Source: Flaviflexus huanghaiensis
GTDB lineage: Bacteria > Actinomycetota > Actinomycetes > Actinomycetales > Actinomycetaceae
Direction: 5' to 3'
Length of the DNA: 64,000 nucleotides
Assembly: GCF_014118685.1 (NCBI RefSeq)
Contig: NZ_JACFAK010000003.1
Span: 62,001-126,000, forward strand
Below are positions 1 through 64,000 of this stretch, one piece after another. Position 1 is the stretch's first letter. The number at the start of each line of letters is the position of its first letter. Position numbers and translations under genes: made by a program. Below the pieces are notes generated by a model, which worked only from the letters and a program-made list of their open reading frames with translations, had not been told where the DNA came from and made no database searches.

Positions 1-33
1 GAAACGCGAGAACACTCGATTAGCATATAGGAC

Positions 34-1161
34 ATGGGACAGAAAGTAGTCGGCACGGGTGCTCGCGCGGCCGCGCCCGTCGTCTGCGTCATCGGAGGCG
101 GCCAGCTGGCGAGGATGATGCAGGAAGCGGCGATCGCTCTCGGAATTGAGCTTCGAGCGCTTGTCGAGGCCGATGATGGGTCGGCGGCTCAAGCGATCCG
201 CTACAGCGAGGTCGGCGCTGCCGACGATCGAGACACGATCGTCGCCTTCACCGACGGCCACCCGGTCACCGTCGAGCACGAGCATATTCCCAGCGATATC
301 CTCAACGAGATCGGCTCGCGACCCTCGGCCGATGCGCTCATCTTCGCCCAGGACAAACTCGTCATGCGGTCGCAACTTGATGCCCCGCACCCGCGATGGC
401 GGGAGGCCGCCAGCCGTGACGAGATCGATGGAGCGATCGCGGAACTCGGCGGAACAGCCGTGGCGAAGACGCCGCGTGGCGGCTACGACGGCAAGGGCGT
501 TGCTGTCGTCACCTCTGCCGCCGACATCCCATGGGACTACACCGACGGAACCCCGATTCTCCTCGAAGAAAAGGTTCCCTTCGACGTTGAGGTGTCTCAG
601 CTTGTCGCTCGGCGGCCCTCCGGCGAGATTCGGGCATGGCCGCTCGTCACGTCCGTCCAGAGGAACGGCATCTGCTTCGAGGTGACGGCCCCCGCCCCGG
701 TTTCTCCCGCGCTCCACACGAAGGCCGAGACCATCGCGAGAACGATCGCTGAGCAGACGGGTGTCGTCGGAGTTCTTGCGGTTGAGATGTTCGCGGTTGG
801 GGAGGAGCTGTTCGTCAATGAGCTGGCGATGAGGCCACACAACACCGGGCATTGGACGATCGAAGGCGCCGTGACGAGCCAGTTCGAGCAACACCTGCGC
901 GCCGTTCTCGATCTGCCACTCGGAGATACCGCCCCGCTCGCGCCCTGGTCCGTCATGGTCAACCTGCTCGGCTCCGAGCTGGCCGACCCTCGCGAAGCCC
1001 TCAGCGCAGTCTGGGAGGCTGACCCGGGAGTGAAGATTCACATGTACGGCAAGGAGGTCCGGCCCGAACGAAAGATTGGGCACGTGACCGTGACAGGGGA
1101 TGAGCTGGAGGAGGTGCGGGCGCGAGCCCGTGCCGCCATCGCCACCCTCGAAGGGAAATAA
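34..1161 (+). CDS. purK: N5-carboxyaminoimidazole ribonucleotide synthase PurK
   Basis: Purine biosynthesis enzyme (375 aa) that carboxylates AIR with ATP and bicarbonate to give N5-CAIR, the substrate of the adjacent PurE. An N-terminal glycine-rich motif (GGGQLARMM, residues 21-29) starts the PurK pre-ATP-grasp fold. An ATP-grasp core follows with [10 protein letters not shown] near residue 145 and [14 protein letters not shown] near residue 268, a PurK hallmark. The ATG lies 7 nt after TAGCAT (21-26), which fits a leaderless -10 element. About 15 residues precede the usual PurK start, so a slightly later start is possible. It ends 1 nt before purE, so the two form an operon. Confidence 0.95.
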
Positions 1162-1162
1162 C

Positions 1163-1651
1163 ATGCGTGTTGGCGTTGTCATGGGGTCCGATTCGGACTG
1201 GCCGGTCATGGAGACGGCAACCGCCGCCCTCGACGAATTCGGCATCGAATGGGAGGCTGATGTCGTCTCCGCGCATCGCATGCCCCAGGAGATGATCGAC
1301 TACGGCAGAACAGCGACCTCTCGCGGTATTGGTGTCATCATCGCCGGTGCGGGCGGCGCCGCCCACCTGCCAGGCATGCTCGCCTCCGTCACGACACTGC
1401 CGGTCATCGGCGTACCCGTCCCCCTCGCTCACCTCGACGGCATGGATTCTCTCCTGTCGATCGTTCAGATGCCGGCGGGGGTTCCAGTTGCGACGGTGTC
1501 GATCGGGGGCGCGCGTAACGCCGGTCTTCTTGCGGCGCGGATTCTCGGAATCACTGACGAGCGGATCGGTCGTCAGATGGCGAAGTTCCAGGAGGACCTT
1601 GCGGAGATCGCCAGGGCTAAGGGAGATTCACTCCGACGTCGGCTTGACTAA
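1163..1651 (+). CDS. purE: N5-CAIR mutase PurE, class I
   Basis: 162-residue class I PurE, which moves the carboxyl group of N5-CAIR from N5 to C4 to give [14 protein letters not shown] (7-16), the catalytic SAHR segment with His38, and the [11 protein letters not shown] loop are all present. The ATG starts 1 nt after the purK stop. A longer upstream reading frame exists but overlaps purK and lacks homology. The last 35 bp overlap the 3' end of the convergent LCP gene. Confidence 0.96.
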
Positions 1652-2864
1652 TCGAGCCGTCAGCGACCTTGGCAAAGAACTCCTCGGTGCCCTGGGGGTC
1701 AAGGAGCACGGTTGAGCCGACTCCGCCAGGCTGGTAGTTGACGTCGACGATGGGGGGAGTCCCAATCACTCCATTGGGGCCCATGATCGTTCTCATCGGC
1801 AGCGCAATCCTGCCCAGTTCGAACAAGCTCATGTCCTCATCCACCGTCAACGCGGACGTTGTCTCGCCAACGAGACTGTACTGGCGCACCGGATTGATGA
1901 GTGTGGCGGGGCTTGCCGCCTTGTCCATAATCTTCGCGATGACCTGACGCTGACGCGCTGTGCGCCCGATATCACCGAGGGGGTCGGAGTACCGCATGCG
2001 GGTGAACGCCAGTGCAGTCTCCCCGTTCGAGTCATGGCATCCGGCCTCCCATACGAGCCCCGACATCGTGTCGTTGACGTCGTAGTCGAGGCACAGCTCA
2101 ACTCCGCCCACCGCATCGACGAGGGAAGAAATGCCGTCCATGCCGACCTCCACATAGTGGTCGATCGTCAGACCGGAGAGCCCTTCTACGGTTTCAACAA
2201 GTAATTGCGGGCCGCCGACCGAGTAGGCGGCGTTGAGCTTCGCGTTGCCGTACCGCGGGATCGACACATAGGTGTCACGGGGTAGCGAGATGAGGGATGG
2301 GTTGCCGGACTCGGGGACATGGACAAGCATGATCGAATCCGATCGTTGTCCTTCCACGCCGTCATTAATGCCATCTTCAGAACGCCGATCCGTTCCGGCG
2401 AACAGCACGGTTCGCCCCGGAGTGTTGGGAGCGCCGGACAACGCCTCGACATGCTGTAGCTTCGAATCGCCATAGAAGTAGAGGAACACCGGCCACGCGA
2501 CGAGGGCGATAACGAGCAGGAGCACGAGAGGACCAACGACGCGGCGACGACGGTGCGGGCGCCCGGGCGCAACCTGTCGCGGAGGTGCGGGCGGGGGCGC
2601 CGCAGGTCTCGGCGCGGGGCGTTGCATCTCGTCCATCGGTAGCCCGAGCGGCTGCTGTGGCCGCGGCGCACCCCGCCTGCGTGCCGGAGCGAACGAGGGC
2701 GGAGGAACGTCAGGGCGGGCTACCCTGTCGACAGGCTGCCGCACAGGATCCTCGGACTCTGACGGGGTTGACATGCGCTGGTTCCGGCCGCGGATGATCG
2801 TGGCGCCAGCAGCAGAGGGCCGCTTGGCGGGATTCTTCGGCGGATATGACGGTACGCCGGTCAC
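1617..2864 (-). CDS. LCP (LytR-CpsA-Psr) family cell-wall glycopolymer ligase
   Basis: 415-residue membrane protein of the LCP family, which transfers lipid-linked glycopolymers to peptidoglycan outside the cell. A proline- and arginine-rich cytoplasmic tail (about 1-105) is followed by one membrane segment (about 110-132) and the LCP domain. Visible LCP landmarks are [38 protein letters not shown] and [21 protein letters not shown]. The GTG start overlaps the stop of the upstream LCP gene (GTGA), so the pair is translationally coupled. An internal ATG at 2774 would shorten the tail by 30 residues. The 3' end overlaps purE by 35 bp in convergent orientation. Confidence 0.88.
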
Positions 2865-4006
2865 TCGGCCTCCTGAGTTTCGTCCGCGGTGCTCGGAGTC
2901 GCGCTCGGATCTTCGGGCGGCTTGACCTCGCCATCCTCGTCAAAGATCGTGTTGAGTGGGACATCGTCCAGCAGAGCTTCCCACAGAAGCTCACCTTCCG
3001 CCGCCGGGAGCACACGCGCGCCAGCCGGATCCCACGGCATCGTCATGAGGAACATATCGTCCGTCGAGACGCCGCGTATCGAGTTCGCGAGCGAGGCAAG
3101 AGTGTCGATGTTGCCGAGCTGAGCATCCGTGACAATCGACTGGGACACAGCATCGACAAGCCTGTAGAGGGCCGGCAGGTCCGTGAGGATATTGCGGCTC
3201 AGCGCATCCTCCGCGATCGCGAGAACGAGGTCCTGCTGGCGCTGCATGCGGCCGATGTCCGACCCGTCGCCGATCCCTTTGCGGGCACGCGCGAATGCGA
3301 GCGCCTGCTCCCCATCGAGAGTCTGGCAGCCAGCCGCGACGTTGAGTCCCGCCATCGAGTCCGCGAGGTCCTCTTCGAAGCACATCTCAACCCCGCCGAG
3401 AGCATCGACAAACTGCTGGAACGACGCGAAGTCCACGACGACGAAGCCGTCGATGAAGAGCCCGGTCATGTCCTCGACGGTGCGGATCGTGCAGGCGGCT
3501 GCCGCGCCGACATCGTTCGTTTGCCCGCCGATGGAGAAAGCCGAGTTGAAGATCGCCTGGCTCTTCGGGGATGTCCACGTCCCGTCCGGCAGGCGGCACG
3601 ACGGGATGTCGACGAGGGTGTCGCGGGGGATTGAGATGATTTCCACACGTGAGCGGTCGGCAGAGATATGGGCGAGCATTGTCGTGTCGGACCTCATACC
3701 GACGACATCGCCTGACTGGCCTGCGCCATCGATGTCGGCCTCACCCGCACGCACGTCTGATCCGAGAATGAGAAAGTTGACGTCCTCGCCCGGCTTGTAC
3801 GGCTCAAGTTCCTCGGACTCACGGTCGAGGTAAATGTCGATGTCCTGCGACTGGATGTTGCTGTCGAGACGCGTGTAAGCGAAGTAGATTGCTGACGCCA
3901 CGAACAGCACAATCGCGAGGAGCATGCTGATCACCGGAACCGCCCAGGGATACTGTCGGCTGGCTGCTGCATGGCTAGCCTCGCGGGGGGAGGAGAACGG
4001 ACTCAC
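2861..4006 (-). CDS. LCP (LytR-CpsA-Psr) family cell-wall glycopolymer ligase
   Basis: 381-residue paralogue of the gene that follows it. A membrane anchor (about 20-43) precedes an extracellular LCP domain with MRSDTTMLAHI, SIPRDTLVDIP, AIFNSAFSIGG, VDALGGVEM and FARARKGIGDGSDIGRMQRQQ. The last 25 residues are acidic and Pro/Thr rich. The start is GTG, with TAGTAT (4013-4018) exactly 6 nt upstream and no ribosome-binding site, so the transcript is probably leaderless. First gene of a two-gene operon. Confidence 0.88.
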   Translation of the reverse strand: MSPFSSPREASHAAASRQYPWAVPVISMLLAIVLFVASAIYFAYTRLDSNIQSQDIDIYLDRESEELEPYKPGEDVNFLILGSDVRAGEADIDGAGQSGDVVGMRSDTTMLAHISADRSRVEIISIPRDTLVDIPSCRLPDGTWTSPKSQAIFNSAFSIGGQTNDVGAAAACTIRTVEDMTGLFIDGFVVVDFASFQQFVDALGGVEMCFEEDLADSMAGLNVAAGCQTLDGEQALAFARARKGIGDGSDIGRMQRQQDLVLAIAEDALSRNILTDLPALYRLVDAVSQSIVTDAQLGNIDTLASLANSIRGVSTDDMFLMTMPWDPAGARVLPAAEGELLWEALLDDVPLNTIFDEDGEVKPPEDPSATPSTADETQEAE

Positions 4007-4012
4007 GCTCTG

Positions 4013-4018
4013 ATACTA
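4013..4018 (-). promoter_or_regulatory. -10 element of a leaderless promoter (LCP operon)
   Basis: TAGTAT on the minus strand, six bases before the GTG at 4006. Transcription about 7 nt after a -10 would begin at the start codon. The same spacing recurs at several operon heads in this window. Confidence 0.55.
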
Positions 4019-4086
4019 GTCCGCAAGGCGAGAGTCTTGCGAAAATTGGCCTAGTCTGTCTGTGTAGATCACACGGAGGAGAAGAA

Positions 4087-4920
4087 GTGGCCGGACCAGA
4101 GATTCACGTTGTCACGGTCGCCTACAACCCGGGCGAAGAGCTGGAGCGGATGATCGTATCCCTCGAGGATGCGTGCCCAGGGCTTCATTACACCGTCGAC
4201 ATTGTGGACAACGGCACCGAGACGGGAATCGTTAACCGTGTCGCAGCTGACCGTGGCGCCCGCATCATCCGTCCCGGCGAGAACCTTGGATATGGAACGG
4301 CAGCGGACCTTGCTCTCCTCAACTCGGACGCCGACTGGTTCCTCCTTGTTAACCCCGACACGATATTTACCCCGGGTGCCGTGACCGCACTCGTCGAAGC
4401 GACTGCACGGTGGCCGGAGGGCGGGGTGTTTGGACCGCAGCTCGCGAACATGGACGGATCGATTTATCCGTCGGCTAGGGAATTGCCATCGGTTTCCACC
4501 GGCGTTGGGCACGCCCTGTTCACGACGTTCTGGCGAAACAACCCGTGGACGGCGCGCTACCACGGCAGAACCGACGTCGAGCACGCCTGCGGGTGGCTGT
4601 CCGGCGCCTGCCTGCTCATGAGACGAGAAGCGTTCTGGCACGTCGGCGGGTTCGATCCGGAGTACTTCATGTTCTTTGAGGATGTTGACCTCGGCAGGCG
4701 AATGACGGAGGCTGGCTGGCAGTCCATCTATGTCCCCACAGCCACCGTCATCCACGACCAGGGCATGTCGTGGCGGGACAAGCCAGCGATGATGATCCGC
4801 GCCCACCACGACTCTGCCGTCCGCTACATCCGCCAGGCGTACCCGGGCGTGAAGAACGCCCCGCTACGCGGGGCGATCATCACCGGATTGAAGCTTCGGG
4901 CGCGTTGGATGACCCGCTAG
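4087..4920 (+). CDS. GT2 glycosyltransferase, WbbL-like rhamnosyltransferase
   Basis: 277-residue cytoplasmic GT-A enzyme. It resembles the WbbL group that adds L-rhamnose from dTDP-rhamnose to decaprenyl-diphospho-GlcNAc to begin a wall-linker. HVVTVAYNPG opens the fold, LVNPDT holds the DxD-like metal/nucleotide site, and GWLSGACLLMRREAF and FMFFEDVDLGRRM are typical of bacterial rhamnosyltransferases. The GTG start is preceded by a strong GGAGGAG. Neighbouring rmlB and LCP genes fit a wall-polysaccharide linkage role. The acceptor is inferred from family only. It ends 1 nt from the convergent rmlB. Confidence 0.82.
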   Translation: MAGPEIHVVTVAYNPGEELERMIVSLEDACPGLHYTVDIVDNGTETGIVNRVAADRGARIIRPGENLGYGTAADLALLNSDADWFLLVNPDTIFTPGAVTALVEATARWPEGGVFGPQLANMDGSIYPSARELPSVSTGVGHALFTTFWRNNPWTARYHGRTDVEHACGWLSGACLLMRREAFWHVGGFDPEYFMFFEDVDLGRRMTEAGWQSIYVPTATVIHDQGMSWRDKPAMMIRAHHDSAVRYIRQAYPGVKNAPLRGAIITGLKLRARWMTR

Positions 4921-4921
4921 C

Positions 4922-7227
<2,306 letters not shown>

Positions 7228-7309
7228 GGTCACCACGTTATCGCAAAGACAGCCGCTCCCCGCCTTTCGTGGGAGTCGTGGCGAGCGCTCAGCGTCAGTG
7301 GAAAGCGGA

Positions 7310-7323
7310 GCACCGCACGGTGC
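7310..7323. promoter_or_regulatory. Short perfect inverted repeat between divergent genes
   Basis: GCACCG-CA-CGGTGC in the 183-bp gap between the divergent ugd and the DUF6541 gene. It could be a small operator or a chance palindrome in GC-rich DNA. Confidence 0.25.
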
Positions 7324-7410
7324 AGGCGTGAGGATGGTCAATATGCCGGTGCGGCTTCACGCTCGTCACGTAAAGTCTCCTACGACATATGCGCACAGCG
7401 GGCGACGTGA

Positions 7411-9372
7411 ATGAGGGATGTTATGACGTGGGCTGACCTGGCGCTGAGCATGATGGCTCTCGCCCTCATGCTCATGGTGCCCGGATATGCGGTGAGCCGC
7501 GCCTTCCGTGTCCCCGCGCTGCCGGCACTTGCGGTGAGCCCGCTTCTCGCTCTTGGTCTCATCGCCATGACCGCCCACATCTTTCGGTTCCTCGGCATCG
7601 GTTGGAGCCCCGGGAGCTGGCTTGTCACCGCGACCATCATCACTGCGATCGGTGCGGGCGCCGCGTTCAAGCTGGGGGAGCTACGACGGCCCACATGGCA
7701 GCACTCACTGCCGGGGGTAGCCCTTATTGGCGGCACTCTCGTCTCCGCTGCGATTGGGGGATGGACGTTTCTTCGAGCACTCGTCGTCCCGAACGCGGTG
7801 CCGGTCGGTTGGGATGGCATCTACCACCTGTCTGGGGTCCGCGCAGTCATCGACACCGGTGACGCCTCCATCTTCGCCATGTCACGGCTCTATGAGGATG
7901 CGACGGTGTCGTATCCTTCCGGTTTCCACGCACTCGGAGCCCTCGTACCCTGGCTGGGTGCCGCCGGGGCAACGAACGCTGTCATCATCCTCTCGGTCTG
8001 CCTCATCCTTCCTCTGGGGATTGGCGGGCTTGCGCTCAAATCCTTCCCTGAGCATCCCTCCGTTGCCCTCATCGCTCCCGTCACCGCGAGCTGGCTTATC
8101 ACCCTGCCAGCAGTCCTCTTTGGCTACCGCACGGCGCTACCTGCCGCCCTCGGCGCGGCCCTTGTCCCAGCGTTCCTGTGTCTCGTCTGGGTGGCCGTCT
8201 ACCCGAGGATGAGATGGTCGATTCTCATCCTCCTCAGCATCGCCACTCTCGGGCTCGTCTACGCCCAGCCCGCGACAGTTGTGGGTGCTGGCCTCATGGC
8301 CCTGCCTGCCATTATCTCAGCGGCCGCCGGGCCGCTAGCCTCAGTTGCGCGGTCGAGGAAGTGGAAGACCGCTCTCGCCATCGGGCTCGGCGCGGGACTG
8401 GCGGCCATCGTCATCCGAGAGGTCCTTTCTCATCCGCGGGTGCAGGCGGTCGCCAACTATCCGCGGGGAACGACCGGGGCGGATAACTGGGAACGCTTGA
8501 CTCTTGTCCTCACCGATGAATCAACGCTTGTGGGTGCGGGCTGGGAGCCGTGGATTCTTCCCATGTTCCTCATCATCGGCGCTACCTTTGCTCTCGTGTG
8601 GCGGAGCTCCCGCGCTGTCGTCGGAGCCTGGATCGTCGCGGCGACACTCTCGGTCGGGGCGATGAAGGTCGAGTGGTGGGGGAGCGTGTTCACGGGCTTC
8701 TTTTATAACGACTTCCCCCGCATCCTCGCGCTCATTGCTGGCCCCATGGGCGTGCTATCGGGAGCCGGTGTCGCCCTCATCGGCCTTGCGGTCCAGCGAA
8801 TCGTGAGGCGCCGGCTGAAAGCCCCCGCTTTGATGAGTGCCGCGGCCGGACTGCTCGCGATATCGCTCGTTGTCCATTGGGCATGGGACACAACAGGTCA
8901 TTTCCGTGACGAGCAGAAGAAGGCCGGGCTCGAATACAAGTACTTCACACCGAACAGCGGATGGATGAGGACGGTCGTGTCGACCTGGGAAGAAATTGAG
9001 TTCATCGAGGCTACTGCAGCGACGTTGCCGGATGATGCCGTCGTCGTTGGTAACCCGCTGTCCGGCACGACGTTCTTCTACGCACTGGGTGGAGTCGATG
9101 CCTACCCGAAGGCGATCAACACGTACCGTCCCGGCACCGCCGAGCATTATCTCGTCAACAACTTCCGTGACTACCTCGAGGATCCAGCCGTGTGCGACGC
9201 GGTGAGGGAGCTCGGCGCCACCCACGTCTATCTCAAACCAGTCGACTACGCGGAGGGCATTTACTCGGACCAGGGCCGGCCCGGTTTTTTCGACGTGCCG
9301 CGCGATGGGCTCACACCGTTCGCGATGTACAGCGACGACATCGGGCTGTGGACGATCGACGCCTGCGAATGA
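7411..9372 (+). CDS. DUF6541-type polytopic membrane protein
   Basis: 653-residue protein with about a dozen hydrophobic segments (roughly 5-500) followed by a soluble C-terminal part of about 150 residues. It shares landmarks with the protein at 24649: an N-terminal PGY turn (MLMVPGYAVSRAF), an Asp/His loop WDGIYHLSGVRAV, and YPSGFHALGAL. The overall shape resembles GT-C glycosyltransferases, but a catalytic role is unproven. ATG 7423, four codons in, has a better GAGGG ribosome-binding site and may be the true start. Located among surface-glycan genes, divergent from ugd. Confidence 0.7.
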   Translation: MRDVMTWADLALSMMALALMLMVPGYAVSRAFRVPALPALAVSPLLALGLIAMTAHIFRFLGIGWSPGSWLVTATIITAIGAGAAFKLGELRRPTWQHSLPGVALIGGTLVSAAIGGWTFLRALVVPNAVPVGWDGIYHLSGVRAVIDTGDASIFAMSRLYEDATVSYPSGFHALGALVPWLGAAGATNAVIILSVCLILPLGIGGLALKSFPEHPSVALIAPVTASWLITLPAVLFGYRTALPAALGAALVPAFLCLVWVAVYPRMRWSILILLSIATLGLVYAQPATVVGAGLMALPAIISAAAGPLASVARSRKWKTALAIGLGAGLAAIVIREVLSHPRVQAVANYPRGTTGADNWERLTLVLTDESTLVGAGWEPWILPMFLIIGATFALVWRSSRAVVGAWIVAATLSVGAMKVEWWGSVFTGFFYNDFPRILALIAGPMGVLSGAGVALIGLAVQRIVRRRLKAPALMSAAAGLLAISLVVHWAWDTTGHFRDEQKKAGLEYKYFTPNSGWMRTVVSTWEEIEFIEATAATLPDDAVVVGNPLSGTTFFYALGGVDAYPKAINTYRPGTAEHYLVNNFRDYLEDPAVCDAVRELGATHVYLKPVDYAEGIYSDQGRPGFFDVPRDGLTPFAMYSDDIGLWTIDACE

Positions 9373-9452
9373 GCCGTCAGACTGCGGGAACGGACAGCCT
9401 CGATGACCCTCCCGTGCGTAGCGGCGTGCTTAGGCGCACAGCAGTGGATAGA

Positions 9453-9492
9453 TATGCTGGTAGTCGTCTGTCGACTAAGAGAAGAGTCGACA
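9453..9492 (+). promoter_or_regulatory. Candidate -10 and 5' stem-loop before the TupA-like gene
   Basis: TATGCT (9453-9458) could be a -10 element with a start near 9465. Right after it lies a perfect 8-bp inverted repeat, TGTCGACT (9469-9476) and AGTCGACA (9485-9492), with an 8-nt loop. No T-run follows, so it is a poor terminator. It could be a 5' stem-loop of the mRNA or an operator. Confidence 0.35.
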
Positions 9493-9512
9493 CTTGGTGA
9501 AGCGGGGTTTCA

Positions 9513-10436
9513 ATGGCTTTGACCTTTCGTGGGATGACGATCCAGCGGATTGCCGTTCTTGAATGGCGAAAGATGCGAAGACGGCTGGAAGAACGGAAAA
9601 ATCACCTGACACGGCCCAGCCTTGCCCCCTCCTTCTATCGCTCCTTGCAGTACCGGCGCGCCTATTGGAAAGAACTTGTCAGCAGACATGGCATGGATGA
9701 CGAGCTCTATCCGGAGAATTCAAAACTCCGGTGCAGGGCCATTGCGCAGGCAGCAGGCGCGCCGGTGCCTGCTCTTCTCGACGGACCGGTCGCGGCACGT
9801 GAGCTTCGACCCCTCGATTATGGCGAGCAGTTTGTCATCAAACCGGATTGGGGCGCGTCGTCGCGTGGAGTGATGGTCATGCGAAAGGAGAATGACGGGT
9901 CGTTTATCGAACTCATTACCGGTAACCGGCTCGATCACGACGAAATTGCGGCAGAAGCGGAACAGCGAGTCGTCAAGAGTAGGCGCGGCCGTGTCAACCG
10001 TCTGATTGTTGAGGAGTCCGTTGCGGATGGTCACACTCGACCAATGGAGTGGAAGATATTCTCGTTCCACGGCGAAGTTGGGCTGGTCCAGCAGATGGCG
10101 CGAGGAGCGGGCGATACGGAGATGAAGCTCTACCGGCCAGACGGAACGAGCGCTGGTCGTTTGCGCAAAGACGTCATTATCAACGCAAATCTGACAGCCC
10201 CGGGAAACCTATCTGAGCTCGTCGATATCGCCCGGCGAGTGTCGCTTGAAATCAATTCAGGCTTTGTCAGGGTCGATCTCTTCGAGCGGCTCAGTGGAGA
10301 GATTGTCTTCGGCGAACTGAGTCTCATCCCGGGTGGTGACCTCTATTTCGGACGTGACTGGGACCGCCGGCTCGGACAGATGTGGTTCGACGCGGACGTG
10401 CGAATTCTCGATAAGAAGCGTCCCATCATCCCGTGA
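9513..10436 (+). CDS. TupA-like ATP-grasp protein
   Basis: 307-residue cytoplasmic protein resembling TupA-like ATP-grasp enzymes, named after the teichuronopeptide synthesis protein of alkaliphilic Bacillus. Seen: EQFVIKPDWGASSRGVMV (about 107-124), typical of an ATP-grasp nucleotide loop; MEWKIFSFHGEVGLVQ; and a metal-binding end, VDLFERLSGEIVFGELSLIPGG. It probably forms an amide between a carboxylate and an amine on a surface polymer, perhaps an amino acid on a uronic acid, but the substrate is unknown. The ribosome-binding site is weak. It ends 15 bp from a convergent gene with no obvious terminator. Confidence 0.72.
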   Translation: MALTFRGMTIQRIAVLEWRKMRRRLEERKNHLTRPSLAPSFYRSLQYRRAYWKELVSRHGMDDELYPENSKLRCRAIAQAAGAPVPALLDGPVAARELRPLDYGEQFVIKPDWGASSRGVMVMRKENDGSFIELITGNRLDHDEIAAEAEQRVVKSRRGRVNRLIVEESVADGHTRPMEWKIFSFHGEVGLVQQMARGAGDTEMKLYRPDGTSAGRLRKDVIINANLTAPGNLSELVDIARRVSLEINSGFVRVDLFERLSGEIVFGELSLIPGGDLYFGRDWDRRLGQMWFDADVRILDKKRPIIP

Positions 10437-10451
10437 CCAGTTCGGAGTCCG

Positions 10452-10895
10452 TCAGCTTTCTCCCGACGTGGCGCCACCGTTTCCTGACTCAATGCCGTGA
10501 ACGCCAGCATCTTTGTCCGACTCCTTCGGAGCGGGAACGGATCCGCCCGGGACTTCGAACTGGCTACCCTGTGGCTGCGACCGAGCGATAGCGAGCTCAC
10601 GTGCGAGGTCGGTGATGCGATTCTCGAAGATATTCATCCGGCGATAGCTGACCACGGCATAAGACAGGAAGGCGATGACGAGGAGGTAGAGAATGAGGTC
10701 GGCGCCGCGGCCAACGCCGACCCATTGCGCAACCGTGCTCGTTGTGTCTGGGAAGAGAATCGAGCCGAGCGCGAGAAGGACGAACACGACGAGAAGAAGC
10801 CGCCGAAGGGCAACATTCTTCGTGTTACTCGTTGACTTGATCAAGAAGTAGGCGATGACAAGCACCGCTACGATGAGGACAATTTTGATTACCAC
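10452..10895 (-). CDS. DUF2304 family small membrane protein
   Basis: 147-residue protein with an N-terminal membrane segment (about 3-20) and two more (about 33-48 and 65-85), then a soluble tail carrying a short amphipathic helix (FENRITDLARELAIARSQ) and a disordered Pro/Gly/Ser end. DUF2304 proteins usually lie next to polyprenol-phosphate GT2 enzymes, as here (26 bp downstream of one). They are thought to partner with or anchor the transferase, but the function is not established. Confidence 0.75.
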   Translation of the reverse strand: MVIKIVLIVAVLVIAYFLIKSTSNTKNVALRRLLLVVFVLLALGSILFPDTTSTVAQWVGVGRGADLILYLLVIAFLSYAVVSYRRMNIFENRITDLARELAIARSQPQGSQFEVPGGSVPAPKESDKDAGVHGIESGNGGATSGES

Positions 10896-10921
10896 GACTC
10901 AGTCTTTCTTTCTCATGTCTA

Positions 10922-11614
10922 CTAGCCGAACAGCATCTCGGTCACGATGTTCACTCCGTTGAGAAGGCTCTGTCCCTTCGACCGAGAATAGTCGGTGTAG
11001 TCAATAGTCACGGATTCCTCTGCCCACGGCAGTCGGGTGGCCGCGAGCTGGTGCACAATCTCAGAGGCGTGTGCCATGCGGTTCTGTCTGAGTCGGATTT
11101 GTTCAAGAGCGTCCCTGCGGAGCACACGCAGACCATTGTGAGCATCGGTCATGTCCATGCCGGTGCGTAGCTTCGTCGCTTTCGCCGCTGTTCGAAGGAC
11201 GAGCTTCTTCAGTGCGCCCGCCTGATGGGTTTCCGAGAGGAACCGGGAGCCGAGCACAAAGCCAAGATTGTCTGCCTCAGCCCGTTCGATCATCCGTAGC
11301 GCGTCGCTTGTTCGATGCTGACCATCGGCGTCAAAAGTGACGACGTAGCGGGCATCCGTGTATGTCAGGACCCAGTCAAAGCCGGTCTGCAGTGCGGCGC
11401 CCTGGCCGAGGTTGATTGGATGCTGCGCGACTTCGGCTCCCGCCGCATGTGCAAGGGACGCCGAACCATCCACGGATCCATCGTCCACGCACAGAATGTT
11501 GGGAAAGGTCTGAAGGGTGTGCGAGATGACATCCCCGATGACGGTCGCCTCGTTGTACAGAGGCACGACCAGCCACGTCTTTCGAACGATCGGGGGGTAT
11601 CCAGTCATGCTCAT
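10922..11614 (-). CDS. GT2 glycosyltransferase, polyprenol-phosphate sugar transferase type
   Basis: 230-residue GT-A enzyme like the catalytic part of dolichol/polyprenol-phosphate mannosyl transferases. VVPLYNEATVIGDVI opens the fold, ILCVDDGSVDG and VVTFDADGQH carry the nucleotide and DxD sites, and DAHNGLRVLRRDAL is the usual C-terminal helix motif. It lacks membrane helices, and the DUF2304 protein encoded next may supply membrane contact. GATACT lies exactly 6 nt before the ATG (11621-11626), a weaker version of the leaderless pattern seen elsewhere. Confidence 0.85.
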   Translation of the reverse strand: MSMTGYPPIVRKTWLVVPLYNEATVIGDVISHTLQTFPNILCVDDGSVDGSASLAHAAGAEVAQHPINLGQGAALQTGFDWVLTYTDARYVVTFDADGQHRTSDALRMIERAEADNLGFVLGSRFLSETHQAGALKKLVLRTAAKATKLRTGMDMTDAHNGLRVLRRDALEQIRLRQNRMAHASEIVHQLAATRLPWAEESVTIDYTDYSRSKGQSLLNGVNIVTEMLFG

Positions 11615-11746
11615 TGCCTAAGTATCGCATGATAACCTTTGGCGTAGCCGAATCCACCGGCCAGCATGCGAGCATGCCAACCCAAACGGCACACAGCCCA
11701 TGCCAGAGTTGAACATAAGCCGCTGAGGCTCGTGTGAGGAGCGCAC

Positions 11747-12343
11747 ATGACGATCCGTGTTGTCGATACCGCTGATGTTTCCGAAGAAGCCACAATCGGC
11801 GAAGGCTCAAGCGTGTGGCACCTGGCCCAGATCCGAGAGAATGCAGTCCTCGGCAAGAACTGCATCATCGGTCGGGGAGCCTACATCGGAGAAGGCGTCC
11901 TCCTCGGCGACAACTGCAAGATTCAGAACTATGCGCTCGTCTACGAGCCTGCCAAGCTTGCTGATGGTGTCTTCATCGGCCCCGCCGCTGTGCTGACGAA
12001 CGATCTATATCCCCGCGCGATTAACCCGGACGGAACGCAAAAATCGGCCTCCGACTGGGACCATGTCGGCGTCACCCTTGAAAAGGGTTCCTCGGTTGGC
12101 GCTCGCGCCGTCTGCGTGGCGCCCGTGACCATCGGAAAATGGGCCACTGTCGCGGCGGGAGCCGTTGTAACGAAGGACGTCCCACCCCACGCGCTTGTCG
12201 TGGGCGTCCCCGCACGCCAGATCGGTTGGGTCGGCTTCGCCGGAGTGAAGCTCGAGGACATTGGCGGGGGGCGCTGGGCGTGCCCGGCGACCGGCGACAT
12301 TTTTGAAGAATGCGATTCGACAATCCGAAAGGTTGATGCCTGA
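11747..12343 (+). CDS. wbpD: UDP-2-acetamido-3-amino-2,3-dideoxyglucuronate N-acetyltransferase (WbpD/WlbB type)
   Basis: 198-residue left-handed beta-helix acetyltransferase. Hexapeptide repeats run from about 15 to 150 (IGEGSSVWHLAQI, LGKNCIIGRGAYIGEGV, IGKWATVAAGAVV), followed by VVGVPARQIGWVG. It would acetylate the 3-amino group to make UDP-GlcNAc(3NAc)A with acetyl-CoA. Length and motifs match WbpD/WlbB proteins (about 190 aa). First gene of an operon with strong GAGGAG. The stop overlaps the aminotransferase start (TGATG). The partner enzymes directly downstream support the assignment. Confidence 0.88.
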   Translation: MTIRVVDTADVSEEATIGEGSSVWHLAQIRENAVLGKNCIIGRGAYIGEGVLLGDNCKIQNYALVYEPAKLADGVFIGPAAVLTNDLYPRAINPDGTQKSASDWDHVGVTLEKGSSVGARAVCVAPVTIGKWATVAAGAVVTKDVPPHALVVGVPARQIGWVGFAGVKLEDIGGGRWACPATGDIFEECDSTIRKVDA

Positions 12344-13455
12344 TGGCAAAATCCATGATTCCCGCGGCCAAGCCGATCGTAGGTGATGAAGAGCGCGCGG
12401 CAGTGGACGCGGTCCTCGTGTCAGGCATGCTGGCGCAGGGCGCCGAAGTCGCCTCGTTTGAGGAAGAGTTCTCTGCGGAGTTGACTCCGGGTGCGACGTC
12501 GATCGCTGTTAACTCCGGAACTTCCGCTCTTCACCTTGGGCTTCTCGCCGCCGGAATCGGCCCGGGTGACGAGGTCATCGTGCCGTCCTTCACTTTCGCT
12601 GCGACAGGAAACTCCGTTGCCATCACGGGAGCGTCCCCCGTGTTCGCCGACATCGAGCTCGATACCTTCTGCCTTGACCCTGATTCGGTGCGCGCAGCGG
12701 TGACTGAGCGGACGAAGGCGATCATGCCGGTCCACCTCTACGGTCACCCGGCTAATATGGATGAGCTGTCGAAGATCGCCGAGGAACACGGGCTCATGAT
12801 CTTCGAAGATGCAGCACAGGCGCACGGTGCGTCCCTGCACGGTACGAAGGTCGGCACGTTTGGCACCTTCGGTGCGTTCTCGCTCTACCCAACGAAGAAC
12901 ATGACGTCTGGTGAGGGCGGCATGGTGACTGCGACCGATCCTGAGTTTGTGCGCATGATTCAGCTGCTTCGCAATCAGGGAATGCTCACCCAGTATCAGA
13001 ACGAAGTTGTCGGTCTCAACAACAGGATGACGAACATACATGCGGCGATCGGTCGCGTCCAGCTGCGCAAGATCGCAGGATGGACGAAGGCTCGCCAGGA
13101 AAACGCGGCATTCCTCAACGCCAATCTCGAGGGTGTTGTGACCCCGCCTGTGATGGATGGTGCTGTGCACGTGTACCACCAGTACACGATCAGGATCGAA
13201 GGCTCGGACGGTGCGGAGAGGGATCGTTTCGCAACCGCGCTACGCGAGGAGTACATGGTTGGATGCGGAGTTTACTACCCGATCCCGAACCATCGCCTGC
13301 CCTCCCTCGCCCCGTACGCCCCGAACCTCGAGCTACCCGTGACTGAGACGGCAGCGAAGGAAGTCCTCTCTCTGCCCGTCCATCCGTCCCTGACCCAGGA
13401 TGACCTCGACCGGATTGTCGAGGCGGTCAACGAGACTGCGAAGGCAGGTGCGTGA
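12343..13455 (+). CDS. wbpE: PLP aminotransferase, WbpE/WlbC type (DegT/DnrJ/EryC1/StrS family)
   Basis: 370-residue sugar aminotransferase that would convert the 3-keto UDP-sugar acid made by the next enzyme to the 3-amino form using glutamate and PLP. Seen: NSGTSALHLGL (phosphate cup), VHLYGHPANMD, FEDAAQAHGA (Asp binding the PLP ring nitrogen) and the PLP lysine Lys185 in SLYPTKNMTSGEGG. Length is close to WbpE (about 359). It overlaps both neighbours by a few bases, so the three enzymes are translationally coupled. Confidence 0.9.
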   Translation: MAKSMIPAAKPIVGDEERAAVDAVLVSGMLAQGAEVASFEEEFSAELTPGATSIAVNSGTSALHLGLLAAGIGPGDEVIVPSFTFAATGNSVAITGASPVFADIELDTFCLDPDSVRAAVTERTKAIMPVHLYGHPANMDELSKIAEEHGLMIFEDAAQAHGASLHGTKVGTFGTFGAFSLYPTKNMTSGEGGMVTATDPEFVRMIQLLRNQGMLTQYQNEVVGLNNRMTNIHAAIGRVQLRKIAGWTKARQENAAFLNANLEGVVTPPVMDGAVHVYHQYTIRIEGSDGAERDRFATALREEYMVGCGVYYPIPNHRLPSLAPYAPNLELPVTETAAKEVLSLPVHPSLTQDDLDRIVEAVNETAKAGA

Positions 13456-14444
13456 TGACACTGCGTGCAGGAATTATCGGAATCGGCTCCATGGGCCGTC
13501 ACCACGCCCGCGTGATTCGTGAAACCGAAGGCATGGAGCTCGTCGCGATCGCCGATCCCGGCGGTGACAAGTTCGGTGTCGCAAAGGGTCTCGACGTGCT
13601 TCCTGACGTGGACGCGCTCATTGATGCTGGAATCGACACAGCCATGGTCGCCGTGCCGACCGTCTACCACGAGGACGTTGCGATTAAGCTGGCCGAGGCC
13701 GGCATTCACACGATGGTTGAGAAGCCGATCGCACACGATGTCGAGGCGGGCCGGCGGGTTGCCGAGGCCTTCGACAAGCCAGACCTTGTCGGTGCTGTCG
13801 GCTATGTCGAGCGGTGCAACCCCGCGATCATGGCATTGCGTGAGAAGCTTGCGGACGGGATCCTTGGTGAGATCTACCAGATCCAGACGAGGAGGCAGGG
13901 TCCCTTCCCTGCGCGAATTTCCGACGTCGGCGTTGTCAAGGATCTGGCGACCCACGACATCGACCTCACCGCTTACGTCGCCCAGTCCGAGTACGAGAAC
14001 GTTGCTGCTCAGACCTCGCACAGGTCCGGCCGTGAGTTCGAGGACATGGTTCTCGTCACCGGGCGTCTGAAAAACGGCATCATTGTCAACCACGTCGTGA
14101 ACTGGCTCTCGCCTTTCAAGGAAAGACTCACTCTCGTCACCGGCGAGCGCGGTGCTCTGCTTGCCGACACTCTCAACAATGACCTGACGTTCTACGAAAA
14201 TGGCACAGTAAGGACACAGTGGGACGCTGTCGCCCAGTTCCGCGGCGTTTCCGAAGGAGCCATCACCCGGTTCGCCATTGAGAAGCGTGAGCCTCTCAAG
14301 GTTGAGCAGGAACGTTTCCGTGATGCGGTGAACGGTCTTGGACACGAGATCGTCACCATGGTCGAGGGCGTCAAGACCCTCGAAGTCATTCAGGCAATCC
14401 TGGACTCAGCCAGGACCGGGCAGTCGGTCAGCCTTAGTTCGTGA
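13452..14444 (+). CDS. wbpB: Gfo/Idh/MocA oxidoreductase, WbpB/WlbA type
   Basis: 330 residues from GTG 13452, or 329 from ATG 13455; both overlap the upstream stop. NAD-binding GIIGIGSMGRHHARV is at the N-terminus, EKPIAHDVEAGR carries the family EKP motif near residue 91, and the C-terminal half is the usual oxidoreductase beta-sheet domain with THDIDL. It would oxidise C3 of UDP-N-acetylglucosaminuronate for the WbpE step. In WlbA/WbpB enzymes this is coupled to 2-oxoglutarate recycling. Followed without a gap by a glycosyltransferase gene (GTGA overlap). Confidence 0.85.
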   Translation: MMTLRAGIIGIGSMGRHHARVIRETEGMELVAIADPGGDKFGVAKGLDVLPDVDALIDAGIDTAMVAVPTVYHEDVAIKLAEAGIHTMVEKPIAHDVEAGRRVAEAFDKPDLVGAVGYVERCNPAIMALREKLADGILGEIYQIQTRRQGPFPARISDVGVVKDLATHDIDLTAYVAQSEYENVAAQTSHRSGREFEDMVLVTGRLKNGIIVNHVVNWLSPFKERLTLVTGERGALLADTLNNDLTFYENGTVRTQWDAVAQFRGVSEGAITRFAIEKREPLKVEQERFRDAVNGLGHEIVTMVEGVKTLEVIQAILDSARTGQSVSLSS

Positions 14445-15637
14445 ATCAACGCAGCACGGAAGGACACCGCGCGCTTCGCGTGACGATATCCTCCCGAATC
14501 TGGGAGCCGGAACGGGCCGCTGCTGCGTTCCGGCTCCGATCCTTGGCGGCGGGCCTCGTTGAACTTGGGGCTCGCGTGCGAGTCCACACATCGAAGCCGC
14601 CGCCACAGCTGGTCGCAGAGGCGACGGAAGCTGACCGGCGAGCACCGTTTGCTGTTAACAGGCATCGCGTGCTCAGAGGTGAGGATGGTTATCTCCGCGG
14701 GTACTTCCAGTACCTGAGCTTCGACCTACCGCTCCTCTGGCATCTGCTCACTGATGCGAAGCCGGATGTTTACATCTGTGAGCCCCCGCCAACGACGGGG
14801 ATGATGACGCGCATTGTCGCGACAATTCGCAGGCGACCCTATGTCTATTACGCTGCCGACATTTGGTCCGACGCCTCCGAAAGCACAAATGTCCCGTCCG
14901 TTGTCGTTACCGCGTTGCGGGCGGTCGAACGCTGGGTGCTCACGGGTGCAGCCAATGTCATCGCCGTTAATGCCGCTGTTGCGGACCGTGCAAAGCAACT
15001 GGGTGCGACGAACGTGACGACGGTTCAAAACGGTGTCGACACCAGCGTTTTTACGCCTGACGGAGACCCTTCACCGCTCGCTGGCACACCCTACTTTGTC
15101 TACGCAGGCACGATGTCTGAGTGGCGGGGAAGTGATGTCTTCGTGAGGGCTCTCGCCCAGATTCACGCCGACTTCCCGGATCTGCGGCTCGTCTTCGTCG
15201 GGCAGGGCAATGCCGTCGACGATCTGCGCCGGACTGCGGATGGTTTAGGCGTGGGTGAGGCGGTACACATTCTTCCTCCGGTATCCCCTGACGTTGCCGC
15301 CGCCTATCAGCGGGACGCCATCGCCGCGCTTGTCTCTATCCGTCCTGGTATCGGGTATGACATGGCGTTCCCGACGAAGACGATGGCTGCCTGGGCGTGC
15401 GGGAGCCCCGTTATTTATGCGGGAGCTGGCCTTGCGCGCGATCTTATACGAGCGAATTATCTGGGCTGGTCGTGCGAGTATGATGTCGCAGAGGTTGCAC
15501 AGGCGATGCATGACGCCGCGGCTTCGACTGGAGACCGCAGTGGGCTCGCCGAGTGGGCCATTGAGAACGTGAGCCTGTCAGCGGCGGCGAGTAGAGCGGC
15601 CCGAGCAATCTTCAAGACTGTGAAGGAAGCGCAATGA
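14441..15637 (+). CDS. GT4-family glycosyltransferase
   Basis: 398-residue GT-B enzyme of the WbuB-like GT4 type. The N-terminal acceptor half has IWEPERAAAAFRLRSLA. The C-terminal donor half has VQNGVDTSVFTP, YFVYAGTMSEWRGSDVFVRA and KTMAAWACGSPVIYAG, with the sugar-nucleotide site around 300-340. The usual EX7E is degenerate (SIRPGIGYDMAFPTKTM), as in several WbuB relatives. GTG start overlaps wbpB. Acceptor and donor are unknown, but its operon with the wbpDEB genes makes a di-acetylated uronic acid donor plausible. Confidence 0.8.
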   Translation: MNQRSTEGHRALRVTISSRIWEPERAAAAFRLRSLAAGLVELGARVRVHTSKPPPQLVAEATEADRRAPFAVNRHRVLRGEDGYLRGYFQYLSFDLPLLWHLLTDAKPDVYICEPPPTTGMMTRIVATIRRRPYVYYAADIWSDASESTNVPSVVVTALRAVERWVLTGAANVIAVNAAVADRAKQLGATNVTTVQNGVDTSVFTPDGDPSPLAGTPYFVYAGTMSEWRGSDVFVRALAQIHADFPDLRLVFVGQGNAVDDLRRTADGLGVGEAVHILPPVSPDVAAAYQRDAIAALVSIRPGIGYDMAFPTKTMAAWACGSPVIYAGAGLARDLIRANYLGWSCEYDVAEVAQAMHDAAASTGDRSGLAEWAIENVSLSAAASRAARAIFKTVKEAQ

Positions 15638-17451
15638 AAAGACTCCTGCATCTGGTGAAGCACCTTCTGCTTGCGTTACCCGCAGGTTCGCGGCGCTTCA
15701 TCAGGCTCTTTGCTGGAGCGCTCTCCGCGCTCGCACTCCTCGACATTGCAGCGCTCGGCATTTTGGCTCTCTTGCTGGGCCCACTGATCTCTGGTTCTTC
15801 CGTTACTGTTCCGGGCCTCGGCATCACGCTGTCCGAACCGGGAGATTTCGGAATAGCGCTAGGGATCGTCTGTGGTCTCATTCTCCTCAAGGGAGTCCTC
15901 GGGATCGTTGTCCAGCGTCTTTCAACGCGACGCTTCGCTCGTTTTGAGCAGGCCCTTGGCGCAAAACTTCTTGACTCATTCTTCTTCGCTCCCTGGTTGG
16001 ACCGGCTCTCGAGGAACTCGTCCGATCTTGTCCGCTCGACCGATGTCGGTGTCTCCTCGACTGTGTCGGGGATACTGATTCCGTACACACAGCTGATGGG
16101 CGAGATTGCCACGTTCGTTGCTGTCATCACGGTCCTCCTCATCGCGACGCCTGCGATGGCGGTCGGCGCCGTTGTTTACTTCGCCGCTGTGGGATTCTTT
16201 CTGTCTCGTTGGGTCCTCACACGAGCGGTGAAGGCGGGTCGGGACAATCGTGATTATTCGACGAGATCTGTCAGGCTAATTTCTGAGATGGTTCAGTCCC
16301 TTAAGGAAGTCACACTTCGAAACAAGGGTGACGAGATCCAAAAAGTCGTGCTGGATGTCCGACAGAAAGCGTCAACCGCACGAGCCAACCAAGTGTTCCT
16401 GGGCTCGGTGCCACGTTATGTGTTGGAAATGGCGCTCATCGGCGGGCTTGCCCTCGCAGCGGCCTACGGATATTCCAGCTCTGGAATGGAAGGCGCGGTC
16501 GCTCAACTCGCTCTGTTTGGGGTTGCGGGATTCCGTCTCGTCCCCGCGTTCACCCGTTTTCAAACCATCATGGCGCAAACGGCCGCTGCGATGCCGTATG
16601 CGGAGCGCGTTCTCGACGAAATCCAAATCGGTCAACGAAATCGGGAGTCCTACGCGGTCAAGCAGAGCGGTCTTACTCTCGATTCAGACGTCCGCAACCT
16701 CCGTTTAGACAACGTTAGCTTCAGGTACCCGAACGCATCGTCACTGGCGGTTGATGGAGTCTCCTTCGATATTCCTTTCGGCTCGTCTCTCGCCCTCGTC
16801 GGCGAGTCCGGCTCGGGAAAGTCCACTTTGGTCGACATCATGCTTGGTCTGCTCGAGCCTACCGGGGGAGCTCTTTATATCGATGATGTGCCGATGGCCG
16901 ATGCCATGGCTTCGTGGCAGTCACGAGTGGGCTACGTCCCGCAGCACGTTGCAATCTTCGACTCTACCGTGGCCCATAATGTGGCTCTGACGTGGGAAGA
17001 CGACCTGATCGACGACGAGAGAGTTCGCCGCGCACTCGATCGCGCCCAACTACTCGACGTTATCGAGGCAAGGTCTGAAGGCATCCACGGGAAGGTCGGT
17101 GAAGGCGGTATCAGCCTCTCCGGCGGCCAGAGACAGAGGCTCGGCATTGCACGGGCGCTCTATGCTGACCCCATCGTGCTTGTCATGGACGAGGCGACGT
17201 CAGCGCTTGATACAGCAACCGAAGCGGCAGTTACGGAAGCGGTCGCGGCACTCGCTGGCGACGTGACGACAATTGTTGTCGCACACAGACTGGCGACGAT
17301 TCGTCACTCGGACCAAGTCTGTTTCATGAAAGATGGCAAAGTTGCCGCTCGTGGCACTTTCGATGAGGTTGTCAGGGATGAGCCGGAGTTCGCCAGACAG
17401 GCGCTTCTCGCGGGCCTGACGCCAGATGGGAATCTGAAGAACTATGGCTAG
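15634..17451 (+). CDS. ABC exporter, PglK/MsbA-like lipid-linked glycan flippase
   Basis: 605-residue half-transporter. The membrane domain (about 1-320) has roughly six helices. The ATPase domain has Walker A GESGSGKST (390-398), Q-loop GYVPQHVAIFD, signature LSGGQ (495-499), Walker B VLVMDEATSALD and H-loop VVAHRLATI. In an operon of glycosyltransferases and with no Wzx in the window, the most likely job is flipping a lipid-linked oligosaccharide, as PglK does. A general lipid exporter cannot be excluded. ATGA overlap with the gene before; the next gene starts inside its last codons. Confidence 0.83.
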   Translation: MKRLLHLVKHLLLALPAGSRRFIRLFAGALSALALLDIAALGILALLLGPLISGSSVTVPGLGITLSEPGDFGIALGIVCGLILLKGVLGIVVQRLSTRRFARFEQALGAKLLDSFFFAPWLDRLSRNSSDLVRSTDVGVSSTVSGILIPYTQLMGEIATFVAVITVLLIATPAMAVGAVVYFAAVGFFLSRWVLTRAVKAGRDNRDYSTRSVRLISEMVQSLKEVTLRNKGDEIQKVVLDVRQKASTARANQVFLGSVPRYVLEMALIGGLALAAAYGYSSSGMEGAVAQLALFGVAGFRLVPAFTRFQTIMAQTAAAMPYAERVLDEIQIGQRNRESYAVKQSGLTLDSDVRNLRLDNVSFRYPNASSLAVDGVSFDIPFGSSLALVGESGSGKSTLVDIMLGLLEPTGGALYIDDVPMADAMASWQSRVGYVPQHVAIFDSTVAHNVALTWEDDLIDDERVRRALDRAQLLDVIEARSEGIHGKVGEGGISLSGGQRQRLGIARALYADPIVLVMDEATSALDTATEAAVTEAVAALAGDVTTIVVAHRLATIRHSDQVCFMKDGKVAARGTFDEVVRDEPEFARQALLAGLTPDGNLKNYG

Positions 17452-18841
17452 TGACTCGCCGGCACACTGGAGCTCGACCAAACTCACGAAAGGCTCGCGG
17501 CCCGCTCGTATTGCGCAGCTGGTCGCCCATGAAGTCTTTAGGGACGCGCGCGTACTGAAGGAAGCAGGCTCGGCCACTTCTGCGGGTGCCGAGGTGAAGA
17601 TTTTCTGTCGTGCACTCCAGGGCGGCCCAACGTCGGAAAAGCACATCGTTGTCGACGGACGAGCGGTGCTCAGAGTTCCGGGCGTCTCTGCCTACTCCGT
17701 TGTCCCAAAAAGTCTCTTGCACTCATTGCGGCGCGGGTCGGGAATGAGCGTTGACGCGGCAGGCCACATTTCGGCGGAGCCGGCTGAACTCAACTCCTCT
17801 TCGTTACAACCCTTGACTGCGAAGCAAAGGGCCATCAAGAAGCTGAAAGACGCAGGCTACAGAGTTGCGAACACCATCGACTCCCCGCTCGGGCTGGCTT
17901 CTTGGTGGATGAGAATGGTCGCGGAGCTCAAGGCGTTCGAGCCCGACCTCATCCACTGCAATGATGGCAACACGCTCGTTCCGGGTTATCTCGCCGCCAG
18001 GGCTCTGAAAGTTCCGTTTGTCTACGATTCTCACGAACTATGGCTGCACAGGGCGACAAAGAAGAACCGTATCTTGGCACCACACGTCGAGGCTCTCTAT
18101 GAGAGGGCGACCGTACCCGCCGCCGCCGGCGTCATCACCGTCTCTGATTCCATTGCACGCTGGTTGAAGGACAAGTACAGGCTCAGAAGCCTGCCTTCCG
18201 TCGTGCGGAACGCTCCAGATCCGATCGACGACGTTCCGGGTCGCCTCCGTGAGCTCGCGGGACTATCTCCGGAGGACCGCATCATTTCTTTCTCTGGCGG
18301 ATTGAACCCCACTCGAGGTGTTGACATTGTCGTGAGGGCACTGCCGCTGCTACCGGACAACGTACACTTCGTCATGCTCGGGTTTGGCTCCCAGGATTAC
18401 TTACTCGAATTACGGAATCTCGCGGCCAGTCTCGGCGTAGCGAATCGCATTCACGTCGTGGGTCCAGTGCCGTCAGGTGAGGTGCCGGGGACTTTGTCAG
18501 ACTCTGATGTTGCGTACGTATTCTTGAGGCCCGATTGCCTCAATCACGAGTTCGCGCTTCCAAACAAGCTGTTTGAGGCGATCTCTGCCGGACTTCCAAT
18601 CGTGGCATCAGAGCTACCGGAAGTGTCACGACTAGTCGCGGAGGAAGGCGTCGGGCGTGTATTCAAGGGAGAAGATCCTCGGGAGTTTGCAAAGGCAGTG
18701 ACTTCCGTGCTGGATGATGGTGACGGCTTTCGGCAAGCGTCGGAAGCTGCTCGTGTGAAGATCACGTGGGACTCAGAGGCGGCCGGACTCATCCGGCTCT
18801 ACCAAGACGTTCTGTCGCGAGATGACCTCGGCGAAGCTTAA
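17444..18841 (+). CDS. GT4-family glycosyltransferase
   Basis: 465-residue GT-B enzyme. About 30 extra residues precede ARIAQLVAHEVFRDARVLKEA, the usual opening. FVYDSHELWLHR near 200 and GVITVSDSIARWLK close the acceptor half. The donor half shows SFSGGLNPTRGVDIVVRALPLL and HEFALPNKLFEAISAGLPIVASELPEV (EX7E-like). A linker of about 50 residues (105-155) is rich in Ser, Thr and Lys. It overlaps the ABC transporter gene by 8 bp and sits 2 bp before another GT. Donor and acceptor unknown. Confidence 0.8.
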   Translation: MASDSPAHWSSTKLTKGSRPARIAQLVAHEVFRDARVLKEAGSATSAGAEVKIFCRALQGGPTSEKHIVVDGRAVLRVPGVSAYSVVPKSLLHSLRRGSGMSVDAAGHISAEPAELNSSSLQPLTAKQRAIKKLKDAGYRVANTIDSPLGLASWWMRMVAELKAFEPDLIHCNDGNTLVPGYLAARALKVPFVYDSHELWLHRATKKNRILAPHVEALYERATVPAAAGVITVSDSIARWLKDKYRLRSLPSVVRNAPDPIDDVPGRLRELAGLSPEDRIISFSGGLNPTRGVDIVVRALPLLPDNVHFVMLGFGSQDYLLELRNLAASLGVANRIHVVGPVPSGEVPGTLSDSDVAYVFLRPDCLNHEFALPNKLFEAISAGLPIVASELPEVSRLVAEEGVGRVFKGEDPREFAKAVTSVLDDGDGFRQASEAARVKITWDSEAAGLIRLYQDVLSRDDLGEA

Positions 18842-18843
18842 CG

Positions 18844-19983
18844 ATGCGTCCTACCCTGTTGATCCTCTCCTTCTCGCCGATCGCTGCGGACGCTCGCGTC
18901 CTCAAGCAGGTGCGGCTCTTCGCGGATGTGTACGACGTGACGACCTGCGGATACGGCCCGATGCCGGAGGGCGTCGTCGAACACATTCGCATTCCCGACG
19001 AGTTGATCTACTGGCGCAAGGACCGCAAGCTGCTTATCACGAAGCAGTATCGGGCAGTCCTCGAGAAGCAGGAGGTCAACGCCTACCTGCGAACGATACT
19101 CGCGAACAGGACCTTCGACGTCATCCTCGCGGACGACATCGACCCGGTCCCGCTGGCTCTTGAACTGGCGCCGCGCGGCGGGGTTCATGCCGACCTCCAC
19201 GAGTACTCTCCGGGTCAGAAGCAGGACGATTGGAAGTGGCGGGCTTTCGTCGGGCCCTACATTTCCTGGCTCGTCAGCACTTTCGTGACTCGTGCCGACC
19301 GGGTCACCACTGTCTGTGACGGGATCGCCGACGAGTATCGGCGACGTTTCGGCATCGAAGCGAGTGTCGTTATGAACGCGACGCCGCTACATGATCTTGC
19401 ACCTCGGCCGACCGGTGAGCCGATCCTGCTCGTCCATTCGGGCGCCTGCCTCCGCAACCGTAATCTTCAGGTCATGATCGAGGCGATGAACGAAGTGCAG
19501 CCCGGGCGTTTCATTCTCGACTTCTACCTCACGCCCAATGACCCGGGTTACCTCGACGAACTCAAAGAGCAGGCGGCGCGAACTCCTGGAGTGACAATCC
19601 ACGAACCCGTCGAGTACGACAGGCTAGTCGCCCGGCTCAACGAGTATGACCTTGGCGTCTTTCTCCTGCCGCCGGTCAACTTCAATTACCGATTCGCGCT
19701 ACCGAACAAGTTCTTTGACTTCATCCAGGCACGCCTCGGCATCATCATCGGACCGAGTCCGGAGATGGAGAAGATTCTCAACCGCGAAAACCTCGGTGCC
19801 GTCTCAGCAGACTTCACGGCCTCCGCGCTCGCGGAGACGCTTAACTCCGTGACACGGGCGGATATCGAGCGCTGGAAGATGAATTCTCACGAATCTGCTG
19901 GCGCCCTCTCGGCTGAGCAGCAGTCCCAGGGCTGGATCGAGTCAGTCGCCGCTCTTGCTGCTCGCGCGATCGCGAAGGACTGA
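18844..19983 (+). CDS. GT4-like glycosyltransferase
   Basis: 379-residue GT-B fold protein. LSFSPIAADARVLKQVRLFADVYDVTTCGYG resembles the opening of the preceding enzyme (both carry DARVLK), suggesting shared descent. VHADLHEYSPGQKQ, RVTTVCDGIADEYRR and FRYALPNKFFDFIQARL-type residues (about 275-295) mark acceptor and donor halves. Last gene of the operon that began with wbpD. The 3' end overlaps the convergent 2-epimerase gene by 42 bp. Confidence 0.78.
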   Translation: MRPTLLILSFSPIAADARVLKQVRLFADVYDVTTCGYGPMPEGVVEHIRIPDELIYWRKDRKLLITKQYRAVLEKQEVNAYLRTILANRTFDVILADDIDPVPLALELAPRGGVHADLHEYSPGQKQDDWKWRAFVGPYISWLVSTFVTRADRVTTVCDGIADEYRRRFGIEASVVMNATPLHDLAPRPTGEPILLVHSGACLRNRNLQVMIEAMNEVQPGRFILDFYLTPNDPGYLDELKEQAARTPGVTIHEPVEYDRLVARLNEYDLGVFLLPPVNFNYRFALPNKFFDFIQARLGIIIGPSPEMEKILNRENLGAVSADFTASALAETLNSVTRADIERWKMNSHESAGALSAEQQSQGWIESVAALAARAIAKD

Positions 19984-21021
19984 GACGACGCGGTCGGCGG
20001 CCTGCCCGTCGCCGTAAGGAATCTCGTCGGTCTCAGCCGGGCGGGGGCGCGTCGCCGCGGCGAGGATCCCGCTCGGCTCGACGAGGACGTTCCAGCCGAG
20101 TTCGACTGTCTCCACCCATTCCGTTTGGGGTCTGACGGTCGTGCACGGCGTGCGCAAGAGGAACGCCTCCTTCTGCAGGCCGCCGGAGTCCGTGATGATA
20201 CCGCGCGCTGACCGGGCAGACGCGAGGAGCTTCGGGTAGGGCAGCGACTCGAGAACATGCAGGGAGCCGCCCTCAAGTGTGATGCCGTGCTGTTCTGCCT
20301 TGGCGACGAGCCGAGGGTGGGCAAGGATGACGACCGGGTGATCGACGCTCTGAAGCGACTCGATGATCGTCTTGAGCCTCGCAGGAGAGTCGGTATTCTC
20401 GGCGCGATGGATTGTCGCGAGTGAATAGGTTCCCGGTTCGAAGCCCAGCTTCTCTGTGATCGGAGAGTCGTCATCGGCAAGGGCTGCCACTTCGTTCATG
20501 AGAACGTCGGTCATGACGTCCCCGACGACAACCGTGCGGTCGGCAAGCCCTTCTATTGCGAGGTGCGTGGCCGCGACCTGGGTCGGCGCGAGGAGGAGAT
20601 CGGCTGCGTGGTCGGTGAGGACGCGGTTGATCTCCTCGGGCATGGCGCGGTTAAAGGACCGGAGCCCGGCCTCGAGGTGGGCGAGCGGGTAGTGGAGTTT
20701 AACGGCGCTGACCGCGGCGGCAAGCGTTGAGTTCGTGTCGCCGTAGACAAGGACCCAATCAGGGTCATGCGCGACGATGACGTCATCAAGCCTCCCCATC
20801 ATGTCGCCCGTCTGCTTGCCGTGAGTACCCGACCCGACCCCCAGGTGCTCATCAGGCGCAGGAATCTTGAGGTCCTCGAAGAAGACGTCCGAGAGAAGCG
20901 GGTCATAGTGCTGACCCGTGTGGACGATGATGTGCTCAATTCCCGCGCGCTCGCAGGCGTGGGCGATCGGGGAGAGCTTGACGAACTGAGGGCGGGCGCC
21001 GACGACGCTGAGGATCTTCAC
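19942..21021 (-). CDS. wecB: UDP-N-acetylglucosamine 2-epimerase, non-hydrolysing (WecB/WbpI type)
   Basis: 359 residues from GTG 21021. GARPQFVKLSPI, HTGQHYDPLLSDVFF, YGDTNSTLA, HLEAGLRSF, MPEEINRVLTDHAADLLLAPT and TIHRAENTD are hallmark segments of the family that equilibrates UDP-GlcNAc and UDP-ManNAc. In a locus with wbpA/B/D/E it may act as WbpI on UDP-GlcNAc(3NAc)A. The frame continues upstream (ATG 21039 and beyond). I chose GTG because VKILSVVGARPQ is the standard N-terminus and TATCCT lies exactly 6 nt before it, as at other leaderless genes here. Divergent from the next gene, 43 bp apart. Confidence 0.9.
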   Translation of the reverse strand: MKILSVVGARPQFVKLSPIAHACERAGIEHIIVHTGQHYDPLLSDVFFEDLKIPAPDEHLGVGSGTHGKQTGDMMGRLDDVIVAHDPDWVLVYGDTNSTLAAAVSAVKLHYPLAHLEAGLRSFNRAMPEEINRVLTDHAADLLLAPTQVAATHLAIEGLADRTVVVGDVMTDVLMNEVAALADDDSPITEKLGFEPGTYSLATIHRAENTDSPARLKTIIESLQSVDHPVVILAHPRLVAKAEQHGITLEGGSLHVLESLPYPKLLASARSARGIITDSGGLQKEAFLLRTPCTTVRPQTEWVETVELGWNVLVEPSGILAAATRPRPAETDEIPYGDGQAADRVVSVLRDRASSKSGD

Positions 21022-21027
21022 GACCCC

Positions 21028-21058
21028 AGGATAGGTCATTGCGCGAAACGGGTAGTGT
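21028..21058. promoter_or_regulatory. Divergent pair of leaderless -10 elements
   Basis: Minus strand TATCCT (21028-21033) is 6 nt before GTG 21021. Plus strand TAGTGT (21053-21058) is 6 nt before ATG 21065. Both genes lack a Shine-Dalgarno, and the whole intergenic space is 43 bp. Confidence 0.55.
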
Positions 21059-21064
21059 TGACTT

Positions 21065-22177
21065 ATGCGAGTTGTAGCGGTCAGTACTTGGTTCCCAACG
21101 AAGAGAGCCCCATCATCCGGCGCGTTTGTCGTCAAAGATGTGTTGGCCATTGAAGACGCCGGAAACGAGGTGAAGTTAGTTCACCTTGTGTCACCCCATC
21201 AGGATGACGGGACGCGACACGTCGTCCACGAGGGCATCACAGTTCTTCGAATGCCCTTCGACCCGAAGAATCCGGTTGACATGGCCGCGGTTGTCCGGCA
21301 ACTACCGTCCGTCCTCGAGGGCGCCGATCTCGTTCACTCGATGGCGGTATCTTCACTCGGCCCGCTCGCGCTCCTCAAAGCCGCTGGCAAGCTCGACGTG
21401 CCGTGGGTTCACACAGAGCACTGGTCGGGACTGACGAATCCGGAGACGCTCACGCCGTTCCTCTGGGCATCGCGCCCGGCCGTCGGTGCTGCACTCAAGG
21501 CACCGGACACGGTTACGGCGGTCTGTGACTATCTTGCTGATCCAATCCGCTCATATCGCGGTGACAGGTCGGTCCAGGTCGTTCCCTGCATTGTGCCCGG
21601 GGCCAGTGAGATCATTGAGCCGCGTTCAGTCGAAGAGGTTGGCGAGTTGCGTATGGTCACCGTTGGCGGCCTCATCGAGCGAAAGAATCCGATGATGGCA
21701 CTGGACGTGACCGAGGAGCTCCTGCGCCGGGGGGTCAATGCACGCATGATCTTCGTTGGCGATGGCCCACTTCGAGATGCCATCGAGGAGCGTGCAGAGA
21801 AGGAACCTCTTCGAGGCCACGTCACCCTGACAGGCAACCTTGATCGCGCCGGAGTTGTTCAAGCTCTCAACGATTCCCATGTGTTCCTCGGTCCGACGAA
21901 GGGTGACAACTTCTTCGTTTCTTGCGCTGAGGCGATCGCCCAGGGCCGGCCCGTCGTCGTGTCTGACAAGGGTGGCCAGGGCGAATACGTCAAACCGATC
22001 GCAGGCCGGGTGCTTTCTGATGCGACCGCAGCTGAGTACGCAGACGCTGTGCTCGAGGTTGTCGGTAGCGCCACTGCCCAAGAGATCGCCGACTCGATCG
22101 GTACTGACTTCCACCCCGACTCTGTCGGCTACGGCTACCGCAACGTCTATGACAACCTCCTGGCAGGGCGGCTGTGA
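21065..22177 (+). CDS. GT4-family glycosyltransferase
   Basis: 370-residue GT-B enzyme. VVAVSTWFPTKRAPSSGAFV is the typical opening. HTEHWSGLT and VCDYLADPIR belong to the acceptor half. MVTVGGLIERKNPMMALDV, FVGDGPLRDAIEERA and GDNFFVSCAEAIAQGRPVV belong to the donor half; EX7E is replaced by a variant in which Ser-Cys-Ala-Glu keeps the second Glu. Starts at ATG with a leaderless-type -10. GTGA overlap with the next gene makes a two-gene unit. Confidence 0.82.
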   Translation: MRVVAVSTWFPTKRAPSSGAFVVKDVLAIEDAGNEVKLVHLVSPHQDDGTRHVVHEGITVLRMPFDPKNPVDMAAVVRQLPSVLEGADLVHSMAVSSLGPLALLKAAGKLDVPWVHTEHWSGLTNPETLTPFLWASRPAVGAALKAPDTVTAVCDYLADPIRSYRGDRSVQVVPCIVPGASEIIEPRSVEEVGELRMVTVGGLIERKNPMMALDVTEELLRRGVNARMIFVGDGPLRDAIEERAEKEPLRGHVTLTGNLDRAGVVQALNDSHVFLGPTKGDNFFVSCAEAIAQGRPVVVSDKGGQGEYVKPIAGRVLSDATAAEYADAVLEVVGSATAQEIADSIGTDFHPDSVGYGYRNVYDNLLAGRL

Positions 22178-23238
22178 GCCACCGCGTCGATGTCGTCATT
22201 GCGTGTCATTCTCCGGCGAGACCAGTCGGACGTGCTGTCGCATCCGTCTTAGAGGGGAATAGCGAAGACGTTAGCCTGACCGTCGTCTGTCACAACGTCA
22301 ACGTCAACAAGATTCGGGACGTCATCGGCGAGCGTCATCGTGATGACGTGACATTCCTACATCTAGAAGACGGAATCCGTTCTGCGAGTGGACCTTTCGA
22401 ACATGGCATGGCCCATGCAACCGGCGAGTTTGTCTCGATCCTTGGTTCGGATGACACGCTCCAGCCGGGTGCGGTGCGCGCGTGGCTCGACCTCGCGGAC
22501 TCGACCGGCGCAGAGGTTGTCATCACCAGGCTCCTTCTCGAGGGCACAACCGTACATACCCCGCCTGCGCGCCCACTGCATCGCGGTCTAGCGGATCCGG
22601 TCAAGGATCGCCTGAGCTACCGAAGTGCACCCCTTGGTCTCGTCTCTCGGGCAGCTCGGAAAAGGACGGGCGCACAGCTAGTTGCGGGCGCCCAAGTTGG
22701 CGGTGATGTCCCGTATGTCACTCAGCTATGGTTCGAAGCCGCGACTGCGGTCCAGCGATCAGGACCCGGCTACAATATTGGAGAGTCGGCGACCGACAGA
22801 GTCACGTACAGCCCGCGCCCTATCGTCGATGAGTTCTCATTCATTCACGCTCTCCTCGACGCCGAGTGGTACCAAAAGCTTGCGACGCCTGAGCGTGTGG
22901 CTATTGCCGCAAAACTCTTGCGGATTCACATCTTTGGAGTCGTCATCAATCGTCCCGGGCCGCAGTGGTGGACCGACGAACAGCGGATCGCGCTCGCGGT
23001 GGCCGCAGGACGGATTATTGACTCCTCGCCGGGGGTACTCGACCGTCTGTCGATCGCCGACAATCGAGTAGTGACGGCGATCAGGTCTCGACAAGTCTCG
23101 GCGGCAGACATGATCGCCAAAGCCCACGCCCGACGCCGGCATGGGGCGCCACTCACGCTCATTCCCGCAAATCCGCTCATGATGTTCGCGCGAGAGGCGC
23201 CGCTGAGATTCATGGCAGGGTCCCTCCTGACAAGGTGA
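22174..23238 (+). CDS. GT2-family glycosyltransferase
   Basis: 354-residue enzyme with an N-terminal GT-A domain: VDVVIACHSPARPVGRAV at 4-21, SGPFEHGMAHATGEFVSILGSDDTLQPGA with an SDD in place of DxD (about 93). The C-terminal 200 residues do not match a domain I recognise; they are basic and contain PGYNIG and an amphipathic end. GTG start overlapping the preceding GT. The 106-bp gap after it carries the next promoter. Confidence 0.72.
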   Translation: MSHRVDVVIACHSPARPVGRAVASVLEGNSEDVSLTVVCHNVNVNKIRDVIGERHRDDVTFLHLEDGIRSASGPFEHGMAHATGEFVSILGSDDTLQPGAVRAWLDLADSTGAEVVITRLLLEGTTVHTPPARPLHRGLADPVKDRLSYRSAPLGLVSRAARKRTGAQLVAGAQVGGDVPYVTQLWFEAATAVQRSGPGYNIGESATDRVTYSPRPIVDEFSFIHALLDAEWYQKLATPERVAIAAKLLRIHIFGVVINRPGPQWWTDEQRIALAVAAGRIIDSSPGVLDRLSIADNRVVTAIRSRQVSAADMIAKAHARRRHGAPLTLIPANPLMMFAREAPLRFMAGSLLTR

Positions 23239-23284
23239 CTGCACTCTCACGGCTTCCCGCCCCCGCAGCGTCCGTTGCCTGGAG

Positions 23285-23290
23285 TAGGAT
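23285..23290 (+). promoter_or_regulatory. Candidate -10 element before the wbpA-like gene
   Basis: TAGGAT, with a start expected near 23297. This leaves a leader of about 48 nt containing GAGGAG just before ATG 23345. Confidence 0.35.
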
Positions 23291-23344
23291 CTCTAATGGC
23301 ACGAACGGCTTAGTTGGCAACGTTGAGATGATTGAGGAGCTTTC

Positions 23345-24646
23345 ATGCGCATTGCAGTAGTCGCATTGGGAAAGATCGGTTTGCCGCTCGCGGCTCAGTT
23401 CGCTGACGCGGGGCATGAGGTCATCGGTGTCGATGTATCCCAAAGAGTCGTCGACTCTGTTAATGCAGCCAAGGAGCCTTTCCCGGGCGAGGCACATCTC
23501 CAGGAGTACCTCGAGCGACTTGTCCCAGCTGGCAGGCTTCGCGCGACAACAGACTATGCCGAGGCGATTCCCGGTGCGGATGCGATCGTCCTCGTTGTGC
23601 CGCTGTTCGTCAACGATGAAACCTGGGAGCCTGACTTTGGGTGGATGGATGCGGCGACGACGTCGCTCGCCGAGCACCTCACACCCGGCACCCTTATCTC
23701 TTACGAGACCACCCTTCCGGTCGGGACGACCCGGAACCGCTGGAAGCCGATGATCGAAGAGATCTCCGGCCTGACGGAGGGCACCGACTTCCATCTCGTC
23801 TTCTCGCCAGAGCGTGTTCTGACCGGGCGGGTCTTTGAAGATCTGCGTCGCTACCCGAAGCTCGTCGGCGGGCTGAGCGGCGATGGTGCCAGGCTGGCGA
23901 AGGAGTTCTACGAGGCTGTCCTCACGTTCGATGACCGGCCGGATCTTGCTGAGCCCAACGGCGTGTGGGACATGGGAAGCGCGGAGGCAGCCGAGATGGC
24001 GAAGCTCGCCGAGACCACGTACCGCGACGTCAACATCGGGCTGGCCAACCAGTTCGCTGTCTACGCGGACAAAGAAGGCATTGACGTCCAGCGCGTCATC
24101 GATGCCTGCAACTCCCAGCCGTATTCCCACATCCATCGCCCCGGTATCGCTGTCGGTGGGCACTGCATCCCCGTCTACCCCAGGCTCTACCTGTCAACCG
24201 ACCCGGACGCGTCGATCGTGCGCACGGCTCGTTCCTTCAATGCCGCTATGCCCTCCTACGTCGTTGGTCGCGTTGAAGAGCTTATTGGTGGCCTCGAGGG
24301 ACTCAACGTTGTTGTTCTCGGCGCCTCCTACCGAGGCAAGGTGAAGGAGACCGCGTTTTCTGGTGTCTTCGCAACCGTTGATGAGCTGAAAAACCGCGGC
24401 GCAAACGTCCTCGTCCACGATCCCATGTACTCCGATGAGGAGATCATTGGCTTCGGCTGGCAGCCGTACCACCTTGGAGACAATGTCGACGTCGCGATCG
24501 TCCAAGCCGACCACGAGGAGTACAAGACGCTGAGAGCTTCTGACCTGCCGGGTGTCAGGCTACTCGCCGATGGCAGGCGCGTCACCGACCCCGCGCTGTG
24601 GTCCGGTGTTGTCCGCGTCGTCATCGGTGATTCTTTCAGCAGCTAA
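23345..24646 (+). CDS. wbpA: UDP-N-acetyl-hexosamine 6-dehydrogenase (WbpA/WecC type)
   Basis: 433-residue NAD-dependent dehydrogenase. The Rossmann motif is ALGKIGLPLA (7-16), and the catalytic Cys274 sits in VGGHCIPVYP, the GGHCIPV form typical of UDP-GlcNAc and UDP-ManNAc dehydrogenases rather than the Ugd form. FSPERVLTG and LGASYRGKVKETAFSG are family landmarks. With wbpB/D/E in the same locus, UDP-GlcNAc is the likely substrate. With the 2-epimerase alone, UDP-ManNAc (WecC) is the alternative. A DUF6541 gene starts 2 nt after its stop. Confidence 0.88.
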   Translation: MRIAVVALGKIGLPLAAQFADAGHEVIGVDVSQRVVDSVNAAKEPFPGEAHLQEYLERLVPAGRLRATTDYAEAIPGADAIVLVVPLFVNDETWEPDFGWMDAATTSLAEHLTPGTLISYETTLPVGTTRNRWKPMIEEISGLTEGTDFHLVFSPERVLTGRVFEDLRRYPKLVGGLSGDGARLAKEFYEAVLTFDDRPDLAEPNGVWDMGSAEAAEMAKLAETTYRDVNIGLANQFAVYADKEGIDVQRVIDACNSQPYSHIHRPGIAVGGHCIPVYPRLYLSTDPDASIVRTARSFNAAMPSYVVGRVEELIGGLEGLNVVVLGASYRGKVKETAFSGVFATVDELKNRGANVLVHDPMYSDEEIIGFGWQPYHLGDNVDVAIVQADHEEYKTLRASDLPGVRLLADGRRVTDPALWSGVVRVVIGDSFSS

Positions 24647-24648
24647 CA

Positions 24649-26607
24649 GTGGATGCGCCAGCCTCGCTGCTCGTCACAGGGACACTGCTAGGGCTTCTCC
24701 TGCCGGGATACCTGCTTTTGCGGGGGCTACGCGTTCCTCCCAGTATCGCCATCGGAGCCGCTCCTGCCCTGCTTGCAGGTGCCGTGGCACCGCTGACGAT
24801 CCAGCTCAGAGGCTCCTTTGCGACTGGCGATGGCTGGATGATGACGGTGTGGGTGGTTGCTGGAGCCATGGCGCTCGCAGGCGCCGTCCTCTGGGTCTTC
24901 TCGCCCAAGCTCGCTGAGGCCAAGAGAGAGCCGTCTCGGCTCCTCATGGGAGTCGCACTCGGTGCGATGGTTATCGCCTTGGCGGTCACTGCCTACCAGA
25001 TTCTCGTCGGTATGGGCGGACTTGATGTCCCGCTACAGCGCCGAGATTCAGTCTCCCATTACAACGTCATTGCCGGCATCTTCAATGAGTGGGGTACTGT
25101 TCACCCGCTCGAAACGCGGGGCTGGATGATCGGTGCGAAGGGCGCCGTGTCGTTCTATCCGTCGACCTTCCATGCTCTTGCCGCGGCAATCCCTGTGGAG
25201 CAGGGCGTGGTCGCAGGCAATATTCTCGCCGTTGTCTGTGCTTTCCTATGGATTATCGGGCTGACAAGCCTTGCGAGAGTCCTCTTTCCGACCCACCCCG
25301 GGGCCTGGATCGCGGCGCCCCTTGTCACGCTCCTCACGATCTCGTTCCCCTTCATCGCGATGTTCCGGCAGGGCCAGTGGCCGTTTGGCCTGTCGCTTGC
25401 GCTCACGCCGGGCGTCCTCGCTCTCTTTCTCTACGCTGTGCGCTCGAGGTCGATCCTCGGTGGTCTCGGAGTCCTCCTCGGCATCGTTGGCATCATCGCC
25501 CTTCATCCCAGTGGCGTCGCGGTTTTCGCGGCCGTCGTCTTTGCCGCCGCTGTCGTCGAGCTGGGGGAGCGTGCGGTGGCCGCGAGCAGTGGCCGTGTGC
25601 GTACGGAGCGATTGATGCCACCTGCCGTGGCGCTCCTCATTCTCGTCGGAACTGTCGCGGTCTACGTCATTGCTTCGCAATCGCCGAGCGTCATCGCCAT
25701 GGGTAGCTACGCCCGACCGCAAACCCCAGCTCTTGAGCTGACGGGAGCGATGGTGTCGTTTGGTCACTTCAGCGTCAACGAACCATTCCCAATCGCTCCC
25801 GCGATCGGACTCATCGCCCTTCTCGTTATTGGCTCGCTCGTTGCAGTCCGCCACCGGACCTCACGAACGTTTTTCGGGGCAGGTCTCGTCTTCTTCATTT
25901 TCCTCCTCCTCACCCCTCTCGAGGGGAACGTCGCTCACGTGACCGGAGCCTTCTGGTATGGCGATCCCGAGCGGCTTCTCGCTGTGCTGTCGATGTTCAC
26001 GACCCTGGCCGCGGCGCTAGGAGCCGGGTGGCTTGTCGAGAAGATCGCGCCGCGGGTAGCGGGGGACCGTGACATCGTGCGGGGTGGTGTCAGCCTTCTC
26101 ATCGTCACACTCGCCCTGTCAATCACGTGGCTTGACCGGAACCACGTGCGCACCGACATCATTGTGGAGGGCAACTTCCAGCCGAGCTTCACGTCGCCCT
26201 ATTTTGTTGGCGGCCCAGCGTGGGATGACGGGGATGCGGAATTTTGGCAGGGCACGGCCGAGATCGTGGGCAACGATGCGGTCATGACAGATTCGGCATC
26301 GGGCGGTGTCCTCCTACCAGCAATGGCGAACGTGCGGGCGGTTCCCGCGGTCACGACCTTTTCCTCCATGCCCCCGCATGGCCAAGAGGCAGCATGGATG
26401 CTACGGGACCCGGATCCGTTGCCTGCCGAATCCGCGGCCTGCGTTTTTCTTCACGAGAACGACATACGCTGGATCTACCTTGAGCGAGCTTATGACACGA
26501 GGTTTGCCGCGTCCCACTTCCGCTCAACCCTCGTAGCTCCGCATGGCGAGCTCGTTGCCGAGGATGGACCACGGGAGCTGTGGCGTATCAATGACTGTTG
26601 GAATTAG
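24649..26607 (+). CDS. DUF6541-type polytopic membrane protein
   Basis: 652 residues, about 12 membrane segments, and a C-terminal soluble part (about 495-652). It resembles the protein at 7411: PGYLLLRGLRVP at the N-terminus, RRDSVSHYNVIAGIF with Asp and His, and FYPSTFHALAAAI. GTG start 2 nt after wbpA. The fold looks like a GT-C transferase or glycan-processing membrane protein; the reaction is unknown. Cysteines near the C-terminus (SAACVFLHEN, INDCWN) may pair outside the cell, as the matching end of the 7411 protein also has CDAVRELG and IDACE. Confidence 0.7.
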   Translation: MDAPASLLVTGTLLGLLLPGYLLLRGLRVPPSIAIGAAPALLAGAVAPLTIQLRGSFATGDGWMMTVWVVAGAMALAGAVLWVFSPKLAEAKREPSRLLMGVALGAMVIALAVTAYQILVGMGGLDVPLQRRDSVSHYNVIAGIFNEWGTVHPLETRGWMIGAKGAVSFYPSTFHALAAAIPVEQGVVAGNILAVVCAFLWIIGLTSLARVLFPTHPGAWIAAPLVTLLTISFPFIAMFRQGQWPFGLSLALTPGVLALFLYAVRSRSILGGLGVLLGIVGIIALHPSGVAVFAAVVFAAAVVELGERAVAASSGRVRTERLMPPAVALLILVGTVAVYVIASQSPSVIAMGSYARPQTPALELTGAMVSFGHFSVNEPFPIAPAIGLIALLVIGSLVAVRHRTSRTFFGAGLVFFIFLLLTPLEGNVAHVTGAFWYGDPERLLAVLSMFTTLAAALGAGWLVEKIAPRVAGDRDIVRGGVSLLIVTLALSITWLDRNHVRTDIIVEGNFQPSFTSPYFVGGPAWDDGDAEFWQGTAEIVGNDAVMTDSASGGVLLPAMANVRAVPAVTTFSSMPPHGQEAAWMLRDPDPLPAESAACVFLHENDIRWIYLERAYDTRFAASHFRSTLVAPHGELVAEDGPRELWRINDCWN

Positions 26608-26624
26608 GCGAAAGAGGAGAGAAG

Positions 26625-27644
26625 TTGCGAGTACTCATCACGGGTGGGGCGGGCTACATTGGCTCGCACACTGCGGTTCAGCTTGTCGAGGCCGGTCACG
26701 ACCCGGTCATCGTTGACAGCTACATCAACTCGACCCCCGGCGTGCTCGCACGGATCGAGAAGGTGACCGGCCGATCGGTGCCGTCGTACGAGTTGGATCT
26801 GGTCGATGAGAAGGGAACTCGGGAACTCTTCGACGAGGTCCGGCCTGACGCAGTCATTCACTTCGCCGGCCTCAAGGCCGTGGGGGAATCCGTTGAGAAG
26901 CCGTACGAGTACTACCGCAACAACCTCGAGTCAGCCCTCTCCGTCGTCGGCGGGATGCTGGCGACCGGATGCTGCAACATGATCTTTTCCTCCTCAGCAA
27001 CCGTCTACGGGGAGGGATCGGTCCCGCTCACCGAGGACCAGCCCGATCTCTCGTCGAGCAACCCGTACGGCTGGACCAAGGTCATGATCGAGCAGATCCT
27101 CACCGACATTGCGACAGCGTCGAACCTTCGTGTCGCGATTCTGCGGTACTTCAACCCGGTTGGCGCGCACCCATCGGGGCTGATGGGTGAAGACCCAACG
27201 GGGATTCCCAATAACCTCATGCCCTACGTCGCCCAGGTCGCGGGAGGCCGCCGCGAGAAACTCACTATCTTTGGCGACGATTATCCGACGGAGGACGGCA
27301 CGTGCCTGCGGGACTACCTCCACGTGCTCGATCTCGCCGACGGTCATATCGCGGCCCTCGAGAAGATCTCTGGCGAGGAGATTTCCGTCCGGGCGTGGAA
27401 TCTCGGCCGCGGCACTCCCGTGTCCGTCCTCGAACTCGTCCACGCTTTTGAGGAGGCCTCGGGGCAGAAGGTCGCCTATGAGATCGGGCCCCGGCGCGCG
27501 GGCGACCTGCCAGCAGTGTGGGCGGACACGGCTCGAGCGCGTGAGGAGCTTGGGTGGGTAGCGGAGCGCACGGTCGAGGACATGTGTGCGGATACGTGGC
27601 GCTGGCAGCACCTCAATCCGCACGGGTACCGCACAGCGCTGTAG
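26625..27644 (+). CDS. galE: UDP-glucose 4-epimerase
   Basis: 339-residue extended SDR from TTG 26625, preceded by AAAGAGGAGAG. NAD-binding GGAGYIG (7-13), SSSAT (about 122-126), catalytic Tyr148 and Lys152 in NPYGWTK, and YFNPVGAHPSGLMGEDP are diagnostic of GalE. It provides UDP-galactose (or UDP-GalNAc) for glycan assembly. The longer frame from 26598 overlaps the previous gene and is less likely. Last gene before a 256-bp intergenic region. Confidence 0.94.
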   Translation: MRVLITGGAGYIGSHTAVQLVEAGHDPVIVDSYINSTPGVLARIEKVTGRSVPSYELDLVDEKGTRELFDEVRPDAVIHFAGLKAVGESVEKPYEYYRNNLESALSVVGGMLATGCCNMIFSSSATVYGEGSVPLTEDQPDLSSSNPYGWTKVMIEQILTDIATASNLRVAILRYFNPVGAHPSGLMGEDPTGIPNNLMPYVAQVAGGRREKLTIFGDDYPTEDGTCLRDYLHVLDLADGHIAALEKISGEEISVRAWNLGRGTPVSVLELVHAFEEASGQKVAYEIGPRRAGDLPAVWADTARAREELGWVAERTVEDMCADTWRWQHLNPHGYRTAL

Positions 27645-27759
27645 GAAAGCAGCCCAGCGACCTGGCGAACGGCTACACGTCGGGCTCATTCGGGACAATG
27701 CGACGTCTTGCGCCACCGTCCGGGACCATAAGTGCCGGTCAGCGCGTTATGGCCGCCTG

Positions 27760-27773
27760 TGTGATAAATCACA
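27760..27773. promoter_or_regulatory. Palindromic operator-like site
   Basis: TGTGAT-AA-ATCACA, perfect 6-bp arms. The arms resemble CRP/GlxR-type half sites, but the centre is two bases shorter than the usual TGTGA-N6-TCACA. It lies 128 bp upstream of the amidase gene. Confidence 0.4.
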
Positions 27774-27872
27774 TATGAGAGATCGTGGCGTAAACTCCCA
27801 GTCTTTGCCCTGTGAGCATCCAGCCATTTGACGAAACGGCCTTGTCACATCGTTCCCATCTGTCACACTGCT

Positions 27873-27889
27873 TTATGTACGCTACATAA
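27873..27889. promoter_or_regulatory. Palindrome over the probable amidase promoter
   Basis: TTATGTA-CGC-TACATAA, a perfect 7-bp inverted repeat 12 bp before ATG 27901. It overlaps TACGCT (27878-27883), which could be the -10. A GGGAG ribosome-binding site follows. This position suits an operator. Confidence 0.5.
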
Positions 27890-27900
27890 GGGAGTTCCGT

Positions 27901-29838
27901 ATGAGAGTCCGCGTAGCGGTGCTCGGCTCTGCCCTGATCCTGGCACCGACGGCAGCGATCGCAGAACCGATACATGGCACCGCAGTCATTGACCTGCTCG
28001 AAGCAGGAGACACTACACAGCCAGCCAGCATGACGTCCGACGCCGCGGCAGGTTACGAGCTTCTCACCGAGCCGCTTGCCGCCGATGAGTTCTTCGTCGC
28101 AGGAGTCACGTGGGAGGGGACCGCTCCGCACTCGGTCGAGATCCGAGCCCTCGAGCAGGGGGAATGGGGCGACTGGTATTCCCTCGAGATTGAAAGCGAC
28201 CTCGAGGGCCGGGACGGAACCGAGCCCTACATAGCGGGCGGTGCCCACGGTATCCAGGTTCGGGTCGCTGGTGATGTTATCCCAGCCGCTCTTCATCTTG
28301 CTCTGTCGAGCGGGAGCGGCGGGGCTTCCCCAAGCCAGGAGATCCCGGACGGGGCGGCAGTGCCACCAGCCCCCGGAACAGAGGCTGACGAGGCGATCAA
28401 CGCCGATGAGCAGGTGTCCGAGCCGTTGCTCGACGCTTACACCGGGACAAACTCGTCAGCCACCATCGGCCAACCGGCCGAGGCCATCCCCGCATCCCTC
28501 ATGCTTCCCATGAGTCCGTCGGCGGCCAGTGTGCCAGCGCCGCGTGTTGTGTCCCGCGCCCAATGGGGTGAGACGCGGGTGCCGCCGATATGGCGGCCGT
28601 CGTACGCAACTCTTGGCGGTGCCGTCATTCACCACACGGCGGGCTCGAACAATTACTCGGCCGCTCAGGCTCCGTCAGTTGTCAAGAGCGTGCACGACTA
28701 CCACACGTATAGCTGGGGCCGCGGCTGGGATGACATCGGTTATAACTTCCTCATCGACCGGTTCGGCACGATCTACGAGGGCCGGTACGGCTCGCTCGCC
28801 TCGGCGCCGGGCAAGATGGTTGTCGGCGGCCACGCGGTCCCCGCAAACACCGGATCGGTCGGCATCTCCGTCATGGGAACGTACACGGGTAGCATCCAGC
28901 CGTCCGTGTCGTCGATGAGGGCGATTGAGGACATCATCGCGTGGCAATTCTCCACCGGGAACGTCGACCCGAGAGGGACATGGACGTTCTACAACAGCAG
29001 GCTGGGGCGCTATTCGACCGTTCCCGCTATCCTCGGGCATCGTGACGTCGCGTCGACCGCGTGTCCCGGGAACATCTACCCCCTCATCCCATCTGTGCGG
29101 GCCAACGTCGCCGCGAAAATCGAGAGTGCGCGCAAGCCGCAGCGCGGCGACAACGATCTCGTCATCTACAAGACGAACGATTTCAGTCCCACCGCGAACG
29201 ACTACCAGTACTTCGGTAAGTCAGGTGATGAGCTCTACGTCGGTAACCCACTCGGCAATGGTGACCTTCCCTTTATCCGCCGCGGTAACACATTCATCTT
29301 CGCGGAGCGCCCGACATCGCCGACGACGACTCGCACGCATGTGCTCGGTCATGCGGGCCAGGACGTCTTCACAGGCGATATCGACGGAACGGGAAAGGAA
29401 GCCGTCATCCTCCGGACCGGCAACCGGTTCGACATCTACCAGAACCCAGCCATCAACAGGCCGACGAAGACGATCCACTACGGCCGGGCGGGCGACGAGG
29501 TGTTCGTGTTCGACTGGGACGGCGACGGGATGGACGAGATCACCGTCCGCCGCGGCAACCGGTTCTACCTCAAGTGGACCGTCACATCCGGGAATGCGGA
29601 CCGCGAGATCAACTACGGCCGGCCGGGCGATGAGGTGTATGTCGGCCGCTGGTCCTCAGCGAAGAGCGAGACGATCACGGTCCGTCGTGGCATCCGCTAC
29701 TACATGAGCTACTCGAACGTCTCGGGTGTCGCCGATAAGGAATTCGACTACGGCCGGATTGGCGATCGAGTCGTTGTTGGCGACTGGGACCGCGATGGCA
29801 GGGACGGCCTCGGCGTCGTCCGTGACCTCACGAAGTAG
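27901..29838 (+). CDS. Secreted PGRP-type N-acetylmuramoyl-L-alanine amidase with C-terminal repeats
   Basis: 645-residue exported protein. A signal peptide (about 1-21, AxA-like site at TAAIAEP) precedes a linker, and then a PGRP/amidase_2 domain (about 215-400) with zinc ligands His244, His380 and Cys388 and catalytic Tyr281 (IHHTAG, GYNFLIDRFG, GHRDVASTACPG). All key residues for cleaving the MurNAc-L-Ala bond are present. From about 420 come five repeats of roughly 45 residues built on YGRxGDEVxVxDWDxDGxDExxVRRGNRFY, like FG-GAP/VCBS-type blades with calcium-type DxDxDG turns; they may bind the wall. Monocistronic, with a leader containing GGGAG and a strong hairpin after the stop. Confidence 0.88.
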   Translation: MRVRVAVLGSALILAPTAAIAEPIHGTAVIDLLEAGDTTQPASMTSDAAAGYELLTEPLAADEFFVAGVTWEGTAPHSVEIRALEQGEWGDWYSLEIESDLEGRDGTEPYIAGGAHGIQVRVAGDVIPAALHLALSSGSGGASPSQEIPDGAAVPPAPGTEADEAINADEQVSEPLLDAYTGTNSSATIGQPAEAIPASLMLPMSPSAASVPAPRVVSRAQWGETRVPPIWRPSYATLGGAVIHHTAGSNNYSAAQAPSVVKSVHDYHTYSWGRGWDDIGYNFLIDRFGTIYEGRYGSLASAPGKMVVGGHAVPANTGSVGISVMGTYTGSIQPSVSSMRAIEDIIAWQFSTGNVDPRGTWTFYNSRLGRYSTVPAILGHRDVASTACPGNIYPLIPSVRANVAAKIESARKPQRGDNDLVIYKTNDFSPTANDYQYFGKSGDELYVGNPLGNGDLPFIRRGNTFIFAERPTSPTTTRTHVLGHAGQDVFTGDIDGTGKEAVILRTGNRFDIYQNPAINRPTKTIHYGRAGDEVFVFDWDGDGMDEITVRRGNRFYLKWTVTSGNADREINYGRPGDEVYVGRWSSAKSETITVRRGIRYYMSYSNVSGVADKEFDYGRIGDRVVVGDWDRDGRDGLGVVRDLTK

Positions 29839-29853
29839 TCAGCCGGACTCATA

Positions 29854-29887
29854 GGAGGGTCGTGCGCCGCAGGGCGCGCGACCCTCC
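29854..29887 (+). terminator. Strong hairpin after the amidase gene
   Basis: GGAGGGTCGTGCGCC pairs with GGCGCGCGACCCTCC (15 positions, one G-U) around a 4-nt loop, 16 bp past the stop. There is no T-run, as in many actinobacterial terminators. Confidence 0.65.
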
Positions 29888-30001
29888 ACCTGCTCAACAC
29901 CACTCGAGCCGCGCGGGCGACCACTCGCACAATTGATGGCGGGAGTGACGGGAATGACGCTCGAGGACGCCGCTCTGGGTCGTCTCGCGCGCGAGGCTCG
30001 C

Positions 30002-30007
30002 TAGAAT
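30002..30007 (+). promoter_or_regulatory. Candidate -10 for the ABC exporter operon
   Basis: TAGAAT, giving an expected start near 30014 and a leader of about 36 nt that includes GGGAGGA before the TTG start. No convincing -35. Confidence 0.4.
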
Positions 30008-30049
30008 GAGCGGAGGCTGAGACCGGCCGGTAAACGATAGGGGAGGACG

Positions 30050-30883
30050 TTGTCCATATTCTCCGACCTTAAGGGGTCGCGCGAGCTGCTCGAGAACCTC
30101 ACGATGAGAGAGGTTAAGGGCAAGTACAAGCGGACTGCGCTTGGTCAGCTGTGGTCCCTCGCTAACCCGCTTGCCCTCATGATCGTGTACTCGTTCGTCT
30201 TCGCGATCGTTATCCGCGTCCAACCTGCCCCCGGCGACCCCTCTGGCCTCAACCTTTTCGTCCTCTGGCTCATGTGCGCCCTGCTGCCGTGGATATTCTT
30301 CTCAGGTGTCATCACCGGTTCGATGGCGACAGTGGTCGGCAACGAAAACCTCATCAAGAAGGTCTACTTCCCCCGCTCAATCCTCGTCTTCGCGAACACT
30401 CTCTCTGCGCTTTACCAGCACGTGTGGGAGATGGTCATCCTTGTCATCGTCATCCTCCTGCTCGGTAGCAACATCCTCATTTACGTCCCGCTCGTCGCCG
30501 TGACGATGGTCTTGCTCGCGCTCTTCGCGACCGGGCTCGGGCTTATTTTCTCGATCGCAAACGTCTACTTCCGCGACGTCCAGCACTTCGCTGCGATCCT
30601 GTTCCAGCTCTGGTTTTATGCGAGCCCGATCGTCTATCCCGCCCAGCTGGTCCGCGAGCAGTCCGAGAGCTTCGGCCCGATCATCGGCCCCATCACCATC
30701 GAGAACCTCTACTACCTCAATCCGTTCATTCACTTCGCGGAGATCTTCCGCAATCTGCTCTATGACGCGAGATGGCCAGATTGGGGTCAGTTCGGCCTTG
30801 TTGCCGCCGGATCGGTCGCCATCTTCTTCATCGGGTGGAAGATCTTCGACCGCCACCAGGACCACCTTGCGGAGGTGCTGTGA
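30050..30883 (+). CDS. ABC-2 polysaccharide exporter permease (TagG/Wzm type)
   Basis: 277-residue membrane protein with six predicted helices. MREVKGKYKRTALGQLWSLANPL is the conserved amphipathic entry of TagG/Wzm permeases, and NLIKKVYFPRSILV and YASPIVYPA are typical core motifs. It forms the channel that moves undecaprenyl-linked teichoic acid or O-antigen-like glycan outward. TTG start with GGGAGGA seven bases upstream. Its stop overlaps the ATPase gene start (TGATG), the usual permease-ATPase pair. Confidence 0.92.
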   Translation: MSIFSDLKGSRELLENLTMREVKGKYKRTALGQLWSLANPLALMIVYSFVFAIVIRVQPAPGDPSGLNLFVLWLMCALLPWIFFSGVITGSMATVVGNENLIKKVYFPRSILVFANTLSALYQHVWEMVILVIVILLLGSNILIYVPLVAVTMVLLALFATGLGLIFSIANVYFRDVQHFAAILFQLWFYASPIVYPAQLVREQSESFGPIIGPITIENLYYLNPFIHFAEIFRNLLYDARWPDWGQFGLVAAGSVAIFFIGWKIFDRHQDHLAEVL

Positions 30884-32085
30884 TGAACGAGATTGCTGTC
30901 TCCGTCCAGAACGTGTCAAAGAGCTTCAAGATTTATAAGGAGCTCAATAGGACCCTGAAGTCCGTCATCATCCGCCGTCGACGCGCCGTCGCCGAAGACT
31001 TTCAGGCACTCAACGATGTGAGCTTCGAGATCGAAAAAGGCTCGACCTTCGCTCTCGTGGGTGACAACGGCTCCGGCAAGTCGACCCTGCTCAAGTGCAT
31101 GGCAAAGATCCTCGTGCCTAACAGTGGCACGATCGTCGCTGACGGCAGGATCGCGGCGATGCTTGAGGTGGGCTCGGGCTTCCACCCGGAGCTGTCGGGC
31201 CGCGAGAATGTCTACCTCAACGGCTCTATTCTCGGCATGTCACGAGAGGAGCTCGATGGTCGCTTCGATGAGATCGTCGACTTTTCGGGTGTCGAGGAGT
31301 TTATCGACCAGCCGGTGAAGAACTACTCGTCCGGCATGTATGTGCGGCTCGGTTTCTCAGTTGCGATCCACACCCGACCGGACATCCTCCTCGTTGACGA
31401 GATCCTCGCCGTCGGCGACGCGGCGTTCCAGGATAAGTGCACGAAGAAGTTTGCCGACTTGCGCAATGACGGCAAGACCGTCGTCGTTGTATCCCATTCA
31501 ATCCCGCAGTTGCGAGCAATGGCTGACCATGCGGCATGGCTGGAGAATGGGGACCTTGTCGAGGTAGGCACGGCACGCACTGTCATCGAACGCTACGGGG
31601 ACTCGACGAAAAAGGGAGTCCGCATCGACTCTGATGGCAGGGTGCGCTGGGGCTCCGGTGAGGCCCTCGTCGAACGAGTCGAGGTTCTCGACTCGGAAGG
31701 TCAGCCCGCCGACTATCTTGTCGCCACCGGTGACCGGCTCACGCTTCGGCTCCACTACAACGCGAAGGAGCGGATCGACAGGCCGGTCTTCGGGTACAGC
31801 ATGGAGTCGATCGATGGCACCTACCTGTGGGGCAATAACACCCGTGACCTCGAGTTCCATGTCGACCACATCGACGGTAGGGGAGCTGTTGACCTGACGA
31901 TTCCTCGACTCAACCTCCAGCCCGGCCAGTACGTCTTCCATGGCTCTATCGTCAATACGACTACAGAGCACGTCTATGACTACGTCCGTGAGGCTGCCGC
32001 CATCGGCGTCAAGCGTGGCACGCCCTTCGAGTCGGGTGGCTACGTCATCCTCGACGGCCGCTGGTCCCGACCTCCCGGAAACTAG
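30883..32085 (+). CDS. ABC polysaccharide exporter ATPase with Wzt-like glycan-recognition tail (TagH/Wzt type)
   Basis: 400-residue ATPase partner of the permease. Walker A GDNGSGKST (60-68), signature YSSGM (148-152), Walker B LLVDEILAVGD (169-179) and H-loop SHS. FHPELSGRENVYLNGSILGMS is typical of TagH/Wzt. Residues about 255-400 form a beta-rich extension (GDRLTLRLHYNAKE, QPGQYVFHGSIV) like the Wzt C-terminal domain that reads the finished chain's terminal cap. The export step may therefore be selective for a chain-end modification. ATG overlaps the permease stop; the frame also extends upstream, but that part is not homologous. Confidence 0.9.
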   Translation: MNEIAVSVQNVSKSFKIYKELNRTLKSVIIRRRRAVAEDFQALNDVSFEIEKGSTFALVGDNGSGKSTLLKCMAKILVPNSGTIVADGRIAAMLEVGSGFHPELSGRENVYLNGSILGMSREELDGRFDEIVDFSGVEEFIDQPVKNYSSGMYVRLGFSVAIHTRPDILLVDEILAVGDAAFQDKCTKKFADLRNDGKTVVVVSHSIPQLRAMADHAAWLENGDLVEVGTARTVIERYGDSTKKGVRIDSDGRVRWGSGEALVERVEVLDSEGQPADYLVATGDRLTLRLHYNAKERIDRPVFGYSMESIDGTYLWGNNTRDLEFHVDHIDGRGAVDLTIPRLNLQPGQYVFHGSIVNTTTEHVYDYVREAAAIGVKRGTPFESGGYVILDGRWSRPPGN

Positions 32086-32095
32086 AGGAGCTCCC

Positions 32096-33421
32096 ATGAA
32101 GATTGTCATCGTCACACTCGATACGTTCTCGACGAAGATGGCGGGACCGGCGATCCGCGTATGGGAGATGGCGGGGATGCTCGCCCGCGAACACGACGTC
32201 ACGGTTCTCACGTTCGCCGAGGCTGGCCGCACGTCCCCGAATTTCTCTCTCGAGGCGACGAAGGTCGCCGACTTTGAGAGCGACCTCGGCACTCCCGACG
32301 TCGTCATCATCCAGGGCTACCTTGTCCACACCTTCCCGTGGTTGGGAGAGCGCGACTTCAAGCTCGTCGTCGACCTGTACGACCCGTTCCACCTCGAATC
32401 GCTCGGCGTGGAAAAGCATCGGCCAATGCCGGACAGGGAGCACGCCCTCCAGCACGCCATCAACGAACTTTCTGCGCAGATTCGGATCGGCGACTTCTTC
32501 CTCTGCGCGAGCGAAACCCAGCGGAGTCTGTGGATCGGACACCTCGCTGCGCTCGGTCGGGTCAACCCCCGGACGTACGATGCGGATGGGTCGCTGTGGA
32601 GCCTCATCGATCTTGCTCCCTTTGGGATTGCCGGCCCGACACCCACTCAGGATCGCCACGCGATCAAGGGTACGATCCCTGGCATCTCCGCCGACGATCA
32701 CCTCCTCATCTGGGGTGGCGGGATCTACAACTGGTTCGATCCCCTCACTGTCATCAGTGCCGTTGGTATCGCCGCCGAGACTGATCCGACGATCAGGCTC
32801 CTGTTCCTCGGTGCGAAGCACCCCAACCCGGATGTGCCCCAAATGGCGATGGCGGCCCACTCACGGCGGCATGCCGAGGAACTCGGACTGACTGGCACCC
32901 ATGTGTTCTTCCTCGACGACTGGGTGGAGTACGGGGACCGCCACAACTATCTCCTCGATGCCGACATCGGTGTGACCGCCCACTTCACCGACATCGAGAC
33001 CCATTTCAGCTTCCGCACGAGGGTCCTCGACTACCTGTGGACCGGGCTACCGATCATCACCTCGGACGGAGACTTCTTCGGCGATCTCGTTGAGTCACGC
33101 GGCCTTGGTCGCACCGTCCCCGTCGGGGACGAGCAGGCGATGGCACAAGCGATCCTCGAGGTCCTCGACAATCCAGATGACATGAGAGCTCGAGTTGTCG
33201 AAGCTTCGCGGGACTTCTCGTGGGAATCGACCCTCGCGCCGCTACTCGCGTACTGCCGAGACCCGTACTACGCGGCCGACCGGATTGACCGATTAGCGCC
33301 AGGCGAGATGGTCGCTCCGCGGCCCACACTCCGGTCCCTCGTGTCGAAGACATGGGAATCAACGCAACGTGCAGGGATTCGGCACACGGCCGCGAAGGCC
33401 GCGCGCTACCTGCGGCGCTGA
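32096..33421 (+). CDS. GT4-family glycosyltransferase
   Basis: 441-residue GT-B enzyme starting at ATG 32096 after AGAGGAG. MKIVIVTLDTFSTKMAGPAIRVWEMA opens the acceptor half. WGGGIYNWFDPLTVI, FLGAKHPNP and HFSFRTRVLDYLWTGLPIITSDGDF mark the donor half, with Thr/His/Phe in place of a classic EX7E first Glu. It resembles large glycosyltransferases found next to TagGH or rhamnan clusters. Third gene of the exporter operon. Its stop is 3 bp from the convergent GT2 gene with no terminator between them. Confidence 0.78.
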   Translation: MKIVIVTLDTFSTKMAGPAIRVWEMAGMLAREHDVTVLTFAEAGRTSPNFSLEATKVADFESDLGTPDVVIIQGYLVHTFPWLGERDFKLVVDLYDPFHLESLGVEKHRPMPDREHALQHAINELSAQIRIGDFFLCASETQRSLWIGHLAALGRVNPRTYDADGSLWSLIDLAPFGIAGPTPTQDRHAIKGTIPGISADDHLLIWGGGIYNWFDPLTVISAVGIAAETDPTIRLLFLGAKHPNPDVPQMAMAAHSRRHAEELGLTGTHVFFLDDWVEYGDRHNYLLDADIGVTAHFTDIETHFSFRTRVLDYLWTGLPIITSDGDFFGDLVESRGLGRTVPVGDEQAMAQAILEVLDNPDDMRARVVEASRDFSWESTLAPLLAYCRDPYYAADRIDRLAPGEMVAPRPTLRSLVSKTWESTQRAGIRHTAAKAARYLRR

Positions 33422-33424
33422 CTG

Positions 33425-34855
33425 TCAGGACCAGGCGTACCAGTACGGGTCGTCCTGGACCTCGCCGCGCCAGAGCTGCATCTCGTCCGCCTCGGCCTGG
33501 GTGAGCGTGGGAACACGGCTCGTCGACTCTCGGTGAAGAAGCGTGACGGGGTTACAGGAGACGGAGACGAGCCCCGCACGCTTGAGCTTGAGGCATAGAT
33601 CGACGTCGTTGTAGTTGAGCGGCAACCGCAGTGAGAAGCCACCGACGGACTCGAAGTTCTCCCGCGAGACAAGCAGACACGCACCCGTGACAGCCAGGTA
33701 TTCGGAGCATGCGCTCGCGGATGGGTCGCTCACCTCGGCCGGGTCGGCGCGGTAGTAGAGATGGTTCGGTTCGCACGTGTCAGGCCGAACCGTAATCCCG
33801 CAATGCTGAAGGTACCCGTCGGGGAAGAGTAGCCGCGCCCCGACAGCCCCGACACCAGGGCCGAGCGCCACCCTCATCATGAGGGCAAGCCAATCATCGG
33901 TTACAACCTCGACATCGTCGTTGAGGAAGAGGTTATGGGTGCCGCTCGCGTGGGCTGCGCCCGTGTTGCAGGATGCGGAGAAGCTGAAGTCGCCGCCGAT
34001 ATCGACAATCTTCAGTAGATCACCGGCGATTACCTGCGCTGCATCAACGACAGCCCCTGGCATTCGAGGCCCTGCGACGACGATGATCTCTTTCACGAGG
34101 GAGGTGTCGCGGGAGAGGATCGACTCGAGGCAGGCGAGAAGAGCGGGCCTGTCGCTCTCGCCGAAGCTCGCGGCCGTACCGATCGAGGGGATGACGATCG
34201 TCACCTGTTCGTCTGCAACCGGCTCGCCGGGAACGATGTGGTGCCCATCGCCCGAGAGCAGCGCCTCCGGATTCGCCGGGGAGAGGAGGGCTGCCCTGGC
34301 GGTCGTCGAGAGGCGAGGATGAGCCGGACCCGCATCGAGGACGACAGGGATGTGATCAACGGTCCGTGCCTCAGCGATAAGAGCCATCACCGTCGCATGC
34401 CACTCCGTCGTACCGCGATCGAGCACTGCCTTGGCGAGTTCGCCGCGGACGATGATGGAATCGCCGACGTCGCCGGTCGCGAGCATGCGGATGCGGCCGA
34501 AGCGGGGCCGGGTCGTGACGATGCCGCCCTCATCGACCGAATCCCCGTACATGACATCTGTTGATCGGACGGAGAGCCAGTGCTCGATGGAGGCGAGGGA
34601 GCCGGTCTCTGGGGCGCGACCCTCACGTAGCAGCCACGCTGCATCGCACTGCGCCGCGAGGCGCAACGCCTCGACGATGGGCGGCCCGGCAACGTCCGTC
34701 ACCGTCACGCCAGGCACATGCGGCAGGGTGGTCGTGTCTGTCCCCGTTGGCACGAGGATCGTCAGAGCCCACGAGGTCGAACGCTGTGCCTCCCACGCGC
34801 CACAGAACCGTGCGATATCGTCCGGGGTTCGACAGATCGTGATTGCCCGCCGCAT
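33425..34855 (-). CDS. GT2-family glycosyltransferase with an extra N-terminal region
   Basis: 476 residues. The catalytic GT-A domain is C-terminal (about 215-460): VTIVIPSIGTA, ACLESILSRDTSLVKEIIVV, FSFSASCNTGAAHASGTHNLFLNDDVEVV with the DD/DxD, VGAVGARLLFPDGYLQHCGI and NDVDLCLKL. This is the RfbF/WcaA-like rhamnosyl or galactosyl transferase pattern. The first 200 residues look like a decayed GT-A-like module without a DxD. ATGA overlap with the small upstream gene. Confidence 0.78.
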   Translation of the reverse strand: MRRAITICRTPDDIARFCGAWEAQRSTSWALTILVPTGTDTTTLPHVPGVTVTDVAGPPIVEALRLAAQCDAAWLLREGRAPETGSLASIEHWLSVRSTDVMYGDSVDEGGIVTTRPRFGRIRMLATGDVGDSIIVRGELAKAVLDRGTTEWHATVMALIAEARTVDHIPVVLDAGPAHPRLSTTARAALLSPANPEALLSGDGHHIVPGEPVADEQVTIVIPSIGTAASFGESDRPALLACLESILSRDTSLVKEIIVVAGPRMPGAVVDAAQVIAGDLLKIVDIGGDFSFSASCNTGAAHASGTHNLFLNDDVEVVTDDWLALMMRVALGPGVGAVGARLLFPDGYLQHCGITVRPDTCEPNHLYYRADPAEVSDPSASACSEYLAVTGACLLVSRENFESVGGFSLRLPLNYNDVDLCLKLKRAGLVSVSCNPVTLLHRESTSRVPTLTQAEADEMQLWRGEVQDDPYWYAWS

Positions 34856-35226
34856 CAGACCCGCCCGAATACCCTGAGCACGGCGTTCCCGGTGCCGCGA
34901 AGGACGCGCGCGCCGCCGTAGACCGCACGTTTGATCGGGGCGGGCGACCTGTCGGCTGCTGCCTTCACTGTGCCTTTGACCGATGTCGTCACGGAGGCTG
35001 CCCTGCGGGTATTCTGGAGTTTCGCTGTGAGCTCGGCAATCCGCATGGACTGGCTGCGGATGATCGCGTCACGAAGTGAGTTGCCTTCCGCTGCGGCGAT
35101 GAGGCGCGCCTGCATCTCCACCATCGACAGCTCCCCCACATGGTCGGCGGTGACGGGGGCAATGGAGGCTCGGAACTTCTCATCTCGCTCAGCGAGGGCC
35201 TGGAGCCAGTGCTCGGCAGTCGTCAT
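34855..35226 (-). CDS. Small hypothetical protein
   Basis: 123 residues from ATG 35226 and not a family I recognise. A helical N-terminus (AEHWLQALAERDEKFRASI) is followed by a long charged helix (MVEMQARLIAAAEGNSLRDAIIRSQSMRIAELTAKL) with coiled-coil character, then a basic tail. The frame runs on to 35337, overlapping the divergent gene. I prefer 35226 because TATGAT (35233-35238) lies exactly 6 nt before it. It is translationally coupled to the GT2 enzyme (ATGA) and may be its accessory subunit. Confidence 0.6.
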   Translation of the reverse strand: MTTAEHWLQALAERDEKFRASIAPVTADHVGELSMVEMQARLIAAAEGNSLRDAIIRSQSMRIAELTAKLQNTRRAASVTTSVKGTVKAAADRSPAPIKRAVYGGARVLRGTGNAVLRVFGRV

Positions 35227-35232
35227 GCCGCC

Positions 35233-35264
35233 ATCATAGAGCGCCGAAGGAATCTTGGTAGTGT
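35233..35264. promoter_or_regulatory. Divergent pair of leaderless -10 elements
   Basis: Minus strand TATGAT (35233-35238), 6 nt before ATG 35226. Plus strand TAGTGT (35259-35264), 6 nt before ATG 35271. The arrangement matches 21028-21058, with the same plus-strand hexamer. Confidence 0.55.
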
Positions 35265-35270
35265 AGCGCC

Positions 35271-37772
35271 ATGCGGATTCTGCAGGTGTCGGCTCACTTT
35301 CCTCCCGACTTCGTCTCCGGCGGAACGCTGATGCCACAGCGCTGCGCGCGCGCCATGGCAGAGCGCGGCCACGAATCGTTCGTCTTCGCAGGCGATCTCA
35401 ACTCGCTCGGACCGCTCGACGAAAAGGACACCATCGAGAACGGTATTCCCGTCCACTGGATCGGAATCTCCCCGTTCCTCAGTTGGGCCGATGTGAAGAA
35501 CTACAACAACCCCGCCGTCGCCCGCACCTTCGCGCGCTACGTCGCGACCATCAAGCCGGATGTCGTCCACTTCCATGCATTGCAGACCCTCGGGGGTGGG
35601 CTGCTCGATGTCGCGCGGAAAGCCGGGGCGAAGATTGTTGTCACCATGCACGACTTTTGGTGGATCTGCTCACGCCAGTTCCTCGTTGACCGGGAGTTTC
35701 GGCCCTGCTCCATCGTCCGTGACTGCGGGGAATGCCAGTGCGCCGTGAGCGCCGACTGGCTGACCGCACGCAACCAGTGGTTGGCGAAGCGCCTCGCCCA
35801 TGCCGATCTCATCCTCGTTCCCTCCGCGGCAATGGGACAGGTGATGGTCGCTAACGGCATCTCCGCGAAGCGAGTACGAGTCAACGAAAACGGGGTCGAT
35901 GTCGCCGGTGTGAGAGAGCGCCACGACATGGGAATGGGCGTTCGTTTCCTTTACGCCGGTGGCGGTGACCGCCTCAAGGGCTTCCACGTCCTTGCCGATG
36001 CGGTGAGGGGAGCCGATGTCCAGCCCGGCACATCTCTCAGCATTTATGGGGCGGCGCTTGACGACGTGCCGGACTGGGCCCGGTCCCACCCTGCCTTCGA
36101 CTCCGCCGATCTGCCCGAGATCCTCGCGCGACACGATGTCCTCGTCCTGCCCTCACTCGCACGGGAATCGCATTCGATCCTGACCCGCGAAGCCCTCGGC
36201 GCGGGACTGGCTGTCATCACCTCCCATACTCCCGGCCCCGCGGAGGCCGTCAAGGACGGGTTCAACGGGCGGGTCATCGCGACCGGCTCTGCCGATCAAC
36301 TACGGGCCGCAATCGAAGAGTTGTCCGATCAGTCGATTGCGAGATCGCTCATGGGCCGCGGCTCTGTCGCACCGACCGTCACACCGGAGGAACAGATGAC
36401 CGAGCTTGAAGGCTTCTATCGCGGGCTTGTCGACGGGCGCAGTGTCAGCCTCGGGAGCGCGGGCGAGGCGATTGAACAGCTCATCACAGACGTCGTCTAC
36501 ATCACCGGCATCCAGGGCGCCCCCGGCCGGTACCGGGCACATCTGCCCGTGGAAGCGCTCGCGACCCGGGGAATCAACGCGACGATCCATACCTACCGCG
36601 ACCCCGTGCTACCGCAACGCGTTCTCGAAGCTGACGCAGTCGTGTTCTACCGGGTGCCAGCCACTCCACAGATCCTTGAGCTCATAGAGTCAGTCCGCTC
36701 CGCGGAGCGGACGATCCCGATCCTCGGCGATGTTGACGACCTCATTTTTGACCCCGAGATCGAACCGCTTCTCGACAATCTCGCGACGCTGACGACAGAG
36801 GAACGCGACCTGTGGCGGGAGGGAATCCACCGGTACCGGACGACGCTCGAGAACTGCGACTATTTCATTGGCTCAACTCAGACCGTCAGCCGCGAGGCGG
36901 CCCGCCTTATTGGGATACCGGCCCACACGTACCACAACGGCGTTTCAGCGCTCCTTGCCCGCGTATCCGAACGGGAGCTCGCACGGGACCGGGCGCCCGG
37001 CCCCCTCCGCATTGGCTTCTTTTCGGGAACGAAAACACACGACGCGGACTGGGCTTCGATCGAGCCCGCCATCGCCCGCGTCTTCGAACAAAAAGACGTC
37101 GAGCTCTGGCTCGGCGGCCTCGTCGTTCCCACCGCGGTCCTCGATCGCTTCGCCGACCGGATCGTCCGCCTGCCCCTCGTGCCCTGGCAGGACCTACCCG
37201 CCTATTTGAGGGACGTCGATGTGTGCCTCGCCCCGCTGACGGACCGCTCGATTTTCAACGAAGCCAAGTCCGCGATCAAGTGGCTTGAAGCCGCTCTGGT
37301 TGAAACTCCAACAGTCGCATCCCCAACCCAGCCGTTCCGCGAGACCATCCGCAATGGCGAGACCGGCTTCCTTGCAGCGACTGAGGATGAATGGGTCGCA
37401 CACATTCTCGCGCTCCTCGACGACGCGGCACTACGTAGCCGGATTGGCTCGACCGCCCGCCACGAGGCTCTCCTCACCCGGTCTCCCGCCATCCAGGGTG
37501 AAGAGGCAGAAGCAATCCTCCGGGAAGCATGGGCCCACGTCGGCAAGCACGGTCATCGCACCGACTCCCACTTCCCGCCGGTCACGAGGGACGAGCCATT
37601 CACTCCGCTCGCCGTTGATATCGAGCCGTACGAGCTGGAGCCGAGTGCGACGCTTCCGACCGCGCACGCAACTCGACTTCTGCGCCAGGTTGGCGCCTCG
37701 CTGCGCCATGACGGGCTCAAGGTCACCGCAGACAAGGCGGCGACACGAATCCGCTCACGGCTTAGCCGGTGA
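35271..37772 (+). CDS. Two-domain glycosyltransferase (GT4 followed by a second GT-B module)
   Basis: 833 residues. The first module (about 1-385) is a GT4 enzyme: ILQVSAHFPPDFVSGGT, TMHDFWWICSRQ followed by a Cys-rich stretch (PCSIVRDCGECQC), VRFLYAGGGDRLKGFHVLADA and ESHSILTREALGAGLAVITS with EX7E. The second (about 405-765) begins ITDVVYITGIQGAPGRYRAHLPVEAL, contains LRIGFFSGTKTHDADWASIEPAI and ends with SAIKWLEAALVETPTVASP, a GT4-like donor half. The last 70 residues are basic. Such tandem enzymes often add two different sugars in turn. Leaderless-type start. Last gene before the CRISPR array. Confidence 0.8.
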   Translation: MRILQVSAHFPPDFVSGGTLMPQRCARAMAERGHESFVFAGDLNSLGPLDEKDTIENGIPVHWIGISPFLSWADVKNYNNPAVARTFARYVATIKPDVVHFHALQTLGGGLLDVARKAGAKIVVTMHDFWWICSRQFLVDREFRPCSIVRDCGECQCAVSADWLTARNQWLAKRLAHADLILVPSAAMGQVMVANGISAKRVRVNENGVDVAGVRERHDMGMGVRFLYAGGGDRLKGFHVLADAVRGADVQPGTSLSIYGAALDDVPDWARSHPAFDSADLPEILARHDVLVLPSLARESHSILTREALGAGLAVITSHTPGPAEAVKDGFNGRVIATGSADQLRAAIEELSDQSIARSLMGRGSVAPTVTPEEQMTELEGFYRGLVDGRSVSLGSAGEAIEQLITDVVYITGIQGAPGRYRAHLPVEALATRGINATIHTYRDPVLPQRVLEADAVVFYRVPATPQILELIESVRSAERTIPILGDVDDLIFDPEIEPLLDNLATLTTEERDLWREGIHRYRTTLENCDYFIGSTQTVSREAARLIGIPAHTYHNGVSALLARVSERELARDRAPGPLRIGFFSGTKTHDADWASIEPAIARVFEQKDVELWLGGLVVPTAVLDRFADRIVRLPLVPWQDLPAYLRDVDVCLAPLTDRSIFNEAKSAIKWLEAALVETPTVASPTQPFRETIRNGETGFLAATEDEWVAHILALLDDAALRSRIGSTARHEALLTRSPAIQGEEAEAILREAWAHVGKHGHRTDSHFPPVTRDEPFTPLAVDIEPYELEPSATLPTAHATRLLRQVGASLRHDGLKVTADKAATRIRSRLSR

Positions 37773-37785
37773 CGGCTGGATCTGT

Positions 37786-37813
37786 ACTGACTTGGCCCGG
37801 GTGCGGGAAACAC
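37786..37813 (-). CRISPR. Heavily decayed repeat beyond the leader-distal array end
   Basis: The 28 bases ending in GCGGGAAACAC match the repeat at about 15 positions, including 10 of the last 11, and lie 60 bp before the next decayed repeat, which keeps the array period. The 32 bases between would be an old spacer. Confidence 0.45.
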
Positions 37814-37845
37814 GGTTCGTAGTCTGAGTGTCCGTCTAACGTGTG

Positions 37846-40800
37846 CACCCATCCCTACAGGCGCGGGGAACACTTTCCGTATCCCGTGACCTCCAGCAGG
37901 AGCGTGGGCTCATCCCCGCAGGCGCGGGGAACACGGCGAGTGTGAGAATTCCGAGGATGATCTGCAGGGCTCATCCCCGCAGGCGCGGGGAACACCCGTA
38001 TAGGGCGACGAAACGGTCGCGCATTCGCGGCTCATCCCCGCAGGCGCGGGGAACACCGCGGGGCCTTGACCCTGGCCATGTTGCTCAGAGGCTCATCCCC
38101 GCAGGCGCGGGGAACACCCTGGCCCGTACACGTGGCGCGCGCTCCAAGAGGGCTCATCCCCGCAGGCGCGGGGAACACACCATGAGGGGCCTCCTGTGCG
38201 GTTACGCGAAGGGCTCATCCCCGCAGGCGCGGGGAACACAGATCGCCGCCCTCACGAGACACCGCCCGTGGGGGCTCATCCCCGCAGGCGCGGGGAACAC
38301 ATCTCCCGCCGACGGCGGCCACCCGTCGCAGGGGGCTCATCCCCGCAGGCGCGGGGAACACATCAACGCGATCACCACCCAAATGAGCGTCAAGGGCTCA
38401 TCCCCGCAGGCGCGGGGAACACTCGAGCACCTTCCCGCCCGGCGTCTTGTCCGCGGGCTCATCCCCGCAGGCGCGGGGAACACTACCTGCAAGACCTGAA
38501 GGCGCGGATCGACGGCGGCTCATCCCCGCAGGCGCGGGGAACACGGCCGGCGCGGCCCCTACGCTTGCTGGCACGCAGGCTCATCCCCGCAGGCGCGGGG
38601 AACACCTTGGCTGTCGCCTTGTCTCCGGAGTCGAAGGAGGCTCATCCCCGCAGGCGCGGGGAACACCCGTAGAAGTCGTAGCGGACGGTCAAGTAGACGG
38701 GCTCATCCCCGCAGGCGCGGGGAACACCTCGCCGGACCCTTGACAGACGCGGTCAGTGGCGGCTCATCCCCGCAGGCGCGGGGAACACTGCTGTAGCGGC
38801 GTGCGGTGCCGGGCTGGAGTGGGCTCATCCCCGCAGGCGCGGGGAACACATGTGCAGAGAGTCATCATTGTCTCCTTTTGTGGGCTCATCCCCGCAGGCG
38901 CGGGGAACACAATCTGGGCGGCGGACAGTATCGCGGTTCGTGCGGCTCATCCCCGCAGGCGCGGGGAACACTGCTGTAGCGGCGTGCGGTGCCGGGCTGG
39001 AGTGGGCTCATCCCCGCAGGCGCGGGGAACACACAGCGCGAGGGTGCTTGGCAGGACGTTCGTCGAAGGCTCATCCCCGCAGGCGCGGGGAACACACCTG
39101 GAGGACCGCGGCGGCACGCGCCGCCACAGGCTCATCCCCGCAGGCGCGGGGAACACGGCATTGTGACCGGGTACATGTGTGATCCGACGGGCTCATCCCC
39201 GCAGGCGCGGGGAACACTTCACCGTCCCGCTATCCGGCGCGCCCGTCAGCGGCTCATCCCCGCAGGCGCGGGGAACACTCTTGAGCTCGACCTCGGCCCC
39301 GACGGCGGCAGGGCTCATCCCCGCAGGCGCGGGGAACACATGACTGGAGTGCCACCCGCGATCGACGTCGCGGGCTCATCCCCGCAGGCGCGGGGAACAC
39401 CCAGTAGGGTACGGGCGATAGGCGTAGCGGGTAGGCTCATCCCCGCAGGCGCGGGGAACACCTCCCCGACAAACAATTCCGCACAGGCTCCAGGGGCTCA
39501 TCCCCGCAGGCGCGGGGAACACCGACATAGTAGACCGGACCAGACTAGCGCCGCAGGCTCATCCCCGCAGGCGCGGGGAACACCCAGCCTCGGACCGTGC
39601 GGAGACTGGTCCCGCAGGCTCATCCCCGCAGGCGCGGGGAACACTCCGCCCTCCCACACACGGGAAGGTGGGGGCGCGGCTCATCCCCGCAGGCGCGGGG
39701 AACACCCATGTGAGGAAGCCGGTGCATCCTGACTTGGGGGCTCATCCCCGCAGGCGCGGGGAACACTCACACTCCAATTCTCCGGCCACCCACTTCGAAG
39801 GCTCATCCCCGCAGGCGCGGGGAACACCGACATGGAGATAAGTGAGCAATGGTCCTACTAGGCTCATCCCCGCAGGCGCGGGGAACACTTTGCGTTTGTC
39901 TACCGCCGCCAGACCATGACCGGCTCATCCCCGCAGGCGCGGGGAACACCCCGGCCCCTACACATGGACGGCCGTCCAGGAGGGCTCATCCCCGCAGGCG
40001 CGGGGAACACAGCCCTCCCCTGATCCCGAACTCGTCGTCCGCGGGCTCATCCCCGCAGGCGCGGGGAACACACCAAAGGAGAAAAAAATGAACCTATGCG
40101 TATGGGCTCATCCCCGCAGGCGCGGGGAACACTAGCGCAAGCGGACGGCGCGGTCCTTACGCCTGGGCTCATCCCCGCAGGCGCGGGGAACACGAATATA
40201 GTGGAGCCGGAGAATGATACAATACGGGCTCATCCCCGCAGGCGCGGGGAACACCCGTCCGGTCTAGGTTTTTAGTGACGTAGAACGGGCTCATCCCCGC
40301 AGGCGCGGGGAACACGCCCCGATCTTCGACACGGCGACCAACACGACGTGGCTCATCCCCGCAGGCGCGGGGAACACGGTGAAGACTGGTGACCCGCCTC
40401 CACGACGCCGGGCTCATCCCCGCAGGCGCGGGGAACACGGGTTGACCTGGCAGACGATGAAATTGCGTACAGGCTCATCCCCGCAGGCGCGGGGAACACG
40501 ACACGTACATTTTTGTCTCCTTTGGTGGTTAGGGCTCATCCCCGCAGGCGCGGGGAACACCTGATCTGTCTCGCTGGAAGGGTCTCGTCACACGGCTCAT
40601 CCCCGCAGGCGCGGGGAACACTGACGCGTCCTTTGATCGGGCGCGTGCGGCGGCGGCTCATCCCCGCAGGCGCGGGGAACACCTGGCCGGGCTCAGGGAC
40701 GGCACGATCAAGGGGGCTCATCCCCGCAGGCGCGGGGAACACATCGGCGCGTGGCGCGGGCGATCCCCTGGTGAGGGCTCATCCCCGCAGGCGCGGGGAA

Positions 40801-42755
40801 CACACGTCGAGGCTGGCGCGGCCCCCATCGGCGGGGGGCTCATCCCCGCAGGCGCGGGGAACACATCGACCACCCGCGCCCCCGCAAGCGGCAATCGGGC
40901 TCATCCCCGCAGGCGCGGGGAACACGCCCTTCGTGGGGGCCGTCCATCTGGCCCGCGGGGCTCATCCCCGCAGGCGCGGGGAACACAGTGTCGCCAGGAG
41001 CCTGGAAGAAACCTACACGGGCTCATCCCCGCAGGCGCGGGGAACACACCAAAGGAGAAAACGATGAACTTGTGTACATGGGCTCATCCCCGCAGGCGCG
41101 GGGAACACTTCGTGCGGCGGGGCTGTCAGTGATTGCGCCGAGGCTCATCCCCGCAGGCGCGGGGAACACAACTAGGACATAGCGCTCATGCTCGTAGTCG
41201 TAGGCTCATCCCCGCAGGCGCGGGGAACACGGCATAGTGACGGGGTACAGCAGGGAGCCGACGGGCTCATCCCCGCAGGCGCGGGGAACACCTGTCCTGT
41301 CTAGGGCTTTATGGATGTAGAACGGGCTCATCCCCGCAGGCGCGGGGAACACGCGGGTACTGAGATAATGAAACTCATTTGTTAGGGCTCATCCCCGCAG
41401 GCGCGGGGAACACGAGAGAGAAAGACAGTGAACGAAACCGAGCGCAGGCTCATCCCCGCAGGCGCGGGGAACACAGGGTGAGTGCTTCGCCGCGCTCCTC
41501 CCGCCGCGGCTCATCCCCGCAGGCGCGGGGAACACTTTAGTTCTCTTCCTTGATGGTCCAAGTGGCGGGGCTCATCCCCGCAGGCGCGGGGAACACTAGC
41601 GCAAGCGGCAGGCGCGGTCCCTATGCCTGGGCTCATCCCCGCAGGCGCGGGGAACACACTAAAGGAGATAAAAATGAATTTATGCGTGTGGGCTCATCCC
41701 CGCAGGCGCGGGGAACACCTGAGATTACTGACGGAGGACTGATGATTACGGGGCTCATCCCCGCAGGCGCGGGGAACACTGTTTCGTCGTGCGGGTCACC
41801 ATTCACTAACCAGGCTCATCCCCGCAGGCGCGGGGAACACCAACCGCCCTCACCCGCGACGAACTCATTGACGGGCTCATCCCCGCAGGCGCGGGGAACA
41901 CTACCGCTATGGCGCGATATGACGGAGCTGCAGGGGCTCATCCCCGCAGGCGCGGGGAACACGGGTCGACCTGGCAAATGACGAAGTTGCGTACAGGCTC
42001 ATCCCCGCAGGCGCGGGGAACACCGGGCTCATGCGGACACGCTCTCGGAGCAGGGGGGCTCATCCCCGCAGGCGCGGGGAACACGGTCCGGTCTACTATG
42101 TCGCCCATGGTGGCGGCGGCTCATCCCCGCAGGCGCGGGGAACACCCCGTGCCGGGGGCGGCGCGGGGGCTGTAGGTGGGCTCATCCCCGCAGGCGCGGG
42201 GAACACACCTGGGACCTGTCCGATTTTGACACGGACCGGGGCTCATCCCCGCAGGCGCGGGGAACACGTCTCTTTTTCTGTCACTCTGTGACCTCAATAA
42301 GGCTCATCCCCGCAGGCGCGGGGAACACCCCGTGCCGGGGGCGGCGCGGGGGCGGTGGGGGGGCTCATCCCCGCAGGCGCGGGGAACACCCCTGGTGAGT
42401 TTCTGCAGCGGGCCGGGGGTGCGGCTCATCCCCGCAGGCGCGGGGAACACCAGTCCGGGTCACTTTGCGCATAATTCCGGGGGGGCTCATCCCCGCAGGC
42501 GCGGGGAACACGGCCCTGCTCACCCTGGGGACCTTCCGGCCCGGGGCTCATCCCCGCAGGCGCGGGGAACACGTAATGCTTACTGCAAAGCCCTCTAGCG
42601 AGGGGGGCTCATCCCCGCAGGCGCGGGGAACACTGTTTCCAGCCGTTGACGAGGTAGGGGAGGGCGGGCTCATCCCCGCAGGCGCGGGGAACACAGTGGG
42701 ACAGTCACCGACCCCGAAAACGTCGTGGGCTCATCCCCGCAGGCGCGGGGAACAC
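37846..42755 (-). CRISPR. Type I-E CRISPR array, 80 identical repeats plus one degenerate, 80 spacers
   Basis: 28-bp repeats on a 61-bp period. On the plus strand each begins GGCTCATCC and ends CGGGGAACAC. On the crRNA (minus) strand it begins GTGTTCCCC, forms a CCCCGC/GCGGGG hairpin with a 4-nt loop, and ends GATGAGCC, as in type I-E. I counted 80 perfect copies (37907 to 42755) and one degenerate copy (37846-37873, five mismatches). Spacers are 33 nt except 35 nt at 39033, 34 nt at 40316 and 32 nt at 40683. The leader side is at 42756, next to cas2; decay is at the opposite end. Transcription toward lower coordinates matches the cas operon. Many spacers are related to each other (see findings). 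Confidence 0.98.
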
Positions 42756-42793
42756 ACTTCCTGAGCAGGTAATACATAGTGTCCTCTATTCTA
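42756..42793 (-). promoter_or_regulatory. CRISPR leader with candidate -10, abutting cas2
   Basis: AT-rich stretch between the first repeat and cas2. TAGAAT (42788-42793, minus strand) is a good -10 with an expected start near 42781. It shares bases with the cas2 stop codon (42786-42788), so only about 30 bp separate cas2 from the array and the rest of the leader must lie inside cas2. Confidence 0.55.
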
Positions 42794-43178
42794 AACCCTT
42801 TAATTGAGAGTTTTCGCCTCCTCTCTTGTTGGAGAAGCGCTGACCGCGCCGATACGAAGCGGCTTTGCTCCAGCCGGGCCTCATCTCCGAGCTTGGAGGA
42901 GCGGATGGAGGAGGCCTCCGCATCAATGTAAGACCATCTATGTCCTCCGGTTGCCAATGGTGGTCCTTGACTCTGAAGCCGAGTCCTTGTTCGGACCTGG
43001 TGGTCCAGATAAGGATGGCCCGCCCAGTTCCAGAGAACTCCTCGACACGGGACCATAGGTGATCTCGTACGCGCGCGCTCACCTTGCCGACGAAAACGCC
43101 GGCAGAGATCTCGTAGAGCCATTTTGTCAGGTCTCCTCTGAGTCCGACTGGACAGGCAGACAGGACCAAGACGATCAT
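42786..43178 (-). CDS. cas2: CRISPR endonuclease Cas2, type I-E
   Basis: 130-residue Cas2e, structural partner of Cas1 in spacer integration. MIVLVLSACPVGLRGDLTKW, EISAGVFVGKVSARVRDHLW and GRAILIWTT align with E. coli Cas2 (94 aa). DIDGLTLM ends the conserved core near residue 87. The remaining 40-odd residues are a basic, Ser/Arg-rich extension not seen in E. coli Cas2; its DNA would overlap the leader. ATG 43178 follows GAGGTG; an alternative GTG at 43190 overlaps the cas1 stop. Confidence 0.93.
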   Translation of the reverse strand: MIVLVLSACPVGLRGDLTKWLYEISAGVFVGKVSARVRDHLWSRVEEFSGTGRAILIWTTRSEQGLGFRVKDHHWQPEDIDGLTLMRRPPPSAPPSSEMRPGWSKAASYRRGQRFSNKRGGENSQLKGLE

Positions 43179-43186
43179 CGCGCACC

Positions 43187-44122
43187 TCACCCGTAGTTCT
43201 GGCCACTGGGCACGCGGCCGTCTGCTCTGCCGGACCAGATCGAGAGTGCCTCGTCGTACGTGATCTGCGGTTCCTCGGCCACTACGGGAAAGAGGTGTCG
43301 AATAGCGTCCACGGTACGCTCCATCGTGCCCTCAGTCATCAGACGGTCGCGAAGAAGCCGACGAACATCGTTGAGTGGGTCGGTTGTCTCTGCTGCAACT
43401 ACATCAAATGCTGCCGGGATGCTGGTCTCGGCTTTGAAGAGATCCGCAATGTCGTAGACAAACGACAAGTCATGTCCCACATGGACGAAACCAAGTCCAG
43501 GTGCCATGCCTAGAGCGTGGATCACGGCAGCGACTACTCCGTAGAGGCACGAGTTGGCGCTCGAGAGGGCCTGATTGACAAAATCAGAGTCCGCAACGTC
43601 TCCGACCTTGTACTGGCGGCGCGACCAGGACACTCCTGTCCTCTCCGACTCAGCGGCATAGATCTTCCTGACGCGAGCGCCCTCTCGTCCCCGTAGTTGC
43701 TGCATTGTGAGACCAGACACGTCCTCGTCCGGAAACCTCATCTCATACATTTCGCGGGCGACGCGAAGCCGAGATTTCTGGCTGGCGAATGAGCGTGCCT
43801 GAGCTTCCAGGAGGCGAGTACTGCGGGCGAGGGGACGGCCCGTGGCATAGCAGCGGACTGCCCCCTCACCTACCCACACCACGCTCGCTCCGGACGCACC
43901 GATAAGGGTCATCGCGGCGTGGGTGATCCTCGTTCCTGGCCCTAGAAGCAGAGCACCAATCATCGCTGTGGGGATGTGGACGGTCCCACGCTCGTCAGTT
44001 GCGGTTAGCGCGTTCGAGTCGCGATGAACGGTGCACCGCTCCAGGTAGACGAACGACAGTCTCTCCGACACCCTCGCCAGTTCCTGGGACTCAGGGGGAG
44101 GAGCGCCATGCATGTCAGGCAC
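43187..44122 (-). CDS. cas1: CRISPR integrase Cas1, type I-E
   Basis: 311 residues. Metal-binding and catalytic residues are in place: Glu147 (RGREGARVRK), His214 (GFVHVGHDLSFVYDIADLFK), Asp224 and Asp227, matching E. coli E141, H208, D218 and D221. With Cas2 it captures and inserts pre-spacers at the leader end. The N-terminal 20 residues are a short extension. It overlaps cas6e by 8 bp and cas2 follows directly. Confidence 0.97.
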   Translation of the reverse strand: MPDMHGAPPPESQELARVSERLSFVYLERCTVHRDSNALTATDERGTVHIPTAMIGALLLGPGTRITHAAMTLIGASGASVVWVGEGAVRCYATGRPLARSTRLLEAQARSFASQKSRLRVAREMYEMRFPDEDVSGLTMQQLRGREGARVRKIYAAESERTGVSWSRRQYKVGDVADSDFVNQALSSANSCLYGVVAAVIHALGMAPGLGFVHVGHDLSFVYDIADLFKAETSIPAAFDVVAAETTDPLNDVRRLLRDRLMTEGTMERTVDAIRHLFPVVAEEPQITYDEALSIWSGRADGRVPSGQNYG

Positions 44123-44801
44123 CGACCTTCATTAGAGTCATGAGTCCGCAACCGTATGCCTTTCCGCGCCCCAAGCCACCGACCAGAGCATTCCTGAACG
44201 CTGTCGCATCAGTTACTCCAAGTTCTCCGACGATGGTGACGTGGCGTTGCGTCACAGTTCTCCGTGAATTCGACTCTGGTTTGGAAAAGGATCGGTCCAA
44301 GCGCTTCACCACTCGTGCGAGCCGTTCATCGCCAGCGCCTTCGTCCGATTCGCTAGGGCGGAGTGGAACATGGAAGCCCCATCGCTCTTCCCGGGAATAG
44401 AACCATGCGAGCTGCTGGTCTTCTGTGACGTGGGGTACCAGCTTTCCCCTGTTGCCGGGAACGAACAGCCTCTTGACCGGATTTACGGTGACGCGGAACT
44501 GAAATCTCTGTCCGTCCTCAACCTTCTTGAGGAACCGACTGTACTGGAGGCTTTCCCCGGGCGCGGTCTCCCATCCGGCCGCCTCGACAAGGTGGGTCAT
44601 GTCTGGCTCTGTTGGGGAGACGACATAGAGAGTTACTCTGTCGGTCGTCTCATCAACGCGCCAGAGAACCCGATCTGGGTCGGCGTCGTGCTCGCGGGGA
44701 GGGAAGGACGATTCTACAGCCGCATGCATAGCCCGAGGGTTCGCCAGCAGTTTTCGCGCCTCTCGGCGTCGTGGATTGATTGCTAATCGACTGAGATACA
44801 T
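44115..44801 (-). CDS. cas6e: crRNA-processing endoribonuclease Cas6e
   Basis: 228 residues with two ferredoxin-like folds. His26 (RAMHAAVESSFP) matches the catalytic His of Thermus Cse3. The C-terminal glycine-rich loop GGLGRGKAYGCGLM binds the repeat RNA. It cuts the array transcript at the repeat stem base, leaving an 8-nt 5' handle (expected to be GAUGAGCC) and stays bound as part of Cascade. ATGA overlap with cas5e. Confidence 0.96.
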   Translation of the reverse strand: MYLSRLAINPRRREARKLLANPRAMHAAVESSFPPREHDADPDRVLWRVDETTDRVTLYVVSPTEPDMTHLVEAAGWETAPGESLQYSRFLKKVEDGQRFQFRVTVNPVKRLFVPGNRGKLVPHVTEDQQLAWFYSREERWGFHVPLRPSESDEGAGDERLARVVKRLDRSFSKPESNSRRTVTQRHVTIVGELGVTDATAFRNALVGGLGRGKAYGCGLMTLMKVGA

Positions 44802-45505
44802 CAGTCCTCCTTTACGAGTGCAAAGAATGGATCATCGAGCTCTCTGCCTTGGGGATTCCCAACAAGAAGGGGCTCACATCGCGCGATAATGCGTGAACCG
44901 TAGTCTCGTTGTCGAGGATCAAAGGAGAGAGGGACGTCTCTTACAAGATCGCCCGGCTCTCCGGGTTCAGCATCGCGAGAGATCGAAAGGTAAACCTGCC
45001 GGACGGACTGCTGTCGGTACCAGCCTGATGCGAGCCACGGTGTCCTATCAAGGTCGCGAAGGATGCACTCTGTGTCGTCGACGTCGAAGACGCCTCCCAT
45101 CAGATCAACGGGCGCAGGGCATGCTCTCCGTCCTAGGAAGAGGGGAAACCGCGGCGCTGATACGGCCTCAGCGATCTGACGAATGAGACTGTCATCGCCG
45201 GAGACGGCGACGGTGAAAGCAGCATCCGACAGATAGTGCCTCCACGAGAGAGTGGAGTGCTTACTACCTGGAGCCTTCGCAGTGTGGAAATCGACGAGCA
45301 GACGGCCGGGCTGATCCGTTCGCGTGCCCATCCTCAGCTCCGCGAGGTCAGAGACATCCTCCTCTCGGGATCGTCCTAGAGCAGCTGCCAGCAACCCTAC
45401 AATTCCGGACTTGCTCGGCTCCCGCCCAGACTCTCGTGTGGAATAGCGAGAGTCGACAGCCCACGACTGCATAGGCCCTTTCGCTCGAAGTATGAGAGAG
45501 CTCAT
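44801..45505 (-). CDS. cas5e: Cascade subunit Cas5e
   Basis: 234 residues. SSLILRAKGPMQSWAVDSRYSTRESGREPSKSGIVGLLAAALG is the diagnostic N-terminal motif of Cas5e; PLFLGRRACPAP is the second conserved block. It binds the 5' handle of the crRNA and contacts Cse1. The start overlaps the cas7e stop (ATGA). Confidence 0.96.
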   Translation of the reverse strand: MSSLILRAKGPMQSWAVDSRYSTRESGREPSKSGIVGLLAAALGRSREEDVSDLAELRMGTRTDQPGRLLVDFHTAKAPGSKHSTLSWRHYLSDAAFTVAVSGDDSLIRQIAEAVSAPRFPLFLGRRACPAPVDLMGGVFDVDDTECILRDLDRTPWLASGWYRQQSVRQVYLSISRDAEPGEPGDLVRDVPLSFDPRQRDYGSRIIARCEPLLVGNPQGRELDDPFFALVKED

Positions 45506-46650
45506 TCTCCATCCCTGCCCGCGGTCGCATCAGCAGGGAGAGCTGAGTCGAGAGCCTCCAGCAGGTTCTCGATCAGCTCACGCGTGTTTACCTTGTCGCC
45601 AAGGCCCTCGACGTCGTCCTGAAGGCTGGGAACGGCCGCCACCCATTCGTCAAGGGGGGACAGTCCGTAGGTTTCCGCAACTGCCGACGCCTCGGACGCT
45701 AGTGAGCGTGCCGCAAGCTTCCTGCGGTTCTGACCCGAATCCGCTTCAATTGCGGTTTCGAACGCGTTCGCGTAGCTGACCGGTCGCCGGTCTCGCACTG
45801 CGACCGCGACGACCTCGGGCAGAGTATGAGCCGCAAATGTATTCTGCTTGCCGCTCGGGAGAGCTTCAATGAAAGTCGAGGCGAAGGCCTCCAGGGCTCG
45901 CTTCACTGCAGCTCGCGAGCCGAGGTTCGCCATCAGCTGGTCGACATTGACAGTTGCATACCGGTACATCGTCGAGGAGACCATCTCGATCGTGCCAATC
46001 ATACCGGCTCCCGTCTCTTCGTCCGCCCGGCTCATGTCGTCGACCGCAGTGTAGTAGTCGAAATCTGGAACCGCGGCGTGTACACCGAGCGCATGGGCAA
46101 CCTGTGCGCTTGCATCGACGTTGAGCGCCGCATCATCTGCAACCATTCGGCCGAAGAGTGCGACGTCGATAGCGTGCTCTGTGTCGAGAACGGTATGCAC
46201 GTCTTTCTTCGTCAACGCCTTGACGTCCTCGGTCTCGAGGAGCAGGCGGGCGAGGCGCTCGACCTGGTGCTCTCCGAGGAAAACGAGGTATCCAGCGGTC
46301 GGGGGCTTAACGTCCTCGCCCTTCTTGACCTTGGGACTGGTCAGCTTAAAGCCTGCCTTCTCCATCGCTTGACCCGCAGCGGCGAGGGCATCGTCAAGAT
46401 CGATATCGGGATCAATCTGTGTCATGCGCCGCGCGACGAGTTCGACAATGCGCTTCGTCCTCACACCCAGCTCTGAGCTGTCGAGATAGTTCGAGAAGGC
46501 TTTGCGCTGGGCGGCCTTCAGCGCCTGTGACGAAATGCGTTGCCGCTGTACTCCGCCGAAAAAGGCGGACTTCGGGGAGCCGTCTTCGCCTCGGTTCACA
46601 TTGCTGGGAGCGAGAGTGTGGAGAGCGTGAAAATCAATGAAGGTTGTCAT
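45502..46650 (-). CDS. cas7e: Cascade backbone subunit Cas7e (Cse4)
   Basis: 382 residues from ATG 46650. FIDFHALHTLAPSNVNRGEDG, KSAFFGGVQRQRISSQALKAA and AHALGVHAAVPDFDYYTAVDD are typical of Cse4/CasC. Six copies coat the crRNA in known Cascade complexes. It is preceded by AAAGGAAC at good distance. A 55-bp gap to cse2 is the only non-overlapping junction between core Cascade genes. The longer frame from 46851 runs into cse2 and is not homologous. Confidence 0.97.
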   Translation of the reverse strand: MTTFIDFHALHTLAPSNVNRGEDGSPKSAFFGGVQRQRISSQALKAAQRKAFSNYLDSSELGVRTKRIVELVARRMTQIDPDIDLDDALAAAGQAMEKAGFKLTSPKVKKGEDVKPPTAGYLVFLGEHQVERLARLLLETEDVKALTKKDVHTVLDTEHAIDVALFGRMVADDAALNVDASAQVAHALGVHAAVPDFDYYTAVDDMSRADEETGAGMIGTIEMVSSTMYRYATVNVDQLMANLGSRAAVKRALEAFASTFIEALPSGKQNTFAAHTLPEVVAVAVRDRRPVSYANAFETAIEADSGQNRRKLAARSLASEASAVAETYGLSPLDEWVAAVPSLQDDVEGLGDKVNTRELIENLLEALDSALPADATAGRDGE

Positions 46651-46705
46651 GTCAAATGTTCCTTTGCTGTTTTTGTCAGAATTTCTACGTTGTCTCGGTG
46701 GTCGG

Positions 46706-47326
46706 TCAGAGCGTGGAGACTTCTTCGGTCTCCCTTTCAGGTGCCCACGAAAAGGCTCTGTAAAAGTCACGGCCCCATGTGCGGAGCACACTGGACCGGA
46801 ACTTCCCAAACTGGAGCCGATAGATGTCGTTCGCGAGACGGCCGTAGTCAAGGCCGATTGCTCGCGAGCTCGTGCTGTCTGTGGCCATCAAGCCGATAAG
46901 AGCCCTAAGGTAGTGTCTGCGCGTGGCGAAGTTTGTGGCGGAGAGCAGGGCATCGTACGTGCGCTTGGTCGACTCGGTGCGGCCTCGTAGGAGGGTCCCC
47001 GCGGCCGAGCCGAAGCTCTGTCCGACGACATGGACTGGGCGAACGTTCCCCCGCTGGTGTACCGCATAGAGGGTGAGTGCCAGATGACCGGCCCATTCCC
47101 CGGCGGTGGGTTGGTCCCTGCGCCCGATGTACTTCTCTGGGAGAGCCTCCAGAACCATCTGCCAGACCTCGGGGCTCTCTCCGGGGTCCTCATTGACGGC
47201 TCTGCGCAGGACCGCCAGCTTTCTGCGGGCAGACGGATCCCCGGCCTCGAGGAACTGATGCTGCAGTCGAGACACTGCCTGGCCGATTCCGTCACTCAGC
47301 TGTTCCGATTGATGGGTGTCGTTCAC
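46706..47326 (-). CDS. cse2: Cascade small subunit Cse2 (Cas11)
   Basis: 206-residue, all-helical small subunit. DPSARRKLAVLRRAVNEDPGESPEVW, EWAGHLALTLYAVHQRG, RRHYLRALIGLMA and DYGRLANDIYRLQ are family landmarks. Two copies usually stabilise the R-loop. Four-base overlap with cse1. Confidence 0.94.
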   Translation of the reverse strand: MNDTHQSEQLSDGIGQAVSRLQHQFLEAGDPSARRKLAVLRRAVNEDPGESPEVWQMVLEALPEKYIGRRDQPTAGEWAGHLALTLYAVHQRGNVRPVHVVGQSFGSAAGTLLRGRTESTKRTYDALLSATNFATRRHYLRALIGLMATDSTSSRAIGLDYGRLANDIYRLQFGKFRSSVLRTWGRDFYRAFSWAPERETEEVSTL

Positions 47327-49017
47327 GATGCTGCTCCTTCTTTATTGGAATTCTGCTTTGCGTCTCTTCTAGAGTTCGCCGATGCGGTCGGGCGGGCTCC
47401 GGTCATCTCTCCCAGCTTCCGCATGATCCACGCTTCATAGCGCGCCGACGAATGGAGAATCTTGTTGCCGTTCTCGTTGACCTCGAGTCGGCCCACCGCT
47501 GCTCGAGGGCCGGCGGCCTCTACCGCAGACCGAATTTCTGCCGCTGACACGCGCCACATGATCGCGCGCCACTGCTTGTCCGCCTCGTCCGCGTCAATCC
47601 CGATGGAGAGGGTCGAGAGCCACTGCACGAACTCCTTCTCGAGAGCGTTGAGCCATGCCTGGACTGGCCCCGTCGGTTCGTCTTCTGGTGACGCGCCACC
47701 GCACATGAGGAGCTGCTTGAGGAACCACTTCATACTCCCGCGGAACGACATGATACGATCCACGGCGCGAACAGCGACGCGTCGCATGTCCGCGCCATGG
47801 CGGAGGAGGAGTGACATGCTGACCGGAATTTCGTCGAAGATTTCGCCTGTGAGGATGGCGTCCTGGGTTCCGTACTGTGCCCCGATGAGCCGCAGCCCAA
47901 TCGTTTCGCCGCCGAAGTCCCTCGAGAGCTCCTCGCTCATGTCCTGCTCAGCACCCAGGAGGAGCGGGGCCTTGCGGCCCTTCTCCTTCTCGGCGGCACT
48001 CTCCTCGAAGATGCCCTGGATGCCACGCCAGACGGTCAGCTCCGCGTCGTGCGTTCTAGGGAAGTGGACCTCGACACCGCCCTTTGACTGCGCTTTTGAG
48101 TAGCGATAGCCGGTGCTTGGATCGAGAAACATGTTGGAAACCTGGATCTTGTCGCCGTTCGATATGACGGTGTGGGTGACAGCGGTCCCTTCAGCATTTG
48201 GGACAAGGCGAACCCTGCGCTGCTGCCAGGTCAGGAGATCCACTAACCCATTGGGAATTTGTGCGTCGAGATCTCTCGGCGCGGCCGTGTCCGGCTTTCG
48301 CTCCCACGGCGGGAGATCGCGGAACTGCTCGCGCTGGGGGACGACGAGATCAGTCATCGGAATGTTGAGGACCAGGGTGTCTCTCAGGTTCCTGCCGACG
48401 ATCTGAACGGCTCCGATAGCACCGAGCCACCCGGTGCCAATCCCGTAACCCTTCCCATTTTTCACGCGGGGATCTCCGACGGCCCCGGTCTTGATGCCAG
48501 AGGTGTCGTACGCGTGTAGTCGGACCAGCCAGCGTGCCGCAAGAGCGGGAGAAAGCTCGCTGCTGGTCTCCTGCGTAGACGTGGAGAACAGCTGCGGGCC
48601 GACGTCGGGTACCAGCGTGGACGCGGGTTTGACCTCATCCTTCATGCTCCGCAGGTCGGAGACCTGATAGAACGGGGCGACGCTGTCGAAGAGATCGAAC
48701 CGATCTGCGTGTTTCTCCAGGTACCTCCGTGTGGTTGACCCGAGGTCTGCGAAGCGCACATACGCCCAGCGCTCGCCCAGAGTAAAGGTGTCGTCGATTT
48801 CGTCGGCATCGCGAACGCCCCGGATGATGATGGCCTGCAGCAGGCGCAAGATTGAGAAATTTTGCGTCTGCGATTCGCCGCCGAGGTCTGTGTAATCGTC
48901 GAGGTGTGAGAACAGGTGATAGAGACTCACCTCCTCGTTCACACCATCGATTGATCTGACTTTTACCCAGGGCTCAGTCAGCAGGTTGAAGCTGGAGCCT
49001 TCTTGTTCCGTCACCAT
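47323..49017 (-). CDS. cse1: Cascade large subunit Cse1 (Cas8e)
   Basis: 564 residues from ATG 49017, which has GAGG seven bases upstream; ATG 49023 and GTG 49014 are alternatives. FNLLTEPWVKVRSIDG is the Cse1 signature start. RLLQAIIIRGV and the C-terminal four-helix bundle with MRKLGEM follow. It recognises the PAM and recruits Cas3. Overlaps cas3 by 7 bp. Confidence 0.95.
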   Translation of the reverse strand: MVTEQEGSSFNLLTEPWVKVRSIDGVNEEVSLYHLFSHLDDYTDLGGESQTQNFSILRLLQAIIIRGVRDADEIDDTFTLGERWAYVRFADLGSTTRRYLEKHADRFDLFDSVAPFYQVSDLRSMKDEVKPASTLVPDVGPQLFSTSTQETSSELSPALAARWLVRLHAYDTSGIKTGAVGDPRVKNGKGYGIGTGWLGAIGAVQIVGRNLRDTLVLNIPMTDLVVPQREQFRDLPPWERKPDTAAPRDLDAQIPNGLVDLLTWQQRRVRLVPNAEGTAVTHTVISNGDKIQVSNMFLDPSTGYRYSKAQSKGGVEVHFPRTHDAELTVWRGIQGIFEESAAEKEKGRKAPLLLGAEQDMSEELSRDFGGETIGLRLIGAQYGTQDAILTGEIFDEIPVSMSLLLRHGADMRRVAVRAVDRIMSFRGSMKWFLKQLLMCGGASPEDEPTGPVQAWLNALEKEFVQWLSTLSIGIDADEADKQWRAIMWRVSAAEIRSAVEAAGPRAAVGRLEVNENGNKILHSSARYEAWIMRKLGEMTGARPTASANSRRDAKQNSNKEGAAS

Positions 49018-52010
49018 TCCCATTCCTCGTCTGTGAATTCATCACTGTCGTAGTCCTCTTGCCATTTCTTGGGTTCGTTCATGCCGCGTGGCCCCTCGGC
49101 CCGGCGCAGCCCCACCTCGTTGTTGTAGCTGAATCGCCTTCCCAACAGCTCTCCTCCAAATTTGGAATCAAGACGCAGTAGGAGCTGGCCACGTAGCCTG
49201 AAGTCCGCTTGCCAGGCAGCTATACCGGACTTCTCCAGGTGCTCAATGGCCTGATCAATAGAGCGTCCTGGCGGCACAAGCCATCTGGGCAACCGGATGA
49301 GGCTGGAGGCAAGAGCCTGAGAAACCGCGCGCGGCGGCACATCGAACTCGCCGAGAAGCACTTCTTCATCTCCCGGCGTTAGCCAGGGCAACGGTGAAAC
49401 ATAGCCGTCGCGATCCCACACGAGGAGCACCTCGAGGCCGGGCTCGATATCACGAACATGAGCCGCCGCGCTGACATCGGAACGGGCGGCATCAGATTTG
49501 ACCATCGCCTCTAATGCATAGTTCATGTTGCCGTGACTCGCTGAGGGTGCTTTCGTCTGGAACTGCGCGGCCTTATGCCTCGAATGCTCCGCTTGTGACT
49601 GCTCCATCTCCATCGCAGCTCCGTACGGTTCGCGCCACGCGAGCGGAACCTCGAGAACGGGTGAGTACGTCTTCTCCACCAGAGCGTCGAGATCATGCAT
49701 AAGGCAGAGTGAGTCTGTGAGAAATGGAGTAAGCACCGCTAAGGAGGCGAGCAAGACTCGCTCCCCGTAGATCGCCAGTGCCCCGCTGTCGAACTCTGGA
49801 ACATCGCCTGTGACGTCGACCCCGCGGAGGTAGAGTCGCGGTTCTCGAAGAGTCGGTGGCCGGTCAGCGAAGGGGCGATTGTGTCGGTGGAGTCTACCTG
49901 CCCTTTGAAGTAGCGCGTCGGTGGGAGCGAAATCCGAGACAATCACGTCGAAATCGATGTCGAGGGACTGCTCGAGGATCTGAGTCCCCACGACGATCCG
50001 ATGCTGGGGGCGTCCCGATCCACGATGAGCGTCGGGGCCGAGGCGTTCGACAAGTTCGCGCTCCCGTTCGGCTCGGTCGGCGAGCGTGAACTGGGAGTGG
50101 ATGAGTTCGATGCCCGACGTTCCATAGCGTTCGGTAAGGGCGTCGAACGCATCTTGGGCCCTCTGGACGGTGTTGCACACTACGCCAAGAACTCCGCCGT
50201 CAGATTCTGTGAAGCCAGCCGCTCCGATAGCCTCGATCAGGTCTTCCGGTGCAGGCCTGATCGTCAGGAGTCGATGTCCTGCACGCTGGTCGATCTGCAT
50301 CTGCCGAATACCTTGACCATCCGCCAAAGTCAGTCGTGGGTACGGTACGCGCTCAGTGGCTTCCTGCTCACCTGCTTCGATTTCCTTCGCTGCTTTACGT
50401 GCTTTGATCTTTGCAAGGAGAGCGGTTCTATCTGTCGCTCGGGCGGTTTCAGGGAGATATGTCTTGCCCAGACCGTTCCTGTAGGCGTCTAGCAGTCTGC
50501 GTCGAATGCTCGACGCCAGTGTGGCCGAGAGTACAACGACAGGCACTCGCTGCGCGGCCAGCCAGGTCAATGTTCTCTCGAGGTAGCTCGAGGTGTAGAC
50601 ATCGTATGAATGGACTTCGTCGATGATGACGATCTTGCCGGCAAGGCCGAGATGACGAAGGGTCACATGCCGAGTTGCGAGCGCGGCCATAAGAATCTGG
50701 TCGACCGTAGTGACGGTGAATTCCGCCAGCAAGCCCTTCTTCCCCGTGAACCACTGATGGGCGATGACGGAAGAATCGCCGCCATCCGCTTCGATACCGC
50801 GGGTTCTCCGCCGAAGCCGCGCGAATTCTGGATTGAGCCGTGAACGGGAATGGCCCAAAAAGATCGAGTGGTCTCCGTCGGCTTCTCGGACGAGCGATTC
50901 CGCCCATCTTTCGAGGCGACTGAACATCGCATCGGTCGTCGCCATCGTCGGCAGGGCAAAGGCCACGCCTCCGGCACCTGTGTGCCCGGCAATTATTTCG
51001 GCTGCCAAGAGGGCTGCCTCGGTTTTACCCTGTCCCATCTCTTCTTCAATAATGACCAGTGTGGGACCGTCGATTCTCGACACGGCTTCGACAGTTCGGC
51101 TCTGGACTGGGCGTAGCTCGGCCTGCTCGGGCCAGGAGAAGCGGTCCCTGAAAGGAGGCATGACGGTTTCGGAAGCAGTCCAGCTTCGCGTCATTCCCAA
51201 TCGTTCGAGAGCTTCTTCTGCTCTGGAATCATCCGAGGAGTGTCGGCCTGAATGGGATAGTCCGAAAAGCTCCTGGTTCGAGGCTATCCAATCAGCCGTT
51301 GTGACGAGGCCGGAGAGCAGAATCTGGTCCGGAAGTGGAATTCCACCGCTGGCCAGCACGCGCCCCAGAACGCTCCGGGCTCCAGTTCTGTCCACGATAT
51401 CGGAGATCAAATCCTCCCAACAGTCTCGCCATGATGCACTGTGCTGGCGGAGCCAATCCTGGAACGAGCTCTTCGGACTGTGGTCTCGCAAAGACAGGCC
51501 GCTTGGTTTTCCGTGGTGACATCCCGCGATGCCGCTGAGTGAGGCAATCGCCGCTGGATCCGCCTCGGGGAACTGCTCTCGGATCCAGTTGGCCAGTATG
51601 AGATCGGAGTAGAGCGAGTGGGGCCTCCGCAGGAGAGGATCGGCGAACTTCTTCTCCATGTCATGGGCCTCGAGAATCGCTGAGCTGAGCCTCCTGAACT
51701 CGGGATGCCAAGCCAACTGCCCCGCGAAATGAAGCTCTGCCTTGCCGATGTCATGGGTGCCTGCGAGCCACGAGACAAGTGCTATTGCCGATTCGAGGTC
51801 GCCGGCGAGGTCAATGAGCCTTCTGCGCAGCGCGTTTGCGATCCACTGATCAACGAGCAGCCCCCCAACATCTGCGCTGTCACGCAGATGTTGGCCCAGT
51901 GAGAGCCAGAGATCTCGATCCATGTCGGCATCGTTGCTCGACATGAACCTATCGGGCGTCTTCGCCCAGAAAAGCCATGATTTCTGACCAAGCGCCAACG
52001 TATGCTCCAT
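49011..52010 (-). CDS. cas3: CRISPR nuclease-helicase Cas3, type I-E
   Basis: 999 residues. The N-terminal HD nuclease has THDIGK (His86, Asp87, Lys90), CHHGK (His165, His166) and TADW (Asp239). The SF2 helicase has Walker A MGQGKTEAA (325-333), DEVH (464-467), LSAT (494-497) and QRAGRLHRH. The C-terminal domain ends with an acidic tail. It nicks and degrades the displaced strand after Cascade binds. First gene of the cas operon; ATG 52010 has only a weak ribosome-binding site. Confidence 0.97.
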   Translation of the reverse strand: MEHTLALGQKSWLFWAKTPDRFMSSNDADMDRDLWLSLGQHLRDSADVGGLLVDQWIANALRRRLIDLAGDLESAIALVSWLAGTHDIGKAELHFAGQLAWHPEFRRLSSAILEAHDMEKKFADPLLRRPHSLYSDLILANWIREQFPEADPAAIASLSGIAGCHHGKPSGLSLRDHSPKSSFQDWLRQHSASWRDCWEDLISDIVDRTGARSVLGRVLASGGIPLPDQILLSGLVTTADWIASNQELFGLSHSGRHSSDDSRAEEALERLGMTRSWTASETVMPPFRDRFSWPEQAELRPVQSRTVEAVSRIDGPTLVIIEEEMGQGKTEAALLAAEIIAGHTGAGGVAFALPTMATTDAMFSRLERWAESLVREADGDHSIFLGHSRSRLNPEFARLRRRTRGIEADGGDSSVIAHQWFTGKKGLLAEFTVTTVDQILMAALATRHVTLRHLGLAGKIVIIDEVHSYDVYTSSYLERTLTWLAAQRVPVVVLSATLASSIRRRLLDAYRNGLGKTYLPETARATDRTALLAKIKARKAAKEIEAGEQEATERVPYPRLTLADGQGIRQMQIDQRAGHRLLTIRPAPEDLIEAIGAAGFTESDGGVLGVVCNTVQRAQDAFDALTERYGTSGIELIHSQFTLADRAERERELVERLGPDAHRGSGRPQHRIVVGTQILEQSLDIDFDVIVSDFAPTDALLQRAGRLHRHNRPFADRPPTLREPRLYLRGVDVTGDVPEFDSGALAIYGERVLLASLAVLTPFLTDSLCLMHDLDALVEKTYSPVLEVPLAWREPYGAAMEMEQSQAEHSRHKAAQFQTKAPSASHGNMNYALEAMVKSDAARSDVSAAAHVRDIEPGLEVLLVWDRDGYVSPLPWLTPGDEEVLLGEFDVPPRAVSQALASSLIRLPRWLVPPGRSIDQAIEHLEKSGIAAWQADFRLRGQLLLRLDSKFGGELLGRRFSYNNEVGLRRAEGPRGMNEPKKWQEDYDSDEFTDEEWEW

Positions 52011-52168
52011 TCATGACCCGGAAGTGACAACATCGTCAGTCTACATCGCGCAAGTTGTTTTGTACGTATATACAGTTCATAATTTTCGCTCGAGGTTTTT
52101 TCTCGCGGACTGAGGCCTCTTGTCCTGAAGGTCGTTAAGTCAGATAAGAAAGGACCCTTAGCTCTGAG
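52011..52168 (-). promoter_or_regulatory. AT-rich upstream region of the cas operon
   Basis: AT-rich stretch (about 52055-52095) in GC-rich surroundings, containing GTATATAC (52066-52073). On the minus strand TAGACT (52038-52043) could be a -10 with a start near 52031. No convincing -35. I see no gene between 52011 and 52512 apart from the sites listed. Confidence 0.35.
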
Positions 52169-52206
52169 GAGAAGGGAAGGTCCGTTTCCACGGAATTTCC
52201 CTTCTC
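52169..52206. other. Long hairpin upstream of cas3
   Basis: GAGAAGGGAAGGTCCG (52169-52184) pairs with CGGAATTTCCCTTCTC (52191-52206): 16 positions with one mismatch and one G-U, 6-nt loop. No T-run on either side. An overlapping alternative stem (GGACC at 52152 with GGTCC at 52179) is possible. Confidence 0.5.
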
Positions 52207-52231
52207 CCACCAACCAGTTGCGTGCCGACCT

Positions 52232-52259
52232 TCCTTGACCCCGCAAGCGCGGGGAGCAT
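52232..52259 (-). CRISPR. Relic CRISPR repeat upstream of cas3
   Basis: CCCCGCAAGCGCGGGGAGCA matches the array repeat core with single changes; the outer bases have diverged. It is detached from the array, on the far side of the cas operon. Confidence 0.6.
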
Positions 52260-52280
52260 TCTGCCATCACGTACATACAT

Positions 52281-52295
52281 GGCTCATCCCAACAC
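52281..52295 (-). CRISPR. Internally deleted CRISPR repeat relic
   Basis: GGCTCATCCCAACAC equals the first 10 and last 5 bases of the array repeat, with the 13 central bases missing. It lies 21 bp after the other relic. Confidence 0.5.
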
Positions 52296-52512
52296 GCGTC
52301 GGGTGGCGCCCATCTTACCGGCAAGCGGCGCCCGCACACGATGCCTCGCGTGAGATCGGGTCCGCGGCGATGCCAGACTTCCTGACTCGTGGCCGAAGCG
52401 CGCCCGACGATCTGACGTCACGAGTGCGAGGTCTCTTCGCGGCGGCTGAAGAAGTTGTCGCCCCGAAGCCGGCGCCTAAACCCGTCGGCGACTGTCGTGG
52501 CAGATGCAATTT

Positions 52513-53862
52513 TCAGATGGTGAAGACGCCGTTGATCGATGCCAGCGCAATAAGCATCGACACCCCCGCGATCGACCAGACAGCGGTGGTACCCCACGGC
52601 CGGCGGGAGGCGATGATCGCGATGATAGCGATAGCGAGGGGAACGAGGGCGATGGAGTAGCGGGTCGCAACATTCGCGAAGTACTCGTCCCTTGTGACGA
52701 TCTCCCGCACCTGGATGAGGACCGGAACGGTGAGCATGCCAGCGAGGAGCGAAAGGCCGAGGATGAAATCGCGGCTCTTCGGTTGGGAAAGCCACATGAT
52801 GATGAAGGGGGAGGCAGCGATGAGGAGCGCCATGAGGCGCGAGAACGCCGCCCATTCGGGCGAGTCCAGCTCGTCAGGCATCCAATAGGGGCTGACAATC
52901 CCGAGCCCCGTTGCGAAGGTCTCGACTATTGGTGTCCCCGGACCTTCAAGCAGTTCGAGGGTCGACAGTCCCGCAGCAGGGTTGTCGATCGTCTGCGGGC
53001 CAGCCGCGCGCGTGAGAAGCGTTGCACCGACGAAGGACACCGCGGCGCCGAGCGCCGCCCCCATGAAGGGACCCGCCCACCGCCACAGGTCGCGGCCTCG
53101 ACTTTTCACATGAGGGAGAGAGTAGAGCAGACCGACCGTGACAACAGAAAGGATCGCAACGATCGACAGGAGCTTCGTGCTCGCCACAAAGAACGTGAGA
53201 GCGGCAGCCATGACGAAGGCGGGCCTGCCGTCCGCCATTCTCCTCGCTATGGCGATGGCGGCAACGCCGGCGAGTGGTGCAGCAGCATCGGGGCTGATCG
53301 TGAAACCGAAGAGAGTGACGGCTGGCAGGGAGACGAGGAGGAGCGCCGCTCCGAGTGCGAGAGGCCTCCTGTCAATCCACCTGCTCAGAACGACGTAGAA
53401 CGCGGAAATGCCGGTAGCGAGCCAGAGGCTGGACATGATTCTCATCGCGTCAAACAGGTCGAGGTCAGCGACCGGGCTCGCGGCCGCAGTCAGCGCCTGA
53501 GCGCCCCAGCCCGTGACCGCGTAGTACACGAGAGGGTGGAAGCCGTTGTAGTTGACCCCGTCGACCGGGAATTCGTACCGTGTCGCCTTGCCCGTACCGG
53601 CGCGTTCACACAGGTCCGTCGAGTCATCGATCCAGTCGCTGTCGCGGCACGCCCAGGCTTCGAGCGACTCCTCCGACAGCGGCTCGACCGACTTCGGGAT
53701 CGAATGCTCGACCGTGAGCTTATAGGCGTAGTCGAAGTGCGTGATCTCGTCATAGAGCGAGACGCCATCGAAACGGAAGACAGCAGGGATGCAGAGCAGG
53801 AGCGTGTAGAAGAAGATGATGGCGATCGCAGCGCCATCACGGACTCGGGGCGAGAGTGTCAC
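52513..53862 (-). CDS. DUF2142-like polytopic membrane protein (GT-C-like)
   Basis: 449 residues from GTG 53862, which overlaps the upstream stop (GTGA). About 11 membrane segments. The first extracytoplasmic loop has VSLYDEITHFDYAYKL with an acidic DE pair, the position of the catalytic acid in GT-C enzymes, and VDGVNYNGFHPLVYYAVTG with NGFHP. It is a close paralogue of the next gene upstream (shared YDE, NYNGFHP, FVASTKLL, RYSIALVPLA). Possibly a lipid-linked sugar transferase; substrate unknown. Confidence 0.75.
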   Translation of the reverse strand: MTLSPRVRDGAAIAIIFFYTLLLCIPAVFRFDGVSLYDEITHFDYAYKLTVEHSIPKSVEPLSEESLEAWACRDSDWIDDSTDLCERAGTGKATRYEFPVDGVNYNGFHPLVYYAVTGWGAQALTAAASPVADLDLFDAMRIMSSLWLATGISAFYVVLSRWIDRRPLALGAALLLVSLPAVTLFGFTISPDAAAPLAGVAAIAIARRMADGRPAFVMAAALTFFVASTKLLSIVAILSVVTVGLLYSLPHVKSRGRDLWRWAGPFMGAALGAAVSFVGATLLTRAAGPQTIDNPAAGLSTLELLEGPGTPIVETFATGLGIVSPYWMPDELDSPEWAAFSRLMALLIAASPFIIMWLSQPKSRDFILGLSLLAGMLTVPVLIQVREIVTRDEYFANVATRYSIALVPLAIAIIAIIASRRPWGTTAVWSIAGVSMLIALASINGVFTI

Positions 53863-55223
53863 AGTGTCAGCACTCCCGTGGTCGACCCGAGGGCGATAGC
53901 GGCGGTCAGACCACTGAACACCCATGCGGCAGCCGGGCCCCAGCGGCGCTGAGCGAGGACGATCCCCGCGCAGGCGAAGGCGAGGGGAACGATCGTGATG
54001 GCGTAGCGTGCGGCCACACCGTCGAAATACTGCCCATTGGCAATGAGCTGGCGGATCTGAATGAGGATCGGCACCGAGAGGGCCCCTGCGAGCGTGGAGA
54101 GGGCGAGGTTGAATCGGGGATCGCTACCAGGGTGGGCGACGAGGAGGATACCAACGGCGGCGATAAGGAGAAGCCCCGTCACCCGCGCGATCATCGCCCA
54201 CAGTGTTGAGTCCAGCTCACTCGGTAGCCAGTACATGCTGACGAGGTCCGCGTTGATCCCGAGAGTGTCAACGAGAGGCCTCGTGAACGGACCGACCAGG
54301 TGTTCGGTTGACAAGCCGATGATGGGATTGCCCTGCGTTGGCGGGCCCGCGAGCAGGGTGAGGAGCTCGGAGATGAGATGAGACAGGGCGGTGCCAAGCA
54401 CGGCCCCGCCAAAGGGTGCGATCCACGTCAGCTGCCGGTCGTCCTTCCTGAGCCCTCGTAGCAGTGCAACCGTGACGACGGCGAAGATGCCAACGACTGC
54501 AAGGAGTTTTGTCGATGCGACGAGGAACGTGAGAATCGCCGTCGCTCGGAAGGAGGGCCGGCCACGGAAGATTCGGTGAGCAAGATAAACCGCGGCAGTC
54601 CCAGCAAGGATCGCTGCCGCATCCGGATTGACCTGGACCCCGAATGACGCGATGGCGGGTGTCGTCGCGAGTGCGAGAGTGACGGCGAGGCTGAGAGAGC
54701 GGCGCCCCAGCCACATCCGCATCGTCCCGTAGAACGCAAGGAGCCCGGCTGACAGCCACAGGACCGACATGACTCTCATGGCGACGACGAGCGACAGGTC
54801 TGACACAGGGCTCGTCATGGCGATGAGAGCGCGGGCGCCGAGCCCGGTGAGGGCGTAGTAGAGCGGCGGATGGAAACCGTTGTAGTTCACCCCATCTGCC
54901 GGGAATTCCCCGGGGGTAGCCTGCCCAGATTCTGCGAGCGTGCACAGCTCGTCGGTAGGGTTCCAGAGCGTGGGACGGCACGCCCACTCGGCCAGAACAG
55001 CGTCGGAGAGCGGCTCGATCGCACGAGGGACGCGACCCTCATAAGCGATCTTGTACGCATAGTCGACATGCGTCATCTCGTCGTAGAGGGACACCCCGGT
55101 GAAGCGGGAGATGCCGGGCAGACAGATGATCGCGGTGACAGCGACAATGACGAGAGCAACCACGATGTCTGGCACGTGGGGTTGAAGCCGCTGCCGGAGC
55201 GGGAGAGCTGTCTGCGCTGGCAC
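53859..55223 (-). CDS. DUF2142-like polytopic membrane protein (GT-C-like)
   Basis: 454 residues from GTG 55223, chosen because TATATT lies exactly 6 nt upstream and the membrane region begins soon after. A longer frame reaches GTG 55274. About 11 membrane segments, VSLYDEMTHVDYAYKI and VNYNGFHPPLYYALTG as in the paralogue downstream. The pair forms one operon, probably a tandem duplication. Divergent from the S9 peptidase gene. Confidence 0.74.
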   Translation of the reverse strand: MPAQTALPLRQRLQPHVPDIVVALVIVAVTAIICLPGISRFTGVSLYDEMTHVDYAYKIAYEGRVPRAIEPLSDAVLAEWACRPTLWNPTDELCTLAESGQATPGEFPADGVNYNGFHPPLYYALTGLGARALIAMTSPVSDLSLVVAMRVMSVLWLSAGLLAFYGTMRMWLGRRSLSLAVTLALATTPAIASFGVQVNPDAAAILAGTAAVYLAHRIFRGRPSFRATAILTFLVASTKLLAVVGIFAVVTVALLRGLRKDDRQLTWIAPFGGAVLGTALSHLISELLTLLAGPPTQGNPIIGLSTEHLVGPFTRPLVDTLGINADLVSMYWLPSELDSTLWAMIARVTGLLLIAAVGILLVAHPGSDPRFNLALSTLAGALSVPILIQIRQLIANGQYFDGVAARYAITIVPLAFACAGIVLAQRRWGPAAAWVFSGLTAAIALGSTTGVLTL

Positions 55224-55229
55224 ATTGCC

Positions 55230-55330
55230 AATATAGTCGAGGACTCGCCTGTTCCGGCTCCCGCTCTCGCACACGACATCGCCGTTCGTGGCCTCGTGAC
55301 CTCAACGTACAGCCCCGAGGCGGATACGAT
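55230..55330. promoter_or_regulatory. Divergent leaderless promoters
   Basis: Minus strand TATATT (55230-55235), 6 nt before GTG 55223. Plus strand TACGAT (55325-55330), 6 nt before ATG 55337. Neither gene has a Shine-Dalgarno. Confidence 0.55.
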
Positions 55331-55336
55331 GGCGAC

Positions 55337-57322
55337 ATGAGTTCAACCACACCGCAGCAGATTTACTCCTCTCTCGACGACTTCGTCTCGACCCCTCGGG
55401 TCACCGGAATGGAGACACGGCACGGCCGCTCCATCGCATCCGTCGCGACAATTTCCGACAAGCTTGATTCTTACTCGACGCGCCTCGTTGAGGTTGGGCA
55501 GGAGCCGGTCCCGCTGACGCGGGCGAAGAAGGGCGAATCGCTCGCCGCCATTGGCGAGCGCGGCGAAATCTACTTCACCTCGAAACGTGACGATGATCGG
55601 TCTGAGGACGAGGGCACTGAGGCGCTCTGGATGTTGCCGCCTCACGGTGAGGCTCGTGTTGTGTTGCGCCGTCCCGGCGGCGTCGACGGCGTCATCGCGG
55701 CCGGCGGCCGGCTGTTCATTGTTGCCTCGTCGCTCGAAACCGCGACGAATGAAGACGAGCATGCGGAGGTGAGCAAGAAGCGCAAGGAGCGCGGGGTGAG
55801 CGCGATCCTCCATGAGAGCTTCCCTGTCCGCTACTGGGACCACGACCACGGCCCCGCGTACTCCCGGCTTTACGAGGCCACGCTTCCGTCCCTCGATGGT
55901 GATGACGATATCGAGCTGACGCCGGTCGAGGTTCCCGCCGGCAGGTTGGAGAGCGTCGAGGTGTCGGACGATGGTTCGGCTCTTCTCGTGACGATGGAGG
56001 AGACGACCGACGGCACCGTCCAGTGGCGGTCCGTCTATCTCATCCGAGATGGCAAGACGATCCCGTTTGCTCTTGCTCCTGCGATCTCGGGTGAGGAGGG
56101 CGACAGGCTCGCAAGCTATCGTGCCGGTGCTTTCTCGCCCTCCGGCGACCGCGCCATCATCCACGTCTCGACCGCCAATCGGGATGGTCATCCGTTGCGG
56201 AACACGATCGAGATCGCCGATGTCGCAACCGCGCAACGGCATCCGCTCAGCACCTCGTTTGACGATTGGCCGTCCGAGGCTGTGTGGCTCGATCAATCGA
56301 CCCTTATCATGACCGCCGACCGGCGCGGTCGTGCCTCCCTGTACCGGGTTGATGTCGGGAGCGGCGAGCACACCCTCCTGACGGAGGACGATGACGCCTA
56401 CCACGACATCGGCGTGTGCGATGGCGTGATCTTCTGTCTCCAGTCCGCCATCGACCAGCCGTCGACCCCCGTCACTGTCGATCCCGTCAGCGGCGACGTG
56501 ACGGCGCTACCACGTCTGACCCCGGAGATCGCAAAGGTCGGGCGGCTGACCGAGGTGACGGCCACCGGCGAGGATGGCACGCAGGTGCGGGCGTGGCTCG
56601 CACTTCCGGAGTCGGATGAGCCTGCCCCGCTCGCCGTGTTCGTCCACGGTGGCCCGTGGGGGTCGTGGAACGACTGGACGTGGCGCTGGAACCCGGGTCC
56701 GTTTGTCGCTCGGGGCTATGCTGTCCTTCTTCCCGATCCGGCGATTTCGACTGGCTACGGCCAGGCCATGATCGACCGCGGCAATGATGAACTCGGTGGA
56801 GTGCCCTGCACCGACATTCTCGCTTTGGTTGATGCGGCCGAGGCTCGCGACGATATCAGCGGTGAGAAGACGGCATTGCTCGGCGGATCATACGGCGGCT
56901 ACATGGCGAACTGGATGGCCGGCCATACTGGAGACCGGTTCTCCTGCATCGTCACCCACGCCTCGCTGTGGAACGTCGACATGATGGGGAGGACAACCGA
57001 CAACGGCGAATGGCACGAATGGATGTCACCCACCCAGGCCGGGACATACTCGCCGCACGCTTTTGCGGAGCAGATCGAGGTTCCCATGCTCGTCATCCAC
57101 GGCGACAAGGATTACCGCGTGCCCGTGTCGCAGAGCCACGCCCTGTGGCACTCCCTCCTGCGATACTCGAAGGCAGACGGCCACAGGTTCCTCTACTACC
57201 CGGATGAGAATCACTGGATCCTTAAGCCGTCGAACTCGGCGGTTTGGTATGAGACCGTCCTCGCCTTCCTCGACACCCACGTGCGCGGAGCGGACTGGAA
57301 GCGCCCGGAGCTGCTCGGCTAA
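55337..57322 (+). CDS. S9 family prolyl oligopeptidase / acylaminoacyl-peptidase-like
   Basis: 661-residue cytoplasmic serine peptidase. The N-terminal half (about 1-400) is a beta-propeller of WD-like blades (GDRAIIHVSTANRDGHPLR). The C-terminal alpha/beta hydrolase has Ser518 in GGSYGGYM, Asp592 in HGDKDYRVP and His626 in DENHWIL, a complete triad. It probably trims short peptides; no link to the glycan genes is apparent. No signal peptide. Leaderless-type start. Confidence 0.92.
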   Translation: MSSTTPQQIYSSLDDFVSTPRVTGMETRHGRSIASVATISDKLDSYSTRLVEVGQEPVPLTRAKKGESLAAIGERGEIYFTSKRDDDRSEDEGTEALWMLPPHGEARVVLRRPGGVDGVIAAGGRLFIVASSLETATNEDEHAEVSKKRKERGVSAILHESFPVRYWDHDHGPAYSRLYEATLPSLDGDDDIELTPVEVPAGRLESVEVSDDGSALLVTMEETTDGTVQWRSVYLIRDGKTIPFALAPAISGEEGDRLASYRAGAFSPSGDRAIIHVSTANRDGHPLRNTIEIADVATAQRHPLSTSFDDWPSEAVWLDQSTLIMTADRRGRASLYRVDVGSGEHTLLTEDDDAYHDIGVCDGVIFCLQSAIDQPSTPVTVDPVSGDVTALPRLTPEIAKVGRLTEVTATGEDGTQVRAWLALPESDEPAPLAVFVHGGPWGSWNDWTWRWNPGPFVARGYAVLLPDPAISTGYGQAMIDRGNDELGGVPCTDILALVDAAEARDDISGEKTALLGGSYGGYMANWMAGHTGDRFSCIVTHASLWNVDMMGRTTDNGEWHEWMSPTQAGTYSPHAFAEQIEVPMLVIHGDKDYRVPVSQSHALWHSLLRYSKADGHRFLYYPDENHWILKPSNSAVWYETVLAFLDTHVRGADWKRPELLG

Positions 57323-57331
57323 AACCTCCTG

Positions 57332-57337
57332 GTACTC
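57332..57337 (+). promoter_or_regulatory. Candidate -10 before a DUF2142 gene
   Basis: TACTCT in the 40-bp gap after the peptidase. Start expected near 57344, followed by GGGGAGG before ATG 57363. Confidence 0.35.
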
Positions 57338-57362
57338 TTTCGTCGTCGAGGGGAGGTCACGG

Positions 57363-58994
57363 ATGGAGCGCAGACTGTTTGTCAGTGCCAGTGCACTGCT
57401 GACAGCGATCTATCTCATCTTCCTCATCACCTGGGCATACGCGACGCCAACCTTCCGCACCCCCGACGCTCCCGCACACTACAACTCGGTCATGCGGCTC
57501 GTCGGTGGGGGCGGATGGCCGGCGCCGGGGGAAGCGACCCTCGACCCGACCGTCCTCACGATCGCAGTCGAGGGTGGGCTTGTCCCGCCGGGTGCGCCTG
57601 ACCTCAGCATCGCCCACTTCTACCGGCTCGAGGGCGGCATCATCGAGGGAAACGGCTCGACCTTCGCGAGCGTCGATCCGCTCCATGAGGTCGAACGGTC
57701 GGTTCCTCAGTTCGGTGGGGGCGGGTCAGTGGGCGTCGACCAAATGACCCAGCATCCGCCCCTCTATTACGGACTTGCCGCCGGTTATCTCACCCTTCTC
57801 GGCGCGGACAGCTGGCAGTGGGATGGTCAGCTACTCGCTCTGCGCATCCTGTCCGCGCTCATGGTCATGTGGGTCGTCCCGTCGGCGATCGCGACGGCCC
57901 GCACGCTTGGTCTGGGGCGGCGGGTGTCGCTCGCCGCGGGAGCCGCAGTCTTTGCGGTTCCACAGCTGGCTCACACCGGTTCGGCTGTCACCAATGATTC
58001 CCTCTTTATCCTCTCGGGAGCGCTTCTCACGATGGCGTGCGCGAAGGTGCTGACACGCACCCCGGCCGCGCGCGACGTTCTCCTTGTCGGTGCCCTTCTC
58101 GGGCTTGGCCTGTGGACGAAAGCAACCTTCATTCCCTTCGGACTCGTCGTCGGGTTCTCCTTTCTCTTCTCACATGGTGCGATGCCACGGACCCGCAAAG
58201 CCGTCTATGCCGGCGCGGCGGGTATTGTAGGCCTCCTTATCGGCGGCTACTGGTGGGTGCGGAACCTCGTCCTCTACGGAACGATCCAGCCAGCGGGTTA
58301 CCCGAACGAGGCAACCGACTGGGCAGGTGAGGATCCTGACCCTGTCGACTTCCTCACGACCGCCCTCGAAAACCTCGTCGGATCCTTCTGGGGCAGGTTC
58401 GGCTGGCTTGAACTGCCGATGCCACCAGCCCTAGTCGCGGGTCTCACCGTCATCGCGGCAATCATGGCGATCGCCGGGCTCAGAGCGGCGAAGGGGCGGC
58501 GCCCCGCTCTGATTGTCCTCACTCTGTTCGTACCTGTGACAATCCTCGTCCTTCTCATCCAGGCATGGATGAACTACCTTCACACGGGGAATGTGGCGGG
58601 CATGCAGGGGCGCTACCTGTTCCCGGCTGTGTCCGCCCTCGCTGTCCTCGTCGCCTTCGGGATCGTGTGGCTACTCCGATTTGGGCCGTGGGCCGCCCGC
58701 TCCGGCGGCGCTCTCCTGTCCGTTGTTGCGCCAGCCGTCGGGTTCTACGGACTGTGGCTCATGCTGGGATCCTCCTATCCCGGTGAGTCGTTACTCGGTT
58801 TCTCCTGGGTCCGGTGGGATTCGTGGTCAATCGCGACAGGGTCGACCCTCAAGATCTGGTTCGGACTGTCCGTGCTTGGAAGTGCAGCGGTCGCAATCGG
58901 CGGTATCCTCGTCGCCGTCTTCGATTTCGGCTCGTCGGACAGGGCCAAGAGCGGGCTTGGGATGCAGGGCTCTGGTCGGAACGAGTTGACGTGA
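57363..58994 (+). CDS. DUF2142 family membrane protein
   Basis: 543 residues with about 11-12 membrane helices. The first loop holds PTFRTPDAPAHYNSV (Asp-Ala-Pro-Ala-His, a DEPxH-like GT-C motif) and MTQHPPLYYGLAAGYL. NYLHTGNVAGMQGRYLFPAVSAL near the end is characteristic of DUF2142. Strong GGGGAGG before the ATG. Probably a polyprenyl-linked sugar transferase or glycan-modifying membrane enzyme; function not established. Confidence 0.8.
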   Translation: MERRLFVSASALLTAIYLIFLITWAYATPTFRTPDAPAHYNSVMRLVGGGGWPAPGEATLDPTVLTIAVEGGLVPPGAPDLSIAHFYRLEGGIIEGNGSTFASVDPLHEVERSVPQFGGGGSVGVDQMTQHPPLYYGLAAGYLTLLGADSWQWDGQLLALRILSALMVMWVVPSAIATARTLGLGRRVSLAAGAAVFAVPQLAHTGSAVTNDSLFILSGALLTMACAKVLTRTPAARDVLLVGALLGLGLWTKATFIPFGLVVGFSFLFSHGAMPRTRKAVYAGAAGIVGLLIGGYWWVRNLVLYGTIQPAGYPNEATDWAGEDPDPVDFLTTALENLVGSFWGRFGWLELPMPPALVAGLTVIAAIMAIAGLRAAKGRRPALIVLTLFVPVTILVLLIQAWMNYLHTGNVAGMQGRYLFPAVSALAVLVAFGIVWLLRFGPWAARSGGALLSVVAPAVGFYGLWLMLGSSYPGESLLGFSWVRWDSWSIATGSTLKIWFGLSVLGSAAVAIGGILVAVFDFGSSDRAKSGLGMQGSGRNELT

Positions 58995-59152
58995 CCGGGA
59001 CAGAGGCTCGTGGCGGCGGAGTGTGCGCTGGCCAACGTGACCAGCGACGCGGAGCGGCTAGCGCGACACGGGGGTACCCTGAAGGTTGGCACGGCCGCTG
59101 TTCACGCGCTGACAAACCGAGGCGCCCGGTGCCGATCCGTTGGAGCGGTACC

Positions 59153-59158
59153 TAGAAT
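59153..59158 (+). promoter_or_regulatory. Candidate -10 for the 59-64 kb glycosyltransferase operon
   Basis: TAGAAT, start expected near 59165, 26 nt before ATG 59191 with AGGAAG between. I see nothing else in the 196-bp gap from 58995 to 59190. Confidence 0.4.
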
Positions 59159-59190
59159 CCGAACAGCATGCGGCCCGGATAGGAAGATTG

Positions 59191-60264
59191 ATGAAAGTAT
59201 TTGTGCAGGTCCCATGCCTGAACGAGGAGGCGACCCTGCCTCTAGTTCTCGAGACCATCCCCCGCGAAATCCCGGGTGTTGATGAGGTCGAGATCCTTAT
59301 CATCGATGACGGGTCGACCGACCGAACGGTCGAGGTGGCCAAGGAACACGGGGTCAAGCACTTCGTCCTCCACTCGCGCAATATGGGCCTGGCCCGATCC
59401 TTCCGGGACGGTGTTGACTACGCGCTCTCGCATGGCGCCGACATTGTCGTCAACACCGACGGTGACAACCAGTATCCGCAGGAGCGGATCGGTGACCTTG
59501 TCACCCCCATTGTCGAAGGACGCGCCGACATCGTCATCGCGGACCGACAGACGTCGAAGATTGCCCACTTCTCGCGGTTTAAGAAGCTCATGCAGAACGT
59601 GGGATCTAGGGTCGTCAACGCCGCGGCTGAGACGAAACTGCCCGACGCGGCGTCAGGGTTCCGCGCCTACTCGAAGGCCGCGCTGTACCGGCTCAACATC
59701 GTTACCCAGTTCTCGTACTGCATGGAGACGATTATCCAGGCCGGCAACAAGCGTCTGCGGATTGAGTCAATTCCTGTAACGACCAACCCGAAGACCCGTG
59801 AGTCACGTCTGTTCAAGAACATCTGGCAACACATGTTCAAGTCGGGGCTTGCCATCACCCGGTCGTTCCTCATGTTCAAGCCCTACGTCATTCTTGGCTG
59901 GCTTGGCGGGATCATGATGCTCGCTGGCCTCATACCGTTTATCCGCTTCTTCATCTTCTGGCTCCAGGGCGAGGGCGCTGGCAACATCCAGTCCCTCATC
60001 TTCGGTTCGGCGATGCTCGTCGGCGGACTACTCAGCCTAGCTCTTCTTGTCATCGCCGATCTCTTACGAACGAACCGGGTGCTTATCGAAGATCAGCTCG
60101 AACGGATCAAGGAAATTCAGTTCGGGCTCGATCCGATGACAGATGACCCACAGGCCCGCACACCCGACGGGCTCATGGAACAGCAGCGCGCCCTCGAGGC
60201 GCGCCGGGACATCCCGCAAGTCGCGCCTATGGCCGACAAGCGGCAGACCGAAGGACATTCGTGA
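59191..60264 (+). CDS. GT2 polyprenol-phosphate glycosyltransferase with C-terminal membrane helices
   Basis: 357 residues from ATG 59191. GT-A domain: VPCLNEEATLPLVLETI, ILIIDDGSTDRTVEVA, VVNTDGDNQYPQERI (DGD), LPDAASGFRAYSKAA. Two membrane helices follow (about 230-255 and 270-297), then a charged cytoplasmic tail. This is the GtrB/DPM-like layout that makes polyprenol-phospho-sugar donors for GT-C enzymes such as the nearby DUF2142 proteins. Four-base overlap with the next gene. Confidence 0.87.
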   Translation: MKVFVQVPCLNEEATLPLVLETIPREIPGVDEVEILIIDDGSTDRTVEVAKEHGVKHFVLHSRNMGLARSFRDGVDYALSHGADIVVNTDGDNQYPQERIGDLVTPIVEGRADIVIADRQTSKIAHFSRFKKLMQNVGSRVVNAAAETKLPDAASGFRAYSKAALYRLNIVTQFSYCMETIIQAGNKRLRIESIPVTTNPKTRESRLFKNIWQHMFKSGLAITRSFLMFKPYVILGWLGGIMMLAGLIPFIRFFIFWLQGEGAGNIQSLIFGSAMLVGGLLSLALLVIADLLRTNRVLIEDQLERIKEIQFGLDPMTDDPQARTPDGLMEQQRALEARRDIPQVAPMADKRQTEGHS

Positions 60265-61427
60265 CGAAGCGCAGGCAGCGGGTGCTGCTGCTTGCGTCGA
60301 CATTCCCGGCGAAGCCGGGGGATGGTACGCCGGAGTTCGTCAGTGACCTTGCTGTCGAGCTGGCGAAGACAATGCACGTGAGAGTCCTCGTGCCAGCCGT
60401 GCCGGGGGCTCCTCTCCGCTCCGTGCACCGCGGGGTTGAAATTCACCGGTTCCGATTCTTCCCCCGCAAGTGGGAAGACCTTGCCGAGGGTGCAATCCTC
60501 GAGAACATCCGCGGCAAGAGGCTGCGGGCACTTCAAATCGTCCCGTTCTTTGTCTCCGAGATCGTCTGCATCGCCCGCGCGATCCGGTCTTTCCGCCCCG
60601 ATGTCATCCACGCCTTTTGGATCATCCCGCAGGGACTATCCGCCTATGTCGCGAACCGGAAGATCCCCGTCCTCCTCACAACGCTCGGCGGCGACCTCTA
60701 CGCCCTTATCGACACTCCGATCCGTGCAGTCGTGAAGAGAATCGTCGGCCGGGCAGAGCACACGACGGTCATGAATGAGCAAATGAAGGCACAGCTCGAG
60801 CAGCTTGGGGTGTCGAACGTCAGCGTCGAACCCATGGGTGCCGACCTCAAGGGCATCATGCCCCACACGGTGCGTGACATTGACACCGCTCGACTCCTCT
60901 TCGTTGGCCGGCTTGTCGAGAAGAAGGGTCTCGCCCATCTCATCTCCGCGCTCGCGTACGTCGACTCCGACTGGCACCTCACCGTCATTGGCGACGGCCC
61001 ACTCGAGGCCGGACTCAAGGCACAGGCGGCAGGCCTCCCGATCGACTTTGTCGGAGCCAGGTCCAAGCACGAACTGCGGGAGCACTACGCGGATGCGGAC
61101 ATGATCGTTCTGCCCTCCGTCCGCGCCGTCTCAGGTGATCAGGACGGCCTGCCCGTCGTTCTCCTTGAGGCACTCGCCTCCGGGCTCCCCGCGATTGCCT
61201 CGGACCTGCCCGGTATCAATACCGTCATCGACGACGGCGAGACGGGCCTGCTCGTCGAGCCAGGGGACGAACGGGACCTCGCGCACGCGATCACACGCCT
61301 GTGCCACGACAGGAGCCTGCGGGAGAAACTGTCCGCGGCAGGCGAGGAACGGGCCGCGCACCACAGTGTCGAAGCGGTCGGCAAACGCTACGCTGCTCTC
61401 CTTCAGTCGATTGCGAGCCGGTCATGA
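60261..61427 (+). CDS. GT4-family glycosyltransferase
   Basis: 388-residue GT-B enzyme. LLLASTFPAKPGDGTPEFVSDLA opens the acceptor half, DVIHAFWIIPQG and TTLGGDLYALIDT are conserved. The donor half shows RLLFVGRLVEKKGLAHLISAL, VIGDGPLEAGL, and DGLPVVLLEALASGLPAIASDLPG with the full EX7E-type site. GTG start overlapping the previous gene; ATGA overlap with the next. Confidence 0.87.
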   Translation: MTKRRQRVLLLASTFPAKPGDGTPEFVSDLAVELAKTMHVRVLVPAVPGAPLRSVHRGVEIHRFRFFPRKWEDLAEGAILENIRGKRLRALQIVPFFVSEIVCIARAIRSFRPDVIHAFWIIPQGLSAYVANRKIPVLLTTLGGDLYALIDTPIRAVVKRIVGRAEHTTVMNEQMKAQLEQLGVSNVSVEPMGADLKGIMPHTVRDIDTARLLFVGRLVEKKGLAHLISALAYVDSDWHLTVIGDGPLEAGLKAQAAGLPIDFVGARSKHELREHYADADMIVLPSVRAVSGDQDGLPVVLLEALASGLPAIASDLPGINTVIDDGETGLLVEPGDERDLAHAITRLCHDRSLREKLSAAGEERAAHHSVEAVGKRYAALLQSIASRS

Positions 61428-62275
61428 GAGTGGGAGTCATTGGCGCACGCGGATTCATCGGGTCAAACCTGACGACTGCACTCGAACAGTCAGGGCACGA
61501 GCCGGTGGCCTTCACGCAGGATCGGCCTATCACGAGCCCCGAGGGCCGTGCGGCGGGTTACGGGATGGACGGCGCAGTGTGGGTGGCCTCGACGAGCACC
61601 CCGGCGATTGTCGGTCAGAATCCGGAGACCGCAGAGGCCGAGCTCACCCTGTTCCGCGATTCACTGCATGCCATGGCGGATCTTGAGATCGGGCGCTTCG
61701 TCCTCGTATCCTCCGGCGGCACGGTCTACGGCAGGGCCCCCGCCCCGTCGTCCGAAGACGATGAGCTCGCGCCTGCGAACTCTTACGGCCGACTGAAGGC
61801 AACCATGGAGCGGGTGGCGCGCGAGCACCGGCCGGACACGACCATCCTGCGACTGTCCAACGTCTACGGTCCCGGCCAGCTCGCCAAGGGCGGCCAGGGA
61901 GTCCTCGGTCACTGGCTCGATGCGGTGGCGAACGGACGCCCGCCCGTCATTTTCGGCGAGCCGACGATCGCACGGGACTACGTCTTTATCCGCGACTGCG
62001 CGGACGCCATCATCGCCGCACTCGAGAGGGATGCCGCCATCGGCGAAACGATCAACATCGGCTCGGGCGAGCCGACCACGCTGAGCGAACTCCTCAGCAT
62101 CGTCCAGGACGTGACGGGCCTCGCGGTTGACCCTCGTGTCGAGCCGGGACGCCCGTTCGATAACTCGTCGACCTGGCTCCGCATCGAGCGCGCGGACACC
62201 ATTCTCGACTGGCGGCCCACGACACCTCTTGTTGAGGGAGTCAAGGCGATGTGGGACTGGAAGGTCGGGCGATGA
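61424..62275 (+). CDS. NAD-dependent epimerase/dehydratase (extended SDR)
   Basis: 283 residues from ATG 61424. GVIGARGFIGSNL binds NAD(P). VSSGGTVYGRAP and SYGRLKATME supply the Ser/Tyr/Lys set (YxxxK). LRLSNVYGPGQ and ARDYVFIRDCADAI resemble UDP-glucose 4-epimerase-like and WbpP-like enzymes. It is shorter than GalE (about 340) and lacks its SSSAT form. A nucleotide-sugar 4-epimerase or reductase is likely; substrate not determinable. Confidence 0.78.
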   Translation: MRVGVIGARGFIGSNLTTALEQSGHEPVAFTQDRPITSPEGRAAGYGMDGAVWVASTSTPAIVGQNPETAEAELTLFRDSLHAMADLEIGRFVLVSSGGTVYGRAPAPSSEDDELAPANSYGRLKATMERVAREHRPDTTILRLSNVYGPGQLAKGGQGVLGHWLDAVANGRPPVIFGEPTIARDYVFIRDCADAIIAALERDAAIGETINIGSGEPTTLSELLSIVQDVTGLAVDPRVEPGRPFDNSSTWLRIERADTILDWRPTTPLVEGVKAMWDWKVGR

Positions 62276-63354
62276 GGATCCTCGGTTTCGGAACCTACAA
62301 CATCGCCGCACACCCCCGTGTCGGAATTCTGCTCGAGGGTCTGCGCGACCGTGGTCACACGGTCGTCGAGCTCAACGAGCCGTTGCGCGTGAGCACGGAG
62401 GGCCGAGTCGCCGCGCTGTCCTCACCGACGGCCGCCCTCGCGTTCTTTGGCAGGCTCGCGAAGAACTGGGGCCGCCTTATTGCTGGGACGAGACGCTACC
62501 GCGGTGGCAGTGCACCCGATGCAATCCTCGTCGGCTACCTCGGCCATTTCGACGTCCTACTCGCCAGGGCGCTCTACCCAAGGACGACAATCATCCTCGA
62601 CCATCTCATCTACGCCGCTGACACGGCCGCCGATCGGGGAGCGACGGGCACGGTCCTGCGACGCATCCTCGCTGGTCTCGACAGGCTGGCTCTCGGAACG
62701 GCCGACATCGTCATCTACGATACGAATGCGCACGCGAACCTCGCACCGGACGCTCTCGCACACAAGGGTGTCGTCGTTCCCGTTGGCGCACCCGATGCGT
62801 GGTTCGAGGCGCGGCAGGACGATCCGGACACCGGGGTTGTCTTCTACGGTCTCTACACTCCGCTTCAGGGCACCACGACGATCGCACGCGCTCTGCGGCT
62901 CCTTGCCGACAGTGGTGACCTACCGAAGGCAACGATGATCGGAACGGGCCAAGATTATGAGGAGGTGCGCGAGATCGCGGGCGATGCGGACATCACGTGG
63001 GTCGATTGGGCCGAATCCCAAGCGCTCCCCGCCATCGTCGCTTCCCATTCGATTGGGCTTGGTATTTTCGGGACAACGGATAAGGCCCAACGTGTTGTCC
63101 CCAACAAGGTGTATCAGTCGATGGCGGCGGGATGTGCGACGATCACGTCCGGCACCGAGCCGCAGCGCGCCATGTTGGGAGACGCTGCAACGTATGTGCC
63201 ACCCGGTGACCCGGCCGCTCTCGCCGACGCAATCCGTACCCTCGTGCGGGATCGTGCTCACAGGCAGGAGATGCGGGACCGAGCGTTCGATCTCGCCTCA
63301 CGCGCCTTCACCCACCGCGCCGTCATCGCTCCCCTTGAGGAGCGGCTGACGTGA
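62272..63354 (+). CDS. GT4-like glycosyltransferase
   Basis: 360 residues from ATG 62272, overlapping the previous stop. ILGFGTYNIAAHPRVGILLEGLRDRGH is the acceptor half start. IVYDTNAH-type residues near 150, VVFYGLYTPLQGTTTIARALRLL and VVPNKVYQSMAAGCATITSGTEPQ form the donor half. It resembles the enzyme at 18844 in the donor loop (PNKxYxxxA). GTGA overlap with the next gene. Confidence 0.76.
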   Translation: MRILGFGTYNIAAHPRVGILLEGLRDRGHTVVELNEPLRVSTEGRVAALSSPTAALAFFGRLAKNWGRLIAGTRRYRGGSAPDAILVGYLGHFDVLLARALYPRTTIILDHLIYAADTAADRGATGTVLRRILAGLDRLALGTADIVIYDTNAHANLAPDALAHKGVVVPVGAPDAWFEARQDDPDTGVVFYGLYTPLQGTTTIARALRLLADSGDLPKATMIGTGQDYEEVREIAGDADITWVDWAESQALPAIVASHSIGLGIFGTTDKAQRVVPNKVYQSMAAGCATITSGTEPQRAMLGDAATYVPPGDPAALADAIRTLVRDRAHRQEMRDRAFDLASRAFTHRAVIAPLEERLT

Positions 63355-64000
63355 GAACGATTTTCGCGGCGCTCCGCTCGTCCGCCTTCCGATCGTTCTT
63401 CATGATCGCGGCCGCCGCGGCCGCCATCTGGGCCGTCGCGGGGAACTGGGACGAGGTGTCGGACGCGTTGGGGCGGCTGTCGTGGTGGGTCGTTCTCGCC
63501 GCGCTCGTCGTGTCTTTTGTGTTCGTCTGGGTGACGATGCTGGCGTGGCGCACGATCCTCAACGACGCTGGGGGAACGGTGAAGGCCGTGCCTGCACGGC
63601 GGATTTTCTTCGTCTCCCAGGTAGCGAAGTACCTCCCCGGCGGAGTTTGGAACTTCGTTGCGGCAGCGGAGATGGGGGCGGACTACAACATCTCCCGCCG
63701 CCGCTCCGTCACCGTTCTCCTCATGTCGATGCTTGTCTCCGTTCTCACAGGTCTCGGCCTCGCATCGATCGCGTTCTTGTTCGGACCCTCAGATCTCATC
63801 GACACGTACTGGTGGGTCCTTCTCGTGATCCCCGTGCTTCTCGTCATTCTCTACCCGCCCGTCCTCAACGTCTTCGTGAACAGAGGACTCACCCTTCTCA
63901 AACGGGACGGCATCGAAAAGCCGTTCTCGGGAAGAGCGATCGCTGTCGCTGCGGCGCTTGGGGCCGCGAGCTGGATGCTGGCCGGTCTTCAGGTGTGGAT
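63351..64000 (+). CDS. Flippase-like/LPG-synthase-type membrane protein, 3' end outside window
   Basis: Partial gene, 216 residues visible from GTG 63351. Helices at about 14-30, 46-66, 118-144 and 153-175. SQVAKYLPGGVWNFV (about 90-104) is the hallmark of the AglD/lysylphosphatidylglycerol-synthase transmembrane family (UPF0104), often found next to glycosyltransferases and thought to handle polyprenol-linked sugars or lipids. The gene runs off the end of the window, so its C-terminus and any soluble domain are unseen. Confidence 0.78.
   Translation, partial: MRTIFAALRSSAFRSFFMIAAAAAAIWAVAGNWDEVSDALGRLSWWVVLAALVVSFVFVWVTMLAWRTILNDAGGTVKAVPARRIFFVSQVAKYLPGGVWNFVAAAEMGADYNISRRRSVTVLLMSMLVSVLTGLGLASIAFLFGPSDLIDTYWWVLLVIPVLLVILYPPVLNVFVNRGLTLLKRDGIEKPFSGRAIAVAAALGAASWMLAGLQVW

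Follow-up and report, generated by a model that had tools for sequence, protein, structure and literature searches.

Diverged spacers for the same sites in a type I-E CRISPR array of Flaviflexus huanghaiensis probably record repeated infection by diverging actinophages

Why should one CRISPR array hold several spacers that cover a ribosome-binding site and a start codon? Does spacer uptake aim at gene starts, or has the same site of one phage group been sampled again and again? The question is raised by a locus in the window, the whole stretch of 64,000 nucleotides analyzed here (contig NZ_JACFAK010000003.1), in which a long array adjoins the full set of type I-E genes (8/8: Cas3, Cas8e, Cas11e, Cas7e, Cas5e, Cas6e, Cas1e and Cas2e):

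37846..42755, minus strand: CRISPR array, type I-E, 81 repeats, 80 spacers, 79 distinct
42786..43178, minus strand: cas2e (Pfam PF09707, E 4e-31)
43187..44122, minus strand: cas1e (PADLOC Cas1e, E 2e-129)
44115..44801, minus strand: cas6e (PADLOC Cas6, E 5e-59; Cas6e, E 6.5e-53)
44801..45505, minus strand: cas5e
45502..46851, minus strand: cas7e open reading frame (domain from about residue 70, true start likely later)
46706..47326, minus strand: cas11e
47323..49023, minus strand: cas8e
49011..52010, minus strand: cas3e

By its gene set and repeat layout (repeats of 28/29 nt with a period of about 61 nt, adjoining cas1-cas2), the locus is a type I-E CRISPR-Cas system. The repeats comprise 80 identical 28-mers and one degenerate repeat at 37846-37873, which marks the array end distal to cas1-cas2; the crRNA strand would be the minus strand, with the leader side at 42756. 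The five spacers that the initial annotation had singled out, and located correctly, are each 33 nt long between perfect repeats:

38850..38882, minus strand: spacer 17, ribosome-binding site and ATG-(ATG)-Thr-Leu-Cys-Thr
40072..40104, plus strand: spacer 37, ribosome-binding site and ATG-Asn-Leu-Cys-Val
40500..40532, minus strand: spacer 44, only the binding-site block in common; Met-Tyr-Val-Ser
41048..41080, plus strand: spacer 53, ribosome-binding site and ATG-Asn-Leu-Cys-Thr
41658..41690, plus strand: spacer 63, ribosome-binding site and ATG-Asn-Leu-Cys-Val, synonymous to spacer 37

Spacers 37, 53 and 63 lie in one register, with AAAGGAG, an A-rich gap and ATG-Asn-Leu-Cys-(Val/Thr); spacers 37 and 63 differ at 5 of 33 bases, and all three differences in the coding part are synonymous. 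Spacer 17 carries ATG-Thr-Leu-Cys-Thr on the opposite strand with a one-base shift. Spacer 44 equals spacer 37 at 18 of 19 bases in the binding-site block (counted by eye) and at 22 of 27 bases over the whole overlap, but its codons differ. The proposal that all five were drawn from one conserved gene family is therefore supported for spacers 17, 37, 53 and 63, which have the codons after ATG in common, and unsupported for spacer 44; likewise, sampling in both orientations is borne out by spacer 17 and not by spacer 44, which may belong to another gene. For all five, the source is presumably a phage gene.

Could these be five unrelated genes with nothing but a strong ribosome-binding site in common? 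As far as sequence goes, this is true of spacer 44, and short A-rich stretches of binding site and ATG match many unrelated phages (E 0.3 or worse among the matches listed), so that the binding-site block by itself says little about a common gene. The other four spacers, however, also agree in the codons that follow. A degenerate pattern, AAAGGAGN{2,8}ATGAMNYTNTGYRYNTG, which also accepts Lys as the second codon, Phe as the third and any of Ile, Met and Ala as the fifth, has four matches in the genome that holds the window, every one of them within this array, and none in 212 other genomes of the family or in 395 others of the order, two sets that partly overlap. Five unrelated genes are thus quite unlikely.

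Protospacers of the five spacers were sought in IMG/VR, in the 212 family and 395 order genomes and among the phage matches listed, and none was found; one further search, covering the best 40 of 252 records, was dominated by repeats. Two IMG/VR loci matched the start-region pattern: L037, which at 33% G+C was taken for a chance match, and L038, which encodes MNFCTWFPEGWW, has mostly Pseudomonas phages as relatives (12 of 23 records) and was rejected as belonging to a distant phage group, though it may still be a target. Racecar gp101 starts with MNLCQC, which was taken for a coincidence, as 15 of the 21 records that match it align only from residue 8 or a later one, and Actinomyces phage Av-1 gave no match above shuffles. 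Query A1 gave one weak partial match in 213 family genomes, inside a 646-aa frame, with no more than 19 initial candidates scored per genome among the results shown. In fetched loci outside the array, three spacer matches of 25/33 bases (L048, L050 and L034) were seen against none for reversed spacers, and none of the three looked like a target.

Diverged versions of one sequence are found across the array. Spacer-to-spacer comparison gave 17 pairs at the threshold; each of 20 spacer shuffles gave one such pair or none. Among the 3,160 spacer pairs there are eight in-register pairs, 9-27% diverged (3 to 9 of 33 bases), and eight other overlaps; for spacers 12, 28/70 and 17 the overlap with a partner is shifted or lies on the opposite strand. 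The density of 8 in 3,160 compares with 18 in about 56,600 in 30 other arrays, a hand-added sum in which in-register tolerates a one-base shift and the pair 60/86 of G003, which needs a gap, is omitted. A minimum of at least eight spacers dropped none of these 30 arrays, many of which are partial and seen only in the fetched stretch. Besides the start-region spacers and spacers 38 and 62, the pairs are as follows:

38118..38150, plus strand: spacer 5, PGPYTWRALQE, partner of 35
39157..39189: spacer 22, GIVTGYMCDPT in the chosen frame, partner of 56
39950..39982, plus strand: spacer 35, partner of 5
40255..40287, minus strand: spacer 40, FYVTKNLDRT, partner of 57
40439..40471, plus strand: spacer 43, VDLADDEIAY in the chosen frame, partner of 68
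41231..41263: spacer 56, partner of 22
41292..41324, minus strand: spacer 57, FYIHKALDRT, partner of 40
41963..41995, plus strand: spacer 68, VDLANDEVAY in the chosen frame, partner of 43
42146..42178: spacer 71, in-register partner of 74 (30/33 bases)
42329..42361: spacer 74, in-register partner of 71

Summed over seven pairs (37/63, 37/53, 38/62, 43/68, 40/57, 22/56 and 5/35) in frames chosen by the analyst, the coding differences fall 13, 5 and 22 on the three codon positions, that is, 22 of 40 on the third; pair 63/53 is left out as not independent and 71/74 as not compared. Pair 40/57 opposes the trend (4, 2, 1), and in pair 22/56 another open frame changes less (2 versus 3 residues). The pairs could in principle have arisen within the array, by duplication of spacers followed by mutation in place. 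Exact duplicates do exist here (spacers 16 and 19), and G003 has a three-spacer block duplicated with one base changed. Yet such decay is extremely unlikely, because the 80 repeats are identical while paired spacers differ at several bases; the preponderance of third-position differences also speaks against it, and duplication cannot give the shifted or opposite-strand overlaps.

Where did these sequences come from? The peptides of 43/68, 40/57, 56, 5/35 and 28 with 70 scored no better than their own shuffles, and that of spacer 22 only slightly better (43 versus 37); the pattern VDLA(N/D)DE(V/I)AY had no match in IMG/VR, and a search with the pattern MGDIVDRTRLA gave none. Among the paired spacers only three could be placed in a phage:

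38545..38577, plus strand: spacer 12, GRRGPYACWHA (BLOSUM62 score 63, own shuffles at most 41)
40133..40165, plus strand: spacer 38, SASGRRGPYA, offset by 10 nt from spacer 12 (score 43, own shuffles at most 36)
41597..41629, plus strand: spacer 62, SASGRRGPYA, diverged in-register partner of 38

Jointly they encode SASGRRGPYACWHA, which is matched by small Streptomyces phage genes reading SASGRRGPWVCWHA and compares with SASYRHGPYACWHA in a gene of an uncultivated virus. Since an unrelated frame of spacers 16/19 scored 46 in the same scan, the score of 43 for 38/62 alone is not outstanding, and these two are placed by virtue of overlapping spacer 12. The conserved R-CWH core and the SASGRRGP stretch assign the three spacers to this gene family over only the 14 residues that they cover. 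Further relatives of the Streptomyces phage gene occur in Arthrobacter phages, Mycobacterium phages and one uncultivated virus; protein relatives were found in 20 of 50,697 phage records, all with actinobacterial hosts (two at E 0.02, and some phages recorded twice), and in none of 72,556 plasmid records. Jada gp264, TunaTartare gp260 and Annadreamy gp259 have the motif SASGRRGPxxCWHA in common with the spacers, whereas Racecar gp29, of the same uncharacterized family, has only GR-G-CWH; none of these is the target phage, the likeness being one of protein motif only. Mycobacterium phage Fowlmouth, which carries a member of the family, has an integrase, and the family is therefore not confined to virulent phages. 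The pattern GRRGPYA had 11 matches in IMG/VR, the nearest of which, L048 (25/33 bases to spacer 38), was rejected: its motif meets a stop codon within a short frame, and the locus itself had been fetched by the spacer 38 pattern.

The array is probably a chronological record of repeated infections by diverging actinophage lineages, with uptake guided back to the same sites by the PAM and with the start-codon position incidental. The initial annotation had proposed repeated acquisition from diverged phages, and the in-register pairs, the third-position differences and the actinophage gene family found for three spacers support it well. The type I-E adaptation machinery would take 33-nt pieces beside AA-type PAMs; when a diverged relative with the same PAM arrived, the same protospacer would be acquired anew, in many cases without a change of register. 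The gene start Met-(Asn/Thr)-Leu-Cys-(Val/Thr) would be a site of this kind, with three spacers from one strand and one from the other. Such an order of acquisition events, and such a cause of the hot spot, are what the array suggests.

The process is already known, and this array is a dense example of it. In type I hot spots (PMC6568314, PMC5059440), uptake is concentrated on certain protospacers as here; those are laboratory experiments, whereas this array has repeatedly sampled the same sites in diverged targets. LME-1 of Legionella, one mobile element targeted by many spacers, similarly records recurrent challenge, and its priming experiment yielded two independent spacers from the same protospacer (PMC5071653); the LME-1 spacers match a known element, whereas the versions here stand within one array and would derive from diverged relatives. 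The I-E arrays of Streptomyces avermitilis represent the same system type, and 99.5% of 2,104 Streptomyces spacers are without a known target (PMC12231136); compared with those arrays, the present one holds many diverged in-register pairs. Among titles and abstract openings of the open-access PMC literature, nothing recognizable dealt with diverged in-register pairs or with start-codon targeting by natural spacers. The array offers evidence from nature that, while phages diverge, type I-E acquisition goes back to protospacers used before; its spacers can be used to probe for an actinophage group not yet sampled, and its pairs reveal which sites and PAMs outlast divergence.

The PAM would be AAB, to judge from the spacers themselves. 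The AAN PAM reported for the Streptomyces I-E system (PMC12231136) is compatible with it. At the spacer base on the GG end of the repeat, T occurs in 1 of 79 spacers here, in 0 of 115 in G003 and in 50 of 1,525 in the 30 other arrays. Overlapping spacers, read in place of a true protospacer, give AAC and AAG; in G003, as read by eye, AA precedes the start of spacer 60 within spacer 86, and TT follows the end of spacers 29 and 50 within spacer 26. TT also follows the site of spacers 38/62 in the uncultivated virus.

Mismatched targets can prime adaptation. Older, mismatched spacers 37, 38, 40 and 43 may thus have primed a burst of uptake, from a diverged relative, that added the later 57, 62, 63 and 68, a reading that we hold to be a serious but somewhat doubtful one. 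Four of seven pairs join a 7-spacer block with a 12-spacer block, as do 35 of 20,000 random placements, with block sizes picked after seeing the data and pair 37/53 omitted, and primed adaptation is established for type I-E (PMC6568314). Priming alone, however, does not explain re-uptake of the exact same protospacer. It may operate together with PAM-guided return to the same sites.

Are gene starts preferred as such? A strict rule of Shine-Dalgarno sequence plus start codon is satisfied by 6 of 79 distinct spacers here, the sixth being spacer 6; 200 dinucleotide shuffles average 0.76 and never exceed 4, and reversed spacers give 0. Location at a translation start, as first proposed, is thus true of the sequences, but a general preference is not clear: among 1,525 distinct spacers of 30 related arrays the rule finds 21, where shuffles give 12.95 on average and up to 23, and reversed spacers give 13. 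For this reason the start-codon position is probably incidental, the site being a conserved A-rich patch flanked on either side by AA-type PAMs, and the start-region spacers most likely record repeated infection by one diverging phage group rather than a new aiming at gene starts. Selection could act instead of uptake bias, if spacers were acquired at random and those at hardly mutable sites, such as a binding site, a start codon or a conserved motif, were retained as still working on variants. Some sampled sites do look conserved at the protein level, and the excess under the strict rule here would fit; retention is not clearly general in the 30 other arrays, however, and several diverged versions of one site would be needless if one kept working, so that we regard selection as rather unlikely. 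It is very unlikely that Cascade, bound at the start of an early, perhaps counter-defense, gene, silences its expression even where mismatches prevent destruction and that the host keeps and re-acquires start spacers for the benefit of binding itself; were it so, diverged start-site spacers would cross-protect by blocking expression. A looser binding-site rule finds 14 spacers here, where shuffles average 7.0 and reach 16, and 10 in G003, where they average 10.7, a weaker signal than that of the strict rule.

The window contains a single CRISPR array, of type I-E. It has 80 spacers (79 distinct), and of its 28-nt repeats 80 are perfect and one is degenerate. When the host's own genome (46 contigs, 97.8% complete) was searched for the repeat with up to 2 mismatches, all 80 copies fell within this array.

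37846-42755: CRISPR array
Beside the array, minus strand: cas genes for Cas3, Cas8e, Cas11e, Cas7e, Cas5e, Cas6e, Cas1e and Cas2e

Because the degenerate repeat lies at the end farthest from cas1-cas2, the array is read from 42755 to 37846. Spacers 16 and 19 (38789-38821 and 38972-39004) are identical. Spacers 28 and 70 (39523-39555 and 42085-42117), on opposite strands, overlap by 19 identical bases and thus cover 47 bases of one target. Two ORFs of 482 and 471 amino acids adjoin cas3 (52504-55274); neither has a match in PADLOC (E 1e-5), and the first has none in Pfam at E 0.001.

The initial annotation assigned five spacers to the start of one phage gene family, and all five positions were confirmed in the array (ranks from the leader side):

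41658: spacer 63, 18th
41048: spacer 53, 28th
40500: spacer 44, 37th
40072: spacer 37, 44th
38850: spacer 17, 64th

This spread indicates that the site was sampled across the history of the array. Spacers 37, 53 and 63 match one another in the same register and on the same strand, differing at 5 (37/63), 7 (37/53) and 10 (63/53) of 33 bases, and spacer 17 covers the same interval on the opposite strand with a one-base shift (24/32 bases identical to spacer 53). The codons after the start are common to these four, for which a single gene family is supported; spacer 44 agrees with spacer 37, counted by eye, at 18 of the 19 bases in the binding-site block but has different codons, and it may represent another gene. 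The full degenerate motif has four matches in its own genome, all inside the array, and none in 212 and 395 other genomes, two partly overlapping sets.

What, then, is the target? The five spacers have no convincing match among those listed for phage records, nor in IMG/VR, where a locus matched by motif pattern is an unlikely candidate, nor in a set of seven phage records, including six that carry the gene of spacers 12, 38 and 62. On the minus strand near 2386, the candidate locus (L038) encodes a phage protein of 76 aa that carries a CCxxHDxxY motif and is assigned to PHROG 6098, a family of unknown function. Spacer 49 matches an apparent membrane-protein gene of a congeneric genome at 25 of 33 bases (L034, G002:C8:59884-59907), probably by chance. 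Among the matches listed, OR845838.1, OR851156.1, JX006077.1 and others matched the repeat-spacer array in multiple pieces, which suggests that some records filed as phages contain CRISPR-like repeats.

Spacers 38 and 62 encode SASGRRGPYA and overlap in frame spacer 12, which encodes GRRGPYACWHA. A single gene, from an uncultivated virus, was recovered with a degenerate pattern and has SASYRHGPYACWHA; its protein has matches (E up to 0.02) in 20 of 50,697 phage records, some phages being counted twice, and all are actinophages (hosts: 15 Streptomyces, 3 Arthrobacter, 2 Mycobacterium). The motif is SASGRRGPWVCWHA in Jada, TunaTartare and Annadreamy. The spacer 12 peptide scored 63 (its own shuffles at most 41) and the 38/62 peptide 43 vs 36 for shuffles; since an unrelated frame of spacers 16/19 scored 46, the placement depends on spacer 12. 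The viral protein has no plasmid match at E 0.1 and, among the matches listed, a single weak partial one in 213 family genomes. Fowlmouth, one carrier of the gene family, has an integrase, and thus the targets are not claimed to be virulent.

Such resampling is widespread in the array. An all-against-all comparison gave 17 similar pairs, one being the exact duplicate 16/19; each of 20 shuffles gave at most 1. Eight are diverged pairs in register: 71/74, 38/62, 43/68, 37/63, 40/57, 37/53, 22/56 and 5/35. Over seven of them, in frames picked by us, coding differences at codon positions 1, 2 and 3 sum to 13, 5 and 22; pair 40/57 departs from this trend, and an alternative open frame of 22/56 shows fewer changes. 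Scored in the same way, 30 further arrays of related genomes, many partial, contain 18 in-register diverged pairs among about 56,600 spacer pairs (sums by hand) vs 8 among 3,160 here, so the process is not unique to this array, where its products are abundant. The gene-start spacers are no special case within the array. Pairs concentrate in two blocks; 35 of 20,000 random placements were as tight, with block sizes set post hoc. This clustering suggests that uptake came in bursts, and perhaps that priming took part.

Next to the GG end of the repeat, T is nearly absent as the spacer base in two arrays (1 of 79 and 0 of 115 spacers), as expected for a PAM-derived base; over 30 others the count is 50 of 1,525. 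Overlapping spacers in a congeneric genome (G003) give AAC and AAG, read by eye; in the uncultivated virus, TT follows the position of spacers 38/62. From these sequences we infer an AA-type PAM. If it were AAC, the gene beginning Met-(Asn/Thr)-Leu-Cys would, by extrapolation, continue TGT-T. For a Streptomyces type I-E system, PMC12231136 reports an AAN PAM.

Why should the gene start be sampled? Under a strict rule, 6 of the 79 spacers overlap a binding site and start vs 0.76 expected, an excess owed mainly to a single resampled site and the look-alike spacer 44. The same rule gave 21 among 1,525 other spacers vs 12.95 expected (shuffle maximum 23; reversed spacers 13), and thus there is no clear general preference for gene starts. 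Type I-E interference destroys DNA wherever binding occurs, so a gene start is unnecessary for function. Both points favour incidental sampling, in which a conserved A-rich patch flanked by PAMs would be taken up repeatedly from either strand. The G003 array (L035, G003:C1:1683000-1698000) has a second such place, where spacers 60 and 86 lie, by eye, on opposite strands over one start region, likely of a phage (CTAAATAGGGGA...ATG). In the same array, spacers 38-40 and 41-43 form a duplicated three-spacer block with one base altered in one copy.
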